A DNA stretch of 64,000 nt, taken from positions 62,001-126,000 of the forward strand of contig NZ_DAHXOI010000005.1 of the NCBI RefSeq assembly GCF_027364955.1, given 5' to 3'. Shown here piece by piece: positions 1 to 64,000 of this stretch (positions are counted from its first letter, which is position 1; every line of letters begins with the position of its first letter). Both the position numbers and the translations under genes were made by a program. Source of the stretch: Ferrimicrobium sp. GTDB taxonomy: Bacteria; Actinomycetota; Acidimicrobiia; Acidimicrobiales; Acidimicrobiaceae. The notes under the pieces are model-generated. The model had not been told where the DNA came from. It ran no database searches and saw only the letters and a program-made list of their open reading frames with translations.

Positions 1-1384
1 CCTTGGCCGAGACATGAACGATACCGTTCGCGTCGATGTCAAAGGTCACCTCGATCTGGGGGATACCCCGAGGCGCCGGCGGAATTCCAACGAGTTGGAA
101 ACGGCCAAGCGTCTTGTTATAGGAAGCCATATCGCGCTCACCCTGGAGCACATGGATCTCCACCGAGGGCTGATTGTCATCAGCAGTCGTGAAGACCTCG
201 GTCCGCTTCGTCGGGATGGTGGTGTTGCGTTCAATGAGCTTGGTCATGACGCCACCTTTGGTCTCAATACCGAGCGACAGTGGGGTCACGTCGAGGAGCA
301 GCACATCCTTGACCTCGCCCTTCAACACACCAGCCTGGATCGCAGCACCAACGGCGACGACCTCATCTGGGTTCACACCACGGTGTGGCTCCTTGCCGGT
401 CATCTGCTGGACGAGATCCTGGATCGCTGGCATACGGGTTGATCCTCCAACGAGCACCACGTGATCGACCTTACCGACGGTGAGGCCAGCATCCTTGATC
501 GCCTGCTCGAAGGGGCCCTTGCAGGCCTGAACGAGGTCTGCGGTGAGCTCCTGGAAGCGCGAACGGGTCAGCTTCATCTCAAGGTGCTTTGGCCCCTCTG
601 ACGTTGCGGAGATGAAGGGGATGTTAATCGTCGTCTCCAACGAGGCCGAGAGCTCAATCTTGGCCTTCTCGGCCGACTCCTTGAGCCGCTGCATCGCCAT
701 CTTGTCGGCGCCGAGGTCAACACCTTCGTTGTCCTTGAAGGACTTGATCATCCAGTCGATGATCCGCTGATCCCAGTCGTCACCACCGAGTTGGGTGTTA
801 CCAGCGGTGGACTTGACCTCGAAGACGCCGTCACCGATCTCAAGGACCGAGACGTCAAAGGTACCACCACCGAGGTCGAAGACGAGCACCGTCTGATCCT
901 CGGTCTCCTTGTCGAGGCCGTAGGCGAGTGCGGCAGCCGTCGGCTCGTTGATGATGCGAAGCACCTCGAGTCCCGCGATCTGTCCGGCCTCTTTGGTGGC
1001 GGTGCGCTGTGCATCGTCGAAGTAAGCCGGGACGGTGATAACCGCCTGGTTGACCGTGTCGCCGAGATAGGCCTCCGCGTCTCTCTTGAGCTTGGAGAGG
1101 ATACGTGAACTGATCTCCTGTGGGGTGTACTTCTTACCATCGATATCGATGGTCCAGTCCGTGCCCATGTGGCGCTTGACCGACCGGATTGTCCGATCAG
1201 GGTTGGTGATCGCCTGCCGCTTAGCGACCTCACCGACGAGTACCTCGCCGGTCTTTGAGAATGCGACAATCGAAGGTGTGGTTCGCCCACCCTCCGAGTT
1301 CGGGATGACGGTAGGGTCACCTCCTTCGAGAACCGAGACGACGGAGTTCGTCGTTCCAAGATCGATGCCTACTGCTTTGGCCAC
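1..1384 (-). CDS. dnaK: Chaperone DnaK (Hsp70), C-terminal part cut by window edge
   Basis: ATP-driven cytoplasmic chaperone that works with DnaJ and GrpE. The minus strand reads from a GTG at 1384 ([15 protein letters not shown]) through about 461 residues and leaves the window at base 1. Visible Hsp70 signatures are the phosphate-1 loop DLGTTNS (residues 8-14), [10 protein letters not shown], the phosphate-2 loop [12 protein letters not shown] and LVGGSTRMP; the start of the substrate-binding domain ([14 protein letters not shown]) follows. A strong AAGGAGG lies 6 nt upstream of the GTG, which fixes the start. The promoter carries a HAIR-like repeat, so HspR repression is expected. Family identity is certain; the end of the gene lies outside the window. 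Confidence 0.97.
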
Positions 1385-1414
1385 TCGAGCCTCCTTATTA
1401 GCTGTTACCAAATA

Positions 1415-1435
1415 CTTGAGTGTAAGTATATCAAG
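1415..1435 (-). promoter_or_regulatory. HAIR-like HspR operator over the dnaK promoter
   Basis: CTTGAGT, seven bases, then TATCAAG. The actinobacterial HAIR consensus is CTTGAGT-N7-ACTCAAG, so the left arm is perfect and the right arm matches 5 of 7. The site lies 31-51 bp upstream of the dnaK GTG and overlaps a possible -10 (TATACT on the minus strand). HspR control is an inference from family knowledge; no hspR gene is visible here. Confidence 0.7.
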
Positions 1436-1570
1436 TTTTACTACATCCTACCCATCAGCTTTATTCCAAAACCTTGAAGAAAGGTCTTTAGTCCCCTCGC
1501 GACCCGCACAGAACCGGGACTGGCCCTGCTCAGAACCCAGCCGCTTGGGATGATCGACCCTCAAAGACCC

Positions 1571-1636
1571 CCGGCGGAGCCTCTCTGAAAAGTACCGCGG
1601 AGCCTCTCTGAAAAGTACGGCGGAGCCTCTCTCGAA
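1571..1636. repeat. Three tandem copies of a 23-24 bp repeat
   Basis: Copies at 1571-1594, 1595-1617 and 1618-1636 share the core CGGAGCCTCTCTGAAAAGTA; the third is shortened and diverges after CTCTCT. Read on the minus strand each unit begins TACTTTTCAGAGAGG, which recalls the multiple terminal repeats of IS21-type elements. No transposase remains nearby, so a transposon-end origin is only a possibility. Confidence 0.6.
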
Positions 1637-2238
1637 CGCATGATGGTGCGCCCTGGCAAGGCCCAGATCCACCCCCACGCCCTTGGATAGCGCATTCGCA
1701 TGGTGGAAAGATAACATGAGGACAGCTGAAGAGCCAGTTCGCACCTGGCTCTAGATGGCCATCACCGAGGCCCGATCCACTGAACCCCCGACGAGAACAG
1801 GCGGGTCCCTCCTATCCTCCAACAATGGCCGGTGTCAACGGCGTTACCTATTGCCTGGGTTCCGGTATTGGCAGGGCCAAGAGACGCGCGATGCTGGGAC
1901 AGCCCTCGCAAAAGAGGCATGCGCAGCGCAAGAGCATCGTACTGATCTGCCATGTTTTGCCAAGAGTCGGCGGTAGCCTCACCTAGGCCGGCAAGTGATG
2001 ACCTCTCATGACGGAGTCATCCCGAAGAGAAGCTTCGTGACCGCGAGCCTCTCATACACAACGACATCGCCACGCCGCTACCGTCAACACGCTGACGATA
2101 GTGTCAACACCTGAGCAGAGTTCATGCCCGGGACACGCCATGGCCCGGATGTTCCGAGTAACCCAAGTAATATGGTGCGACCGACGAAGTCCAGTCGCGG
2201 GCACAGACCCAATCAACATCCAAGTTCAGTGGTTACGA

Positions 2239-2271
2239 ACATCACCCCATAAACGCACATCACCCCATAAA
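2239..2271. repeat. Direct repeat of 15 bp, period 18
   Basis: ACATCACCCCATAAA occurs twice, at 2239-2253 and 2257-2271, about 40-70 bp upstream of the -10 box at 2309. Two identical sites on nearly the same helix face would suit an activator or repressor. The function is not known. Confidence 0.55.
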
Positions 2272-2308
2272 ATAGCAAGATCTTCGTCGCGACTTTCTGT
2301 ATTTCGGC

Positions 2309-2314
2309 TAACAT
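2309..2314 (+). promoter_or_regulatory. -10 box of a probable leaderless promoter
   Basis: TAACAT lies 7 nt before the ATG at 2322, so transcription would begin at or next to the start codon. No Shine-Dalgarno sequence is present. No clear -35 box is seen. Confidence 0.45.
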
Positions 2315-2321
2315 ACGACCG

Positions 2322-4211
2322 ATGAGAGGCACAGATCAACAGGGACGTAACCGGGTACCAGCGGGAACCGCGCGTTCTCCGAGCATCCGAATCTGGCTCG
2401 TCACGATGGTGGTTCTCTCGCTCATCCTCACAGCCTGTGGCACCAACTCCGCGGCTCAACTCAACCCGACACATGCCAAGGAGTTGCTCACCAAGGCCTA
2501 CCATGACACGATCGCAACGGGTGGCTATACGGTTGGCGCTACGATTCACGAGACGCTGGGGCGAGAGACGTTGAAGAACACTCGACTATCAGGTCTCGTA
2601 ACCACCGACCCACCTGCCGCGCAACTCGAGCTGCCAACGTCACACGGTAGAACGCAAGAACAACTCACTATCGGTGACACCCAGTACGTGCCGGCCCCGT
2701 CCACGCCGCACTCCGACCGTGTGAACCAGTGGCTCGCCTTCGCTATACCACCACAAGCATCGCTCGCCAACCCCAGCACCTTGAACTCCACGAGCACGCT
2801 CGCCCCCTTGCCGTTCCTCATCAACCCCGCCATCGGTCAGATCCACGAGGTTGGCCAAGCACAGGTGAACGGCACCCCCACCATTGAGGTCCAAACTCAG
2901 GTGCAAGAACAACTAGAGCAGCCACCCCCAGTACCGAGCAGTGGATACTCCATCGGGCCTCCCATCACGACGGTACTCACCCATGTCATCCTCTCGATCT
3001 GGGTCACCCGAGGTGCAAAGCCACTTATCAAGCGGCTCGAGACCACCCAACAGGCGACACCATATCACGAGAAGCTCACCACAACCACCATCACGACACT
3101 CTCTGGCTATGGAACAAAACTCTCCATCACCCCACCACCGATCGCATCAGTGATCACCCTGTCCTCTATCATCGGATCGTCAAACGCTCAAGGACAAACT
3201 CTAACAGCGCTCCAAGCAGGAGCCCCGCTCGCTCCGAACCCAATCCTCACCCCGATGAAGACCTATACCAATGCCATCCCGGTGGAAGAGATCAGTACAG
3301 TCAATAATCAGGCGCTCGTCCTTGATGAGGAGACCGGTCAAGGGAGCGAGTTGGTCCGGTTTGATCCAGCAAACGGTGCCGTCGAAGCCCACGCACGGCT
3401 CCCCGTTATCGAGGCGACAACCTACGCAGACGGGGAGCTTTGGGTATTGGCCTCTCCACCCAGTCAAAAGAACGCCTCCATCATCGAGGTGCTCAATCCT
3501 GACACGCTTACGATGCTCTATCAACGCACCCTCTCCGTAACGCCCAACCTCGCGGCGGACGCCGCCTCTATCGCGGTGGTTGGCAAGAGAGTCTGGATCT
3601 CCACCACGACGGGTATCGTTGGGCTAGACGCTGATCTGCGCCACCCGACTTCCATCACCATCGCGCGCCCTGCGACGCTGTCGATTGAGGTCGCAGGCTC
3701 TGTCAATGGCAGCGTTTTGTTGACGTCGCTCTGTGGAGATGGAGGTTCCGCCGTCACGGTCCAGGTGCGAAACCCAATCACTGGCGACCTCGTCTCCTCC
3801 TTCAAGACCGGGTTGGGGGGAATCGGCGGTGCTGCCATGACCCCTATCACCAACCGTGTCTGGCTCCGTGTTGCCACCGGGATGCTGGGAACCCTTGGCT
3901 TTGTCAACCTCACACCAGGTAACCCTCCAACCCTGTTGCCAGGCAGACCGCTCAAAAACGAGACCGGAATCCATGATCCTCCGTTCCCAAATACGCTTCG
4001 AGTCAGCGTCGCCGGTTCCACGGTGTTCGCCTACGACCCCGATAACAACGTCCTCGAGTGCCGCAACGCAGAGACCGGGTCGCTGCTCGCCGTGACTCGC
4101 AGCCTCGAAGGTGTCACCACGATCACGAGTCTCACCCACGATGAGATCGCGGTCACCCTTGGCAATGGTGAACTCACCTTCGCGAGGATCAGTCCAACCT
4201 GTCTCGGTTAA
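2322..4211 (+). CDS. Secreted lipoprotein with a probable beta-propeller C-terminal half
   Basis: A 629-residue exported protein of unknown function. The N-terminus has a hydrophobic segment (about residues 24-38) ending in the lipobox LTAC, with Cys39 as the lipidation site. Residues about 45-270 resemble LppX/LprG-type lipoprotein domains only loosely. From about residue 310 blade-like repeats appear (LVLDEETGQGSELVRFD, ANGAVEAHARLP, GELWVLASP, RVWISTTTGIVGLD, VFAYDPDNNVLECRNAETGSL), typical of PQQ/WD-like propellers. The ATG at 2322 follows a -10 box closely, suggesting leaderless translation. The next gene begins after about 60 bp with its own promoter. I do not assign a substrate. Confidence 0.8.
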   Translation: MRGTDQQGRNRVPAGTARSPSIRIWLVTMVVLSLILTACGTNSAAQLNPTHAKELLTKAYHDTIATGGYTVGATIHETLGRETLKNTRLSGLVTTDPPAAQLELPTSHGRTQEQLTIGDTQYVPAPSTPHSDRVNQWLAFAIPPQASLANPSTLNSTSTLAPLPFLINPAIGQIHEVGQAQVNGTPTIEVQTQVQEQLEQPPPVPSSGYSIGPPITTVLTHVILSIWVTRGAKPLIKRLETTQQATPYHEKLTTTTITTLSGYGTKLSITPPPIASVITLSSIIGSSNAQGQTLTALQAGAPLAPNPILTPMKTYTNAIPVEEISTVNNQALVLDEETGQGSELVRFDPANGAVEAHARLPVIEATTYADGELWVLASPPSQKNASIIEVLNPDTLTMLYQRTLSVTPNLAADAASIAVVGKRVWISTTTGIVGLDADLRHPTSITIARPATLSIEVAGSVNGSVLLTSLCGDGGSAVTVQVRNPITGDLVSSFKTGLGGIGGAAMTPITNRVWLRVATGMLGTLGFVNLTPGNPPTLLPGRPLKNETGIHDPPFPNTLRVSVAGSTVFAYDPDNNVLECRNAETGSLLAVTRSLEGVTTITSLTHDEIAVTLGNGELTFARISPTCLG

Positions 4212-4236
4212 CTGATGCCTGACTCAGAGGTTCAGG

Positions 4237-4266
4237 TTGCCTGCAGGGGACAATGTTCGTTAGGCT
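4237..4266 (+). promoter_or_regulatory. Promoter of gpmA
   Basis: TTGCCT (4237-4242), an 18-bp spacer and TAGGCT (4261-4266). The ATG at 4275 is 8 nt past the -10 box, so the mRNA is likely leaderless. This favours 4275 over the in-frame upstream ATG at 4215. Confidence 0.55.
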
Positions 4267-4274
4267 TGAAATCT

Positions 4275-4961
4275 ATGGCTACCCTGATCCTCCTCCGTCA
4301 CGGACAGAGCACGTATAACCAAGAGAACCGTTTCACCGGTTGGGTCGACGTTGACCTCACTGAGACCGGATACCAAGAGGCCAAGAAGGCTGGTGAACTG
4401 CTGCGTAACGCTGGACTCCTACCTGACATTGTCTTGACCTCGGTGCTGAAGCGCTCGATCTACACGACTGATGAGGTCCTCAAGGTCCTTGATCGAGCAT
4501 GGGTACCCGTCGAGAAGAGCTGGCGGCTCAACGAGCGCCACTACGGGGGACTCGCTGGACTCAACAAGGCCGAGACGGCCGAACGCTTTGGAGCAGAGCA
4601 GGTCAAGATCTGGCGGAGGAGTTACGATGTCAGGCCACCGGAGACCTCCGAAGAGGAGCACCGACACTTTATGAGCGATCCGCGCTACCGAGGCCTCAAA
4701 GCGACCGACGTTCCCTACACCGAGGCCCTCGCCGACGTACTGGTGCGCGTCATGCCCTACTGGGAGGAGCACATGGTCCCACTTCTCCGGGAGGACCAGG
4801 TAGTACTCGTTAGCGCCCATGGCAACTCTTTGCGAGCCATGGTCAAGTTCCTAGAATCCATCCCGGACGATGAGATCGTCGGTTACGAGATCGCCAATGG
4901 CGAGCCCATCGTCTATGAACTCGACGGCGAACTCCACGTAGCCTCAAAGACCGTCCTCTGA
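4275..4961 (+). CDS. gpmA: 2,3-bisphosphoglycerate-dependent phosphoglycerate mutase
   Basis: Interconverts 3- and 2-phosphoglycerate in cytoplasmic glycolysis and gluconeogenesis. The 228-residue protein starts MATLILLRHGQST: the RHG motif supplies the phosphorylated His9. ENRFTGWVDVDLTETG and LNERHYGGLAGLNKAETAE are dPGM signatures, and the second active-site histidine is His182 in SAHGNSLRA. An ATG 60 bp upstream (4215) is in frame, but homology begins at 4275 and a promoter sits between the two, so 4275 is preferred. Length and motifs match the family closely. It stands alone between an unrelated lipoprotein and a convergent surface-protein gene. Confidence 0.95.
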   Translation: MATLILLRHGQSTYNQENRFTGWVDVDLTETGYQEAKKAGELLRNAGLLPDIVLTSVLKRSIYTTDEVLKVLDRAWVPVEKSWRLNERHYGGLAGLNKAETAERFGAEQVKIWRRSYDVRPPETSEEEHRHFMSDPRYRGLKATDVPYTEALADVLVRVMPYWEEHMVPLLREDQVVLVSAHGNSLRAMVKFLESIPDDEIVGYEIANGEPIVYELDGELHVASKTVL

Positions 4962-5201
4962 CTCCACAGACCTACCACCTCGGAGCGCAGGGATCGGATC
5001 GCCCGGCAGGTAAGCGACTCTGATCGAAGCCGCTCTCCCTTCAGAGGATGTAATAGACCCATTTGTGACCACTGCAACAGAGTTTCCTCGCTGACGGCGA
5101 CGGTGGATTGGTGTCTGGGCTCAACCGGGGCATCTCATTTCGCCTCGCCTCTGTACGACCCCATTCACAAAGCTGACCAGACGGCAAGGCCCGGGCTTGC
5201 C

Positions 5202-6995
5202 CTACGCCGTCACCGGTATCGCCTCGACGATGACGTTGTCGGCATAGGAGCCACCCACACCAGGGACCTCAGTAAAGGGGCCACCACAGGTGACAAGGGC
5301 GAGGGTTGGTGGACCCTGGTTGGTAAAGAGCTGAGGGTGAGCCACGGTGTTGGGAGAGAGGGTTGGTTTGGTGGTGATCTGCCAGGTGGTCTCGTGTCCT
5401 TGCCAGTTGAGGATCACAGCGATGCCAAGGCTAGCGATACCGATGCCGATGGGGAGGGCATTAGTGGTGTTGGTTGGAGCATTCGGGGGACCAGTGACCA
5501 GTTTGACTGGGGCGGGGGAGGTGGATGAGGACTTGGTGGTGGGTGTCACCGTCGTTGGCTTGGTGGTGATCACCTTTGGTGCTGTAGTTGGAACCGAGAC
5601 CGGGATAGTGAGACTCGAAGAGTTACTCGTCACCGCCGTACCCGCTGGATCGGTTGCCGTAGCAGATGCGGCATCGCTCACCTTACCGTTGGTGATGTCG
5701 GTGCTGGTGACCGTGTAGGTACCAGTACAGGTAACACTCGCACCAGCTGCCAACGATGTGACCGGGCAGGAGATCGGACCTGTCAGAGCCTCACCGGGGA
5801 CCGACTGGGTATCGGCGACAGAGAGGTTGTTCAAGGTAGTGTTGCCGGTGTTAGTCACATCAAAGTCATAGGTAACACTCTGTCCCGCCTTCGTGATGGG
5901 ATTCGGGGATCCAGGAGCCTCGATCTTGGTGAGGGAGAGGGATGGATTCGAGGGAGTGATCACAGCTGGGGTGGGGGCCACTAGGGCAGGCGGAATCTCC
6001 ACTCCAAAGGCAACGCCTTGCTCTTGGCCATCACTAGTTATAGAATCGGTGGCGGTAACCGTGGTTGGATTATTCGTGGCGAGCACGAGATCGCCAACAG
6101 CGCCTGAAGTTGAACCGACGCAAGTAACGATCCCGGTACCAATTCCCAGATTCGTCTCCGCTTGGGTCTCACTGATCGGAGTCGTCGTGGAATTGCCGCT
6201 ACTTCCCCCACAGGTATTGAGGAATGATAATGACGACTCACTCGACGTGGAGCCGTCTGGATCGGACAAAGGCTCGACCATCCCATTGACTGCAGCCCAC
6301 GAATTCGACGACGTGAATTGGACTGACTCACCGCTGTTGGTGCTCTCGCCATCGGCGGCAACCAGAGTGAAGGAAGGAATTGCGATTCCGGCGGAGGTGC
6401 TAAGACTCATGTTCGCTAGCGTGAAGCTCCAGCTGGCTGGGTAATACATAGACGAACCTCCGATGCCCTCTTGCTGAGAGTAGAGAATGTATTCTCCAGT
6501 GGAGGGAAGTCCAGTATACGCATCACGTCCAAAGGCAGCGTTGGACCAGGAGACCGGCGACGTGACCGCCTGTACGAGCGGCGGAGGACTTGAATCGCTC
6601 TCAGCGAAGTTGTAGGTCAAATCAAAGGAGAAGATGTCGCCGTTTGGAAGAACTTCCTGGTAGGGAACCGACTCCCCGGGAGTCGCCTTGATACTCCCCG
6701 CGGTCAAGTCAGGTCCATTCAATACTGCGGACGGGGCCTCTGAGTTCTCAGAGGGCACAGGTGCAGAATAATTGCCGTAATCGAACCAGCAGATGTTGCT
6801 TGCATCAGGCCCATCGGTAGCAACGCCGCAGTCTTGCGATATCGGGCTCGTTGGCGATGTCAGTGTGCTCGTCACTAGCTGGGTTGGCGAGCCGCTAGCA
6901 CCTGCAACCAGAACCCCAGCCGCAAGGGTCAGCGACGAGAGAGCGAGACCCCAGTGGGATCGGACTCCGCGCCTCCGATGTTGTGCCTTTCCCAT
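5202..6995 (-). CDS. Secreted surface protein with DUF11-type domain and a cut-down class E/F sortase domain
   Basis: A 597-residue exported protein. The start MGKAQHRRRG at 6995 gives a signal peptide with an Arg-rich n-region and hydrophobic core (about residues 12-30); an upstream in-frame ATG at 7094 would add 33 residues that spoil it. The middle is Ser/Thr-rich beta structure, followed by a DUF11/DUF7507-like domain (about 360-480: LSLTKIEAPGSPNP, VTNTGNTTLNNLSVADT, AAGASVTCTGTYTVT) and a Pro/Thr linker. The tail starts like a class E/F sortase (LPIGIGIASLGIAV), jumps to a late strand (WQITTKPTLSP), and ends with the catalytic-Cys motif LALVTCGGPF (Cys570) and DNVIVEA. The central part that should carry the catalytic His is absent. 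Either a relic or a repurposed fold. Confidence 0.75.
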   Translation of the reverse strand: MGKAQHRRRGVRSHWGLALSSLTLAAGVLVAGASGSPTQLVTSTLTSPTSPISQDCGVATDGPDASNICWFDYGNYSAPVPSENSEAPSAVLNGPDLTAGSIKATPGESVPYQEVLPNGDIFSFDLTYNFAESDSSPPPLVQAVTSPVSWSNAAFGRDAYTGLPSTGEYILYSQQEGIGGSSMYYPASWSFTLANMSLSTSAGIAIPSFTLVAADGESTNSGESVQFTSSNSWAAVNGMVEPLSDPDGSTSSESSLSFLNTCGGSSGNSTTTPISETQAETNLGIGTGIVTCVGSTSGAVGDLVLATNNPTTVTATDSITSDGQEQGVAFGVEIPPALVAPTPAVITPSNPSLSLTKIEAPGSPNPITKAGQSVTYDFDVTNTGNTTLNNLSVADTQSVPGEALTGPISCPVTSLAAGASVTCTGTYTVTSTDITNGKVSDAASATATDPAGTAVTSNSSSLTIPVSVPTTAPKVITTKPTTVTPTTKSSSTSPAPVKLVTGPPNAPTNTTNALPIGIGIASLGIAVILNWQGHETTWQITTKPTLSPNTVAHPQLFTNQGPPTLALVTCGGPFTEVPGVGGSYADNVIVEAIPVTA

Positions 6996-7530
6996 AGCGC
7001 CATCCCTTCTCGTTTGTTGCCCACAAGAACCAATCTGTCCCTGTTGAACTCCACTAATTTCCCACTGTACCGCATTGAGCGGGTTGGCGAACACTTTTTT
7101 CTAGATTTTTGGATACACCGCTAAAGTTTTTGCTGGTTTGTGACCGATAACAACGCAATCAGCGCCCGATCCCACTGGATATCGGTGTCAGAAGACCATG
7201 TCCTGAACCAAATATTTTGATCGATTAGTTGTAGCCAGTCGCCTACAGAACGGGTTTCATCACCATTATCTTTCGAGCTACCTTGATGACCCTGGTCATC
7301 GCTTGCCTCCCCAAGGAGTCGTCAGCAACTCTGCGCACATCCCCGATCTTGACGAGCTCCGTTCACTCGCGTTCCGCGGATCCGGTGGGTGACATTGGCG
7401 TGAGTGCATGGCGTTAGCCTAAATTTTGCGTGGCTGAAACCAAAAGAAGACGCACGCCTTCACTCATCTGCTGGCTACAACAAACGCATCGGGGATGCAA
7501 CCACCGCGACCTCAACAGCGAGGTAACCTT
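6996..7530. other. Gene-free divergent intergenic region
   Basis: About 535 bp between the divergent surface-protein gene and the small open frame at 7531. It is AT-richer near 7080-7140. I see no RNA gene, clear promoter pair or repeat. Confidence 0.4.
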
Positions 7531-7668
7531 ATGACCCGTCTCTATCGCTTCTTTGGGACGGAGCTCCACCATGGCAGCTCACTCTACGAGTTACTAGTCG
7601 GTCTAGATGCGACACCCATTGTGGCGGAGTCAACACAACAACACGCTGGACCACCGGTCGCCGACTAG
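7531..7668 (+). CDS. Possible 45-residue peptide upstream of the peptide-binding lipoprotein
   Basis: ATG at 7531 with GAGG 8 nt upstream opens a 45-codon frame (MTRLYRFFGTELHHG...PPVAD) that ends 36 bp before the substrate-binding protein gene. No family is recognised and no membrane segment is present. It could be a small leader protein, a fragment of a lost gene or chance. Confidence 0.25.
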   Translation: MTRLYRFFGTELHHGSSLYELLVGLDATPIVAESTQQHAGPPVAD

Positions 7669-7704
7669 TCTATCAACATTAAAGCAACCTTCAAGGAGTC
7701 ATTG

Positions 7705-9540
7705 ATGAAGCGTACAATTCGATTTGCTGGGGTCGCAGTCGCTGCTGGGGCCTTGCTCGCAGCCTGCGGTTCCACGAGCTCGAGTTCAACTTCGAGTTCG
7801 TCGTCGACCCAGCCGATCAAGGGCGGCACCGCCTACTTCGCAGAGCAGCCCGGCGCCTCCCCCAACTACATCTTTCCTCTCACGCCGAGCGGGGAGTTCT
7901 CCGTCAACAACCTCGCCCAGTTTCAGGTACTCATGTACCGACCGCTCTATTACTTCGGGAACGGTAACGACGCGTCGATCAACTACAACCTCTCCATTGG
8001 TAACCAACCAGTCTTCTCCAATGGAGACAAGACGGTGACGATTACTCTCAAACATTACGAGTGGTCGAACGGTACACCAGTCACCTCGCGCGATGTCATC
8101 TTCTTTATGAATCTGTTGAAGGCAGAGAAGGCGAACTGGGGTGCCTACGTGCCTGGAGCCTTCCCTGATAACGTAGTCTCAACCACCGCGCCAAACGCCA
8201 CCACCGTTGTCTTCCAGCTCAACAAGGCCTATAACCCGACCTGGTTCACCTACAACGAGCTCTCCCAGATCACTCCATTCCCGATGGCCTGGGATCGAAC
8301 ATCTCTGACTCAGCCCGCGCCCAACCCCAATGCCGCCAATCTCCCCGATACCACCGCGACTGGGGTCAAAGCGGTCTATTCGTTCTTAAACTCCCAAGCC
8401 GCTGATCTGTCCACCTATGCCACCAGCCCGATCTGGTCGATCGTTGATGGGCCGTGGAAACTCTCAAGCTTCACCACCGTTGGTAGAGCCGTCTTTGTAC
8501 CGAACACCAAGTACTCCGGCCCGGACAAGCCAAAGCTCTCGGAGTTCGTGGAACTACCTTTCACCAGTGCATCCTCAGAGTTCAACGTACTTCGTGCCGG
8601 GAACAACGCGATCACCTACGGGTACATCCCGACCGAAGACCTCACGCAGAAGGCAACCGTCGAGTCACTTGGTTACAACATCAACCCATGGGTTGACCTA
8701 GGTTTTAACTTCTTCCCGATCAACCTCAACAACCCAACCTATGGACCGGTCTTCCAGCAGCTCTACTTCCGACAGGCGCTTGAGCACCTGATCGATCAGC
8801 CTGCCTGGATCACCCACTTCCTCGATGGCTATGGGGTCACAACCGCATCGCCGGTACCAACCGAACCGAGCAATACCTTTGCTGACGCTACCTCGAAGAC
8901 GATCCAGTATCCGTATTCGACCTCTGCTGCAAAGAACCTGTTGACCTCCCATGGTTGGAAGGTCGTCAATGGCGTGATGACCTGCGAGAGTCCTGGAACG
9001 TCAGCGACCGAGTGTGGAGCGAACATTCCGCCGGGACGCAAGATGACCTTCAACATGATCTACGCATCGGGAGTCACCTCGCTCGCCCAAGAGATGACGG
9101 CGCTCTCCTCGGCTGCCAAGCAGATCGGAATCGTCCTCAATATCTCGGCACAGCCCTTCAACAGCGTCATCTCCGATCAGCCACACTGTACCGCCACTCA
9201 GTCGGATTGCACCTGGGAGATGGTGAACTGGGGCGGTGGCTGGGAGTACAGCCCGGATAACTATCCAACCGGTGGTGAACTCTTCGGCTCGGGACCTGGC
9301 CACACCGGTTTCAGCAACTACGCCAACAATCAGGCTAACCAACTGATCGACGCGACCCATACGGCCACCAACGCCCAGGGAGCCCTCGATGCCTATCAAA
9401 ACTTCATGGACAAGACCCTGCCGGTGATCTATCAGCCCTATCCGGACTACGCGATCTCGGCAATCTCAAAGAAGCTCGGTGGCGTCACGCAGAACCCCTA
9501 CCTCGATCTCGCACCTGAGACTTGGTACTTTACGAAATAG
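7705..9540 (+). CDS. ABC transporter substrate-binding lipoprotein, oligopeptide/nickel type (SBP family 5)
   Basis: An extracytoplasmic solute-binding lipoprotein of 611 residues. The signal peptide MKRTIRFAGVAVAAG ends in the lipobox LLAAC (Cys21), followed by a Ser/Thr linker and GGTAYFAEQPGASPNYIFPL. Family 5 features include ITLKHYEWSNGTPVTSRDVIFFMNLL, FNVLRAGNNAITYGYIP and YFRQALEHLIDQPAWI. AAGGAG lies 6 nt before the ATG at 7705; a TTG one codon upstream is less likely. No permease or ATPase genes are adjacent, so the protein is an orphan that must use a transporter encoded elsewhere. A hairpin follows the stop codon. Confidence 0.93.
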   Translation: MKRTIRFAGVAVAAGALLAACGSTSSSSTSSSSSTQPIKGGTAYFAEQPGASPNYIFPLTPSGEFSVNNLAQFQVLMYRPLYYFGNGNDASINYNLSIGNQPVFSNGDKTVTITLKHYEWSNGTPVTSRDVIFFMNLLKAEKANWGAYVPGAFPDNVVSTTAPNATTVVFQLNKAYNPTWFTYNELSQITPFPMAWDRTSLTQPAPNPNAANLPDTTATGVKAVYSFLNSQAADLSTYATSPIWSIVDGPWKLSSFTTVGRAVFVPNTKYSGPDKPKLSEFVELPFTSASSEFNVLRAGNNAITYGYIPTEDLTQKATVESLGYNINPWVDLGFNFFPINLNNPTYGPVFQQLYFRQALEHLIDQPAWITHFLDGYGVTTASPVPTEPSNTFADATSKTIQYPYSTSAAKNLLTSHGWKVVNGVMTCESPGTSATECGANIPPGRKMTFNMIYASGVTSLAQEMTALSSAAKQIGIVLNISAQPFNSVISDQPHCTATQSDCTWEMVNWGGGWEYSPDNYPTGGELFGSGPGHTGFSNYANNQANQLIDATHTATNAQGALDAYQNFMDKTLPVIYQPYPDYAISAISKKLGGVTQNPYLDLAPETWYFTK

Positions 9541-9577
9541 ACCTCCACAGGGTCTTTGGATTCAGTTCAGACTACGG

Positions 9578-9600
9578 AGGGCGCCAATCACCGGCGCCCT
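9578..9600 (+). terminator. Hairpin after the substrate-binding protein gene
   Basis: AGGGCGCC (9578-9585) pairs perfectly with GGCGCCCT (9593-9600) across a 7-nt loop, 38 bp after the stop codon. There is no T-run, as is common in high-GC actinobacteria. Confidence 0.6.
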
Positions 9601-10072
9601 TCGGCTATTGTCGTCACCCAACCAAGAAGGCAACAGAGCGAGTACACCAACTTGGCTTTCCTTTTCCCCGATGAGCACCCTTCACCAACCGATCAGTCGG
9701 TCCCTGGATAGTTACCACCGCCAATCGACACCCTACGAACACGAGCCGATCAGAGCTCCTCGCCAACCGGGCGCTGAACCTAGGCAGTCCTACAACGTAC
9801 CGGCTTGTTGTTCGGAATCGGAGTCGGCCAAAGAAGGCCGACGCTCGATCGCAGTCGTATCTGGTGGAATCCTGGTTAAGACCGCCCGCAAAATATGATT
9901 CTCGCTTCCCGCCGAGAAAGAGTCTCTGGAACCCTTGGTTGACAGATGATTAGGTCTTTCTAGGACCCGGTCGGCTCAGCCATCGCCCTTCTGCCTCTCT
10001 GTGGTTCAGGCTGGAATGAAAATGCATAATCGGATGACGTTAGTGGAATTCCCTCAAACACAGAGATGGTCA
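9601..10072. other. Gene-free stretch before the IS1634-type element
   Basis: About 470 bp without supported genes. Open frames here lack start signals and resemble nothing I know. No duplication matching the far side of the IS is visible. Confidence 0.4.
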
Positions 10073-10106
10073 GGCTAGCCGGGCTTTCAGCACATGCAGG
10101 GTCGAG
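10073..10106 (+). repeat. Left terminal inverted repeat of the IS1634-type element
   Basis: 34 bp, matching the complement of 12198-12231 at 33 positions. Confidence 0.85.
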
Positions 10107-10137
10107 GGGTGCTGTTACTGGTCAAGGAGTGATGTGA

Positions 10138-10467
10138 CTACCGGCTTTTGCCCCCTTCGGCCTGTTCGAATGCTCGGAGAGACAGGGTTTCTAACTCCCT
10201 GACGAGTTGGGGGAGTTTTCGGTCGTTGTCGAACCACTCCTGGTAGTGGGCGAGCTGGTCCTCAGTGATCTTGCGGGTCACGGTCTTGCCACGAACGGTC
10301 CTTGTCCAGGTCAGATAGGGACCGTGTAAGACCGGCGGGTCATCTTGACAGTGGCAGCCGGCTTTGCCGCACGCAGTACTGCGCCACACCAGGCTGCCCG
10401 GTAAGGCAAAGCCACTCTCGCCCAGTGAGGACTCAATGCGCTCTCGTGCTCCAGGTTCTGCCATCAT
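10138..10467 (-). CDS. DUF6788-like protein carried by the IS
   Basis: About 110 residues from MMAEPGARERIE. It shows the family pattern LPGSLVWRSTACGKAGCHCQ (two Cys-x-x-x-Cys-x-Cys type cysteines), LHGPYLTWTRTVRGKTVTRKI and a C-terminal helix LPQLVRELETL. This family is often found next to IS1634-type transposases; its role is not established, and the Cys-rich centre suggests metal or nucleic-acid binding (inference). The frame stays open further upstream to a GTG at 10530, which is possible but lies in the shared promoter region. The gene is divergent from the transposase. Confidence 0.7.
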   Translation of the reverse strand: MMAEPGARERIESSLGESGFALPGSLVWRSTACGKAGCHCQDDPPVLHGPYLTWTRTVRGKTVTRKITEDQLAHYQEWFDNDRKLPQLVRELETLSLRAFEQAEGGKSR

Positions 10468-10493
10468 CTCCACCTTTGGGTAGCTACGTCTTT

Positions 10494-10523
10494 TACTCTT
10501 GAAGTGAATATGTCTCAAGAGTA
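10494..10523. promoter_or_regulatory. Inverted repeat between the divergent IS genes
   Basis: TACTCTTGA (10494-10502) and TCAAGAGTA (10515-10523) form a perfect 9-bp inverted repeat with a 12-bp centre, between the two divergent genes of the IS. It is a candidate autoregulatory operator. Confidence 0.45.
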
Positions 10524-10552
10524 CAAACACAACCGTTACCGAGGAGAGCGCC

Positions 10553-12218
10553 GTGACCAGACGTCAGATCAACTACGGAGCACCAAGTGTGGAAAAGGCA
10601 CTGGGAGCACTTCCGGTCATCGCCGAGTTCTGTCGACGACTCGACATCTGTGGAATCGTTGATAGGGCCAGCCCGGTACGCGATATCATCGCCTATGCCA
10701 CTCACGGCCAGGTAATTGAGGCACTAGTGGCCAACCGACTGACCTCTCCTGCCCCGCTGGTCCATGTGGAGGACTGGGCCCGGGACTGGGCGGTCCAAGA
10801 GGTATTCGACCTTGACCCCAATGTCTTGAATGATGATCGCATTGGACGGGCTCTCGATGCCGTCGCTCCTCCAGTTGGCAGGCATCGTCGGTTCTATCGG
10901 TGCCAGTGCTATCGCTGAGTTCGGGATCGACGTGGCCCGCATCCACTGGGATATGACCTCGATCAGTCTCTATGGTGCCTACCGGTCACCCGACACCGAC
11001 CACATCGAACCTCGTTTTGGTCACCCGAAGGATCGTCGTCCCGACTTATTACAGGTCCAGGCGGGTCTTGCGGTTAGTGCTGACGGAGGCATTCCGATCT
11101 GGCTCCGGGCCTATGACGGCGGGGCCGGTGAGGTTGTAAAGGCAAGTCCCAGCAATGGAGGCACTTGCCACGTTGGCTGGTGAGAGACGCTTCTTGATGG
11201 TCGGGGACTCCAAACTGGTGCCTTATCCGAACCTACGGGCGATGATCGAAGCGAATGTAACTTTCATCTCTCCAGCATCGAAGTCCTACGTCGGTGCCGA
11301 TGTGCTTGCTCGCTGTGACCACGACAGCGCTTTCCCTGTCGACTACACAGCACAGCGCGATGCCAACAAATCGATCGAGGAGAGAGGATCCTGCCGAGTG
11401 TTAGAGGACACCATGGTTATAGGTGGCAAGAAGAAGTCCGATCCCGATCTGTGCCTACGTCGGGTGTTTGTGTACTCCAGCGCCCGGGCCGGCGCAGCAC
11501 AAAGAGCCCGGGAGAAGAAGCTGGCACGGGCCCGTGGAGATCTCGAGCGCCTTGGTCGTGGGATCGGGGGACGGTACTACTAAAGCGAGAAGGAGTTGAT
11601 CGAACGCATAGCGCTCATCACGCGAGAGCGCCGAGTCAAGGCCAGCTTGAGAACGATCGTCGGTACTGACCCGGTAACAGCCAAACCCACTTTGGAGTGG
11701 CACTTCGATGAGGCCGCTCTCTCCCACGGGGTCTCAACCGATGGATGGTACGCACTGCTCACCAACCTCGGGCCCGAGGTCAGCACTGCCGAGGTACTCC
11801 GCAACTACAAGGGCCAAGAGGCAGTGGAACGGCGCTACTCCAACTTCAAAGGACCGATCGCTGTTGCTCCCATGTTCTTGAAGAACAATCGCCGCATTGA
11901 GGCACTCATCAGTGTCATCTGTCTGGCGTTGCTTATCTTTAGCCTCGTCGAACGGGCGGTGTGTCTAGCCCTTGCCACTACGGCCAAACTCGCCGGCCTT
12001 TGGGCAGGGCAGCCAGCCAAGCCCACCGGACGACTCATCTTCATAGCACTCTCCCAATTACGGCTCATACCGGCAACCGCAACCAGCCCAGCCAAGATCC
12101 CAAGGCCACCGCCCCTCCAGGCCGACATCCTTTGCGCTACTCGGTGTCGATCCACGAAGACCTCGCTGAGGAGTCCCAGTTCACGAGGCGGGAGGGCTCG
12201 ACCCTGCATGTGCTGTAA
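10553..12218 (+). pseudogene. IS1634-family (DUF4277-type) transposase, multiply broken
   Basis: DDE-type transposase remains. It begins at GTG 10553 (TRRQINYGAPSVEKALGALP) with GAGGAG 6 nt upstream. The frame is lost near 10860 (continuing as LLQLAGIVGSIGASAIAEFG and IHWDMTSISLYGAY), again near 11150 (LATLAGERRFLMVGDSKLV), and there is an in-frame TAA at 11581-11583 before KELIERIALITRERR and YNFKGP-like motifs (YSNFKGPIAVAPMFLKNN). A further shift occurs near 12050-12100. At least three frameshifts and one stop make this non-functional. The order of motifs is that of IS1634-type transposases. Confidence 0.85.
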
Positions 12219-12231
12219 GCCCGGCTAGCCA
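12198..12231 (-). repeat. Right terminal inverted repeat of the IS1634-type element
   Basis: 34 bp, complement of the left end. The last transposase codons and a stop in one reading frame (about 12218) fall inside it. Confidence 0.85.
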
Positions 12232-12454
12232 AAGAGTCGATCGATCGTCTTGTAGACTAGTGTTCTTACTCAAGAGTGCAGCAAATTAGGCCAACACGTC
12301 GGAGAAAGCGGTAGGTCTGATCGAATGGATGCGCTTGCTATCGGAGAGATGGAAGGGGCGGGGAATGTCTCACCACCAAGAACTGAACCTGCACTTTGCC
12401 AACTCCGCATGCCTAACGCATAAGAGTGCATGCGTTCAGTGATAATCCAGTCCC

Positions 12455-13346
12455 CTATCCATTGAATGTTTGTGGTGGAGGTCCTGCTGGGGCCACATCA
12501 CTCGCAGCAGCGCTCGTGCCGGCCGTTGTGTCATCAGACTGCGTGAATCCGAATGCACCTGGCAGACCATCGCTTGGATACCCCGTCGGCGTGAAAAGCC
12601 CGTCGCCGTTCGCCACTAAGTCGTAGTCGTTGGTTGCGTAGGAGTTCTGGTAAAAGACGTACTCTGACTCCATCCCAATCGAGTTCACAGACGCGCTTGT
12701 AAACTGTCCTCCAGCCGACACCTGCGGGAGGATCGAAAAGGCATTACAGGGCACCGACATGTAGCCAGGCGAGGGATTGATGGAACAAATATTATCAGCT
12801 GGTGCATCGGAAAACATCGGACTCTCCATAATCCACTCGGCAGATTCAGTGCCGGGAAAACCGCTGGAGACTGTACAGTTGATCGATGCTCCAAGCGACT
12901 CTTTGATCGAATAGCTCGCGTTTTGCGTTACGTCGGTAAGGGTCATCGTCCAGGTCTGTGATGCATTCTTCACAATAGACACCGACATGGTATCTCCAGG
13001 CTCTACGGTAACAGTGTTTCCGCTTGATGTCTTAAGAGAGACGTAGGTAGCTGGCGCTGGATTAGGTGACGGAGTGACCGTCTCGACCCATTGTTGCACC
13101 GGGGAGTTCGGGGAAACAAAATTCCCCCGCTTGGATAAGTTGCTGACTGCTCTCGCCGTCAACCTCGACCCACTCGGCGAGGGCACAGTAATGGTACGGC
13201 TCGATATCGGTGCAGATCGAATTTTGCGTCGAACTGAGAGTGGGTACGACGAACGTGCCACTCACTGATGTGATCGCATCTGATGCCGACGAGGCATTAT
13301 CGACAAGCTCTGCCCAGTTCCCGGTGGCGCTCAAGTAGGCGGGAAC
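12455..13346 (-). pseudogene. Glutamic peptidase (eqolisin, family G1) domain, detached by a stop and frameshifted
   Basis: The minus strand encodes an eqolisin-like domain: SATGNWAELV, ITSVSGTFVVPTL, WVEVDGESSQQLIQAGEF (catalytic Gln, codon 13131-13133), then after a frameshift SPVQQWVETVTPSPNPAPA, VEPGDTMSVSI and SAEWIMESP (catalytic Glu, codon 12836-12838). Both active-site residues are present. The first part is in exactly the same frame as the upstream 702-residue protein and is separated from it only by TGA 13347-13349; there is no signal peptide or start of its own. A one-base loss in the C5 run at 13124-13128 splits the domain. Probably the C-terminal domain of a once larger secreted protein. 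Stop and shift could also be sequencing errors. Confidence 0.75.
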
Positions 13347-15455
13347 TCACGGCGAGTAGGTGAGCGCGATAGGAACCGTGTTGACCAGCACGTCATTGTA
13401 CTCGATATAGACACCCAGGCTGCTTGCTGACGCTGATAGTGTGCCTCCAATGACGCCAGACGAGCTGAGTGTCAATCCCGAGGGCCAAGTACCTGATTCT
13501 GCGTAGGTGTATCCCGTTCCTTCCCCCGAAGCGACTGCCAACTGGATATCGGGTGACGCACCAGACGTGTAGTCCTCGGTAGATAAAGTTGGATGCTTAA
13601 AACTGGCTTCGACGGCACTGAGTGCTGACCCTGACCCTGAAGACACCTCAATACGCTCGTAGGAGTCTCCTCTCATGCTACTCGCATCGAATTCAGTGCT
13701 ATTGACCGTCAACACCCCACTTGAGCTAAGGTAATATAAGCTGGGTAGGCTAACTAAAGACCATGTGTAGCTTCCACTCCCGCCACTAGCCGTCAACTGG
13801 ATACTCTGACCTGGATACATAGAGGATGGCAACGTTCCCATTGTTAAGGGGCTCGGCAGTGCAATCGAGATTGGAACATCCCCGAGTAGGTCTCCGTTGT
13901 AGGACAGTGCCACCTCAAGTCCGGTGGCTGCTGAGGCGATCGTTCCGCTCAGCGCTCCGCTGGACGATAAAGAGAGCCCAGAGGGCCAAGTACCTGATTC
14001 TGCGTAGGTGTATCCGCTGCCGTAAGAACTTGGGACCGAGACTTGCCCGCTCACACTATACGGCGAGCTAGAACCCGTGGCCGTGAACGATGAAGTCGTA
14101 AGACTAGGTGCTTGAGCTGTGACGTTGAGCACAATCGTAGTTACTTGGTAGCCGCTTTCAATTGTCACGGTGAAGCTTGTCGTCAACGATTGACTGCCAA
14201 GGAGATTAGAGACGTTAAGGCTTAGCTCGCCCGACGAGGAGAGATTCAACCAATCGGGCATACCAGCACTAGCACCCCATGAATAGCTTCCATCACCTCC
14301 ACTGGCTGTGAGTTGCATGGTCTGTCCTGGTATGGTGTCGTAACTCGTGGTTGGAACCTGAATCGCAGGCTCGATCTGCTGTCGACCACCCCCTGTTGCA
14401 CCGCCACCGCCACCCTGTGGCTCCTGAGGGGCCACAGGAACCTTAGGAGCGATGGGGACCAGTGGTTGTGAAGGCTGTGAATTTTGAAGCTTATTCGGGA
14501 TCACAAATACCTTGCCATTGGGCGCAACTGGAACGTCTGGAACTTGAGGAGCTCCACCAATCGCCAAGACCTTACCGTTGCCAAGTACTGCGTAATAGCC
14601 AGAACCGTTTGGATTAACGACCAGGCTCGTCACCTTGGCTGGCAACGGGTTCTTGCCACCCGGTCCGGTGTAGCCAAGGTCGAGAACCGACCCAGGCGAA
14701 GGAGCACTACCCACGTTAAGAGTGCTACCGTCTTGCCCGACCAAGGCTATGCCGTTACCCGAAGGCGCGGCAACGGCTCCCATGATTGGGGCCGAAAGAG
14801 GTTTGCTTCCTCCGAGTCCGGTATAGCCAAGAGAATACGATGACCCCAAGAACGGCGCGGACCCAAAGTTGAACACCCCACCATCAGAGGCAACAAGCCA
14901 GTAACCAGTTCCCGATGGGTCAAGAACCATCGATGTGACAGGAGCATCCAGCGGTCTCTTACCTGTGAATCCGGTGACCCCATAGGTGTATGTGGAACCA
15001 AGGAACGGCGCGGACCCAAAGTTGAACACACCCCCATCAGAGGCAACAAGCCAGTAACCAGTTCCCGAGGGGTCGGCTGCGATCCCAACGATTGGAGCGT
15101 TGAGGGGCTTGGCTCCCGAGAGTCCGGTTAAACCGTCTGTGTAGGTGTCGCCGTAGTACTTAGCATCGCCATAAGCGAAGACGTGCCCCGAACGGGTTAC
15201 GATCCAGTATCCTCCGCCGTCGGGTGTTGGAGTTGCGGCCACGACTGTGTGAGAGCCGGTCACGGAGCCATAGATCTGTGCTCCGTCCTCGCCGGTAACG
15301 GTCCCGGTTTGGGAGATCGCGATAATGCCTGGACCGGACGATGTAGCGCTTGCGGCTGAGCTTGTACTGGCAAACGCCGTCGCTGGCAGAGCCACGAGTG
15401 AGGCTACTGCTAGCGCTCCTCCTGCAACGAACGATAGTGGCTTCCTGATACGCAT
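13347..15455 (-). CDS. Secreted repeat protein: propeller-like N-terminus, Ig-like/putative cadherin-type C-terminus
   Basis: A 702-residue exported protein starting at ATG 15455 (MRIRKPLSFVAGG), with GGAGG 9 nt upstream; a GTG three codons earlier sits too close to it. The signal peptide ends near ATAFAS. Residues about 60-310 hold five repeats of the actinobacterial type GTGYWLVASDGGVFNFG. A Pro/Gly-rich linker (about 315-350) follows, then Ig-like beta modules with repeated YTYAESGTWPSGLSLSSSG units (about 360-700). Two repeats are almost identical at DNA level (14851-14921 and 15004-15074). The reading frame continues past the TGA into a G1 peptidase domain, so this gene may be the truncated front of a larger secreted protease. 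Likely cell-surface or extracellular. Confidence 0.8.
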   Translation of the reverse strand: MRIRKPLSFVAGGALAVASLVALPATAFASTSSAASATSSGPGIIAISQTGTVTGEDGAQIYGSVTGSHTVVAATPTPDGGGYWIVTRSGHVFAYGDAKYYGDTYTDGLTGLSGAKPLNAPIVGIAADPSGTGYWLVASDGGVFNFGSAPFLGSTYTYGVTGFTGKRPLDAPVTSMVLDPSGTGYWLVASDGGVFNFGSAPFLGSSYSLGYTGLGGSKPLSAPIMGAVAAPSGNGIALVGQDGSTLNVGSAPSPGSVLDLGYTGPGGKNPLPAKVTSLVVNPNGSGYYAVLGNGKVLAIGGAPQVPDVPVAPNGKVFVIPNKLQNSQPSQPLVPIAPKVPVAPQEPQGGGGGATGGGRQQIEPAIQVPTTSYDTIPGQTMQLTASGGDGSYSWGASAGMPDWLNLSSSGELSLNVSNLLGSQSLTTSFTVTIESGYQVTTIVLNVTAQAPSLTTSSFTATGSSSPYSVSGQVSVPSSYGSGYTYAESGTWPSGLSLSSSGALSGTIASAATGLEVALSYNGDLLGDVPISIALPSPLTMGTLPSSMYPGQSIQLTASGGSGSYTWSLVSLPSLYYLSSSGVLTVNSTEFDASSMRGDSYERIEVSSGSGSALSAVEASFKHPTLSTEDYTSGASPDIQLAVASGEGTGYTYAESGTWPSGLTLSSSGVIGGTLSASASSLGVYIEYNDVLVNTVPIALTYSP
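14851..15074. repeat. Two near-identical 71-bp coding repeats
   Basis: 14851-14921 and 15004-15074 differ at only a few bases. They encode consecutive propeller-type repeats, whose other copies are more diverged, pointing to recent duplication or gene conversion. Confidence 0.75.
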
Positions 15456-15776
15456 GATCCTCACCCTCCATGGAAAAGTAGTTGCGTGGTTGTTGAGTGT
15501 TCATCGGCAGACCTATGGTGCTCCTGAAAGAGAAGAAGCTGTTTAAGACTACCGATCGCCATCGGGGACAATCCAGAGCGTCTCGAGTCCGAATCTTGAC
15601 GACCTCGTTCGACACCCCATCAAGCACACGACTTAATCCGTCGAGCGAACTGACTCTTCATCGACTGTTTACCTGACATCTTCTGCGGCGTTCGATCGTG
15701 GCAACATGGCGCTCCTACGTTATGGTTGTCGCGACAGATAGGTGCGGCCAGAGCCTAACAAGGGAGGTCAGAACGT

Positions 15777-17191
15777 ATGAGTGAGGTGATCGACGGAGAC
15801 TGGGACCCGTTCGCGGTCCAAGACCACTCCAAGTTTCAATGGTTCCACTGGAAGTCTATTTTTACAATCTCGATGGGCGTATTTGCCGACGGATACGACC
15901 TGTCGTCTATTGGAATCGTGCTGCCACTCGTCCTGGCCTCCTTCGGCGTGAAGTCCCTTGTGGGCATCGAGGCCTCGCTGCTCACAGCCTCAGCGCTGGG
16001 TGGTGCGGTGATCGGGTCACTCATCTTTGGGCTACTCGCCAACAAAGGGCGTAAACGCTTCTATGGTCTCGATGTTGGCCTGATGACGCTCGGAGCGGTC
16101 TTGCAGATCTTCGTCACTAACGTCCCAGAGCTGATCGCGGTTAGGTTGCTGTTGGGAATTGGAGTCGGTGCCGACTATGTCCTGTCCCCCATGATCATGG
16201 GAGAACACTCGAATGCCAAGGACCGCAGCAAGACCATGTCCTTTGGCTTTGGACTGATGTGGGGCTTTGGTGCCGTGCTTTCCGCATTCCTCTACTTCAT
16301 CCTCCATGGTCTCGGCGTGGCACCGGACCTGATCTGGAGAGTCGTCCTCGGTTTCGGCGCGGTACCAACGCTCGCGGTCATCTATCTTCGGCGCAAAATG
16401 CCTGAAACGGCACGCTTCCTTGGGAGAATTAAAGGAGACGCAAAAGCTACTGCGTCCGTGGTCACCCAGGCCTCAAGTGTCCCCACGAACTCCGAGTCCT
16501 TTGAGGACTTGAAGGACCCTCACGGCTTTGGCTTCTACTTTCGTCGTGAGTGGCGGACCTTCCTTGGGGTTTGCCTGTTGTGGTTCCTCTTCGACATGGT
16601 TGCCTACTCAAGCATCCTCTTTGGCCCCTCGGTGATCGCCAAGCACATCGGTCTTGGCCCCGATACCTTCCAGTTCCTCATGGAGGGTGCATTTACCATT
16701 CCAGGGGCATCGTTGCTCTTCTGTTGATCGACAGAGCGGGTAGAAAGCCCCTGCAGTTGCTGGGATTCATCGGCATGGCTGGAGCCCTCATCTCGTATGG
16801 TTTGGTTACCGGCGGGGGAGCTCTGGCCGCTGCACCAGTACTGGCCTTTGTTCTCTATGGTTCGCAGAACTTCTTCTCGCAAGCTGGCCCAGGGTCAGTG
16901 AGTGCATCTGGGGTGCTTGGGGTCGAGCTCGCACCGACAAAGGTACGCGGAACGGTTCAAGCCCTCACCGTCGCCTCCGGTCGCCTTGGTGCAACCCTAA
17001 CCGCCTTCGTCTTTCCCTTCCTGATTCGCGTCTACGGCGAGTCCTTCGCGGTGTACTTTCTCGCAGGTTTGGCGGTCCTAGCTGCGATCGTGACCGTGTG
17101 GGTGATGCCCGAGACCAAGCGAAGGAGCCTCGAGCAGTCATCAGGCGAGGCCAAGCTCATGGAGGAGGAGAGCCTGGTCGTGCAGCCGTAG
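15777..17191 (+). pseudogene. Major facilitator superfamily carrier (sugar/metabolite:H+ type), frameshifted
   Basis: Encodes a 12-helix carrier of about 471 residues when one frameshift is repaired. GGGAGG precedes the ATG at 15777. The first part reads MSEVIDGDWDPFAV and includes GVFADGYDLSSIGI, the helix 2-3 loop LLANKGRKR and RLLLGIGVGADYVLSP; it ends at TGA 16725-16727. The other frame resumes as GIVALLLIDRAGRKPLQLLGF (the conserved R-x-G-R-K loop) and runs to 17191 with VRGTVQALTVASGRLGA and MPETKRRSLE. One missing G in the run at 16704-16707 would rejoin the frames. Either an inactive gene or a sequencing error. The substrate is unknown; a 13-bp terminator hairpin follows. Confidence 0.85.
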
Positions 17192-17239
17192 CTGACTGGT
17201 AGACCCCTCAGGGTCGAGTGTTCCAAACTATCAACCGTC

Positions 17240-17273
17240 GATCGCTCCTCGCTCCCCTCGGCGAGGAGCGATC
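17240..17273 (+). terminator. Strong hairpin after the MFS gene
   Basis: GATCGCTCCTCGC (17240-17252) pairs perfectly over 13 bp with 17261-17273 across an 8-nt loop, 48 bp after the MFS stop. Confidence 0.75.
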
Positions 17274-17289
17274 CGATTCATGACCGATA

Positions 17290-17556
17290 ATGTTCCCCGA
17301 CGACTCCCTTCACCTCTCGCACATCGTTCGCTTGGTCAATCGTCAACCAACAACCACACCTGGCCTCGGCAGCGAGGTGACCCGCCTAGGTGCAGAGATG
17401 CTGTCAATGCATGACACCATCTCTGAGACATTGGGAGCCATGAGAGATGAGACCTCAATCCCCAGAGGGCGTTTGATCGAAGAGATTCTGAGACAGGACC
17501 GGTCCGGCGTCAGTGTCGATGGTCGCTCCGTCGGGTCAGAACTGAGACTGAAGTGA
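17290..17556 (+). CDS. Doubtful 88-residue open frame
   Basis: ATG 17290 opens MFPDDSLHLSHIVRLVNRQP with a helical, charged C-terminus (IPRGRLIEEILRQDRSG). No ribosome site is visible, no family is recognised, and it lies just after a terminator. It may be a fragment or not coding. Confidence 0.2.
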   Translation: MFPDDSLHLSHIVRLVNRQPTTTPGLGSEVTRLGAEMLSMHDTISETLGAMRDETSIPRGRLIEEILRQDRSGVSVDGRSVGSELRLK

Positions 17557-18409
17557 TCCCAGGGAGCTGGAGAGGTTGAAGGAGTTCAAGAACCGATCTG
17601 GGCTCCCGGTGGATGCCCTTTCTCCGACGTCCCTTCGTTGGCGGTGATCGCGACGGACGCGATCACGTCAATGGGAGCACTTCAGGACCCCACGCCTCGA
17701 CCTCCGACACTGGAGGTTCCTCTCGATACCGCCACCGTGGCCCACAGTCTGGGAAACCCCGTCTTACTTAATTCGACAGTACCCCTTCGATCAGGACAGA
17801 CATGCCGTTGAATGAATTCCTTGTTTTCCTATAGTTTGTCAACATTTGACTGCGACGACGCCACAATTGAACTGCACAGACAACCTCCAACAATCCAATC
17901 GATCTCTCGACCTCGCCCTTTGGGGTTTGCGAGATGTGGACCAACCGCCAAGCACCCCCTCCAAGACCAACGGGTATGAGCAACCGGGTCGTCTCCTGCC
18001 TGTGGCGGTATTCCACGGCCATCACCCCCGACACGATTGAGCTTGTCGGTCGGCACAATCACGATGTGGGTCATATTTCCTCGCACTCCGAGCTACGGAA
18101 ACTCCACGCAAGACTCGCCTACCGCCTCTTCAGGTTGAGGCCCTCGTTACGTGCCGGAGGGAGAAGTGAGCGGACACCCCCAACCACCGGCTGGCTGACT
18201 CATGATGATTAATGCTGGCTTCGACGGCATCGTTGCCAGTGGACCCGGCCGCATCGACCATGTCGTGTTCACTGCCGAGTCCACTGTCGAGTCCATCGCG
18301 CCAATCCCCTCCGTTGGCTACCCTTCGGCCCAACTCACAGCACCGCATCTTGCCTCATCGCGTCTCGACTAGTAGGTGACGAGTGCAGCCGTCCTCGAGG
18401 CGCACCTCA
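17557..18409. other. Gene-free stretch between MFS and APC permease genes
   Basis: About 850 bp in which I find no convincing gene in six frames, no tRNA and no repeat matching the rest of the window. Short open frames overlap on both strands without start signals, as expected for decayed sequence. Confidence 0.4.
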
Positions 18410-19918
18410 CTAGTCAGTCGTAATCGGCCGTGAGTCCTCAAGAGCCTTCTGATCCACAGTTTCAGCGCCAGCGGTCAGACTCAACCCCTCTGTCTGAGTC
18501 AGCTTCTGGCCCACCTTGGCAGCGAGCTTTGGTGCCGAGAGGATGATCGCCACGCCGATAAGAATCCATCCCCCGGAGACGACTGGGAACCAGGCTGATG
18601 CCCCCGTCGGATATGGAATGACGTTGCGATAGAGGGTGTAGACGATAAGGACACCCGCCAGAATCGGCAAGATGATCTCCCAGGTGGGGACAGAACCACG
18701 CTCCTTCACAAAGAGGAGAGTGAGGGCGCCAATCGTTGCCAAGAGATAGGCGAACAGGATGATGAGCGTGCCGATGGTGCCGAACCAGAGAAACTCATCA
18801 AAGGCGGTGGCGCCGAAAGCGAGGGCTGAGATCCAGGAGATCACCAGGATGACCCCGACGATGAGCGTCGCTGCGCGCAGTGGCGTCCCTGTCTTGGCGT
18901 TGACGACTCCGATGCCCTTCTCGCCGAAGGAGTCACGAGAGAGTGAGTAGGCCAAGCGAGAGGCACCCACTGTTGAGGCAAGGGAGCAACCGAAGGCTGA
19001 CACCACCGTCCCAAGGGTGACCACGTTACCGAGCCAGGAGGCGACATACGTTGAGCCAAGCGTTCCAAGGAGTGAGCCGGTATTGGCGAAGGTAGTTAGT
19101 TGGTGTGCACTTGTTCCAAATCCCATGACCTCGACGGCGGTCACAAAGATGAAGTAGACGCCACCAAAGATCGCGGTGCCCACAATGGCTCGCGGAATGT
19201 CGCGCCGGGGGTGTTTTGATTCCTCGCCAAGCGTGGCAGAGGCCTCGAAGCCTGCAAAGGAGAGGAAACCAAAGACGACCCCCAAGAACAGGGCCGAGAA
19301 GCCGACAGTCTGGGATGGTTCAAAAACCGTCATGGTGAAGTGCTGACCTTGGGGACCATGGCCGACGATGAGCTTGACCAAGACGATCGCCGACAAGATG
19401 ACGATGAGCGCGACGGTGGTGAGTTCAGTCCCCAGCAACACTCGGGTTCCGTTCTTCGCTGGTCGGATGGAGAGATACCACACACCAACTAGCTCGATCG
19501 CCGCCACCAAGAAGGGTGCCCAGGTCGGAGGCGAGGACCAGATCGACAGGCTCTGGAGGAGCGCGGTCAAGAAGATCGCCGATGCCATCGCGGTCAGGAG
19601 TCCGTAGAAGATATAGGTACCCATCAACGACCAACCTGCGATCACGCCAGCACGCGGACCGAGGGTCGCACCTACAAAACCATAGACCGAGCCAGAGTGA
19701 TGAAACCGTTGGGTGAGCCGCGCAAAGACGTAGGCGATGAAGAGCACCCCGATCAGCGCTATCACAAAGGTCAACGGCACTGCCCGTCCTACCGTCCCCA
19801 CCGAACCCTGTGGGTTGATGTTGGCAGCCATGGAAGGCGCCATTAACGCCACTGAGACACCGACCACCTGCCAGAGCGAGAGGCTCTTGGCGAGCTTTGG
19901 TCCTGACTGATCTGTCAT
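18410..19918 (-). CDS. APC-superfamily amino acid/amine permease
   Basis: A 502-residue inner-membrane permease with about 12-13 hydrophobic helices. MTDQSGPKLAKSLSLWQVVGVSVALMAPSMAANINPQG has the helix-1 pattern of amino acid permeases; SGSVYGFVGATLGPRAGVIAGW and FSFAGFEASATLGEESKHPRRDIPRAI (here LSFAGFEASATLGEE) are typical APC signatures. The tail after about residue 470 is hydrophilic. GGAGGGGG precedes the ATG. It is divergent from the glutamine-synthetase-like operon across a 180-bp region with tandem repeats, so the two are probably co-regulated, and the likely cargo is an amine or amino acid consumed by that operon (inference). Confidence 0.9.
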   Translation of the reverse strand: MTDQSGPKLAKSLSLWQVVGVSVALMAPSMAANINPQGSVGTVGRAVPLTFVIALIGVLFIAYVFARLTQRFHHSGSVYGFVGATLGPRAGVIAGWSLMGTYIFYGLLTAMASAIFLTALLQSLSIWSSPPTWAPFLVAAIELVGVWYLSIRPAKNGTRVLLGTELTTVALIVILSAIVLVKLIVGHGPQGQHFTMTVFEPSQTVGFSALFLGVVFGFLSFAGFEASATLGEESKHPRRDIPRAIVGTAIFGGVYFIFVTAVEVMGFGTSAHQLTTFANTGSLLGTLGSTYVASWLGNVVTLGTVVSAFGCSLASTVGASRLAYSLSRDSFGEKGIGVVNAKTGTPLRAATLIVGVILVISWISALAFGATAFDEFLWFGTIGTLIILFAYLLATIGALTLLFVKERGSVPTWEIILPILAGVLIVYTLYRNVIPYPTGASAWFPVVSGGWILIGVAIILSAPKLAAKVGQKLTQTEGLSLTAGAETVDQKALEDSRPITTD

Positions 19919-19998
19919 ATCCCCCTCCTTTTCTCACGATCCTTGACCCCCACGACATCCAACCTATGAATAGGATGGACCCATCAGGATCGAACCGC

Positions 19999-20028
19999 TG
20001 CGTAACAATGTTGTTGCGTAACAATGTT
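19999..20028. promoter_or_regulatory. Tandem operator-like repeat in the APC/GS intergenic region
   Basis: TGCGTAACAATGTT occurs twice, at 19999-20012 and 20015-20028. The junction forms the inverted repeat TTGTT-GCGT-AACAA (20011-20024). The RpiR-type regulator encoded in the operon is the obvious candidate to bind here (inference). Confidence 0.55.
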
Positions 20029-20041
20029 TTAGCACGTTCAT

Positions 20042-20071
20042 TTGATTCATGTGACGTATTTTTGTTAACAT
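20042..20071 (+). promoter_or_regulatory. Possible promoter of the GS-like operon
   Basis: TTGATT (20042-20047), 18-bp spacer, TAACAT (20066-20071), leaving a short leader with a G-rich ribosome site before the ATG at 20099. It lies just downstream of the tandem operator repeats. Confidence 0.4.
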
Positions 20072-20098
20072 TTAATTGCCAGCGCCAGAAGGGGGACA

Positions 20099-21460
20099 AT
20101 GATGATCGAAGGACAGGCACCTCTGCTCGATGAGGGCAAGTTGCATGCCGCGGAGACCCGTCTGCGCAAACACGAGATCGACGCGATTGCACTGACCTAC
20201 GTGGACAACGCCGGTATCGCTCGCGTCAAGGCCATTCCCGTCGAGCGATTGGACTCTGCGCTGCGCAACGGCGTTGGTATGTCGCCGGTCTTTGACGCTT
20301 TTCTCTTTAACGATGCGATCACGCAATCACGGTACTCCGGGGGACCAATGGGTGATCTCCGCCTCTTCCTCGATCTCGACTCACTCTCACCGATTCCGGC
20401 TATGCCTGGGTGGGCCTTTGGCGCCGTCGATCGCTTCGATCAGCTCCTGGCACCCCATCCCAACTGTTCACGCGGATTCCTCCGTCGTCAACTCTCTCAC
20501 CTCAGCGAGCGAGAGATTTTGGTCAAGATGGGATTTGAGATCGAATGGGCCATCTCCAAGAGTGGTGATCAACACTTCGTGCCAGCGACCGATGGATCGG
20601 CGTATGGACTCACCCGCATCGTCGATGTCGCCGACTACTCACGAGCGCTCCTTATCAACCTACGCAACGCTGATCTTCTCATTGAACAGTTTCATCCCGA
20701 GTATGCCCCAGGCCAGTTCGAGGTCTCACTGCCAGCGATGCCTCCACTCGCCGCCGTCGATAGGCTCATCCTCGCCAAGACCATCATCAGAGCGACTGGC
20801 CGTGCCTTTGGACTCAGCACCTCCTTCGCTCCGGTCGTCGAGGTCAACGGTGTTGGCAACGGCGGCCACGTGCACCTGAGCGCAACCAAGGCCAATGTAC
20901 CGATCTTTGGAGGCGGCACTGGACCAGGCAAGCTCACTCCAGCCGGTGTCGCGGCTCTGGCCACCCTGCTCGACTGGCTCCCAGGTCTCCTCGCGATCGG
21001 CGCACCCTCGCCAGCGAGCTACCTCCGGCTGGTGCCGAGCCACTGGGCAGGAGCCTTCCAGTGCTGGGGGATCGAGAACCGAGAGGCGGCACTGCGGCTG
21101 GTGGCTGAGTCAAAACTAGTAAGTGCCACCAACGCCAATCTCGAGGTCAAGTGTTTCGATCAGAGCGCCAACCCCTACCTCGTTGCCGGCGCCCTACTCG
21201 CAGGGTTGGCGACCAGCCTGGATGGTGGACCTCCGTTACCTGATCCGGTGGGTTCAGATCCCGTTGGGCTCCCCAACGCGATTCGACTTCCCCAATCACT
21301 CGATGAGTCGCTCGCCAAGCTCTGGACACTCAAGCCTCTGCTTGACGCGATGGGCCCAGAGCTCACCGAGGCCTTCACCGCGGTGCGCAAGGCCGAGCTC
21401 GCCCACTTCGAGTCGGCCACCCCCGAACAGATCGTCGCCGAGACACGGTGGGTCTACTGA
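20099..21460 (+). CDS. Glutamine synthetase-like amine/amino-acid ligase (GlnA/GlnT/FluG-C type)
   Basis: Predicted to ligate glutamate, or another acid, to an amine or ammonia using ATP in the cytoplasm. The 453 residues comprise a short N-terminal beta-grasp (about 25-110: YVDNAGIARVKAIPVERL) and the GS catalytic barrel: FEIEW and PGQFEVSLP supply the metal-binding glutamates, NGGHVHLSA the metal-binding His, SPASYLRLVPSHWAGAFQCWGIENREAALR the phosphate/arginine region. It is shorter and more diverged than true GlnA and has no adenylylation-type tail, so it is more likely a gamma-glutamylamide-type ligase than the ammonia-assimilating enzyme. A GGGGG site precedes the double ATG. Its stop overlaps the start of the regulator (TGATG), and an amidohydrolase follows, as in fungal FluG. 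Confidence 0.88.
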   Translation: MMIEGQAPLLDEGKLHAAETRLRKHEIDAIALTYVDNAGIARVKAIPVERLDSALRNGVGMSPVFDAFLFNDAITQSRYSGGPMGDLRLFLDLDSLSPIPAMPGWAFGAVDRFDQLLAPHPNCSRGFLRRQLSHLSEREILVKMGFEIEWAISKSGDQHFVPATDGSAYGLTRIVDVADYSRALLINLRNADLLIEQFHPEYAPGQFEVSLPAMPPLAAVDRLILAKTIIRATGRAFGLSTSFAPVVEVNGVGNGGHVHLSATKANVPIFGGGTGPGKLTPAGVAALATLLDWLPGLLAIGAPSPASYLRLVPSHWAGAFQCWGIENREAALRLVAESKLVSATNANLEVKCFDQSANPYLVAGALLAGLATSLDGGPPLPDPVGSDPVGLPNAIRLPQSLDESLAKLWTLKPLLDAMGPELTEAFTAVRKAELAHFESATPEQIVAETRWVY

Positions 21461-22347
21461 TGACCCAGAGCACCGTCGCCGAGGTCATTCGAGCACAAGT
21501 CGATTCACTCACCAAGTCAGAACGCAAGATCGCAAAACTTCTCCTTGAGGACTATCCCGTCTCCGGACTCGCTGGCATCCCCACGATCGCCGAAGCGGCT
21601 GGAGTCAGCGCGCCGACCATCGTCCGTTTTGTCACCAAACTCGGCTTCAAAAACATCGCCGAGATGCGCGAGCAACTCCAGAATGAGATCAGCACTCGTC
21701 TCGCCTCGCCGCTCGAGCGACTCGGACCCATCGAGGACCATGCCCCGATCACCCTGCTCGGCAGCTCTGAGGCGGAGCTCCTCGATGCGGTCACTCGGAG
21801 TTTTGTCTCAGTCAACCCCAACGAACTCGAACAGTTTCTCCAGTACCTCTGTGATCTCGACCGGGAGATTATCCCCATTGGAGGGCGCATCTCTCACGTG
21901 CTCGCCCAGCATCTCTCCTGGTCATTGCAGGTGCTCAGACCAAAGGTACGAGTCGCACGTTCATCGCCTGGCGAGCGGATCAACCTCCTTCTCGATGTCG
22001 ATGATCGTTCGGTGGTGGTGGCCTTTGACTACCGGCGTTATTCGCCAGACACCATCCGTTTCGTCGAGGTCGCCAAGGCCGAGGGAGCCACCGTCCTCCT
22101 CGTGACCGACCCCTATCTCTCCCCTGCCGCCAAGAACGCCGATGTGGTGCTCACCTCGGCGATCAGCTCCTCAGGAGTCTTCGATGCCTTGACCCCCTCC
22201 TTCGCACTCGTTGAGGCACTCTTAAGCTTGATCGCGAAGCGTCTCGGCGGTCCAGCCACCGACCGCGTGGCCAAGTATGAGAAACTCACCGTACGGATCC
22301 TTGAGAACGACCGAAACATCATCGGCTCCTACCGTGGACAGGGATAA
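21460..22347 (+). CDS. RpiR/MurR-family transcriptional regulator (HTH + SIS domain)
   Basis: A 295-residue DNA-binding regulator. The N-terminal HTH_6 domain (about 1-78) contains LTKSERKIAKLLLEDYP and IPTIAEAAGVSAPTIVRFVTKLGFKNIAEMREQL. The SIS sugar-phosphate/isomerase fold (about 120-260) shows DREIIPIGGRISHVLAQHL, DDRSVVVAFDYRRYSPDTI and AEGATVLLVTDPYLSPAAKNADVVL. The ATG at 21460 overlaps the GS stop by one base, so translation is coupled; an in-frame start 12 bp upstream is less likely. RpiR proteins usually sense a phosphorylated or small ligand and control neighbouring catabolic genes; here the divergent permease and the operon itself are the probable targets. Confidence 0.9.
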   Translation: MTQSTVAEVIRAQVDSLTKSERKIAKLLLEDYPVSGLAGIPTIAEAAGVSAPTIVRFVTKLGFKNIAEMREQLQNEISTRLASPLERLGPIEDHAPITLLGSSEAELLDAVTRSFVSVNPNELEQFLQYLCDLDREIIPIGGRISHVLAQHLSWSLQVLRPKVRVARSSPGERINLLLDVDDRSVVVAFDYRRYSPDTIRFVEVAKAEGATVLLVTDPYLSPAAKNADVVLTSAISSSGVFDALTPSFALVEALLSLIAKRLGGPATDRVAKYEKLTVRILENDRNIIGSYRGQG

Positions 22348-22352
22348 CCAAT

Positions 22353-23495
22353 ATGCCAGCTGCACAACGCAAGGACTCAGAGCTCGCCGCAGCCATCGCT
22401 GCACTCCCCCTCGTCGATCACCACTGTCATAGCTTCTACTCCGCACCTCTTACCGATAGCCAGGTCGAGGACAACCTTACCGAATCACCCGACGCGCGCG
22501 CCGCGCGCACCTCAACCTTTGACTCCCACCTCGGACTCGCCGTGCTCCGCTGGGCTGGACCCTTGTTGGGGCATGAACCCCCCGTCACAGTTCAGTCCTA
22601 TCTCGACGCACGACGATCGCTCACCCCAGGCGAGCTCGTCAACCGCTCGCTGACAGGTGCTGGGGTGAGCGATCTCCTCATCGACACCGGGTTCCATGCT
22701 GAGGATCTCATCCCATTGGCCGAGCTCGCGACCCTCAGTCCTGCAAACGTCTATGAGATTCTCCGTATCGAGGCCCATGCCGAGCGGCTGCTCGCCGAGG
22801 TCGGGTCTGCAGAGGCCTTTGTCGATGCCTGGCCTACCTTTCTCGCGAACCTTGATCCTGGGGTAGTAGGTCTCAAATCGGTAGCTGCGTACCGGTGCGG
22901 GCTCGACCTCATGGGCGAGTGCCCCTCGCGTTCCGAGATCCTCTTCGCGTTAGGTCACGAACTCACCCACGCCCCTCTTCGTCTCACCGATCCCACCGTC
23001 ATCAGCTACCTCGTCATCACCGCCATCGAGACCACCCGGTTGCCGCTTCAGTTCCATGTCGGTATCGGTGATCCAGAGGTACGACTGGCGACAGGACGCC
23101 CCGGGCATCTTCAAGACCTGATCGAGTTTGCCAACCGGCTTGAGACACCGATCTGTCTCCTGCACTGCTACCCCTATCACCGCGAGGCCGCCCTCCTCGC
23201 ACACGACTATCCCAACGTCTACCTTGATCTCGGGCTCGCACTCAATTTTGTTGGTCCACGGGCAACCGAAGTTCTGGCTGAGACGTTAGAGCTCGCCCCC
23301 TACGCCAAAGTGTTGTACTCCTCCGATGCATTTGGTCTCCCGGAGCTGAACTACCTCGGGGCCGTGCAGTTTCGAACCGCACTCACAAAGCTCCTTGGAG
23401 ACTTAGTCGACCAACAATATCTGGTAGATCGTAGCGCCCTGCGCCTAGCGGAGTTGATGACCTCTGCTACCGCCAAGGAGTTATACCGACTCTAA
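22353..23495 (+). CDS. Amidohydrolase-family (amidohydrolase 2, TIM barrel) enzyme, FluG-N-like
   Basis: A 380-residue metal-dependent hydrolase starting 5 bp after the regulator stop. The N-terminal metal motif is LPLVDHHCHSFYS (D-H-H-C-H); later features are LPLQFHVGIGD, ICLLHCYPYHREAALLAHDYPNVYLDLG and KVLYSSDAFGLPELNYLG, giving the His and Asp ligands in the order expected for amidohydrolase-2 enzymes. This subgroup resembles the N-terminal half of FluG and nodulin-type proteins, where a GS domain is fused behind it. With the GS-like ligase and permease it suggests uptake, glutamylation and hydrolysis of an amine or amide. The substrate is not known. Confidence 0.88.
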   Translation: MPAAQRKDSELAAAIAALPLVDHHCHSFYSAPLTDSQVEDNLTESPDARAARTSTFDSHLGLAVLRWAGPLLGHEPPVTVQSYLDARRSLTPGELVNRSLTGAGVSDLLIDTGFHAEDLIPLAELATLSPANVYEILRIEAHAERLLAEVGSAEAFVDAWPTFLANLDPGVVGLKSVAAYRCGLDLMGECPSRSEILFALGHELTHAPLRLTDPTVISYLVITAIETTRLPLQFHVGIGDPEVRLATGRPGHLQDLIEFANRLETPICLLHCYPYHREAALLAHDYPNVYLDLGLALNFVGPRATEVLAETLELAPYAKVLYSSDAFGLPELNYLGAVQFRTALTKLLGDLVDQQYLVDRSALRLAELMTSATAKELYRL

Positions 23496-24392
23496 ATCTG
23501 GGCAACAGTCTCGAACCGACCAAGTTCAGCCACCATCTGCCGTTGACAGACAGAGTCATGATCACGTACCATCTCAGAGCCGACAAAGGAATACCCTCGA
23601 AGTACTAAGTGGACGTCTCTGATCATTGTCGGGGCGATGGTGGCGGGGTAGCTCGCGGCCTACGGATCGTGCCCTCCGCACGCCAGAGCTTTCGCGCCGG
23701 GATGGTGAAACGATCATTGGCACCTATGGCTGACTGACAAACACTGCGTCATAACAGAGTCCAGCTGCTTGGATAGGAATTTTCCCAAAACGGTACCGCG
23801 CCGACGACCTGAGACGCCTTTCGCAACAACGCAAAGTGACTGGCCACCATGGACGAGTTGAAGGAAGTTCCCGGGTTGGCTGCCGATGTCACGATGTTGT
23901 ACAGACTGGTTGGGCTCGGAGAACACACGAGTTATTCGCATCGGGGACGCTGCTTGACCCTGGACGAGGTCGTTCGCTTTCACGTGTTTGAACAATGGAA
24001 AGTTTCGGCCGATTCACCACACTCGTCGCTCCACTCGAGGAGTTCGTGGGGCCGCAGAGGCCGGCTATCACGTCGCAGAAGCCGATGCTGTAGTGCAGGT
24101 GGGCACCAAGGCCGCCCTCGCATGCGCTAGCACGCGAGGGCGGCAGACCCGGTGCCACCTCGCCACTCATTTTGCAGAGACCGCCCATCGAGAACAATGT
24201 ACGGGTGGCCTTGAGCGCAATGAGGAAGAGGAACGTGGCTACTGGATGCAGTGGATGTGCGACAAGCACCACGCGTTCGAACCGGAGCGACCGGAATTGC
24301 GTGCAGGTCTCGTGGCAAATGGCTTCCCACCCTGATATGGCCGGCGACCAAGGTTGTTGCTGGCTCTGCTGAGGCCAGAGACAACTGATGGG
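23496..24392. other. Gene-poor stretch before the vapBC pair
   Basis: About 900 bp. Open frames exist on both strands (for example 23889-24482 minus and 23988-24335 plus) but none has a recognisable domain or a good ribosome site. The stretch contains the strong hairpin at 24112-24143. It may be a decayed gene marking the island edge. Confidence 0.4.
24112..24143. repeat. Perfect 10-bp inverted repeat (hairpin)
   Basis: CCGCCCTCGC (24112-24121) pairs with GCGAGGGCGG (24134-24143) across 12 bases that contain the palindrome GCTAGC. No gene ends immediately before it, so a terminator role is uncertain. Confidence 0.6.
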
Positions 24393-24398
24393 TATGCT
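24393..24398 (+). promoter_or_regulatory. -10 box of vapB
   Basis: TATGCT directly upstream of two in-frame ATGs (24399 and 24405). A transcript starting 6-7 nt downstream would begin at the ATG at 24405, making vapB leaderless. Confidence 0.4.
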
Positions 24399-24404
24399 AT
24401 GCGT

Positions 24405-24608
24405 ATGGCACGCACCAACATCGACATCGATGACAAGGCCTGTGAGGAGGTGATGCGCCGCTACCACCTCACCACCAAACAAGATGCGGTAAATTTCGCT
24501 CTGCGCACTATCGCCTCGGACGCTCTTGACCTCGATGAGGCCCGTCGGTTGCGCGGGTCGGGGTGGGAGGGAGACCTTGAAGAGGAGCGTTCCAGCCGAG
24601 TCGGATGA
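24405..24608 (+). CDS. vapB: Type II antitoxin, VapB family
   Basis: About 67 residues beginning MARTNIDIDDKACEEVMRRYHL. VapB neutralises the adjacent PIN toxin and represses its own promoter as part of the complex. The N-terminal RTNIDIDD strand and TTKQDAVNFALR helix form the ribbon-helix-helix-type DNA-binding part seen in actinobacterial VapB; the C-terminal tail (LRGSGWEGDLEEERSS) is the toxin-binding region. The ATG at 24405 fits a leaderless transcript; the ATG at 24399 (MRMARTN) is also possible. The stop overlaps the toxin start (ATGA). Confidence 0.88.
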   Translation: MARTNIDIDDKACEEVMRRYHLTTKQDAVNFALRTIASDALDLDEARRLRGSGWEGDLEEERSSRVG

Positions 24609-24994
24609 TCGTGGTTGACACCTCGGCCTGGATCGAGTTTTTGCGAGACACTGGTAGTACGAGCAATGAGAGGGTTACCGAGGTTTGTGGTCTAGCGATC
24701 GCTACCTGTGATCCGGTCCGTATAGAGGTCCCCGCGGGCGCGCGCAGCGAAGCTCATCTCCGGGCCCTTCGCGGCCTTCTCGCACGTGCCACCACTCTTC
24801 ACACATCGCCCACCGACTACGAGAATGCCGCCGCGCTGTACCGGGGATGCCGCCGCGGCGGTGAGACCGTTCGTAAGTTGATCGACTGTCTCATCGCCGC
24901 CCACGCCGTTCGCGCCCGAATACCACTCCTCCATGTCGACGCTGATTTTGATGTGCTCGCGCGTCACACGCCGCTGATGCTCGATCGCGTCTGA
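24605..24994 (+). CDS. vapC: Type II toxin, VapC PIN-domain ribonuclease
   Basis: A 129-residue metal-dependent RNase. PIN acidic residues are visible: Asp5 in VVDTSAWIEFL, Glu in VRIEVPAGARSE, Asp in KLIDCLIAAHA, and Asp in LHVDADFDVLARHT. Substrates of the family are usually tRNA or rRNA. It overlaps vapB by 4 bp, the normal arrangement for coupled synthesis. Full length, no obvious damage. It marks the left side of the defence island. Confidence 0.9.
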   Translation: MIVVDTSAWIEFLRDTGSTSNERVTEVCGLAIATCDPVRIEVPAGARSEAHLRALRGLLARATTLHTSPTDYENAAALYRGCRRGGETVRKLIDCLIAAHAVRARIPLLHVDADFDVLARHTPLMLDRV

Positions 24995-25194
24995 AGGCAT
25001 GGTGCCTTCGGACAAAGTCTTACGTCAACCAAAGGGCAAGGTCGAGGTGGACTCTTAAAGCAAGGTTGGCATGAACCGCCTCCGACTCAATGAATGTGTG
25101 CCAATTCTCATCGACCTAAGACAGCTAGGGCATGCACCACAAGCACCTCGACGGAGCAGGGACCTCCAAAGCGTTTTGCACTAGTCGGTAGCTC

Positions 25195-25794
25195 GTGGAG
25201 CAGAGGATCGAGCCACTGACCGAGACGAACTGGGAGGACTTCGCCTCCCTTTGCAGAGCCATGGGATCCAACCGTTCGTGCTGGTGTCTGTGGTGGCGCG
25301 AGGACGGAATTCGAGGTGAGGGCCCCGCTCGCTCGAGAGCACTACAGCTCGTCCGCACCTGTACGCATCCGATCGGCGCGCTCGCCTACGAAGGAACCCA
25401 ACCGATCGGGTGGATAGCGGTTTCACCTCGTTCGGACTACCTTCGCCTCAACCGGACGAGGGACACCGCCCCAGATGGCCCTCTCGATGGAGTCTGGGCA
25501 GTGCCTTGTTTCTTCGTGCTACCTCCTTTTCGCGGCAAAGGTGTCAGCCGTCAACTCCTCACAGCCGCGCTTGCTATCGCACGCGCTCACGGCGCCGACG
25601 CTGTGGAGGGAGTCCCGGGAGATCCAGCCACTAAGGAACGGACGCCAGCGGCCTCCTATACCGGGACGGTCGCCATTTTCGCCGGAGCGGGCTTTCGCGA
25701 GGTCGCACGCAGAACCAAGAGTGGACGTGTAATCATGCGTCGCCAACTCGGTCATCCTCAAGGTGGGGATCCAGGTCGAGATGAGAGCTTATGA
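25195..25794 (+). CDS. GNAT-family N-acetyltransferase
   Basis: About 199 residues. It transfers an acetyl group from acetyl-CoA to an unknown amine. The core is WAVPCFFVLPPFRGKGVSRQLLTAALAIARAHGADAVEGVP, which contains the V-x-P-x-x-R-G-K-G-V motif A that holds the CoA pyrophosphate. The N-terminal part has CWCLWWRED, common in a GNAT subgroup with a Cys/Trp-rich start. The GTG at 25195 is the best start although no strong ribosome site is visible. The final 20 residues are hydrophilic. It stands alone between vapC and the dioxygenase gene. Confidence 0.82.
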   Translation: MEQRIEPLTETNWEDFASLCRAMGSNRSCWCLWWREDGIRGEGPARSRALQLVRTCTHPIGALAYEGTQPIGWIAVSPRSDYLRLNRTRDTAPDGPLDGVWAVPCFFVLPPFRGKGVSRQLLTAALAIARAHGADAVEGVPGDPATKERTPAASYTGTVAIFAGAGFREVARRTKSGRVIMRRQLGHPQGGDPGRDESL

Positions 25795-26087
25795 GTGTTT
25801 GGGAAAACTACTGAGCCACTATAGCGTTGTAGCGTTTCGCCCATCATCTGCGAGTCAGACACGTAGTTGGCACCCTTGTAATCGTCCAACCTGGCTTGCT
25901 GGTCCACTGCCAACCATGCACTGGCAGGTTACACTCGGACATGGGCGCCTAGCGTCCAGGACACTAGCGGACACCTTAAGATCTTTGCTGTTCTCGGCGA
26001 CCACCGTCACATTACATCTAAGGTAGCTAGCGTGCCCAATGGATGAGATCGAAGAGTTAGCACCCATGGGCATATCCCGAATGCGGT
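25795..26087. other. Intergenic region upstream of the dioxygenase gene
   Basis: About 300 bp with no supported gene. The only clear signal is AGGAG at 26088-26092 serving the next gene. Confidence 0.35.
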
Positions 26088-26100
26088 TAGGAGATGAACG

Positions 26101-28401
26101 ATGAGCAGCACTGCCCGGGAGCGGTTGGCCGCTCTGCTCGCCAACGGCGTGCAGAAGAGCAACTTTAGTGCAGGCCGGACGGCACCCACCGACGATCTGC
26201 ACCTCGAGGTTCAGGGGGTCGGCACGATACAATTACCCGTGCCCCAGGCACAGGCCAGACTGCTCTGTGCGATCAGTCGGCCAGCCCGTTACGGACAAGG
26301 GGAGCGCACTCTCCTCGATAGGAGAGTGCGTGATACGTGGGAGGTTCCAAAGAGCCGGGTCAAGATCGATAAACGGCGCTGGCACCAGACGCTTGGCCCC
26401 GTCCTCGACCACTTCAAGTCAGCGCTTGGCTTTCCCGAAGGCAGCCAGCTTCGAGCCGAGTTCCACTCCATGCTTGTCTATGGACCTGGCCAGTTCTTCC
26501 TCCCCCACCAGGACTCCGAGAAGGATGACGCGATGGTGGGTTCACTCGTGGTCGGCCTACCCTCAGCATTCACCGGCGGCGCCCTGGAGGTCCACCAGGG
26601 AACAGAGACGGCTACCTACCGGGGGTCAAAGAAGGCTCTATCCTTTGTAGGCTTCTTCAGCGATTGCCAGCATGAGGTCAAGCCCGTCACCTCTGGGTAC
26701 CGGGTGGTGCTCACCTATGACTTAATCGCTGTCAGCGAGACCCGCCAGCCGTCGGGCGAGGTGAACTCAGAGCTGATCGACAAGCTGGTTGGTTGTCTCG
26801 ACGAGCACTTCGGTACTCCAAGCGCCCCGGAGCACCTGGTGTACCTCCTCGACCATCAGTACACTCCACGTGCCTTGAGTTGGTCACGCCTAAAAGGTAT
26901 CGATGGTCGGTCGGCGACATTGCTTGAGGCTGCCGCTGAGCGTGCTGACTACGAAGTGGTACTGGCCTTAGCCGACGTGCACGAGACGTGGAGCACCGAT
27001 GAGTCCGAACCGCCCTCTCACTGGTATCGACACTCCGACTATGGGGATGATGACGATGAGTACGACGATGAAGACCACGATGTCCAAGAGCTCATCGAGT
27101 CCGAGATCACCCTTCACACATGGATCGATCCGAGCGGTGCTAGCGAAAGTGACCTCTCACTATCGGTTGGCGACGACGAGGTTTGTGCCAGCACTCCATC
27201 AGATAGCTTGGAGCCATACTCGTCTGAGTACGAGGGTTACATGGGGAACTGGGGCAATACCCTTGATCGTTGGTACCACCGAGGAGCGATCGTACTGTGG
27301 CCCCGTCAACGCGCGTTCATCGTGCGAGCTCAGGCGTCACCGGGCTGGGCGCTCGATACCCTCATCGCACAGATCCACACGGGCGACCTCGAGGGTGCCC
27401 AGAACATGGCCGCCACACTTGCTCCGTTCTGGGATCGAGAGGTGAGCCGGGCACAATCACCCGACTTGATCGCAGGCGCCTTATCCGTTGCCCGCCTGAT
27501 TGCGGAACCGGAGTTGGCCGCCGCGCTCCTTAGACCGTTCCGCCTTGAGATGCTCAGCCACACCCACGCCAAGACTCTGAGTGCGCTCTCGGAGAGCTAT
27601 GGCGAGGCTTGGATGAGTGCACTTGTGGCGCAGTGGTCGCTGCCGCAACGGTACTACTACGCATCGACAAAGAAGAACACTGAAACGTGGATCGCTGAGC
27701 TACCCCAACTCTGCGGCGCTCTCGCCCAGACGGGAGGCTCCGGTGGTGAAGTAGCCCGACTGCTGCTCGTAGCCGCCAAGAACTGGACGCGAGAGAGTAT
27801 CGAGTCGGCGCTCATGGGATCCTCCCCTAGCCGACGAAGACAGCACCTATCCGACCTGGGAGTCCCGGTCGCCGGCGTGCTACAGGGTGCAGGTCTCGTC
27901 CGTGCCGATGCCGTCAGCGACGAGCTGATCGGCCTCGTGTGCTCAGGAGGCGATAGGTTGTTGGACTGCGCGATAGCCGTCCTGCGAACCACTCCACCAA
28001 CCGAGTGGGAGGCGACTGGACTCGAACTCGTCAAGGCCCACGTCCGCTACACCCTGACCGACCTCCTCGCTCGTAGCCAACGACGCGACGATGACTGGTC
28101 GATCCTACTGCCGCCTGGGTGCACGTGCGAGCTCTGCTCCAAGCTTGCGACCTTCCTAGCCGATCCCGCCACAACCCAGCTTGAATGGCCACTCCGCCAG
28201 GACGGCAGAGCCCACATGCATCACCGTATCGACGCCTCTGAACTGCCGGTAACCCACCAGACCCGGCGGACTGGTCGTCCCTACACCCTGGTATTGACGA
28301 AGACCGGCGCCCTGTTCGAGCGCGAGCGCGAAGAACGGCAGCGCTTTGAGACCGAGCTGGCGTGGCTCGATGGGAGTTCTTGGGTCAATGACGCGGAGTG
28401 A
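26101..28401 (+). CDS. Large 2-oxoglutarate/Fe(II) dioxygenase-like protein (prolyl-4-hydroxylase fold)
   Basis: A 766-residue cytoplasmic protein. Residues about 60-215 form a 2OG-Fe(II) oxygenase domain: the iron ligands His136 and Asp138 in FFLPHQDSEKDD, the distal His191 in CQHEVKPV and the 2OG-binding Arg201 in SGYRVVLTYDL are all present, so it should be active. The next 450 residues are of unknown fold, with an acidic stretch near 310-325. The C-terminus has C674-x-C676-x-x-C679 followed by LATFLADP, RAHMHHRI and RPYTLVLTKT, a pattern I associate with large fungal dioxygenases. AGGAG lies 8 nt before the ATG. It sits between toxin-antitoxin pairs and Wadjet; substrate unknown. Confidence 0.82.
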   Translation: MSSTARERLAALLANGVQKSNFSAGRTAPTDDLHLEVQGVGTIQLPVPQAQARLLCAISRPARYGQGERTLLDRRVRDTWEVPKSRVKIDKRRWHQTLGPVLDHFKSALGFPEGSQLRAEFHSMLVYGPGQFFLPHQDSEKDDAMVGSLVVGLPSAFTGGALEVHQGTETATYRGSKKALSFVGFFSDCQHEVKPVTSGYRVVLTYDLIAVSETRQPSGEVNSELIDKLVGCLDEHFGTPSAPEHLVYLLDHQYTPRALSWSRLKGIDGRSATLLEAAAERADYEVVLALADVHETWSTDESEPPSHWYRHSDYGDDDDEYDDEDHDVQELIESEITLHTWIDPSGASESDLSLSVGDDEVCASTPSDSLEPYSSEYEGYMGNWGNTLDRWYHRGAIVLWPRQRAFIVRAQASPGWALDTLIAQIHTGDLEGAQNMAATLAPFWDREVSRAQSPDLIAGALSVARLIAEPELAAALLRPFRLEMLSHTHAKTLSALSESYGEAWMSALVAQWSLPQRYYYASTKKNTETWIAELPQLCGALAQTGGSGGEVARLLLVAAKNWTRESIESALMGSSPSRRRQHLSDLGVPVAGVLQGAGLVRADAVSDELIGLVCSGGDRLLDCAIAVLRTTPPTEWEATGLELVKAHVRYTLTDLLARSQRRDDDWSILLPPGCTCELCSKLATFLADPATTQLEWPLRQDGRAHMHHRIDASELPVTHQTRRTGRPYTLVLTKTGALFEREREERQRFETELAWLDGSSWVNDAE

Positions 28402-28677
28402 TCGGCACTGGGTTACGTGAGCGTTCAGAAGCCGGCAGGTGAACCAAGACTGCCCGCTCCAAGAGGACCGCTTCTGCCCAGCTGGCGATGATCGCCCTGG
28501 ATCCTCTTCGTTTCCCCGGGCCTTATACGAAGAGGGTCACTGGTTGCTGGGGGATTCGATCGTCTCGCATCTGAACATTGGGACCAAGTAGCGGAGTATC
28601 CATAGCATTCATGACCAGCGACCTTCCACGATCGACAACCGGACGGTGCACCAGGTCGCCATTTCTTACCTATCACT

Positions 28678-28719
28678 CCTTACATATAACCTATACCCTT
28701 ACAATATGGTACAGTAAGG
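28678..28719. promoter_or_regulatory. Promoter/operator of the AbrB-PIN pair
   Basis: CCTTAC at 28678-28683 and 28697-28702 and the inverted GTAAGG at 28714-28719 surround the -10 box TACAAT (28700-28705). The second and third form an inverted pair with an 11-bp gap. The arrangement suits autorepression by the antitoxin. Confidence 0.5.
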
Positions 28720-28721
28720 AT

Positions 28722-28994
28722 ATGGAACTAGCAGCAAAGGTCACGGCCAAAGGTCAGGTAACCATCCCCGTTGCCGTTCGGCGCGCGCTTGACCTCAATG
28801 TGGGCGACGAGGTGATATTCGAAGTGGATACTGAGGTAGGTGAGCCTCATGCCCAAATTCGCAAAGCGGCTGACTTCATGGCCTTGGCCGGTTCAGTGCC
28901 TGTCCCAGATGAATGGGTCGGCGCTGATTGGCCGACCCTCCGGGCAGCGGCGTGGGTCCAGCAGGCCGAACACCAGCTCAACCCCAACTCATGA
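28722..28994 (+). CDS. AbrB/MazE-type (SpoVT-AbrB swapped-hairpin) antitoxin
   Basis: A 90-residue antitoxin. MELAAKVTAKGQVTIPVAVRRALDLNVGDEVIFEVD is the classic swapped-hairpin AbrB DNA-binding domain (about 1-45). The C-terminal half (VPDEWVGADWPTLRAAAWVQQAEHQL) would bind the PIN toxin. The ATG at 28722 follows TAAGGA and a promoter with CCTTAC half-sites; the frame is open further upstream but without homology. The stop overlaps the toxin ATG. The protein most likely represses its own operon. Confidence 0.9.
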   Translation: MELAAKVTAKGQVTIPVAVRRALDLNVGDEVIFEVDTEVGEPHAQIRKAADFMALAGSVPVPDEWVGADWPTLRAAAWVQQAEHQLNPNS

Positions 28995-29395
28995 GCGAGG
29001 CTCTTGATGCGAAGGTCGTGCTTCGCCACTTCACCGGCCAGCCCGCCGAGATGGCTACAAGGGCCACGAATGCCCTAGTCAACGCCCCACCTCGCAGTCT
29101 TGTGCTTGCCGATCTCACTGTGGCTGAGATCGTCTACGTCCTACAGGGTCCTTATGCACGACCGAGGAACGAGATAGCCCGCCTCGTTGAAGCAACCTTG
29201 TCCCTGGGATCGGTGGTCGTCGACAATGAAACACTCCTACGGCGCACCTTGGAGCACTACGAACAGCGGAAGCTGGACTGGCCTGACGCGTACCTAGTCG
29301 CGCTCGTAGAGCTCCGCCACCTCGACGGTCTCGTCAGCTTTGATCGTTTCGACACCAAGATAGCGGATCTTCTCGTGACAAGACGAGAGCCATAA
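28991..29395 (+). CDS. PIN-domain toxin (VapC-like ribonuclease)
   Basis: A 134-residue PIN protein: LDAKVVLRHFTGQPAEMATRA supplies the first Asp, LADLTVAEIVYVL the Glu, WPDAYLVALVEL the third acidic residue and LVSFDRFDTKI the fourth. The substitution of Asn/Leu by KVV in the first motif (LDANVLLR is usual) leaves the catalytic Asp intact. It overlaps the antitoxin by 4 bp (ATGA). A second, unrelated vapBC lies 4 kb upstream, so cross-talk is unlikely. Confidence 0.88.
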   Translation: MSEALDAKVVLRHFTGQPAEMATRATNALVNAPPRSLVLADLTVAEIVYVLQGPYARPRNEIARLVEATLSLGSVVVDNETLLRRTLEHYEQRKLDWPDAYLVALVELRHLDGLVSFDRFDTKIADLLVTRREP

Positions 29396-29740
29396 GCGTG
29401 CGTGGAGCTTCGGTACCGGGTTCCGTCCATCCAGCCAGACGCTTGATGGAACCAGCTCCAACGAGTAATAGTCTCCATCTCGCCCAGCCCATGAAAATGC
29501 TCTCAAAGGGGCGGGCCGGAGTACAGCTCCTGCAGGTACTCTATGGATGAGGGTAAAGGTCAGATTAGAGTGAAGGTCGTGAAGTTGGCCGTTTGGAGTG
29601 TATGACAGACGATGGGAGTGCAACTCCACACTCTCGATACTCTCCTGTCGGCAGCCACTTGGCGCACTCTCAAACGGGGCCCACTTCGTCACCTACTCGC
29701 CTCCTCTCTCAAACGTTAGCGAACAAGGATTCGATCTCTC
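29396..29740. other. Intergenic region before the Wadjet operon
   Basis: About 345 bp. A minus-strand frame (29294-29692) reads smoothly here but overlaps the PIN gene in antisense and has no recognised domain. No convincing promoter for jetA is visible; AAGGA at 29725-29729 is the only ribosome-like site. Confidence 0.35.
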
Positions 29741-31516
29741 ATGATGGATCTCGTAGAGAACCACGACCAGCCTCACTCCCAACCAGCAGCCCCCAGAAAA
29801 CAGGGATCCGCGCAGGACCCCCATGCGGATCAAACCAACGATTCTCCGGGTGTGCGAGACTACGGGAGCAGTGGTGAACCGCCCTCTTCTCTTCGTGACG
29901 GCGAACAGTTCTCGCTAGAGGCAACCTCTGTTGTCGGACCCGCCGACATCGGCTTGTCTGATGACCAGATAGGCCGCCTCGACGCATATCGCTACCTCGC
30001 AGTGCCTGACAGAACCCTCTATCTGTCCATCATGCGTCAATTTACTTCGGTGTTGCTCGCTGAATGGTCCGCTCAAGACGTCACAGAGCGTCTCGCCCAC
30101 GACGGGATTCGAGTCGAATCTGAAACCGTCGAAGCAAAGCTTCGTCAGCTGGCCACCTGGGGCAACCTCCTTCCATCACCCAGAGAGGTTCGTGTAACGA
30201 GCATTGCCGAATACCACCGACAAGCGGCACGTTACCAGGTATCAAAACTGGGAACCGCGATTCAGCGCGACGTCGACGCGATTTTGGCCGCCGCTGAGGG
30301 TGCGCGAGAGGTATCCCGAGAGCTGCTCAACCTGATCGCTCGTGGTATCGACGAGCTGGCCTCTCTCTTGGCCTACGGCGCCCAGAACGTCCAAGGCGTG
30401 GAGGTTGCCGAGAAGGTCTCGACTCTGTTCCTCCAGTTTGGTGACTTTGCGGCATCCATCAATGACTTCTATGCCTATGTATTTTCAGTGGTGTCCCGCT
30501 TTGACTTGAACGATGATGAGTTCAACGGATTCAAGGGACTCCTCCTTGACTATTTGGAGACCGTCGTTGGAGAAGTGACCCTCTATACCCCCGCCATCGA
30601 GGAGGCACTCAAGCGGCTCTGGCCCAATGTCGACTCGCTCCTCGGGGTGCTCGATGAGCACAGCGCTGACTTCCGCGCCCTTGAGAACGCCAAACAGGGC
30701 GGGGTCGGGAAGGCTCGCGGGCGCAGCAAAGGCGACTGGGAAGAGCTACGGGCCTGGTTCTCTGAGGGTGGCTCCGCGTCGGGGGCTTACCAGCTTCGCT
30801 CCGCCGCTAATCGGGCACTGTCTGCGCTACTCGTGAATCTCAAGCGTATCAACGCTACCACAAGCAGCGCCGCCTCCCATCGGCGCGACCTGTTGAAGCT
30901 AGCCACTTGGTTCCGTGATTCCACCACCGCTGAAGCTCACATTTTGTACAATGCAGCCTTTGCGATATACGGGGCCCGACATCTCGGTATCCCAATCGGT
31001 GAGGACGGTTCAGTCGACCCCGATCAGGTGCCTGCAACGACGTCCTGGTGGCAAGCGCCGAGAGCACCGGTCCCGGTGAGTCTCCGAGATCGCGGAGACC
31101 GGACCCCACGCGGTCGTGCGGCCCAACCTGTCATCCACAGAGCACAGAAACAAGCCCTCCTCGCTGACCACGTAAGATCCCTCCGGGCACGTGAGGCTGC
31201 CTGTCATGAACTGGCTGCGGCGGCAACAAGACTCGAGGATGTCTGTCTTAGCGGTGATGCCATGGCCGTACTTGTAGAGTTGTTCGGATCCGCTCTGGCC
31301 ACAGGAGACTTGAAGCTCGATTCAGAGCACCCGTCGTTCTCCTACGGGAAAGGTATCGCAGCCGATACGGGCCTTGAGCTCATCGTTCGTCCCCACATCA
31401 ACCACAGGACTACCGTACATGCTATGACGGGAAGCCTGACATTTATCGACCTCGACCTAGAACTCACTGCTGTTCAGGGATCTGGTGGACCCGAACGAGA
31501 GGCCGCACACCAATGA
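29741..31516 (+). CDS. jetA: Wadjet type II JetA (DUF2397/TIGR02677), kleisin-like subunit
   Basis: First gene of a four-gene anti-plasmid condensin system. The DUF2397 body starts near residue 75 (DDQIGRLDAYRYLAVPDRTLYLSIMRQF), with LLAEWSAQDVTERLA and LRQLATWGNLLPSP following, and continues as a helical protein to residue 591 (LIVRPHINHRTTVHAMTGSLTFIDLDLEL). About 75 low-complexity, charged residues precede the conserved part; the ATG pair at 29741/29744 has AAGGA 11-14 nt upstream, so the true start may be further in. By analogy with type I Wadjet it bridges the JetC heads and binds JetB. The stop overlaps jetB (ATGA). Confidence 0.88.
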   Translation: MMDLVENHDQPHSQPAAPRKQGSAQDPHADQTNDSPGVRDYGSSGEPPSSLRDGEQFSLEATSVVGPADIGLSDDQIGRLDAYRYLAVPDRTLYLSIMRQFTSVLLAEWSAQDVTERLAHDGIRVESETVEAKLRQLATWGNLLPSPREVRVTSIAEYHRQAARYQVSKLGTAIQRDVDAILAAAEGAREVSRELLNLIARGIDELASLLAYGAQNVQGVEVAEKVSTLFLQFGDFAASINDFYAYVFSVVSRFDLNDDEFNGFKGLLLDYLETVVGEVTLYTPAIEEALKRLWPNVDSLLGVLDEHSADFRALENAKQGGVGKARGRSKGDWEELRAWFSEGGSASGAYQLRSAANRALSALLVNLKRINATTSSAASHRRDLLKLATWFRDSTTAEAHILYNAAFAIYGARHLGIPIGEDGSVDPDQVPATTSWWQAPRAPVPVSLRDRGDRTPRGRAAQPVIHRAQKQALLADHVRSLRAREAACHELAAAATRLEDVCLSGDAMAVLVELFGSALATGDLKLDSEHPSFSYGKGIAADTGLELIVRPHINHRTTVHAMTGSLTFIDLDLELTAVQGSGGPEREAAHQ

Positions 31517-32730
31517 TGTTCGTCGATTCGACCGCCACCGCCGAGCGCCAGGTGGGTGCGCGCACACTCCTCGCCCATCCACTTGTGCTCGCGCAGGGGC
31601 CACTCGCCGAGGAGTTCCGGCTCATCCGTAAGCATGCAGACTGGCTCATCGAGCAGTACCATCAGTTATTCGGTTACCGCCTCGTCGTGGAGACTAGCTT
31701 CGCACGGCTCTATAAGGCGGCTCTTGGTGATGCGAGTCGGCCCGGGATCCGTTCTGGCTCACCAAACCCGATGACGCCGAGAGCATACAGCTATGTCGCC
31801 CTCATCATCGCCGTCCTCCTGACATCGCGAGAGCAACTACTTCTCTCGGGTCTTGTCACTGACCTCCGAACGGCGGCCGCAGAGACAGAAATAGCGCTCG
31901 ATGACAGCATAGGTGAGCGACGGGCTCTCGTCTCAGCGCTACGGCTCCTCGTCGATTGGGGTGTCCTCATTGAGGACGAGAACTCGGTGACCGGATACAC
32001 CGAGGAGGGCCCTGACGTGCTCCTGACTGTGCGACGGGACCTCGTGCGCCACCTGGTCGCAGGCCCTCTGCGCCAAGCAGAGAGTCCAGCAGATCTCATC
32101 GAGCGCGCGGGGTCGGCTCTTGTCGGCGGTCCGCGCCATCGCGTACGGCGCAAGCTTGTGGAGACGCCGGTCGTCTATCGAACTGACTTAGATGACGAGG
32201 AACGAGCATGGATGAGTCAAAACCAGCGGCGAGAGGAGACCGTTCTCGGCGACTTCCTCGGCGCCACGCTCGAGATCCGCGCCGAAGGAGTAGCCCTCTT
32301 TCACCCCGAGATCACCGACCGTGAATTTCCCGGTAACGGGACGGTAGCACAGGCGGCTCTCCTGACGGTCGCCGAACTCGCCACGCGTCTGTGCCCATCG
32401 CCGGTCCCCAATCCACGTAACGCTCTTGTGGTGAGCGTTCCGATCCCCGATGGACTCCTTGAGGAGGTGCTCGATGGCTATGTCGAGCGTCATCACCGTA
32501 GGTGGGGTCAAGCCTGGGTCGCAGATACCGTCGCCCTCGCGTCAGAGGTGCGCCGACTACTCAAGGATATGCACCTCATAGCGCCGGTGGATTCGGGTAG
32601 TATCTCGGTAGGCGGCGATGACGCAGTTCGAGACTGGGTACTCCTCGCAGCTGCTGCTCGCTACGTCGCCAATGAATCCGTCATCGTTCCCAGTAAGACC
32701 ATCGGCGACCTTTTCGGAGGAACGCAATGA
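31513..32730 (+). CDS. jetB: Wadjet type II JetB (DUF2398/TIGR02678), winged-helix KITE-like subunit
   Basis: A 405-residue partner of JetA and JetC. DUF2398 features include the early segment RTLLAHPLVLAQGPLAEEFRLIRKHADWL, SYVALIIAVLLTSREQLLLSGLV, ALRLLVDWGVLIEDE (a winged-helix turn) and ETPVVYRTDLDDEERAWM. The C-terminal part (AWVADTVALASEVRRLLKDMHLIAPVD, WVLLAAAARY) is helical. It overlaps jetA and jetC by 4 bp each, so the three are translationally coupled. Its assigned role as the MukE-like KITE subunit comes from the known system. Confidence 0.9.
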   Translation: MMFVDSTATAERQVGARTLLAHPLVLAQGPLAEEFRLIRKHADWLIEQYHQLFGYRLVVETSFARLYKAALGDASRPGIRSGSPNPMTPRAYSYVALIIAVLLTSREQLLLSGLVTDLRTAAAETEIALDDSIGERRALVSALRLLVDWGVLIEDENSVTGYTEEGPDVLLTVRRDLVRHLVAGPLRQAESPADLIERAGSALVGGPRHRVRRKLVETPVVYRTDLDDEERAWMSQNQRREETVLGDFLGATLEIRAEGVALFHPEITDREFPGNGTVAQAALLTVAELATRLCPSPVPNPRNALVVSVPIPDGLLEEVLDGYVERHHRRWGQAWVADTVALASEVRRLLKDMHLIAPVDSGSISVGGDDAVRDWVLLAAAARYVANESVIVPSKTIGDLFGGTQ

Positions 32731-35700
32731 GCCTCTTTGTAGACGACTCAGAACCATTGGAGTTAGTGTCAATGCCTGTCGAACGGATCGGCCGGTTCGT
32801 CCTTCATCGTGCCGGGATTCGCAACGTGTGGCAGTACGACGATGTCTCCCTTCTCTTCTCAGGTGGCCGGATGCTGTTGCGGGGCAAGAATGGGGCGGGA
32901 AAGTCCAAGGCGATGGAGATGCTGCTCCCCTTCCTCTTGGACGGCGACACCCGTGCTCTCGATTGTGTCAGGAAGGACCGCACCTCGCTGTTTTGGCTCA
33001 TGACCGATGGACGAGAGCCGGGCAATCACATCGGCTACATGTGGCTCGAGCTCCGGGCCGTCGATACTGCGGGGAATGAGGAGTTTCGGACACTGGGCTG
33101 CGGGGTAAAAGCCTCGTCAGCGGCTCGTAAGCATACCGTATGGTTCTTCATCTCCAACAAGCGCGTCGATGACGGCATTGCCCTGGACGATGAATCCGGC
33201 ATGTTAGAACAGGAGGCCTTTCGGCTCCAGCTCGAACCCGAGGAGTTCTTCACCACGACAGTATCGTATGCCCGCCGCGTAGCGACGGAGCTCTTCGGCA
33301 TCGACGATGATGCTCGTTATCGCAACCTCTGTCATCTGCTCTACGAGTTACGACGACCAAGCGTAGGCGAGAACATCGAGGCGGGACAACACACCAAGGT
33401 TCTCACGGAGGCGCTTCCTCCACTCGATGACGACTTAATCGCAGGTGTAGCCCAGAACTTCGACGACCTCACCAAGATCCGGGAGGATCTCGCGCGTGCC
33501 GAAAGAACCGAACGTGCCCTCGCTACGTTCCTCGACTCCTACCGCGACTACGCACGCGGGGTTCTGCGCCACCGCGCACAACTCGTCATCGATGCGGCGA
33601 ACGAGGCAAAGGCCACGCAACGCAACCTCAAAAGCGCCGAAGGAGAGGCCCAACGAGCGCGTCAGTCCGCCGAGACCGCGCAGGATCGGGTCGACCGACT
33701 CGACACCCAGGCCCACGATGCCCAAAACGAACTGCAAGTTCTGCTGACCTCTCCGGCCTATCAGCACTTGCAGTCAATCAATGACCGCAAGCAGCGGGTT
33801 GATGCCTATCTGAGCGCTGCCACGGCCGCCGAAAATGCCGCCGACCTCGCTCGCAACCACGCCGAGCAGGAGGCCGATACGGTCACCGTGAGCGCAGCCA
33901 ACGTCGACCACGAAGCAACCCAGACGCGCGCCACCCGTCGTGCACTCGAACCGCTAGCGGTATCCGCTGGTATCGACGTCAACCTTCTCGCTGAACCAGT
34001 CACAATCACCGAAGTCCATCGCCCACTCGGGCCAAAGGTCACTACGCCCCAGCCGACCGATTCAGCACCTCGCACCATCGATATCGGAGTAGTCGAGTCT
34101 GCGATTCAAAGATACGAAGCCGATCTCAAGACCCTCGCCAGCCATTGCCACCACCGCTCCACGATCCTTGGCACACTCATCAAAGATGCCGAGCAGGTGG
34201 AGCACCTTGACACGGTCGCGACGACGGCCGAAGCTGCCGCCGCAAGCGCCCAAAGGCAACTCGAACGAGCGAGCCTCGCCGAGAACCAGGCAGCTGCCAC
34301 CGCGGCTGACCAGGACCGCCGCTGGCGTCACCAGGTGAGCCTTTGGCTCGACCAGGCAAGGGTTGTGTGTGATGGTACCGATTGGAGCACCGTCGGCGCC
34401 TACTCCGAATTCGATGCAGGGCTTCTTCTGACCGCAGATGAGGTCGACTCGCTTCCCGGCAAGGTCGAACAACTCCTTGCCCCGAGTCACCAAGGTGTGG
34501 AGGCGGCCCTGATGGAGGCTACCTTCGCCAAACGAGATGCAGACGCTGCCCTTGCCGCTCTTGAAACCCAGCTCGCCCAAGTAGAGGCCCGCACCGAAAA
34601 GCTCCCGGAACCGTCACCGTATCGGGCGCTATCTCGTGATCCCAACACTGGCATCCCGTTCTACGCGGCCGTTGAGTTTACCACCGACGTCGATCAGGCC
34701 ACCGCGGCTGGTATCGAGGCGGCCCTCCAGGCAAGTGGGTTACTCGATGGCTGGGTGAGCACCGAGGGGATGCTTCGCAGCGCGACGACCGAGGACCTTC
34801 TTCTCACTCCGTCACCTCTCCCGGCCGGAGCAACGCCGCTTAGTTCGGTTCTTACCCCTGCCACGCCGCCCGACAGCGCCGTGGAGTCCACGACAATCAG
34901 TGCGCTCCTCACTAGCATCGCAGTCAGCTCGCACCCTGAGGCCTCTTCTTGGGTTGATGGTAAAGGACGATGGCGTCTTGGAGTAGCAACTGGAGCTTGG
35001 CATAAAGACCAGGTTGAGTTCATAGGCGTGACCGCTCGTCGCCAAGCCCGCGAACGTGAACTCGCCCACATCAACACCCAAATCTTGGAGGCACAGTCCG
35101 AGGTCACCAAGGCCCGTGACGCGAGAGAAGCTGTCATTAACCGACGAGATGAGCTCACCCGACTTCGCCATGATCTTCCCGGTGCACGCGAGCTTGTCGA
35201 GGCCCTCAACAGGCTAGCCACGCTTGGCATGATCACCGCTCAGCACCGAAGCGAGTCCGAGGAGATGCGCAACGCTGCCGAACAGGCACGAGACGTCGAG
35301 ACGCGTGCTCGTCGTCACCTTAGCGAACAGGCAACCCGTTTCGGCATGCCAAAGGAGCTCTCCACACTTGGGGAGTTGCGCAGTGCGGTGTCTCTCTTCA
35401 CGCAACGCGTGCACACTGCCCTCGGCGATGCTGAGCGCATCACTCGTGCGTTAGCGTCCCACCACAAGGCGATTGAGTCATGGCAGCGGGCATCCGATGA
35501 ACACCAACGACTTGCAACCACTGCAGCCCAGGAGCGCCTTCGCTACCATAACGAGGCCGCGCAACTCGCTACCCTCGAGGATGCTGTCGGCGAGAGGGCC
35601 CAAGAGGTCCAAGCCAAGATCAACCAAGCCCAAGCACTTCTTGACGAGGCCGAGCGCAGTCTGCCTTGGGCTCGCAAGGAGCTCACGGGTCTACAACAGG

Positions 35701-36902
35701 ATCGAGCCCTTGCCGACGATCGTGTCAACAGACTCCATATCGCGGTCGATGAGGCAGACAGGACCATCCAGAACGCGGCTACCAGCCTCGATCGGATTCT
35801 CACCACCCCTGGACTCTCACTGGCGGCATTCGGAACCGAAGGGGTCGAGCTCACGACCCCACCTGAGGACAGCATCCGCCCGGGCCAGCAGTTGGATGCA
35901 TACGCCAAGAAGATCATTGACGCTGCGACGGGGGGCTCAGAGGTGAGCGAGGGGAGCATACTGAGGCGCTACGAAACGCTGTCCGGCGACAGCGGGATAG
36001 CGGCCGGGTACGAGGCGACCCAGGACGAGACCGACGATGGTATCAAGGTCTTCGAGATCCAGGATGACACCGGCCGCCAACCCATCGCCGTGGTGGCCCA
36101 GCGCCTCACCAAGGAGGTGGCCGAGGCTAAATCCCGCCTGACGGTTCGCCAGCAAGAGGTGTTTCAGCGCTTCCTGCTGAGTGAACTAGGTGAACATCTG
36201 CGTCGACAACTCCTCGATGCTGACACCCTCTGTGCAGCGATGAACGAATCGCTGGCCAAAGTGCGTACATCGCACGGCCTTGGCGTCAGACTCGACTGGC
36301 ACCTCAGAGAGGATGCGCCTCCAGAGGCACTCGATGCAATCCCAATGTTGCGCGAAGCCCCCGCTATTCGTGGAGAGGATAAAAACCAGCAGTTGGCGAG
36401 GCTTCTCGGCTCTCTTATCGATGCCGCACGAGAAGCTGATCCAAGCGCGAGCTACGAAGTTCACCTTCATACTGCACTCGACTATCGCAACTGGCACACC
36501 TTTGCCATCAAAGTCATCGATGCGGCTCATCCGCGTCGCGAACGCAACCTCTCGAACCGTCTTGCCGTGAGCCAAGGGGAGCAACGAGTGCTGGCCTACC
36601 TGACACTGTTCTCTGCGGCTTCTGCCTACTTCGACTCGCTGAAGAAACGCAGCCCACGAGCGCCGCGGCTCATCCTCCTCGACGACGCCTTTGCCAAGGT
36701 CGATGAACCGACCCACGGACTCCTGCTCGGGTTACTCCTCGAACTCGACCTGGACTTCATCATCACCAGCGAGCGTGTAACCGGTTGTGTTCCTGGCATC
36801 AGTTTGGAGATCTATGAGTGCCTTCGCGACGCTCGCACCCCGGGGGTCGCTCTCGTGCATACCCACTGGGACGGTGAGCGAGCCACCCTCGAGGTCACCT
36901 GA
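32727..36902 (+). CDS. jetC: Wadjet type II JetC, SMC/SbcC-like ATPase (TIGR02680)
   Basis: A 1391-residue condensin-type motor. The N-terminal head has Walker A GKNGAGKS (residues 53-60) after MLLR; the C-terminal head has the ABC signature SQGEQRV (1282-1288) and Walker B LILLDDAFAKVDEP with Asp1319/Asp1320. Between them two long coiled-coil arms (about 250-400 and 770-1060; many Ala/Glu/Gln/Arg heptads such as ESAETAQDRVDRLDTQAHDAQNEL) flank a hinge-like globular part near 610-750. Head ATPase residues are intact. It should extrude DNA loops and, with JetD, sense small circular DNA. It overlaps jetB by 4 bp and ends 2 bp before jetD. Confidence 0.95.
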   Translation: MSLFVDDSEPLELVSMPVERIGRFVLHRAGIRNVWQYDDVSLLFSGGRMLLRGKNGAGKSKAMEMLLPFLLDGDTRALDCVRKDRTSLFWLMTDGREPGNHIGYMWLELRAVDTAGNEEFRTLGCGVKASSAARKHTVWFFISNKRVDDGIALDDESGMLEQEAFRLQLEPEEFFTTTVSYARRVATELFGIDDDARYRNLCHLLYELRRPSVGENIEAGQHTKVLTEALPPLDDDLIAGVAQNFDDLTKIREDLARAERTERALATFLDSYRDYARGVLRHRAQLVIDAANEAKATQRNLKSAEGEAQRARQSAETAQDRVDRLDTQAHDAQNELQVLLTSPAYQHLQSINDRKQRVDAYLSAATAAENAADLARNHAEQEADTVTVSAANVDHEATQTRATRRALEPLAVSAGIDVNLLAEPVTITEVHRPLGPKVTTPQPTDSAPRTIDIGVVESAIQRYEADLKTLASHCHHRSTILGTLIKDAEQVEHLDTVATTAEAAAASAQRQLERASLAENQAAATAADQDRRWRHQVSLWLDQARVVCDGTDWSTVGAYSEFDAGLLLTADEVDSLPGKVEQLLAPSHQGVEAALMEATFAKRDADAALAALETQLAQVEARTEKLPEPSPYRALSRDPNTGIPFYAAVEFTTDVDQATAAGIEAALQASGLLDGWVSTEGMLRSATTEDLLLTPSPLPAGATPLSSVLTPATPPDSAVESTTISALLTSIAVSSHPEASSWVDGKGRWRLGVATGAWHKDQVEFIGVTARRQARERELAHINTQILEAQSEVTKARDAREAVINRRDELTRLRHDLPGARELVEALNRLATLGMITAQHRSESEEMRNAAEQARDVETRARRHLSEQATRFGMPKELSTLGELRSAVSLFTQRVHTALGDAERITRALASHHKAIESWQRASDEHQRLATTAAQERLRYHNEAAQLATLEDAVGERAQEVQAKINQAQALLDEAERSLPWARKELTGLQQDRALADDRVNRLHIAVDEADRTIQNAATSLDRILTTPGLSLAAFGTEGVELTTPPEDSIRPGQQLDAYAKKIIDAATGGSEVSEGSILRRYETLSGDSGIAAGYEATQDETDDGIKVFEIQDDTGRQPIAVVAQRLTKEVAEAKSRLTVRQQEVFQRFLLSELGEHLRRQLLDADTLCAAMNESLAKVRTSHGLGVRLDWHLREDAPPEALDAIPMLREAPAIRGEDKNQQLARLLGSLIDAAREADPSASYEVHLHTALDYRNWHTFAIKVIDAAHPRRERNLSNRLAVSQGEQRVLAYLTLFSAASAYFDSLKKRSPRAPRLILLDDAFAKVDEPTHGLLLGLLLELDLDFIITSERVTGCVPGISLEIYECLRDARTPGVALVHTHWDGERATLEVT

Positions 36903-36904
36903 CC

Positions 36905-38176
36905 ATGACCCAGAGACCTACTCCTGTCTTAGCTCCCGCTACCGAAAAGCTCCTCCGTTCAGACGGTCTTCGAAGGTTGTGGGGGCCAGCTCGGGGTCGG
37001 CTTGAGCAGAACGGCCTCATCCCAAAGGGGATTCTCGTCATAGACGACCTCAATGATCGCGAACGTGGCGATCTGTCTGGGCTGCTCGGGCGGCGGATCA
37101 CCGGCACGAGGGTCCGCGTCGACCTAGCCAGCCTTGACGATACACTACGGGCGAGCGCGGCCCAGCGCGGCCTTGCCGACGTCCTCGAACTCCTGGACGG
37201 ACCCCTCACGGACAGAAAAGCGCTGCGACTTGACGCACAGACGGCCAGGAACCTGCGCGCTAGTGGCACACTTGCTGCAGCAATCAGCGAGGGATTGAGC
37301 GCTCATGCTTGGTGTGATGCGTGGCTCGAGTCGGTCAGACCTCTCCTTTCCCGTCTTGATCCCCATAGCGCTGATGCCTGTGCACGGGAAGCGGCTCGCA
37401 CTCTCGGGATGCTTCCCTTTCTCTCCTCGGAGGGCTACTCCGAGATTGCCCGGAACGACTTAGCGGTTCATATCACTGGCTCAGCACATGGCCTGGACGA
37501 CGACACCACGCTCTCTGCCATGGTGTTACGGGGTGTCGCCGCGGCCAAGGGAATCGGGATACCGACTTCAGCGATGGAGCGCAGGGCACTGTGGCGCGAG
37601 GCCGGAGTGATCACCGACAGCGTATCGAGCACCGTCCTCACCCTTGGACTTCGCCCCCTCGGCCCAGGCAAACGCGAGAGTGAGATGCGCGACCGTGCAG
37701 ACGATTCTCTTGAGACTCACCTCACCGCCCGTGATCTGTCGAGGATACTGTGGAGACTGGCACCCAATACGACCGTCTACGTATGCGAAAACCCAAGAAT
37801 CGTTGAGGCGGCCTCGGATGCAAGATCTCAGGCAGCAGTAGTCTGCACCTTCGGCAACCCCAATTCGGTCGTCTTGGATCTCCTCTCGCACCTTCATGGT
37901 GCCGGTGCAGCATTTCGATACCATGGCGACTTCGATTGGCCGGGTATCGCCATTGCCAATCGGGTCATCGCCCACATAGGTGCTATCTCATGGCAAATGG
38001 GCTCCACCGACTATCTGGCCGCGGCCGCGTCTGCCACTGGAGAGCTTCCGCCACTGACGGGCAAGCCGATATCTGCTAGCTGGGATTTGGCACTTCAACA
38101 GGCAATGTTGGAGGTGGGTCGAGTGGTCCACGAAGAACTCGTACTTGACAGGCTCCTCGCGGACCTTGTCTCCTGA
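36905..38176 (+). CDS. jetD: Wadjet type II JetD (DUF2399/TIGR02679), Toprim nuclease subunit
   Basis: A 423-residue effector that cleaves DNA once the JetABC motor has stalled on a small circle. The C-terminal Toprim fold is visible: Glu295 in TVYVCENPRIVEAA and the D-x-D pair Asp342/Asp344 in FRYHGDFDWPGIAIANRVI. The N-terminal part (about 10-150) is a DNA-binding arm typical of DUF2399 proteins. The stop is followed by 160 bp before an IS3 element, so the operon is complete and its right flank is a mobile element. No damage is seen in any of the four genes. Confidence 0.93.
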   Translation: MTQRPTPVLAPATEKLLRSDGLRRLWGPARGRLEQNGLIPKGILVIDDLNDRERGDLSGLLGRRITGTRVRVDLASLDDTLRASAAQRGLADVLELLDGPLTDRKALRLDAQTARNLRASGTLAAAISEGLSAHAWCDAWLESVRPLLSRLDPHSADACAREAARTLGMLPFLSSEGYSEIARNDLAVHITGSAHGLDDDTTLSAMVLRGVAAAKGIGIPTSAMERRALWREAGVITDSVSSTVLTLGLRPLGPGKRESEMRDRADDSLETHLTARDLSRILWRLAPNTTVYVCENPRIVEAASDARSQAAVVCTFGNPNSVVLDLLSHLHGAGAAFRYHGDFDWPGIAIANRVIAHIGAISWQMGSTDYLAAAASATGELPPLTGKPISASWDLALQQAMLEVGRVVHEELVLDRLLADLVS

Positions 38177-38341
38177 GGTTTCGGACGGCGTTGTCGCAAC
38201 CCTAGTAGCTGTCATGGCGATCTCGACGTTGTAGTTTGGGCAACTGGGTGGACAGCTCGGTGTTTCCATCGCGCCACTCGCTGCAAGTTGCATCCCAGAT
38301 GGAACTCATTGTTTGGTAGATTGTAGATCATGGCGATTGAG

Positions 38342-38369
38342 TAAACCACCCCGGGTTTACTGGAGACTC
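38342..38369 (+). repeat. Left terminal inverted repeat of the IS3 element
   Basis: 28 bp, 22 of which match the complement of 42360-42387; the central CCCCGGGTTT is identical. Confidence 0.8.
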
Positions 38370-38394
38370 CTACTCTTGAGAGGATGGAGTTACT

Positions 38395-38928
38395 ATGGCA
38401 CAGGTGAAGCGTTACTCACCGGAGGTAAGGGATAGGGCTATTCGTATGGTTGTGGACCACCGAGGGGAGTACCCTTCGCAGTGGGCCGCGATTCAATCGG
38501 TAGCTAACAAGCTCGGCATGACCCCAGAGACCCTACGTCACTGGGTACGCCAAACCGAGATCGATACAGGGGACCGCGAAGGAGTAACAACCGAAGCCAA
38601 GGAGCGGGTGCGCCAACTCGAACGCGAAAACGCTGAACTCAAGCGGGCGAACGAGATCCTGCGCGCGGCATCGATTTTCTTCGCGACCGAGCTGGACGGT
38701 CGACCAGGAACCAAACGAAACAAGTCGTCGCGTTCGTCGACTCAAACAAGGACAAGTGGGGGGTCCAGCCGATCTGCACAGTGTTGCATTTCGCCTCCTC
38801 GACCTACTATGACTACAAGCGACGAGAACCCTCCGAGAGAACCCTCAGGGACGAGGAGCTCAAGGTCCTCATCACCGAGACCTACGAGGCCAACTACCGC
38901 GTCTATGGGGCCAAGAAGCTCTGGGTAG
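38395..38928 (+). CDS. IS3 OrfA, HTH transposase subunit
   Basis: The first about 102 residues are OrfA: MAQVKRYSPEVRDRAIRMVVDHRGEYPSQW, an HTH (AIQSVANKLGMTPETLRHWVRQ), and the leucine-zipper segment RVRQLERENAELKRANEILRAASIFFA. Beyond that the frame runs on to 38928 as unrelated sequence overlapping orfB in the next frame, so the functional product is OrfA alone or, by -1 slippage in the T-rich stretch near 38675-38685, the OrfAB fusion. GGATGGAG precedes the ATG. Intact. Confidence 0.88.
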   Translation: MAQVKRYSPEVRDRAIRMVVDHRGEYPSQWAAIQSVANKLGMTPETLRHWVRQTEIDTGDREGVTTEAKERVRQLERENAELKRANEILRAASIFFATELDGRPGTKRNKSSRSSTQTRTSGGSSRSAQCCISPPRPTMTTSDENPPREPSGTRSSRSSSPRPTRPTTASMGPRSSG

Positions 38929-40456
38929 CGCTCAACAGAGCTGGCCACCAAGTGGCTCGCTGCACCGTGGAGAGACTCATGCGTGAGCTGGGCATTAAGG
39001 GCGCCACCCGAGGTAAGGGCATCGTGATCACCACCATCGCTGATGAGGCGCTAGAGAAGCCTAAGGACCTCATCAAGCGACACTTCGTGTCGTGGGAACC
39101 AAATGAACTTTGGTGTGCCGATATCGAGCGCCACGAGGCGCCTGGAACCGCGCCGTGGTGAAAGGACACGGCCGCCCACTCGTCGCAGCGAGTGAGTAGA
39201 AGCTGAGGGCAGCCTGACCCTAGAGGACATAGGGAAAGGTGGCAAGCAGCCCTGACAAAGCCGGGGCGGGTCAGAACTGTCAGATGGCCTGAGTGCCCGG
39301 CGAGCAAGACAGGAAGGTATAACGACAGTGAACCAGCGTATGAAAGCCTCTCAAGAACGAGCCACCAGCTCCAAACCTGACGGATATGGGCTGGGTTGCA
39401 ATGCGCATCGGCATCTCGGTGTCGAGAACTCCTTGGTCGATTGATGTCGTCGATCGGGAGGCCACGGTGAAGGCCTGCGGCGTAGTCGTGGCGAAGTTGC
39501 AGGGGCATAGTTGGGTGCCTCACCTGTCAAACGGTGAAAGGATGAACGTGGGAACCACTTTGACAGCCCCCTACCCGGCCAGCAACCAGCTGGTTGGCGG
39601 GAAGGCGTGTCGCTCGTTGATGCTGTCTAAGTGGGGCGGAGGAGTCGTAGTAGTCCGAGGTCGGGAAAGCCGACTACATGGCGAAGGGCTCCAGCGTGTT
39701 TGTAGCAACAGAACAGAACGAGGAGGTCGCTTGTGAATATAGGCGCTCCGTGGCCCGACCTCGACGAGGCAGAGCACCGGGTACTCAGGATGCAGACGAA
39801 GCTACACCAATGGGCGATCAGTGATGCTGGTCGTTGTTTTGATGACTTATTCAACCTTGTCTATGACCCGGCGTTCCTCGTTATGGCGTGGAGTCGGGTA
39901 AGGGACAACAAGGGTGGGCGCACCGCCGGCATTGACGGGATCGCACCACGATCTATCGCCTCTGCCGGGGAGTTTCTCGGTGAGCTACGAGATGACCTCA
40001 AGGCTCGTCGGTTTAGCCCAACCCGAGTTCGGGAGAAGGTAATCCCCAAGGCGGCAAGCAAAGTCCGTCGTCTTGGGATACCAACTGCTGCGGACCGGGT
40101 GGTGCAAGCATCCTTGAAACTAGTGCTTGAGCCGATCTTTGAGGCGGACTTTAAGACGTGTTCTTATGGCTTTCGCCCCAAGCGCCGAGCCCAGGATGCA
40201 ATAGCTGAGATACACTTCCTTGGCACACCGGTCCGTAACTACGAATGGGTGTTTGAGGGAGATATCAAGGCGTGCTTTGATGAGATCGACCACACTGCCC
40301 TCATGGGCAGGGTGCGACGTCGAATCGGAGATAAAGGTATCCTTCGCTTGATAAAGGCATTCTTGCGAGCTGGAGTCCTTACGGAAAGGGGCCTCAATCG
40401 CGAGACAATCACCGGCACTCCCCAAGGCGGGTTATTAGAAGCTTCGCATAACGACC

Positions 40457-40489
40457 CTTATGTGAAGTAGACGATTATGCGAAGTTGAC
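40457..40489 (+). repeat. Left 33-bp inverted repeat of the small element
   Basis: Begins CTTATGTGAAGTAGACG and ends TTATGCGAAGTTGAC; it is the exact complement of 40975-41007. It lies 25 bp inside the left edge of the insertion, so the ends are asymmetric. Confidence 0.9.
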
Positions 40490-40611
40490 ACCCAGACTCC
40501 CAGGTCAGATTGGCATCCAGGTCTTATGTACTTCGCATAACGTCACCATGGGCCAAAGTGGAGTGGAGGATCTTCACGATCCCGCTAACCCATTGAGGAG
40601 GTACCTAGTTC

Positions 40612-40881
40612 ATGTCTGAATCATTTTTCCAATTGACCACTGCCTTAGAACAGGAGCTACATCGGCTGCACTACGCCGAGGGGACGATCAGTTACTATCG
40701 GCGCATGTGGAGCCGTACTGCTGCGTTTCTGGAGGCCGAGCACGCCCCAGACCTCACTGAGGAGTTAGGTGTAGGGTTTTTAGACCAGCAATATGATTTC
40801 TTGCCTCGTCAGGAGACCGGAACGTTGAGAGACATCCGAACACACCACCCCGAGACTGCCCGATTAGACCGGCGTTGCTGA
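40612..40881 (+). CDS. Truncated tyrosine recombinase (N-terminal SAM-like domain only)
   Basis: 89 residues starting MSESFFQLTTALEQELHRLHYAEGTISYYRRMW, the core-binding SAM-like domain typical of tyrosine recombinases (AEGTISYYRRMWSRTAAFLE). AGGAGG lies 11 nt upstream of the ATG. The frame stops at 40881 before any catalytic R-H-R-Y residues, so it cannot recombine DNA by itself, though it could still bind the CTTCGCATAA sites. Probably the remnant of a full recombinase lost when the element shrank. Confidence 0.7.
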   Translation: MSESFFQLTTALEQELHRLHYAEGTISYYRRMWSRTAAFLEAEHAPDLTEELGVGFLDQQYDFLPRQETGTLRDIRTHHPETARLDRRC

Positions 40882-40974
40882 CCTCTTCAATGGCCTGCAA
40901 GTCCTCAACAAAGTGACGACGCATTATGCGAAGCTACTGCGCCCATGGATACACCTTGACATGGGAGTATGTCC

Positions 40975-41007
40975 GTCAACTTCGCATAATCGTCTACTTC
41001 ACATAAG
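40975..41007 (-). repeat. Right 33-bp inverted repeat of the small element
   Basis: Perfect complement of 40457-40489; its last three bases overlap the AAGGCGGG duplication. Confidence 0.9.
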
Positions 41008-41767
41008 GCGGGATCCTCTCGCCACTACTTGCCAACATTGCCCTATCGGTGTTGGACGAACACTTCTCATCTAAATGGGAGGCACTCGGTCCAGCATCGA
41101 TGCGTGCCAAGCATCGCAGGGCTGGAATACCTGCTATGAGGATCATCCGATATGCGGATGACTTTGTGGTCATGGTTAACGGTTCCCGCGACGATGCCGA
41201 AGCACTCTGGGATGAGGTGAGAGCGGTGCTCGCTCCGATGGGCCTACGCCTATCGGAAGAAAAGACGAGGGTCTGTCACATAGACGAGGGTTTTGACTTT
41301 CTCGGCTGGCACATCCAGCGTCGGAACCGTAGGGGTCAAAACGGCAAGAAAGCCGTCTACACCTACCCATCGAAGAAGGCTCTCGCCTCGGTGATGGGCA
41401 AGGTCAGATCGCTGACTACAAGAGCAAGGCACCGAACACTTTGCGACCTGCTGATCTCGGTGAACCGAGTCCTGCAGGGGTGGTGTAACTACTTTTATCA
41501 CGGTGTGTCCGCGCAGACCTTTAGCTACCTCGATCACTTTACGTGGTGGAGGATCTATGGCTGGTTGCGCAAACGACACGCCGGGCTAAATAAGGGGACA
41601 CTCGTTCGTCGCCACCTCCCCAACTGGGAGATACGCGATGGGCGAGTCGAGATGTTCCGGCCACAGAAGGTAGCGATCGTTCGCTACCGATACCGGGGTA
41701 CTCGAATCCCCACACCATGGTCAAGTGAAACGACAGTCTCACCCGTTCAGGTGGCATAACACGTGGA

Positions 41768-41801
41768 GAGCCGGATGCGGTGAGAGTCGCACGTCCGGTT
41801 C
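41768..41801 (+). ncRNA. Group II intron domain V
   Basis: The 34-nt hairpin starts GAGCCGGATGCGG, has a GTGAGAG loop region and closes CGCACGTCCGGTTC, the canonical catalytic domain V with its AGC-type triad region. Domain VI (41802-41860) follows with the paired GCCAGC/GCTGG-type stem around CCAGCTGAAAGGCTGG. Confidence 0.92.
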
Positions 41802-42359
41802 GGAGGGCGGTCCGGGGAAACCTACCAGCTGAAAGGCTGGCAGGGCGTCCCGGTCCGACCCTACACCTATGTCAAGACAAGGGCTGGGTGGGCATATGTA
41901 GCCTTCATCATCGACGTCTTCTCTAGGATGATCGTCGGTTGGAAGGTGGCCAACTCTCTCGGAGAGTGACCTAGCTACCGATGCGCTAGCAATGGCTATG
42001 GCGGCGAGACCAGATACCGAGGATCTCATCCATCAGAGCGATCGAGGCGTCCAGTATCTCTCTGTGGCCTACTCGGCAACTCTTCTGGCGGCTGGCATAC
42101 GACCTTCGGTCGGCACTACGGGTGACAGCTATGACAATGCTCTGGCCGAGAGTTTGAATGGCCTGTACAAGACGGAGTTAATCCATGCGATCGGTCTCCT
42201 TGACGACGAGATCGCGGTCGAATGGGAGACCTGTAAGTGGGTGGATTGGTTCAACAACCGACGGCTTCACTCCTCGATTGGAATGATGTCGCCGGCGGAA
42301 TACGAAGCTCTCTACTATGCTCGAAGGCAGTCAGGAAATTACCTGATTGACAACTAACC

Positions 42360-42387
42360 GAGTCTCTGTAAAACCCGGGGCGGTTCA
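42360..42387 (-). repeat. Right terminal inverted repeat of the IS3 element
   Basis: On the minus strand it begins TGAACCGCCCCGGGTTTTAC, the usual terminus of actinobacterial IS3 elements. It starts 3 bp after the orfB stop. Confidence 0.8.
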
Positions 42388-42390
42388 ACA

Positions 42391-42731
42391 GGTATATTGC
42401 GATTAACGCCAACTTAATTGACACAAGACAAAAGACAGCCACCGCAGTGGAACCATGTCTGCAAAGCGCCGAGAATGGATATTATGTCAAGTTGGATGCT
42501 TGGCGACCGGAATATATGCTCAAGATGAGTTGTCGTGCCTCAATCATCTTGATCAAAATCTCATTCAACATGATCTATCTCTGAAAAAGGGGGAACTCGC
42601 AATAAAGTTGATGAAACTGTTGACAGGAGGCTTGCGGATGAAACCGTTTTGGGCTTCTCCTAGCTAGAGGTCTTGTGGTACACCTTGTCGTGCGGTGACT
42701 ACGAATGAGAGCTGGAATATCCCGACATTGC
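42391..42731. other. Gene-free stretch between the IS3 element and hipB
   Basis: About 340 bp. It includes a 32-bp segment (42531-42562) that recurs with two mismatches at 46861-46892. A 70-codon frame (42455-42667) lacks homology and overlaps this repeat. Confidence 0.45.
42531..42562 (+). repeat. Dispersed 32-bp repeat, copy 1
   Basis: TGTCGTGCCTCAATCATCTT... matches 46861-46892 at 30 of 32 positions. There it forms the right arm of a long hairpin; here only this arm is present. Confidence 0.65.
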
Positions 42732-42746
42732 TATACTGTTGGAATA
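42714..42746 (+). promoter_or_regulatory. hipBA promoter with repeated half-sites
   Basis: The -10 box TATACT (42732-42737) lies 8 nt before the ATG at 42746, so the leader is absent or very short. TGGAATAT occurs on both sides of the -10 box (42714-42721 and 42740-42747), a candidate HipB operator pair. Confidence 0.45.
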
Positions 42747-43003
42747 TGGACACATCCCCACACACCGGTACTACTGCTGAGCGCTCCTTCCGTATCTACA
42801 ATGCGAAAGTTCTTGGCATCGCTCTTCGCGAGGCTCGTAGGTCGGCTGGCTTGACCCAACTGGAGATGGCCGACCGGATCGGTGTGGATCGTAGCTATCT
42901 CTCCGAGATGGAGAACGGCAAGGAGACTGAGCAGCTTCGTCGGCTCTTCCAGATCTTGCGCGAACTCGATATCAAGATGTTGCTGCAAAGCGAGTTATGG
43001 TGA
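42746..43003 (+). CDS. hipB: HipB-type antitoxin (XRE-family HTH)
   Basis: An 85-residue DNA-binding antitoxin. The Cro/CI-type HTH is clear: LGIALREARRSAGLTQLEMADRIGVDRSYLSEMENGKETEQLRRLFQILRELDIKMLL. It binds HipA and represses the operon. The ATG at 42746 (MDTSPHTGTT) is preferred because the -10 box lies just before it; an in-frame codon at 42695 is upstream of that promoter. It overlaps hipA by 7 bp. Confidence 0.9.
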   Translation: MDTSPHTGTTAERSFRIYNAKVLGIALREARRSAGLTQLEMADRIGVDRSYLSEMENGKETEQLRRLFQILRELDIKMLLQSELW

Positions 43004-44271
43004 GTGTAGACTCGCTTGTCATCTGGCTCAAAGGCGAACCGGTGGCTCGTGTTGAACGTGATCCTCGAGGCCGTCTATCCCTTACCTATCTCGATGTGAC
43101 ATTTGACCGTTTCGACCTCGGTGCTCCCGTGCTGTCCGTTTCGCTCCCGCTTGTTCGAACGAGCTACCCAAACGCTCTGACGAGGGATTTCCTAGACAAC
43201 CTTTTACCGGAGGAGCCCGCGCGCTCCATCCTCGCTGCAAGATTCAGACTTGGCCCATCGGATACCCTCGGGCTGCTTGGGGAACTGGGTAAAGAATGTG
43301 CTGGAGCGCTCGTCATCCAGCATCTCGACACTCAACCGCCACCAGTTTGTTCCGATCCCTCGTTGGCCACCCCAGTCGATGATACAACCGTGTCATCGCT
43401 TTTGCAGGCACTCCCTCAGTCGCCGCTTGGTGTAGGAAACGGGGTACGAATTTCTCTCGCCGGAGCACAACCCAAACTGCTCCTGACGAGACTAGAAGAT
43501 GGACGATGGGCACTTCCCACGGGAGGAGTGCCTTCGACACACATCTTGAAACCGCCGATAGCAGACCAACGCTTCCCATTCTCGGTTGACAACGAATACT
43601 TCTGCATGCGTCTTGCCTCGAATGTTGGACTGGCAGTCGCTGAGGTCGAACGATTGGAATTTGGTACCATCCCAGTCTTGGCTATCAAACGATTCGATCG
43701 GAGATGGGAAGACGGAGAGCTGATTCGCATTCATCAAGAAGATACTTGTCAATCCCTGGGTTTACCTGTCACACGTAAGTATCAAGCTTATGGAGGACCG
43801 AGCCTGAGACAGATCGCCGGATTGTTGTCAGAATATGGAACCCACGATGATCTCATCTCCTTGCTTGAGCTGGTGACGTTCAATATTGTTATCGGAAACT
43901 GCGATGCACACGGCAAGAACTTCACTTTGCTTCACCTCCCCGAGGGCATACGCCTAGCTCCTGGCTACGATCTCATGTCCACCCTTTGTTATGCCCAGCA
44001 TGACAAGCAGATGGGAATGTTCATCGACGATATCCAGACGGTGGATCGGATACGCTCTGAAGGGATCGTTAGAGAAGCAACGAGTTGGGGTATGACTCAA
44101 GGGGAAGCTGCGGAAACCGTACATACCCTGCTTGCGCGGCTCCCTGAGTCCGTTGAGGCCACTATTGGTGAGGTCAGGACGCACAACGATTCCCTGAACC
44201 GTGTCATTCAAGCTCAGATAGAGCTGCTGGCTCCCCAGCAGCCTCGCAAGCGTATTCACTTCGACATGTAG
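42997..44271 (+). CDS. hipA: HipA-type serine/threonine kinase toxin
   Basis: A 424-residue kinase whose family phosphorylates glutamyl-tRNA synthetase or other targets to cause dormancy. Features in order: N-terminal HipA_N domain (VIWLKGEPVARVERDPRGRLSLTY), ISLAGAQPKLLL (the loop autophosphorylated in HipA), THILKPP (ATP-binding Lys), DNEYFCMRLA, VLAIKRFDR, RIHQEDTCQSLG, the catalytic loop GNCDAHGKNF with Asp303, and APGYDLMSTLCY with the Mg-binding Asp. All key residues are present. It is coupled to hipB by overlap. Confidence 0.93.
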   Translation: MVSVDSLVIWLKGEPVARVERDPRGRLSLTYLDVTFDRFDLGAPVLSVSLPLVRTSYPNALTRDFLDNLLPEEPARSILAARFRLGPSDTLGLLGELGKECAGALVIQHLDTQPPPVCSDPSLATPVDDTTVSSLLQALPQSPLGVGNGVRISLAGAQPKLLLTRLEDGRWALPTGGVPSTHILKPPIADQRFPFSVDNEYFCMRLASNVGLAVAEVERLEFGTIPVLAIKRFDRRWEDGELIRIHQEDTCQSLGLPVTRKYQAYGGPSLRQIAGLLSEYGTHDDLISLLELVTFNIVIGNCDAHGKNFTLLHLPEGIRLAPGYDLMSTLCYAQHDKQMGMFIDDIQTVDRIRSEGIVREATSWGMTQGEAAETVHTLLARLPESVEATIGEVRTHNDSLNRVIQAQIELLAPQQPRKRIHFDM

Positions 44272-45018
44272 ACCGACAGCGTGCGTCCAACGTAATGGTC
44301 AGCTCGCATACCAGGTAGGCCAAAATAGCGTCTGGCCAGGATAAACCCAGAGGGTCAGCATCGAGTCTGCTCAACGTAATTGAGATAAAACCATGGTTTG
44401 GAACCTGCGCGGATCATCTGTACTGAGACAAACCACGCCCCAGGAGCAGAACTGATTATAAAAGACCCAGTCAGAGCGCCACGGAAAGATCGCTTTGATC
44501 GAAACGCGACACCGGAAATCGGGCAAAGTTTCAATATAGTTGGGAAACATCCCGATAGGAGACTTGTGAGCGACAATTTCCTTGGCCTTGACTACCTAGA
44601 CCCTCGGGGGCGCTCTATCTCATGTCAGCACTACAATGGCCTGGTGAATATGCCTTTTGAGTCGGTGTTGCCTGTTCGATCGTTCAGTTCATATCGGTTC
44701 AAGAAGAACTAAGCAGGTCTCTATCCGTTCCGAAAGCTGGACACCCAGGTCCCCTTTGAATGCTTGCTCGAAAGTGACTATCTTCTGCAATGCGATTGGG
44801 AGAATCAGGCCGTAGGAATTGCCGCGCAGCCGTTCACGATCTGCTGGACGCCAGGGGTCAAGAGAAGCCACACCCCTGCTTAGTGCGCTTGCGCAATGAC
44901 GATGGACTTGTCGTAGACGTACGCACTGCAGAGCGGATTGACGAGCGGACCCGCGCCGCGCTAGACGTTACAAAATGTCTTAGCGCTCAAGTGGGCCGGA
45001 TTTATCAGGTCGATGACG
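44272..45018. other. Gene-poor stretch between hipA and the AbiE pair
   Basis: About 750 bp holding copy 1 of an 88-bp dispersed repeat (44353-44440). A frame at 44398-44712 overlaps this repeat and has no recognised domain. Probably remnants of mobile DNA. Confidence 0.45.
44353..44440 (+). repeat. Dispersed 88-bp repeat, copy 1
   Basis: Roughly three quarters identical to 46697-46784. Shared blocks are CAGCATCGAGTC, TAATTGAGA, CCATGGTTT, CGGATCATCT and TGAGACAA. Copies flank the AbiE pair in the same orientation. Confidence 0.65.
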
Positions 45019-45924
45019 TTAAGCTTCAATCTCGCCGCCACCGCGCTCAAGTTGCGCAATCGCTTCCCGAGAGATGGTAACCGCAGCGTTAAACACCTGG
45101 TCGAGAAAGGTGATGTCCTTTAGGAAGGACTGGAGGGGTCCATCAAGGAACTGTGCCATCGCGATAGCAAACTCCCGCCGCGTGCCACTCTGTTGCAGTA
45201 CATCAATTCGCTCAGCAAGCTTCTCTAGAAATACACTCCGTTCCAGATGGTAGTCAACAATCTTCTGCTTGACCAGGCCACTGTCGAGCTCAACTCCAGC
45301 CTGTTCAAGCATGTGAATATCCCACACATCCCGGTGCTTCAGGTAGGGGCGATCCCCCAGAGCAAGAATCTTGTCCGCCAAAATCTCCTCGCGAGACTCT
45401 GTCTTCACCATGAGTGACCGGTAACTGTACTGTGCCGTAGAGGACAGTGGTCGTACCAGCCGTACCTCGCTAGTGTGGGCTGGAATGTTAGCAACTTCCA
45501 GATGGATGACGTGAGACTGCTTCAAAGATCGGTTCTCTCGCGGAAGATGAACCTTTGCCTTCCACCTGCGAACCGCAATTTTGTCGTCCGGATTAGCTTG
45601 GCGTTCCTCAACTGCGACGGTCAATCCGTAGTGAGACGAAATATTGTCGGTGAGCCTACGCTTAAACTCCCCCATTACCACAGGATCGAATGCTGTGCCA
45701 CCGGCAAAGTCAAGATCCTCCGAGTATCGGTTGCCGCCGTAACATAGCCGAAGCGCGGTACCGCCTTGAAACACCAGGCTTCTGGCTGCATCTGCCTCGA
45801 GGAGAGCCTGCAGCAGCTCATAGTGCATGATCTCCTTGACCACGGCGGACTCCGCCGCATGCCTCTGAGATGCAATCGCCTTTGCCGTCGCCAGCATGGA
45901 TTCATACCCTGGCTCCATCATCAC
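45019..45924 (-). CDS. abiEii: AbiEii-type nucleotidyltransferase toxin
   Basis: A 301-residue toxin of the type IV AbiE system, which in studied members blocks tRNA maturation by adding nucleotides and aborts phage infection. LVFQGGTALRLCYGGNRYSEDLDF (residues 50-73) is the family motif with Asp70 and Asp72 as metal ligands. REEILADKILALGDRPYLKHRDVWDIHML is the second conserved block. The ATG at 45924 overlaps the antitoxin by 23 bp; the ATG at 45918 is equally possible. Full length. Confidence 0.92.
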   Translation of the reverse strand: MMMEPGYESMLATAKAIASQRHAAESAVVKEIMHYELLQALLEADAARSLVFQGGTALRLCYGGNRYSEDLDFAGGTAFDPVVMGEFKRRLTDNISSHYGLTVAVEERQANPDDKIAVRRWKAKVHLPRENRSLKQSHVIHLEVANIPAHTSEVRLVRPLSSTAQYSYRSLMVKTESREEILADKILALGDRPYLKHRDVWDIHMLEQAGVELDSGLVKQKIVDYHLERSVFLEKLAERIDVLQQSGTRREFAIAMAQFLDGPLQSFLKDITFLDQVFNAAVTISREAIAQLERGGGEIEA

Positions 45925-46435
45925 TCTCCTCCTTGACTAGATCAAGATTGCGTCCTACGTGCCTAAGATCCCTGAGAGCACGTTCTGGTACGGCCACGTG
46001 GATACCCCTAAATGGATCGAACACCACGTCAGTGGAAAGGGGAACTCTTACAGTATGCGTGAACTCCAAAATCCCAATCGGCGTTGTCATTAGATAGCTA
46101 CGGCCAGTTGTCATCACTGTATAACGCATCGGGACTTGGGAGATCCATCCAGCCTCGGACAGCACACATTCCAGACTCAGATAAGAGAAGTCAAAGGGCC
46201 GGATCACGGACACCAAAGCCAGCAAGGGTTCTGTCGGCGCGCTACGAGCCCTTGGATTCATGTAAACATCTTTGCAAACCCGTTTGATAACTCCAGCCTC
46301 TTCATGGCGCGACAAGGACTTTGCGAGTGCCGATGGTGACTCATTGAAAAGCATCTCCAGTCTCGGACCATCAAGAGCCCAGATACCGGCCATATCCAAC
46401 CAATCCAACGCACGAATCAGTTCAACTACTCTCAT
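45902..46435 (-). CDS. abiEi: AbiEi-type antitoxin (winged helix, DNA-binding)
   Basis: A 177-residue antitoxin: MRVVELIRALDWLDMAGIWALD then a winged-helix N-terminal domain (SALAKSLSRHEEAGVIKRVCKDVYMNP), and the AbiEi_4-like C-terminal part (FDFSYLSLECVLSEAGWI, IGILEFTHTVRVPLSTDVVFD, VAVPERALRDLRHVGRNLDL). In AbiE systems it acts transcriptionally rather than by binding the toxin. The start at 46435 is chosen because a -10 box (46443-46448) ends 7 nt before it; an ATG three codons upstream would lie before the predicted mRNA start. Confidence 0.88.
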   Translation of the reverse strand: MRVVELIRALDWLDMAGIWALDGPRLEMLFNESPSALAKSLSRHEEAGVIKRVCKDVYMNPRARSAPTEPLLALVSVIRPFDFSYLSLECVLSEAGWISQVPMRYTVMTTGRSYLMTTPIGILEFTHTVRVPLSTDVVFDPFRGIHVAVPERALRDLRHVGRNLDLVKEESDDGARV

Positions 46436-46442
46436 AACCATC

Positions 46443-46471
46443 ATTATACACCTATTGCCTCTATATGTCCT
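46443..46471 (-). promoter_or_regulatory. Promoter of the AbiE pair
   Basis: On the minus strand AGGACA (46466-46471), a 17-bp spacer, and a perfect TATAAT (46443-46448). The ATG at 46435 is 7 nt downstream, so the mRNA should be leaderless. Confidence 0.6.
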
Positions 46472-46696
46472 ATTTATGTAGAGCAGTAGCTACCTTGCTC
46501 GCCCTCGGTTGGTAGGCTCCCCCAAAAGTGATTCACCTCAACTACGAGAAGTGCGACCAGAATCAAGCTGAGATGAAAGTCTCACTTCTGGTTGTGTACC
46601 TGACGCTAGGGAGGTGGCCAGCAGGAAAATACTGCCGCAACGACTCCAGCCCACCCTACTGGATGGCTTATCGTGCACGGAAGGAGGATCCGCTTA

Positions 46697-46784
46697 GGCC
46701 AGCATCGAGTCAGAACAACATAATTGAGACAACGCCATGGTTTCGGACGCGCACGGATCATCTCTATTGAGACAAGGCACGCGT
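46697..46784 (+). repeat. Dispersed 88-bp repeat, copy 2
   Basis: Second copy of the element at 44353-44440, same orientation, with the same ATTGAGACAA and CCATGGTTT blocks. Confidence 0.65.
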
Positions 46785-46831
46785 CAGCGGCCGCAGGAGG
46801 AGAAACATAGCCGGTCAGGACGTCGCACCAC

Positions 46832-46884
46832 GATCAGATTGATTGAGATGCGACATTGAGTGTCGTGTCTCAATCATCTTGATC
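46832..46884. repeat. Long imperfect hairpin
   Basis: Left arm 46832-46855, 5-nt loop TTGAG, right arm 46861-46884. The inner 15 bp pair at 13 positions, and the outer GATCA/TGATC also pairs. The right arm is the 32-bp repeat also found at 42531-42562. Possible mobile-element end. Confidence 0.6.
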
Positions 46885-47225
46885 AAAGTCTCCATGCGAG
46901 AAGATCATAGTGATTGAGTGACGAAACAGTGTGCCACGAGCAGCGGCGATAATGCATTCGTCATCGATCGGCGCACCGTGGAAGCGGATCGATGATCGAT
47001 CCTTAAAAAGGTCCGGCGTTGTAAAGGACCGCGGAAGCACAGGCGCGTCGGAATGAGAGAGCATAGAGTATCACTGCACGCACGAGAAGCCGTCAAACTG
47101 CTCATCATGACGAACGACATACTATTTGAGAATCCTGAGAATAATCACGACAATCAGATGATGAACTCACCAGTATTTCGCTAGGGTTACTCTGATCGGT
47201 CTCAAGTGACAGAAGGAGTGTCGGC

Positions 47226-49304
47226 TTGGCTTTGTGGATGCAGGGACGGCGGTGGGTGATCGTACTTACCGCTCTTGGGTTGGTGCTCGCTGCTTGTGGT
47301 TCGACAACGTCACCGCACGCGGCTACGACACATCAGCATTCGGCCGTGCGACAGCCATCGACGAGTACGACCACTCCAACACGTTCTGGGCGAGAGCCTA
47401 CTGCTGTTCCCACCAGCGCGTCGCAAGCAGGATGTACTCTCGGTGCGCTGACTGCGACGATGAGTGGGCACCTTGCCAAATCCTGCTACCGCATCCCCAA
47501 CCTCCCCTCGGGGACTTACTATCTCGGTATCGAGGCAGTCCCTATGCCGCGAGGAGCGGCGGCGGAACAAGGGGGCTTCACAGTGCCCTCCGGTCATAGC
47601 GAGCCAGCGGTAGATCTCACGGTATCGCATCCATCAGTTAAACCTGGGGAGGCGGTCACTGTTTCTGGTCGTGTCAGCACGCCACTCTCCCCGGAACCAG
47701 ACCATGCCAATCTTTGTTTCGATGGCTGCGTGGATGGGCTGCAATACGATGGCGTTCCTGTACACTGGCTCTCTTCAACGGAGTTTCAAACCTCCTTCGT
47801 TACACCAGGTGGCCCCTGGCTTGAACGCTATCCGCTGCGGGTCGTTTCACCCAGAGCGGGTAGCTATCGCGTGGGGATTCAATGTCTCAAGATATTGCAG
47901 GCATGTGGGCTAGGCCACGCTGAGGGATCGACGACCCTCAGCTTCGCACACTCCGTCAAGACGGTTCTGCCGCAGATCGTCCTCCCGGCCGACAAGGTTC
48001 TCCCCGGCGAAATGATTCCGGTGGAGGGCACATCGGTACTCACCACCATCATCGGCAGTAATCAACCCTTTGTGGATCAGTTTTACATCGTCGATCGATT
48101 CCCCAGCACGACAATTGGCAAGGGGGTGTATGAGCTGGCTCGCACGCGGTCTGGCACCGGCACCGCGTTACTCCTTAGCCCCGTGAAGTTACGGGTGATC
48201 ACCCCGCTGACGTACCAGTCCATCAGTCTCAAAGGTCCTACAGCTATCCAGACGAGCGCTGATCCCCCAATTGTTACCGAACAAGGAACTAACGGGGTCG
48301 CGCTCACCTGTAGCTATAACCCGCAAAGTCAGGCGAACGCGATCAGGATGCTGTCCAATGGAAAGGTCAGCATCGTCAATACCAGGGGCGTCGCTACGCT
48401 CTTGGAAAGTAAAGGGGTGCCGACTTCCGTCGCGGGCAATGAGTCCTGTGCTGGTCTTGCAGCTTTGCGCACCTCCAGCGGCAAAACCGTGATCGCGGCC
48501 TCCTACGCTATCGATATCCCAAGTCAGACTCCAGCCTTCTCCTATCTTCCGATCATCTCGACAAATGAGGGCACGACGTGGACCATCATTCCCTCGCCTG
48601 CTGGAATCAGCGATGCGAGTTTCGCCGGCCTTCGAGCCACACAATCCGGCATACGCGCCTACTTCAGCGTTCCACATCATGGCGTGATCGCCGAACGTAC
48701 CCTGAACGGAACTAGCTGGCAACAGGGTGGATTGCGCTGTCCACAGTCCGGACCCTGCGTTCGCTTCTCCCCCATTGCAAACCTGACGAACTGCGCAATG
48801 AACGGATCGCAAGAAGCGATCCTCGTGTCGGGGGACCGGGGGCAGAGCTTCAAGGAACCAGGTTGGCCAAGCGTGGTGAATGCCTGTGGACCCAACGAAC
48901 TTTTCTCAGTTCATGGGGTGGAGTACCTGCTCGATCCTGAATCCAGTTTTTACCCACTGCGTCGCAGCACGGATGGTGGCACCAATTGGCAGGTGGTGAG
49001 TAGTGTTCCAACCCCGCCGGGAGTATCGCCTCCAGGCACCTCCCCGCTTGAGCAAACCAGTTGGGGTGAGACTGTACTCGTTCTCCCGGGGTCCGGTGAG
49101 CTGCTTAGTCTTGGGCAAGGAAGCAAGAGCGCCATGCTTGCCCCTCATGCGCACCAGTGGTGCACAATACCTACCAGTATCATCCCAAAGAATGTGGGTG
49201 GGGCTATCACGGGAAATAGCTCTCTCTATTTTGTCACATACTCCAGCTCGGAGACCTCTACCTTTAAAGATATCCCTTTGACGGCATTACGTTGCAGCAG
49301 CTAA
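47226..49304 (+). CDS. Secreted lipoprotein with sialidase/BNR-like repeats
   Basis: A 692-residue lipoprotein. The signal segment (MQGRRWVIVLTALGLVLAAC) ends in the lipobox LAAC, followed by a Thr/Ser/Pro-rich linker to about residue 70. The middle has Ig-like beta regions (VKPGEAVTVSGRV; DKVLPGEMIPVEGTSVL). The C-terminal half has photosynthesis-system-II-assembly/BNR-type repeats (STNEGTTWTIIPSPAG, SGDRGQSFKEPGW, STDGGTNWQVVSSVP), indicating a propeller. The TTG at 47226 has AAGGAG 7 nt upstream; an in-frame ATG at 47238 is further from it. No operon partners. Function unknown; likely cell-surface binding. Confidence 0.78.
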   Translation: MALWMQGRRWVIVLTALGLVLAACGSTTSPHAATTHQHSAVRQPSTSTTTPTRSGREPTAVPTSASQAGCTLGALTATMSGHLAKSCYRIPNLPSGTYYLGIEAVPMPRGAAAEQGGFTVPSGHSEPAVDLTVSHPSVKPGEAVTVSGRVSTPLSPEPDHANLCFDGCVDGLQYDGVPVHWLSSTEFQTSFVTPGGPWLERYPLRVVSPRAGSYRVGIQCLKILQACGLGHAEGSTTLSFAHSVKTVLPQIVLPADKVLPGEMIPVEGTSVLTTIIGSNQPFVDQFYIVDRFPSTTIGKGVYELARTRSGTGTALLLSPVKLRVITPLTYQSISLKGPTAIQTSADPPIVTEQGTNGVALTCSYNPQSQANAIRMLSNGKVSIVNTRGVATLLESKGVPTSVAGNESCAGLAALRTSSGKTVIAASYAIDIPSQTPAFSYLPIISTNEGTTWTIIPSPAGISDASFAGLRATQSGIRAYFSVPHHGVIAERTLNGTSWQQGGLRCPQSGPCVRFSPIANLTNCAMNGSQEAILVSGDRGQSFKEPGWPSVVNACGPNELFSVHGVEYLLDPESSFYPLRRSTDGGTNWQVVSSVPTPPGVSPPGTSPLEQTSWGETVLVLPGSGELLSLGQGSKSAMLAPHAHQWCTIPTSIIPKNVGGAITGNSSLYFVTYSSSETSTFKDIPLTALRCSS

Positions 49305-49640
49305 GGCCTAGACCTGGAGTCCTTTGCGGCGTTAGCGTGGTTCCACTGGTGCGCGGTTTCGTCTTCCAGCACTTACGACTTGGCGACAGAGGACTCTGAT
49401 GGCTATGGATTGCGTAGAGACATCTTGCCTGAGAAGCTTTCCGGTGTGCACCAAGTGTCCGCTTATGGAGCACGAACCGAAAGTGATCTGGGCTTGCTGG
49501 ACCGCTTGATCACAGAGATCACCTCAACTACCCCATTGCGCCGAAGTCTGCTTCGGTGGTAGCTTACCTGACTCCGAGCATTTGGCTCGCAACGTAGCTG
49601 CACCGCAGTCTCGGCCCCGGCCCGCGGCCCAGATCACTGA
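49305..49640. other. Gene-free stretch
   Basis: About 335 bp between the lipoprotein gene and the IS3 remnant; no supported feature seen. Confidence 0.35.
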
Positions 49641-49960
49641 GCGATACGAGGTGAATGGAGCGTCAGATGACGATCACAGTCGGTTCGGGAATGATGGCTG
49701 GCCGTTGCCATCCGACCCTGGGGGCGTAACGACGGGTGAGCACGATAACAATGCTCTGGCTTAAAAGTTTGCATGGCCTGTGCAAGACGGAGTTCGTCAA
49801 TGCGATTGGTCGCCTTGACGACGAGATCGCTGTTGATTGGGAGACCCGCAAGTGGGTGGATTGGTCCAATGATAAAAAGGCTACACTTGTCGATTGCCAA
49901 TCATGGCCGCCAGTTGAATACGACGCTCTTGCAAGGGCTGAGTGTCCAGCCCCACTTGGT
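49641..49960 (+). pseudogene. IS3 OrfB C-terminal remnant
   Basis: Fragments in two frames match the end of the OrfB at 42.1-42.3 kb: PSDPGGVTTGEHDNNALA (for PSVGTTGDSYDNALA) and, after a frameshift at about 49760, LHGLCKTEFVNAIGRLDDEIAVDWETRKWVDW, then decayed sequence with PVEYDALA (for PAEYEALY). It has lost its N-terminal part and its terminal repeat. It is an old, separate IS3 insertion, more diverged than the one beside Wadjet. Confidence 0.8.
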
Positions 49961-50075
49961 GGATGGGCCTTGAATTCGGTGCAGTTCGCGACTACTATTG
50001 AGTTATTGAAGATGAAGCAATTCACGGTCAACGGTAATACCTAAAGCAAACAGCATGATTTTTGGGTGGTGACAA

Positions 50076-50927
50076 ATGGGCAAGAACGCAGGTCGCGATG
50101 CACGTCGGTTGCGCTCGCGCATAGTGATGCTGACTATCGGCGCCTGCATAGGTGTTGGGGCGCTGGCTGCTTATGTCAGTATCGAAGGCGGGGCTCGACC
50201 ACAAGCAGTTGCCCATAGTCACCGGGTGTCGAGCGACATTTCGCCATCACAGCCAACCTCATCGGTTCCAGGCGGTGCGGTCGCAGCGGTAGTCCAGCAG
50301 GCCGAGGCGAAGTTGCCATCACAATCAGCCGATGCCGCCCTAATAACCGCCCGGGGCATCGCCGTCAGCGACGGGAGATATTCAGAATCTGCATCAGGTA
50401 TCGGTCAAATGATGCATGGCTTCGAAGTGAACGATCTGGTTAGTCGTGTATCGCCGTCGATGAGCATGTCGACGATTGAGACGACTGTCGTTACGTCAAT
50501 CGAACAGTCTTCAAGGTCCTACTCATTACAGGCCGTTGCTAGTGCAACGCTGGATGTGATGCTCTTACAATACGCGGCGAAGACGAATCAAATGGTACCG
50601 TATTCCACTGCGCTCCAACAGGCGCAGAAAAACTACCATGGGTACTTGGTAGCGGGTTCACCACCGCTGTCGCTGCCTAATGGTGAAACTGCGAAACAGA
50701 GCTTCATCTCTCCGGAAGCCGTCCATCTTCTCCGCGATGCACTTACAACCACAGAGATGAGAAAGAAGATTGCCGGAGACCAGTACGCACCTGGGGGTTC
50801 TATCCATAATCAACGTGCTGCTCTGGCTGCCTGGATGACAAAACATCTTGACAGCCTGCACCCGAGTGTAGTGAACAGTCCCGTTCCCATTGCACAACTA
50901 CCGAATGACCTCCCTTCGCCGATGTAG
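50076..50927 (+). CDS. Membrane-anchored or secreted protein of unknown function
   Basis: 283 residues. A basic N-terminus (MGKNAGRDARRLRSR) is followed by one hydrophobic segment (IVMLTIGACIGVGALAAYV), which may be a signal peptide or an anchor, then a Ser/Pro-rich linker (to about residue 65). The rest is a mainly helical domain (VVQQAEAKLPSQSADAALITARGIAVSDG, TALQQAQKNYHGYLV, EAVHLLRDALTTTEMRKKIAG). GGTGG lies upstream of the ATG. I recognise no family; the helical pattern recalls SurA-type chaperone arms, but without a PPIase domain this is speculation. Confidence 0.65.
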   Translation: MGKNAGRDARRLRSRIVMLTIGACIGVGALAAYVSIEGGARPQAVAHSHRVSSDISPSQPTSSVPGGAVAAVVQQAEAKLPSQSADAALITARGIAVSDGRYSESASGIGQMMHGFEVNDLVSRVSPSMSMSTIETTVVTSIEQSSRSYSLQAVASATLDVMLLQYAAKTNQMVPYSTALQQAQKNYHGYLVAGSPPLSLPNGETAKQSFISPEAVHLLRDALTTTEMRKKIAGDQYAPGGSIHNQRAALAAWMTKHLDSLHPSVVNSPVPIAQLPNDLPSPM

Positions 50928-51955
50928 AGGGTTTGCAGGACAATCAATGATTGCCTGTGACATCAGATTCTCACGGCGCAAGACTGCCGTCGTGGAGTAC
51001 CGAAGTAGCCCTAATTCCAGCTCTCCCTCCTCGAAGCGCACATCCATTGGTCTCCCAGCCAGCTCATCGACGTCGTTCACTGGCGACGCCCGTCCGGTCT
51101 CGAGAGGCCGGGCTGGCTTGGTTGGAGTGTGCAGTGTTGGCGGTACGGTTGAGGTTGGAAGGATCGACCCCGCGAGGCTTGCGCAAGAACAACCATCCGT
51201 AGCGGACCCCTAGTCGATGCTGGCTGGCGACGACGATCGTTATTCGTGTTCACGGCGTACCGAATACGACAGGCCTTCCAAGGAGTAGGCGAATTCTATC
51301 CCTAGCACCATCTGGAGTGATCCACATCCCCTACCGCTGCGTCACGCTTCCGAGAATAAAGACCCTGCAAGGCGGAGCTACTGGCTCGATGGGTAGGCGA
51401 AGCCTGTTTGCAGAGATCGATAATCCGATCAAACCGACCCCTCGTGCTGGTCGATTACCACAACAATGACGAGGGTTCGACCTCTCACCAGGCCTCGTTT
51501 CTCTTGGGAAGGCACGACAGGCAATGGAGGTCTCCCCTACCGCACTTTTCAGACCTTCTCCACCTTCTCCCTGCTAGAAGGGTTGGGCTTAGCGTAGCGG
51601 AAGACTACAACTGCATAGCAATTGTCTTGATACACTTCATGGACTCCTTCATCCACAAGCAGGGAACTCCTAGCTGTGAGCAAACCAGACGCCCCCTCCT
51701 GGTCGGCAACGAGTACTCTCAAACTTTGCCTGCCCAAGCGCCTGCTAGGAACTACGCTTTGGGAAATACTCTAAGATGGCGTGCACGCGTCGCGATGATC
51801 TAGTACGGTACTAGTTAGATGTGGAGGCATCGCCAGCAAGGTCGACTGCCACCATAACCGGAGACGAGTGGCTAAGGATATGTATGCTGGGAGAGAACGT
51901 GTACCACGAACACTCACGAAGTATCGCGAGTAGCCAGGCAGTCCTACATCGCTGC
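50928..51955. other. Gene-poor stretch
   Basis: About 1 kb. Frames on both strands are short and lack start signals and recognisable domains. No repeat in the rest of the window matches. It may contain a decayed gene. Confidence 0.35.
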
Positions 51956-52354
51956 ATGCTCGTTTCGGCATCCATCACCATATTGGCACTTGTCCTGTGT
52001 TCCTGTGGGACAAAGCCAGTCGCTGCCAAGAACACCGTGAACTTACCGTTGCTGCCGACCGTATCTAGTGCTGCGATGCGAACATTAAGAGATGCTGGGC
52101 ACGGAGATGCCTCAGAGAGGTGGAGCCTCCTAGGAACAATCTCGAAGCCAGTTGTCATTGAATGGGAATGCGAGGGTCCAAAGGGGATTCGATTTACAAC
52201 TGCGGGAAAGACACTGGCCTCCCAGCCTGAGTGCGGTAAACGGACCGGGGTGGTCTTCTCGACGAGTGTGCCAGTGGATTTGCTCAGTGGGCAAAAGCTG
52301 GAATGGACGGCTAGCAAAAGAACTGAATGGCGGGTTGTCATCTATGAAAAGTAA
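51956..52354 (+). CDS. Small lipoprotein of unknown function
   Basis: 132 residues from MLVSASITILALVLCSCGTKPVAAK: a hydrophobic segment directly followed by a lipobox-like LCSC. The mature part has conserved-looking Cys (EWECEG, QPECGK) and beta strands (VIEWECEG, LEWTASKRTEWRVVIYEK), similar in outline to small DUF-type lipoproteins. The frame is open back to a GTG at 51821, but the lipobox position favours 51956. No ribosome site is evident at either, so the start is uncertain. Confidence 0.55.
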   Translation: MLVSASITILALVLCSCGTKPVAAKNTVNLPLLPTVSSAAMRTLRDAGHGDASERWSLLGTISKPVVIEWECEGPKGIRFTTAGKTLASQPECGKRTGVVFSTSVPVDLLSGQKLEWTASKRTEWRVVIYEK

Positions 52355-52643
52355 AGAGGATCCGCAAACGATACAGAAGATATCACCGGAGTTGCCCTTG
52401 GCCGATCAAATGCGGAAGCCAACTGATTATCTCACTCCAGGCTTCGGGTCTCTAGGCAACCTGGGCCCCCAAATATTCTTGCACCAGCCAGGTCCTACGT
52501 CTTATCAAACCCAGGTGATAACTACTGCACTCCTTAGGTCATCTAAAACGCCACTCAGGAAGGCATGTAGCAACGACTTCATAGCCACATGGTGTTTATC
52601 AAGGATGCGGGCCATGCCAGTTCAGCGCAGGACGTGAGGAAAA

Positions 52644-53390
52644 ATGGTCGAGCACTACCAGAGGGAAGAGCCGCGAGTCCCGGACGATATCCACCACGAA
52701 CTCATGGAGATGTCCCTTGTTGGACGAGAACTCACGCTCTCGTATGATCTCGAGATCGACCATCAGGCTCTTGACTCGATGCTGGTTGAGTTCATCGCCT
52801 GGCGAGCGCGGCAGCGCGCGTCGCAGCCGCTCACCAAAGAGCGCGTTATCCTAGGTGTTCTTGCACCAACACGCCTGGGCATAGCTGCTGGCCACTGGCT
52901 GTTGACTCGACAACAGCACAAGCCTCTCGATCGTGCTCAGCAGTTTGCCGCTTTCCATTCAATCCAGATCCGCATCTCGCGAGAGGGAATCGTTCGTGCC
53001 AAGAATAGTGATGGGAACCTGGCTCAGTTTCCCATTCACGGCCAACGTCCGAGTGATACGATTGGCGGACTACTATACGATTTGGCTAGTTTCGTTGTGC
53101 TACCAAAGTCGAGGAAGTTAGGGCTCGAATTGCCGTTTGCGCACGCAATGAGATTCGACCAGGACGCAACGTTGACCCTCATCTTCGAGGCCGAGGCTTT
53201 CGGCAGGGATATGGTGGCTCAACCGCCCCCGGTCCCCTATTGCCGCTGGGCCAATATAGCGATGGTTCCGTACGCAACACGAGTGCAAGCCGACTTCGAT
53301 ACCGGTAGGAGGGTACTCACACAGCATCGCGTTTTTGATGCTTCGGGAAGACAGGTGGTCGGCCTTCGGCTCTGTCGCGATCAACCTTGA
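52644..53390 (+). CDS. Hypothetical protein
   Basis: 248 residues, no signal peptide or membrane helix. It contains basic, helical stretches (FIAWRARQRASQPLTKERVILGVL, GIAAGHWLLTRQQHKPLDRAQQFAAFHSIQI) and a beta-rich C-terminus (ATLTLIFEAEAFGRDMV, VQADFDTGRRVLTQHRVFDASGRQVVGLRLC). GAGGAAA lies a few bases before the ATG at 52644. I recognise no domain. It precedes the Clp-N-like membrane protein by about 230 bp on the same strand; whether they work together is unknown. Confidence 0.55.
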   Translation: MVEHYQREEPRVPDDIHHELMEMSLVGRELTLSYDLEIDHQALDSMLVEFIAWRARQRASQPLTKERVILGVLAPTRLGIAAGHWLLTRQQHKPLDRAQQFAAFHSIQIRISREGIVRAKNSDGNLAQFPIHGQRPSDTIGGLLYDLASFVVLPKSRKLGLELPFAHAMRFDQDATLTLIFEAEAFGRDMVAQPPPVPYCRWANIAMVPYATRVQADFDTGRRVLTQHRVFDASGRQVVGLRLCRDQP

Positions 53391-53617
53391 TCGGCTATCG
53401 CCTGCTAGGAACACTACAGTGACACAGCGAGCCCGTGTAGTGACTGACTACACCGCTAAAGAACCTGGAGCCAACAAGGAGCATATCGTCAACCCCAATC
53501 GGATGGAGGTGGCCACTGCCGCCACCCATCCCCGTGTTTTTGAGCATCAATGGCCTATGATGGCAGGAATCAGCGTGTGACTCTCAAACAATCTGATGGA
53601 CCACAAAGGAGCAGAAC

Positions 53618-54394
53618 ATGACCAACAGTCAGTCCCGAGCTGCAGGCAGGTACGTGTCGGTTCGCGCACAGGAAATCCTCGAGTTGGCTGCATCATTTTC
53701 AAACAGCGAAGGATATCAAAAAACTACTGCCATCCACGTGCTGCAGGCGATGCTCGCCGTTGGACGATCGCCGATTCGCGACACCCTAAACCAACTTGGG
53801 TTGACTGGCGAGCTCCTCCATCGCTTCCTCACCGAACATCGAGGCCGCCTAGAAACCATGTTGGCGAATGAGCATGATTGCTATCTTGAGTGGGACCAGA
53901 TCGTGACCTATTCCTTTGGTGCCAGCGCGTCGCATCGCTTTGCGATGGCGAAGCTAGTCGATGATGTAGACCTACTCTACGGGTTCGCTCTTATGTCACG
54001 GATGGCAGGACTCGCTGATCTCATCCGTCAAGCTCATGGACGCCCTCGCATGTTCACCATCCGCGTGATCCACAACTGCAAGAGGATGAGTAAGGATGGC
54101 AACATTGCAGCGACCGTTGATCCTACATCTAAGATTCATCTTCTTCTCACCGATGTTCGCGATCGCTCAGCCCTTTTTGCGGCCCGGAATGATCCTGGTC
54201 CCTACGCGTACACCCTAGCGTTGTGGATGGTGTTTGCTGGAACACTACACTATTACTACCACAACCCGTGGGTGTTCGCCTCCATTGTTGGCCTGCTAGT
54301 CGCCTACGTACTAGGTGCTAGTATCGCGAAGGCTCTTCTATTCGTGAGGAAACGTATCTCCCTTCGGAGCGATGAGCCCTATGTATTTCAGTAA
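53618..54394 (+). CDS. Clp-N-domain-like protein with C-terminal membrane segments
   Basis: 258 residues. Residues about 12-60 (SVRAQEILELAASFSNSEGYQKTTAIHVLQAMLAVGRSPIRDTLNQLGLT) and about 95-140 (FGASASHRFAMAKLVDDVDLLYGFALMSRMAGLADLIRQA) look like the two helical repeats of a Clp N-terminal domain, which in ClpA/B/C recruits substrates and adaptors. Instead of AAA+ modules there are two hydrophobic segments (ALWMVFAGTLHYYYH; WVFASIVGLLVAYVLGASIAKALLFV) and a short cytoplasmic tail. AAGGAG lies 10 nt before the ATG. It could present substrates to a protease at the membrane; this is inference from fold resemblance. Confidence 0.6.
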   Translation: MTNSQSRAAGRYVSVRAQEILELAASFSNSEGYQKTTAIHVLQAMLAVGRSPIRDTLNQLGLTGELLHRFLTEHRGRLETMLANEHDCYLEWDQIVTYSFGASASHRFAMAKLVDDVDLLYGFALMSRMAGLADLIRQAHGRPRMFTIRVIHNCKRMSKDGNIAATVDPTSKIHLLLTDVRDRSALFAARNDPGPYAYTLALWMVFAGTLHYYYHNPWVFASIVGLLVAYVLGASIAKALLFVRKRISLRSDEPYVFQ

Positions 54395-54467
54395 CAACAC
54401 TGCCAGAGGGACGGCCGCCCTTTTCCTCGTCTGAGGAACGAGCAATCGGCCAATGTCCATTCCAGAA

Positions 54468-54638
54468 CTATCGACCCACGATACTGATACTCTGTTGGAC
54501 TATTGACCCACTAGAGTGGACCGGTTTGGCGGTAAACACAAGGATGATGATGGGCAAGGTCACCACAAGGATGGCAATCACCAAAGCAATTGCAATTGCG
54601 CGGCCACTCCAGGTTCTCGTAGGCTCACTCGGCTGCAC
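54468..54638 (-). CDS. Small single-span membrane protein
   Basis: 56 residues read from GTG 54638: MQPSEPTRTWSGR, then a long hydrophobic span (AIAIALVIAILVVTLPIIILVF), then a polar tail. GGAGG sits 4 nt before the GTG. The signal anchor and ribosome site make it a plausible gene. It lies 115 bp downstream of the YwaF-like gene on the same strand and could share its transcript. No family recognised. Confidence 0.5.
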   Translation of the reverse strand: MQPSEPTRTWSGRAIAIALVIAILVVTLPIIILVFTAKPVHSSGSIVQQSISIVGR

Positions 54639-54753
54639 CTCACCTCCGTAACACTCCCAGTGTAGTGCGTGCTCGAACTCATGACCACCTCACTCGATCA
54701 GCACAACCTGGTTATCACGATACAACTTCGGGGCTCCGCTTCGAGCGGCGCGA

Positions 54754-55497
54754 CTATCTCGGTCCCTCTTGGACAGAGGCTGGGCTCACCGTCATCGTTT
54801 GCGCTGGATCGCCGTTCTTTTCTCTACGCATCCACCAGAAGGGAAGATTGAGAAGGAGAAAGAAGACGATAGCGACGAGCCCTGCAACGACGATATACCA
54901 AGGCCACGGTCCAAAGAGGTTGAGAATACTCCAAGAGTGCGGGGTCCTGCGTAAGAACATGTAGTTGCCACCGGTCAACCAATCGATTAGCCCGGTGCCA
55001 GCAGTGAAGAGTAGCGTAAACCCATAGACCTTGACAATGGCGAACCGCCGAGGATAAAGCTTTAGCCCGACAACTAGATAGACCGCAGCTGCAACGACGG
55101 CGAGATGTCCGAAGGTGTACTGAAAGACGAGTAGATGGGAGAGGGTGCGTGGTAGATCGGGCGTGATCAATGCCTGAACCACCCCCGCGAGTGCCCAGAA
55201 ATAGGTGACCTCGACTAGCAGTGGCGTGCGCCACCAGCAGGCGGCTGCAGCAACGAAGACCGCAAAATCACACAGGTAAAGGGGCAGGCCATAGCTTGCA
55301 TGCCATGGCCCATCGGTGAAGATTGTATAAAACCATAACGCACCTTTGGCCAGGAGAAGGATTGCGAGCACCCGAGAGAGGACGATGCCCTTACCACCGG
55401 GATCGGTGCGCGCAACGCGGCAAGCAGCGACCGTCAGGATGATGGCAAGGCCAATTCCACCCAGGTAGCAATCCAACGTGTCTGGTGTCATCTTCAC
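54754..55497 (-). CDS. YwaF/TIGR02206-family integral membrane protein
   Basis: 247 residues with about seven hydrophobic helices. Signature blocks are YGLPLYLCDFAVFVAAAACWWRTPLLVEVTYFWALAGVVQALITPDLP and HLLVFQYTFGHLAVVAAAVYLVV, which define this family (conserved LPLHxCD and FWGLAGxxQALLTPDL patterns). The C-terminus is hydrophilic (WWMRREKNGDPAQ). The role of the family is not established. It is convergent with the Clp-N-like gene. Confidence 0.85.
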   Translation of the reverse strand: MKMTPDTLDCYLGGIGLAIILTVAACRVARTDPGGKGIVLSRVLAILLLAKGALWFYTIFTDGPWHASYGLPLYLCDFAVFVAAAACWWRTPLLVEVTYFWALAGVVQALITPDLPRTLSHLLVFQYTFGHLAVVAAAVYLVVGLKLYPRRFAIVKVYGFTLLFTAGTGLIDWLTGGNYMFLRRTPHSWSILNLFGPWPWYIVVAGLVAIVFFLLLNLPFWWMRREKNGDPAQTMTVSPASVQEGPR

Positions 55498-56252
55498 CCA
55501 ACTCTACGGTGCTCTGGTAGAAATTCTATCCACAAACCAACAGTGGTACGGTGTGCCACGACCGGGCTCGCTTCAGATGGGTATTATGGCGGCTATGAAT
55601 GCGTCGCTGTTACCGTTCTTTCGGCGTGATCGAGGTGGTGCGCATAGGGGTCGTAAATAAGAACGCCGGTACCGCACGCTCGCAGCGCCTGTAAGCGATG
55701 GCCAGCGCCTATGCACATGGTTTCACTTATCCGATCTTGGCAACGCGATGGATCACCACAACTTTGAAGGCGGTGCAACGGCTGCGCGACCTGTCAAGTT
55801 AGGACCCCCGCAAAAGTAGCCAGTGCTCAGGCAGACGCACCGGACCCGGACCCAAGTACTGGATAGCAGCGATCCTTGAGGCAAGCGTTACCCGTTCCTG
55901 GTGCAACGGTCCCTGGTAAGGCAAGACTCCCAGACGATCGCTTTGACTGCTCTATCCATCAAAGCCGTGGCCGCAGCCTTCACTAACGCACCATGACACC
56001 ACCGCTTACCCAACCAAGTTGCCATCCAGGTCTGTCCTCAGCTGGGCGCATCAGGTGATGACGATAGATCATCGTAGAAGTTTCTATCCGCACTAGTGTG
56101 ATAGATGCCGCAGACAAGTAGATAGGTGTCGGCGGAAGTAGCGAAGAATGCCTAGCATGGAGTTAGGTTTTGTTCAGCACGATCCGATCCAATGACAAGA
56201 AACCCTAGGGTGGTTCGGATGTCAAGAAACCTCGGACGTGCCCTATTGGCCA
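55498..56252. other. Gene-poor stretch
   Basis: About 750 bp. No supported gene, RNA or repeat. Short frames lack start signals. Confidence 0.35.
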
Positions 56253-56268
56253 AGCGAGAGGAGTCAAT

Positions 56269-56913
56269 ATGAAGAGAACCTGGGGATTCAGGACCGGCCC
56301 AGGACGCCGAACGCTTATCGGTGCCACTGTTCTCGTGGCCGCTGGCCTCACGCTATCAGCCTGCGGCTCCTCATCGAAGCCGACATCGAATTCACAAAGT
56401 TCGACGAGTAAAACGAACTCCTCAAAGGCCACTAACAAAACGACTAAGTCAACTGACACCTCCACCGCGAATCGCGCAGGACGTTGTCGGTCAGCCAATC
56501 TGGTGGCACACATGGTCTCTGTAGAGGGTGCTGCTGGCAGCACCATTCGTACCTATACCCTGGTGAACACCGGAACAAACACTTGTACGTTATATGGCTA
56601 TCCCGGACTCCAGCTTCTCGGTACAGGCGGCACCAAGTTGACGACCCGGGTGGTCCGAACTCCAGCGACCGAAAAGTCAGTGAAGCTCGCCCATGATGCA
56701 AAGGTCGCATTCATGATGCAGTTCGCCAATGCAACGGGGTACGGTAACGAATCTTGTCCGACGTCCTCCTCGCTAGAGATTACCCCACCCAATGACTATC
56801 ACTACCTTACGCTCACGGGTCCGGCAGGAACCATCCAGGCCTTTGGTGGCACCGTACAAGATCTCAAATGCGGCACTATTGAAGTACAACCCGTAGCGGC
56901 TGAACCTTCCTAG
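56269..56913 (+). CDS. DUF4232-type lipoprotein
   Basis: 214 residues. The signal peptide ends in the lipobox LSAC; a Ser/Thr/Lys linker (about 35-70) separates it from a DUF4232 domain (about 72-205): GRCRSANLVAHMVSVEGAAGSTIRTYTLVNTGTNTCTLYGYPGLQLL, with two pairs of Cys expected to form disulphides (C near TCTLYG and SCPTSSSL/LKCGTIEV). GAGGAG precedes the ATG. Exported, probably attached to the membrane; function unknown for this domain, which is common in actinobacteria. Confidence 0.88.
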   Translation: MKRTWGFRTGPGRRTLIGATVLVAAGLTLSACGSSSKPTSNSQSSTSKTNSSKATNKTTKSTDTSTANRAGRCRSANLVAHMVSVEGAAGSTIRTYTLVNTGTNTCTLYGYPGLQLLGTGGTKLTTRVVRTPATEKSVKLAHDAKVAFMMQFANATGYGNESCPTSSSLEITPPNDYHYLTLTGPAGTIQAFGGTVQDLKCGTIEVQPVAAEPS

Positions 56914-56976
56914 GGCCAAAGACGGCTGAACCATCCCAAGACATGAGCTCATGGTCCCAATGAGCCATCAAATCGG

Positions 56977-57007
56977 TTGTAGTCCGGTAACGTGATATCG
57001 TTACCAT
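56977..57007 (+). promoter_or_regulatory. Promoter and perfect inverted repeat of the MoxR operon
   Basis: GGTAACG (56986-56992) and CGTTACC (56999-57005) are a perfect 7-bp inverted repeat with a 6-bp centre, between TTGTAG (56977-56982) and TACCAT (57002-57007). The spacing (19 bp) is long, so the promoter is weak or activator-dependent; the palindrome overlaps the -10 box. Confidence 0.5.
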
Positions 57008-57037
57008 AGGTCGTTTCGTGCTTGCGAGGGAGAATCA

Positions 57038-57244
57038 ATGTCTGACGCCAACGAGTTGCGGTCCTTAACCTCGACCTATCAAGAACTAGCGGCGCGAGTA
57101 GAGAAGATCGAGCGAGAGCTGCTTACGCGTAAGCAGGAATCTCCCGCGCAACCGTTGCGCCAAGTGGGAGCACACTCGCGAGCCATCCTCCGAGAGCTCG
57201 AAGAGGCAGTACGACGTCTCGAGCGACATGAGGGAGGCCAATGA
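57038..57244 (+). CDS. Small coiled-coil protein, first gene of the MoxR operon
   Basis: 68 residues with heptad spacing throughout (ELRSLTSTYQELAARVEKIERELLTRKQE and AILRELEEAVRRLERHEGG), no signal or membrane segment. GAGGGAG lies 4-6 nt before the ATG. It overlaps the next gene by 4 bp (ATGA). No family recognised; probably a structural partner or regulator of the operon products. Confidence 0.65.
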   Translation: MSDANELRSLTSTYQELAARVEKIERELLTRKQESPAQPLRQVGAHSRAILRELEEAVRRLERHEGGQ

Positions 57245-58140
57245 CCTCATCCAAAGCACTCGGAACGCGATGGGTCGCGCTCGTTGTCACCGCGATATTC
57301 ATTGTCGGCATGGGCGTCGAGGGCCTCACAGCTGGTAAGAGTGCGCACACAGGAGTCGATCACCGAGCTCTGTTGACCGCTCTGGTGCGTGCACTCATTA
57401 GTGCGCTGATGGTTCTCTTCGTCGTCGGTGTGGGTCTGGTGGTTTTCGCGGCCTTGCGTCGAAACGCAGGACAAGGCGCCCGCTGGTTCACCGGCCAACA
57501 GAGCCCCTTCACCTTCCCGCTATGGTTGCGGATACTCATCGCCACTGGGGCCGTCTTCTTCTTAGCCTTCCTCGGGTTCCTGTTTTATGCATTTGCTCCA
57601 CGTCGCAAACATCAACAAGCGTCGATCGAACGACTCAGGGCGAATACGGGTATCCATACGAAAGGACCGGTTCCGGCACCCACCCACTTCGATTACCTGC
57701 TTCCCGTCGTGGTAGGCCTCCTCTTCCTGGTCGCCTTGGGTGTTGCTACCGTCCTACGACAACGTGCGCGACGCCGCAGCTATGCTGGTCATGAGCGCAA
57801 ATTGCCACGGCATACGACAGCCGGTCAACGACTTCGCCCAATCCAAGAACTCGAAGACATCGAGGATCCCCACGATCAGATCCTTGCCTGCTGGGGTTAT
57901 GCGGAGGCTCGCCTAACGCAGCTTGGCTTTGCACGTTTGCAGTATGAATCATCCAGCGAATTTGTGCAAAGACTAGCGCCAAGCCTTCCATTTCCTCCTC
58001 TGGAACTGCAAACACTGGCAAACCTGTTCGTGGAGGCGCGGTACTCGAATCATCGCGTGAGTCAGCGAGACGGAGAACTCGCCTACACACTCATCACGCT
58101 CTTTGAAGCCTCTTGCACGAGGTCCACGACCAATGCGTAA
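57241..58140 (+). CDS. Membrane protein with C-terminal DUF4129 domain
   Basis: 299 residues. Hydrophobic helices near residues 10-25, 45-70, 95-115 and 145-165 flank a soluble C-terminus: DPHDQILACWGYAEARLTQLGFARLQYESSSEFVQRLA, which is the DUF4129 pattern found next to MoxR ATPases and transglutaminase-like proteins. It overlaps the small gene before it and the membrane gene after it, so the whole operon appears translationally coupled. Confidence 0.82.
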   Translation: MTSSKALGTRWVALVVTAIFIVGMGVEGLTAGKSAHTGVDHRALLTALVRALISALMVLFVVGVGLVVFAALRRNAGQGARWFTGQQSPFTFPLWLRILIATGAVFFLAFLGFLFYAFAPRRKHQQASIERLRANTGIHTKGPVPAPTHFDYLLPVVVGLLFLVALGVATVLRQRARRRSYAGHERKLPRHTTAGQRLRPIQELEDIEDPHDQILACWGYAEARLTQLGFARLQYESSSEFVQRLAPSLPFPPLELQTLANLFVEARYSNHRVSQRDGELAYTLITLFEASCTRSTTNA

Positions 58141-58588
58141 CTCGACCATCCTTGGTGTACTGGTTATCATCACCTTAGGGGCCGCTCTTGCCTTTTTCCA
58201 TATCCTCACCACCGTGGTGGCGCTCCAGGCCGTGCTCATCACGAGTAGCGTACTGCTCATCCTTGCCTCGCTGCCTCTCGAGGTCCGCGCCTGGTGGAGC
58301 TTGGGAAGCAGTCGGTCGCGAAATTTCGATTGCCCACTTGACTCTGACCCCATCGACATTTTGCTCGCCACCTATACCGTTGACAACGTCGCGGCACAGA
58401 ACCTGAACGCTATCTTGAATGACCTTCTCTTCGCTGCCGAACGTAGGTCAACTAGCGGCGAAATCACCACCCTTAGATCAACACTCTCGGCAACAGCGCG
58501 TTCAGAGGTCGACCGATCCCGTGCGCTCGACGACGATCTGCTACAACGCGCACTTTCACTACTGGAGGAAAGTTGGAACCAGCAATAG
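58133..58588 (+). CDS. Small membrane protein of the MoxR operon
   Basis: 151 residues from MRNSTILGVLVIITLGAALAFF, with two hydrophobic segments near the N-terminus (VLVIITLGAALAFFHILTTVVALQAVLITSSVLLILASL) and a helical soluble tail (NILNDLLF-type helix, SLLEESWNQQ). The ATG at 58133 overlaps the preceding gene by 8 bp; an in-frame start 30 bp upstream is also possible. No family recognised. Confidence 0.68.
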   Translation: MRNSTILGVLVIITLGAALAFFHILTTVVALQAVLITSSVLLILASLPLEVRAWWSLGSSRSRNFDCPLDSDPIDILLATYTVDNVAAQNLNAILNDLLFAAERRSTSGEITTLRSTLSATARSEVDRSRALDDDLLQRALSLLEESWNQQ

Positions 58589-59550
58589 CGAGATATCACG
58601 CCACCATGCGAGACATTATCGATGAGATGAATCATGCCATTCATGGCAAAGATGAAGTAGTGGAGCTGGTTGTTGCATCGGTGTTTGCCGGTGGCCACGT
58701 ACTCTTAGAGGACGTGCCAGGAGTGGCGAAGACGCTACTTGCGCGTAGCCTGGCAGGGACATTAGGTCTTGGTTTCGCACGCATTCAGTTCACCCCCGAC
58801 CTCCTGCCAAGTGATATCATTGGTCTCACGATTTGGGATGCCAAGAACCAGCACATGCAGTTCAAGAAGGGGCCAATATTTACCAATATATTGCTTGCCG
58901 ACGAACTCAATCGTGCCTCACCGAAGACACAGTCAGCGCTTCTCGAGGCGATGGCAGAATCCCAGGTCACCGTCGATGGCGTCACATACCCGCTACCGGA
59001 CCCCTTTATCGTGATTGCGACACAGAACCCAATCGAGTTCGAGGGAACATACCCGCTGCCAGAGGCCCAGGTAGATCGCTTTCTCGCCGCTACCACAATC
59101 GGCTATCCCAGCCAAACCGATGAGGAACAGATCGTGAACGATCATCTTATAACCGGACTGACAAACACCTCTGTGCAGCAGATCTTTCATAGCGAACAGC
59201 TTCAAGAGGTTCGGGAAACACTGCCGAAGGTGTTCGTCTCCGATGCGATCGTCGCCTATATCGTTGCTCTCACGCGCTACACGCGTGATCGTTCCTCGGT
59301 TTCGTTAGGTGCGAGCCCGCGAGGAGCCATCGCACTTGCGTTACTTGCCCGAGCATCGGCGGCGGTAGCTGGTCGTGACTTCGTCACCCCGGAGGATGTG
59401 AAGGCGATGGCGCTGCCCGCTCTAGGCCATCGCATTCGACTGAGTCCAGAGGCGTGGATTCGCGGAGTACGCCGAGAAAGCATCGTCAAGGAAGCGGTGC
59501 AGGCGGTGCCAGCACCCGTCACTCTCAACGAGGGTAGCAGTCCACGCTAA
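58573..59550 (+). CDS. MoxR-family AAA+ ATPase
   Basis: 325 residues. MoxR ATPases act as chaperones in protein maturation, often of the DUF58 and VWA proteins encoded next door. Walker A is VPGVAKT (residues 48-54, Ala in place of the usual Gly before Lys), Walker B LLADELNRASPKTQSALLEAM, sensor 1 VIATQNPIEFEGTYPLPEAQVDRF, and the C-terminal AAA_lid is SLGASPRGAIALALLARASA. The TTG at 58573 has GGAGG 4 nt upstream and overlaps the previous gene by 16 bp. The Ala in the P-loop is unusual but conservative. Confidence 0.93.
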   Translation: MEPAIARYHATMRDIIDEMNHAIHGKDEVVELVVASVFAGGHVLLEDVPGVAKTLLARSLAGTLGLGFARIQFTPDLLPSDIIGLTIWDAKNQHMQFKKGPIFTNILLADELNRASPKTQSALLEAMAESQVTVDGVTYPLPDPFIVIATQNPIEFEGTYPLPEAQVDRFLAATTIGYPSQTDEEQIVNDHLITGLTNTSVQQIFHSEQLQEVRETLPKVFVSDAIVAYIVALTRYTRDRSSVSLGASPRGAIALALLARASAAVAGRDFVTPEDVKAMALPALGHRIRLSPEAWIRGVRRESIVKEAVQAVPAPVTLNEGSSPR

Positions 59551-60731
59551 TGCAGCGCCGCTACACGGCTCGATTTGCACTGTTGTTACTAGTGACATGG
59601 GTAACCCTTATCTTGGCGGCAATCGATGGCCCCGTCATCATCGCCATCGGCACGCCTCTCATACTCCTGGTCGCCATCGGACTGCTGTGGCCTCGGACAC
59701 CCTTTGGTGCTGTCAGGCTCGAGGCTTGCGGCTCTGGGATTTGCTTTGAGGGTGATTCGGTTACGTTCCGGATCAGCATCGAGGAGCTGCGATCCCAACG
59801 CTATCGAATCCAGATACGTAGCGGAGATCAGCTTTTTGGGGATGCTAACGTTACGTCTGATTCAACGATGATCACCGTCACTTTCCCCCGTTTCGGGGAT
59901 CACCACCTCGACGCGAGTACCCTCGTGAGGGAAGGACCATTCGGACTCTTTGAGGATGTCCTACACCCCGAAATAACTGACTCTATCAAAGTCTTTCCCG
60001 CTATCGAGGAGATCAGTCCACTCTCTCGAGCCGTGGATGCACAGTTCGCCATTGGACGTCATCGCTCGACCATGAAGACCCATGCTGGTCTCGAATTTGT
60101 CGATGTTCGCCAGGCAGGTCCTGGTGACGTCCTCGCTGACGTCAACTGGAAGGCGACTGCCCGGACCGGTACAGTATGGTTGAACCAACGTAGCAGTGAG
60201 CTTCCACTTGACCTCGTCATTTTCCTCGACAGCTTTTCACCAATGCAGCTTGCCAACCTCACCAAAATCGCCTCCAACCTAGCCCGGGTCCATCTACGCA
60301 ACTACGATCGCGTAGGTCTTGTCGTTTTTGGTGGAACCATCGGTTGGATTCCTCCGGCCTCCGGTCGCTATCAGGAACGGTTGATCGCCGAGCGCCTCCT
60401 GCTCGTTCGACCGTACGCGACCGCTGCTGACAAACGCATCGATCTCCTGCCGCGAAACGCAATCCCTCGGTCAGCGGCGATCGTGGTTCTCAGCGCGCTC
60501 CAAGATCGTCGAATGGTGCAGGCAGTGCGAGACTTACGCTTGGCAGGGCATCCCCTGACGGTCGTTGGGCCCTTGGGGGCGCAGACGACCGATGGCAACG
60601 ACGCCCAACGGCTGGGCGCCTTGATGCGCCGGCAGCTCCTCGAGGACATCGCACGGCTCGGTGTCACCGTGGTGAACTCAGAGAACCCGACCCTCTCCCC
60701 TACGTTCGGACCATCCCCTCGTGTCGGTTAG
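59550..60731 (+). CDS. DUF58-domain protein, MoxR partner
   Basis: 393 residues. Two N-terminal hydrophobic segments anchor it (LLLLVTWVTLILAAIDGPVIIAIGTPLILLVAIGLLW). The DUF58 core is EFVDVRQAGPGDVLADVNWKATARTGTVWLNQRSSELPLDLVIFLDSF (the R-x-Y/Q-x-P-G-D and W-K-A-x-A-R-T pattern), followed by a VWA-like fold ending near residue 350. It overlaps the MoxR stop by one base (TAATG) and the next gene by 11 bp. DUF58 proteins are the usual substrates or partners of MoxR. Confidence 0.9.
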   Translation: MQRRYTARFALLLLVTWVTLILAAIDGPVIIAIGTPLILLVAIGLLWPRTPFGAVRLEACGSGICFEGDSVTFRISIEELRSQRYRIQIRSGDQLFGDANVTSDSTMITVTFPRFGDHHLDASTLVREGPFGLFEDVLHPEITDSIKVFPAIEEISPLSRAVDAQFAIGRHRSTMKTHAGLEFVDVRQAGPGDVLADVNWKATARTGTVWLNQRSSELPLDLVIFLDSFSPMQLANLTKIASNLARVHLRNYDRVGLVVFGGTIGWIPPASGRYQERLIAERLLLVRPYATAADKRIDLLPRNAIPRSAAIVVLSALQDRRMVQAVRDLRLAGHPLTVVGPLGAQTTDGNDAQRLGALMRRQLLEDIARLGVTVVNSENPTLSPTFGPSPRVG

Positions 60732-61224
60732 TTCGACCAGATATAGCGGCATGGCCCTTCTCGTTGTCGGCGTCGCCTTAGCCCTTGTCGTCGTGGCTCA
60801 TCGAAGCACTGTGACCTGGCTCATCGGCGCAGTGACCATTGTGGCGATTGTCATCGGCACGGCGAAGGGAAAGAAAAGTGCTTCGCTTTTGGCCGGAGCC
60901 GGCTTGGTTGGCCCAATTGCGATGGTGGCCATTAGCCCGCCTCGCACGACACTACATCTCCTCCTTCTGGTCCCCCTGGGCCTCTTGGACCTCATTGGCT
61001 TTCTTCTCGCTAGCTCTCCGGAGCCATTACGCTCCACATTAGGTCCGCTAGAGTGGAGCCTCCTGCTTGGTGCCGGCGTCGTCTCCGCTCTGGTCATGGT
61101 CGTCACCTTGGTCACCCCGCTCACCAACCTCGTGGGTCACCTGATCTCAGGTATCCTCATCTTGGCAGTTGTTTTCGCCCTCTACCGACTGGTTCCGGAG
61201 GCGAGACAGAACCCACCACGATGA
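60721..61224 (+). CDS. Integral membrane protein, last gene of the MoxR operon
   Basis: 167 residues starting at GTG 60721 inside the end of the DUF58 gene. About five hydrophobic helices (MALLVVGVALALVVVAH, WLIGAVTIVAIVIG, LLLLVPLGLLDLIGFLLA, SLLLGAGVVSALVMVVTLV, LISGILILAVVFALY). No family recognised; position suggests a membrane partner of the MoxR/DUF58 pair. The pyruvate kinase gene is convergent 50 bp away. Confidence 0.7.
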   Translation: MSVSSTRYSGMALLVVGVALALVVVAHRSTVTWLIGAVTIVAIVIGTAKGKKSASLLAGAGLVGPIAMVAISPPRTTLHLLLLVPLGLLDLIGFLLASSPEPLRSTLGPLEWSLLLGAGVVSALVMVVTLVTPLTNLVGHLISGILILAVVFALYRLVPEARQNPPR

Positions 61225-61277
61225 AGTAGGCCTGACTCGTTCTCGGTGGCGCCGGTCACTCGCTCGCGGACGGATGA

Positions 61278-62753
61278 TTAGTCATCTTGATAACGATCGG
61301 TGATCGAAAGAAAACCCTCGCCCACGATCTGGACCTTGATTAAGTTGGTGGTGCCGCGCACACCAAAGGGAATGCCAGCCACCAGAGCGCAGAGATCACC
61401 CGACTCACACAGGTGGAGGTCGATGGCGTTCTCGATCGCCTCCTGGATCATGACCTCTGTGCTTGGAGAGCGGGGAATCACGACCGGGATAACACCGTAG
61501 CTGAGTGTCAAGGATCGTGCGGCGAAGCTATCCGGTGTCGCTCCCAGGATCGGTACACTTGGGCGATAGCGGGAGATCGTCCGAGCGGAATGGCCCGACT
61601 CGGTCACCGCGATCACCACCTTGAGCAGCAGATGACGGCTCAGATCGGCGGCAGCGGATCCGATCGCGTCGGCAGTCGAGTGGATCGTCCTGGTGGGATG
61701 CGTGAGCAGCGTGAGACTTTGGTCCGATACGATCCCTTCGGTAGCGCGGGCAATACGATCCATCTGCCCTACCGCATCGACAGGATAGGATCCAACTGCC
61801 GTCTCGGCGGAGAGCATGATCGCATCGGTTCCATCGAGGATCGCATTGGCCACATCAGAGGCCTCAGCTCTCGTCGGAGTTGGCGCACTAATCATCGACT
61901 CAAGCATCTGCGTGGCGGTGATCACCATCTTGCCGCGAGCATTGGCCATGTGAATGATGCGCTTTTGCTCGATCGGCACCTCCTCGACCGGGATCTCAAC
62001 ACCGAGATCACCTCTCGCCACCATGACCGCGTCGGCAACATCGATAATCTCACCGATATGTCCCAGGGCATCACGACGTTCGATCTTGGCGACCAGTCGC
62101 GGCGTGTTTTGGGTCGTGGCGTGAGATCGGATAAATTCACGAGCTAGAGTCAGATCTTGGGGTCCCCCCACAAATGATAACGCAAGGAAGTCGATATCAT
62201 GCTCGAGGAGAAAACTGGCATCGGCAAAGTCCTTGTCAGTCATCGCAGGGATTGAGAGATGCGAGTCGGGCAGGTTTACGCCTTTGCGCATCGCGAGTGA
62301 ACCACCCTGGGTCACGAGTACCGAGACTCCTTCGTCGGAGATACCCTCGATGACACCACGAACTGCCCCGTCGGCAAAGGCGATGCTTTCGCCCACCGCA
62401 ACCTCACCCAACACGCCAAGCGACGTGATGGTAAGTTTCTGGGGAACCTCCTCGGGGTCACTCTCCGAGAGGATAAATTGATCTCCAGGCTTGACGAGAT
62501 GGAGACGCGCTGGCAACCCAGTAATCCGTAACTTCGGTCCACAGAGGTCACCGAGAATCCCGATGATCTGGCCAGTTCGTTTGGCCGCCTCTCGGACGTT
62601 CTCGATGGTCATGGTGTGCTCGGCGTAGGTTCCATGGGACATGTTGACGCGAGCCACATTCATCCCGGCTTCCACAAGTGCTACAAGGCTCTCAACTTCT
62701 TGAGAGGCGGGTCCAATACTGCAGACGATCTTCGTTCGCCGAGGTGCGTTCAT
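61278..62753 (-). CDS. pyk: Pyruvate kinase
   Basis: Final enzyme of glycolysis: phosphoenolpyruvate plus ADP to pyruvate plus ATP. The 491 residues start MNAPRRTKIVCSIGPAS at 62753, with GGAG 7 nt upstream; a GTG 15 bp earlier is less likely. Signatures are MNVARVNMSHG, GDLCGPKLRI, the active-site Lys/Glu in AKIERRDALGHIGEI, MVARGDLGVEIPVEEV and GTDAIMLSAETAVGSYPVDAV. The C-terminal domain (GHSARTISRYRPSVPILGATPDSF) is the allosteric part. Full length and intact. Confidence 0.96.
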   Translation of the reverse strand: MNAPRRTKIVCSIGPASQEVESLVALVEAGMNVARVNMSHGTYAEHTMTIENVREAAKRTGQIIGILGDLCGPKLRITGLPARLHLVKPGDQFILSESDPEEVPQKLTITSLGVLGEVAVGESIAFADGAVRGVIEGISDEGVSVLVTQGGSLAMRKGVNLPDSHLSIPAMTDKDFADASFLLEHDIDFLALSFVGGPQDLTLAREFIRSHATTQNTPRLVAKIERRDALGHIGEIIDVADAVMVARGDLGVEIPVEEVPIEQKRIIHMANARGKMVITATQMLESMISAPTPTRAEASDVANAILDGTDAIMLSAETAVGSYPVDAVGQMDRIARATEGIVSDQSLTLLTHPTRTIHSTADAIGSAAADLSRHLLLKVVIAVTESGHSARTISRYRPSVPILGATPDSFAARSLTLSYGVIPVVIPRSPSTEVMIQEAIENAIDLHLCESGDLCALVAGIPFGVRGTTNLIKVQIVGEGFLSITDRYQDD

Positions 62754-62899
62754 CAAGGCTCCAGTCACATTTGCCTATCACCCTACTTCGCCTCTGGACA
62801 GAACGCGATGAGACGAGCACGCAATTCCGTGAATGACCTCAATAACCGGCCGCTGACACGAGAGCTGGCGAGTCATGGCGCCAGAGGAACGCTCCTCGG

Positions 62900-63427
62900 T
62901 TACGGGACCTCGTCGTCTTGGACCTGACTCTTGAGTGAACGAGCAAGCCGTAACAAAAATCCACGAATACTCGAGTCGGCGAGTCGATGAAAGACCGCTT
63001 GATCCATAAGCTGGCCAGGTCTCCCGAGTGGCGCACGATAGGTGCCCTCGAGCCAGAGCTGACTCATCTCGGCCTCCATGCGTGAAATCCCTAGTGTACC
63101 CTCGAAAGTCGGAAGCAGGCGCGATCCCGAAACGGGCGCCCACGTGATGGGAAATATTACGCTGTCTCTCGAACGTGACGGTGCAGCAAGGGTCACCACC
63201 ACGGAGGCACCAAAAATCCTCGCAGCTCGCAACCCCATGCGGGCCTGCACAGGACTCTGACTGAGGCGTGTTCCCGTGATCAGCTCTCCGAGCCAGCTGC
63301 TGGGGTGCTGGGTCAGCTGCAGCGCTGCCATCTCCCAATTCATATCGAGGTCAACAAAATCTCGGACAAAACGGACCGGAGACTCGTCACCACTAAACGC
63401 AGCGTCGCGATCTGCATACTCAACCAT
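62900..63427 (-). CDS. SRPBCC-like (polyketide cyclase/START-fold) protein
   Basis: 175 residues. The second half has the alternating pattern VVVTLAAPSRSRDSVIFPITWAPVSGSRLLPTFEGTLGISRME and LWLEGTYRAPLGRPGQLMDQAVFHRLADSSIRGFLLRLA, seen in actinobacterial SRPBCC-fold proteins (a strand-rich cavity plus a long C-terminal helix). GAAGGT precedes the ATG at 63427. Ligand unknown. It lies between pyk and the EamA transporter on the same strand. Confidence 0.6.
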   Translation of the reverse strand: MVEYADRDAAFSGDESPVRFVRDFVDLDMNWEMAALQLTQHPSSWLGELITGTRLSQSPVQARMGLRAARIFGASVVVTLAAPSRSRDSVIFPITWAPVSGSRLLPTFEGTLGISRMEAEMSQLWLEGTYRAPLGRPGQLMDQAVFHRLADSSIRGFLLRLARSLKSQVQDDEVP

Positions 63428-63509
63428 CGTGGACCTTCATCTTGTCCTTTATCGTAGGGAGAACCACGGTTAAAGACCAACACCTACACGCAGGTGTGAC
63501 TTAAGTCCC

Positions 63510-64000
63510 TTAGGTAGAGGACTCTTGGGGTAATGTCGCCCCGCCTGGCGGGGTGATGGAGACGAGAATCATGGCCACTACGACGATCATACCACCGATC
63601 CAGACGGTCAAACCCTCCTGTTGGTGGAGCGCGATGAGGGCAACGAGGGCAGCGAAAACTGGTTCAAGGGAGTAGATCACCGATAGCTCAATCGAATTGA
63701 GCCAGCGCAAGGACCAGGTTTGGGCCATGAACCCGAGGGCTGAGGCGCCAACACCGTTGATAGCGACGGTTACCCAAGCCTCCTGGGACGCATGCAGTGG
63801 AAACAACCCCCCTCCTCCAGGTGCCATCGCCACCAAGGCTGCCAAGGCGGTGACGGCTAGCATCTGAAAAAGGGTGAAGCGGATGACAGCCACTGTGGTA
63901 ATACGGTAGTATTCGACAGCGACCAGCTGGAGGGCGAAGAAGAGCGCGCAGGCCAGTACAAGGGCGATACCAAGCAAGCCCTCGTGCCCTTGGGGCCTTG
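63510..64000 (-). CDS. EamA/DMT-family transporter, C-terminal half (cut by window edge)
   Basis: Reading out of the right edge, the frame gives the second EamA repeat of a ten-helix drug/metabolite transporter: LLGIALVLACALFFALQLVAVEYY, FTLFQMLAVTALAALVAM, VTVAINGVGASALGFMAQTWSLRWL and IELSVIYSLEPVFAALVALIAL, the last with the conserved SLEPVFAA motif, and GGMIVVVAMILVSI. The N-terminal half lies outside the window. Substrate unknown. Confidence 0.9.
   Translation of the reverse strand, partial: RPQGHEGLLGIALVLACALFFALQLVAVEYYRITTVAVIRFTLFQMLAVTALAALVAMAPGGGGLFPLHASQEAWVTVAINGVGASALGFMAQTWSLRWLNSIELSVIYSLEPVFAALVALIALHQQEGLTVWIGGMIVVVAMILVSITPPGGATLPQESST

Follow-up and report, generated by a model that had tools for sequence, protein, structure and literature searches.

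A probably inactivated, recombinant gene for a secreted, multidomain G1 glutamic peptidase in Ferrimicrobium sp.

On the minus strand of a 64,000-nucleotide stretch of Ferrimicrobium sp. DNA (here called the window; contig NZ_DAHXOI010000005.1, positions 62,001 to 126,000), an open reading frame (ORF) for a putatively secreted propeller/Ig-like protein is separated by a single TGA from sequence of the G1 glutamic peptidases (eqolisins). The question raised by this locus was whether the TGA divides two genes, is read through, ends a working shorter protein, is an artefact of the sequence, or is a lesion in one fused gene. The last answer was favoured with good confidence: the locus is most probably a recently inactivated, recombinant gene copy whose ancestor encoded a secreted, multidomain, fused G1 glutamic peptidase.

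Domain organization on both sides of the TGA

The 705-codon ORF extended on the minus strand from GTG 15464 to the TGA, with ATG 15455 as the likelier start, and it displayed the order signal-peptide-like stretch, ~51-residue repeats, Pro/Gly linker, and Ig-like repeats (Table 1). A Pfam search of this open part gave no match. The low-confidence AlphaFold model of an intact relative (locus L026; mean pLDDT 52.9 and pTM 0.30, too weak for a fold search) contained five three-strand units in its N part; the propeller assignment was drawn from the repeat pattern, and this model would be compatible with it without proving it.

Table 1. Features of the fused gene copy and its immediate surroundings (positions in the window)
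Feature	Position	Strand	Basis or remark
Degenerate IS1634-family element with inverted terminal repeats; its transposase is spread across several frames	10073..12230	.	Adjoins the 3' end of the gene
Second half of G1 peptidase domain, other frame, to natural stop	12455..13117	-	PF01828 positions 87-146
Frame-change site, one base more than both relatives	13117..13124	-	DNA alignment with G005:C81 and G003:C83
First half of G1 peptidase domain, NWAE to LIQAG	13125..13319	-	PF01828, E 7e-8
Missense at invariant glycine, WVGIDG to WVEVDG	13164..13166	-	Gly in 34/34 other eqolisins
Missense at invariant glycine, NWAG to NWAE	13308..13310	-	Gly in 32/32 other eqolisins
In-frame TGA in variable linker before peptidase	13347..13349	-	DNA alignment with relatives
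Open part (signal peptide, propeller-like repeats, Pro/Gly-rich linker, Ig-like repeats)	13350..15455	-	Ends at the TGA
Ig-like repeats	13350..14351	-	Alignment with intact relatives
Propeller-like region, ~51-residue repeats (GYWLVASDGGVFNFG type)	14520..15332	-	Alignment
Predicted signal peptide (MRIRKPLSFVAGGALAVASLVALPATAFA)	15366..15455	-	Direct reading of the sequence
MFS transporter, frameshifted near 16704-16707	15777..17191	+	G4 where G003 has G5

The same frame stayed open past the TGA for 94 codons (to ~13062) and matched positions 2 to 61 of Peptidase_A4 (PF01828) with 32.6 bits, above the Pfam cut-off of 22.3 bits, just as the original prediction had described when it let the propeller/Ig frame continue into an eqolisin domain. 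The second piece was found in a different open frame (13261 to 12455) and scored 22.0 bits (E 1e-4, just below the cut-off) as a cut piece and 23.4 bits in the genome search. Being adjacent and collinear halves of one family, the two pieces were not regarded as chance matches. The predicted retention of both catalytic residues was borne out: the Gln codon CAA (13133-13131, in LIQAG) and the Glu codon GAG (12826-12824, in AEWIME) aligned with Q53 and E136 of scytalidopepsin B (1s2b; residue numbers counted by hand from the printed alignment) in a profile search of solved structures, while phmmer with one bacterial eqolisin domain against solved structures gave no match. The remnant thus possessed the family profile and the catalytic dyad of G1 peptidases, but it had Glu in place of both glycines of the NW-x-G and WVGIDG motifs and was coded in a frame interrupted by the TGA and a frame change. 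As had also been predicted, no signal peptide was detected between the TGA and the peptidase halves, the sole start there being a weak TTG at 13334.

Fused relatives, mosaic history, and genomic neighbourhood

The search for fused orthologues that had been suggested as a check was successful: within the genus, the 705-aa protein had its matches inside open frames of 941 to 1065 aa, and the translated loci of four relatives (G003:C83, G005:C81, G003:C117, and G002:C110) carried propeller, Ig, and eqolisin parts in one intact ORF of 937 to 1047 aa. Because same-genus genomes carried one intact ORF, the fusion was taken to be real and ancestral, and both lesions, the TGA and the frame change, were peculiar to the window copy. 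The genome of the window itself harbored three other intact eqolisins, two of them propeller-fused (C11, 644 aa, and C5). G003:C69, an intact propeller/Ig protein of 1035 aa, gave no PF01828 match.

The propeller-eqolisin fusion was also found in a number of further genera of this family. The supposed rarity of eqolisins in bacteria held for the phylum, where they occurred in 14 of 396 genomes drawn, but not for this family, where 26 of 42 genomes had them, often fused to the same propeller. A search of named genomes with the peptidase alignment recovered six loci in three assemblies, belonging to Ferrimicrobium sp. and metagenome-assembled actinomycetes, in agreement with the acid-living actinobacterium that had been proposed as host; the corresponding search with the Ig part recovered no relatives.

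The peptidase parts of the window gene and G005:C81 had 81% DNA identity, with dN 0.114 and dS 0.628. This dS lay near that of the neighbouring substrate-binding-protein (SBP) and MFS genes between the window and the G005 genome (0.49 to 0.53), so the domain behaved like an orthologue that stayed under constraint until lately, and the ratio of 0.114 to 0.628 shows constraint over most of its history. The propeller had a dS of ~1.9 to G005:C81, the Ig part was saturated, and DNA identity climbed sharply at ~13319, the first peptidase residue. The propeller tree placed the window copy with the G003 copies (96/95) and the peptidase-less G003:C69 with the window copy (89/93), in conflict with the peptidase tree, in which the window paired with G005 (91/97, not starred). 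The gene is thus a mosaic of an orthologue-like peptidase and a far older propeller/Ig half, and these different histories suggest that domain ends were swapped between gene copies before the breakage. Changes on the window branch numbered 15 versus 8, an excess that was not significant (p 0.21).

An additional eqolisin of 350 aa was present in G001 as two copies, L039 1147-2187 and L057 1138-2187 (G001:C3 and G001:C39), which had in common an in-frame TAG directly behind the NWAG motif, where the intact G002 copy L037 had TCG. Past the TAG, codon differences between the two copies were 9 synonymous and 3 non-synonymous (dN/dS ~0.12), and the copies can be considered candidates for readthrough or for a gene-converted pseudogene pair. 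Among L039, L057, and L037, the part before the TAG was more diverged (dS 0.11 to 0.38) than the peptidase part (dS 0.06 to 0.08), a pattern also displayed by the window gene; exchange of peptidase ends may be frequent.

Two flanking segments of the window, 5195-9780 and 15631-17278, matched the contig of G003:C83, and between these flanks G003 had a fused eqolisin gene in the orientation opposite to that in the window, while in G005 the two flanking genes adjoined at a distance of ~400 bases. In a comparison of L068 2719-6420, L018 5707-13636, and window 7702-17191, the SBP-MFS gap was empty in G005, contained the fused eqolisin in G003, and contained the opposite-facing eqolisin plus the insertion sequence in the window; on this sequence comparison, the gap is a possible insertion hot spot. 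The IS1634-family element had ~34-base terminal repeats, an oppositely oriented ORF for DUF6788, and a 74%-identical copy in contig C2. The MFS protein of the window was 94 to 95% identical to the intact G003 gene product, and the MFS gene was intact in G005 too; its frameshift in the window could be a recent real mutation or a sequencing or assembly slip. These decayed surroundings, the IS1634 remnant and the frameshifted MFS gene, were counted in favour of decay of the fused gene.

Lesions and competing explanations

The TGA aligned with ACT (Thr) in G005:C81 and with a gap in G003:C83. About 75 codons beyond it, a frame change shifted the second peptidase half to the other frame; a second lesion had been predicted in the C5 run at 13124-13128, and the lesion itself was found, but its placing in that run was not supported. 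Because this G5/C5 run had equal length in the window and in the closest relative G005:C81, the extra base was most simply placed in the adjoining AATTTT (~13117-13124), where other gap placements would be possible. Besides these two lesions, the copy had lost residues at two positions that did not vary among 34 other aligned eqolisins (32 of them comparable at NW-x-G), and fully invariant columns were otherwise broken only by two stop-bearing ORF fragments without the N-terminal motif; moreover, the seven closest copies all had Pro ahead of the conserved Trp, where the window had Gln. Such independent residue losses favour true decay over sequencing error, and the locus combined disabling lesions absent from intact orthologues with the loss of invariant residues, as is looked for in a pseudogene.

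The proposal that the organism has an intact gene, with the TGA and the frame change as sequencing or assembly artefacts, was judged unlikely. The neighbouring MFS gene is one G short of a G5 run despite its close identity to the intact relative, as in a typical homopolymer slip, and, if the strain is F. acidiphilum T23T, its assembly was built from both 454 and Illumina reads (PMC4417700); but the published Illumina coverage was 145-fold (PMC4417700), the TGA differed from the codon of the closest relative by more than one base, the frame change lay outside the G run, whose length equals that of the relative, and an error would leave unexplained that two invariant positions independently changed from Gly to Glu. 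A functional truncation, in which the TGA is the new functional terminus of a secreted propeller/Ig protein that has shed its peptidase and only the peptidase part is dead, is a sub-case of the inactivation reading, so that its standing overlaps with that of the latter, and it was entertained tentatively, at clearly less than even chances. All 705 upstream codons are open, so this part may still be under selection, every lesion lies within the last 30% of the gene, and the genus contains an intact peptidase-less propeller/Ig protein, G003:C69, that groups with the window copy in the propeller tree; however, a chance placing of two lesions in the last third is not rare, the fourth propeller repeat of the window copy is eroded in the alignment, and dS of the open part to its relatives is near saturation, at which openness alone cannot show recent selection.

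Programmed recoding, in which TGA readthrough plus a +1 frameshift yields a small amount of full-length peptidase, was considered extremely improbable. The domain is largely kept, as are both catalytic residues, and an unrelated second eqolisin of the same genus has the common in-frame TAG in its two G001 copies; yet the relatives have a sense codon or no codon at the TGA site, readthrough by itself stops near 13062, short of the catalytic Glu, and the mechanism would require two rare events in the space of 75 codons, in a domain whose invariant glycines are also lost. A readthrough gene is expected to have a stop conserved in orthologues and a constrained open frame behind it, while here the frame breaks after ~75 codons. 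Readthrough as a working mechanism, which the original prediction had named as something to test, was accordingly rejected on the stop-free relatives and the readthrough product ending before Glu, as was recoding with the frameshift. The chance that a separate peptidase gene with its own start follows the TGA was taken as practically negligible: candidate starts exist at TTG 13334 and GTG 13261, but such a gene would have neither a signal peptide nor a convincing ribosome-binding site, its reading would still be broken midway, and all relatives are fused, on which grounds it too was rejected. The case looks like an ordinary decay event, and no new decoding mechanism is supported.

Under the preferred reading, inactivation of a recombinant copy, the ancestor would have been one protein with a signal peptide, propeller-like repeats, Ig-like repeats, and an eqolisin domain. 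Its intact versions presumably reach the acidic medium by secretion; there, the repeats would attach to a surface or substrate, and proteins would be cleaved by the C-terminal Gln/Glu dyad, as the biochemistry of the family suggests. The linker TGA, the one-base frame change, and the two Gly-to-Glu changes would have destroyed the peptidase, and the product still made would be no more than a secreted propeller/Ig protein lacking the peptidase; the loss would be tolerable given the three intact eqolisins elsewhere in the genome.

Implications and comparison with known systems

A literature search on glutamic peptidases in Acidimicrobia, confined to one library, found no paper on this architecture, which seems little described: secreted propeller/Ig proteins ending in a G1 peptidase, frequent in one acidophilic actinobacterial family of a phylum otherwise poor in G1 peptidases. 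The decayed, recombinant window copy suggests that these fused genes turn over and swap their peptidase ends. A bolder and very unlikely proposal is that the eqolisin end is a swappable cassette among secreted Ferrimicrobium propeller proteins, switched by stop codons at its entrance, with silent copies kept as donors or read through at a low level; if so, the TGA of the window and the shared TAG of the two G001 copies would be two instances of one practice.

The window gene was compared with three kinds of known or related systems: (i) MEROPS family G1 (eqolisins, PF01828), as represented by scytalidopepsin B (1s2b), aspergillopepsin II (1y43), and the bacterial pepG1 of Alicyclobacillus (PMC3009609), with which the N and C halves of the window domain were collinear and, for 1s2b, the dyad aligned, while the window domain was cut by the TGA and the frame change, had Glu at two family-wide glycines, and, unlike the solved fungal enzymes, came after a propeller/Ig half; (ii) the fused same-genus proteins L026 (G003:C83), L008 (G005:C81), L027, and L028 and the own-genome paralogue C11, which had the identical part order, signal-peptide-like start, and repeat type but were single intact ORFs; and (iii) G003:C69, which resembled the product that the window gene would encode up to the TGA, propeller plus Ig repeats, but had a natural end and an ORF in which no eqolisin sequence was detected.
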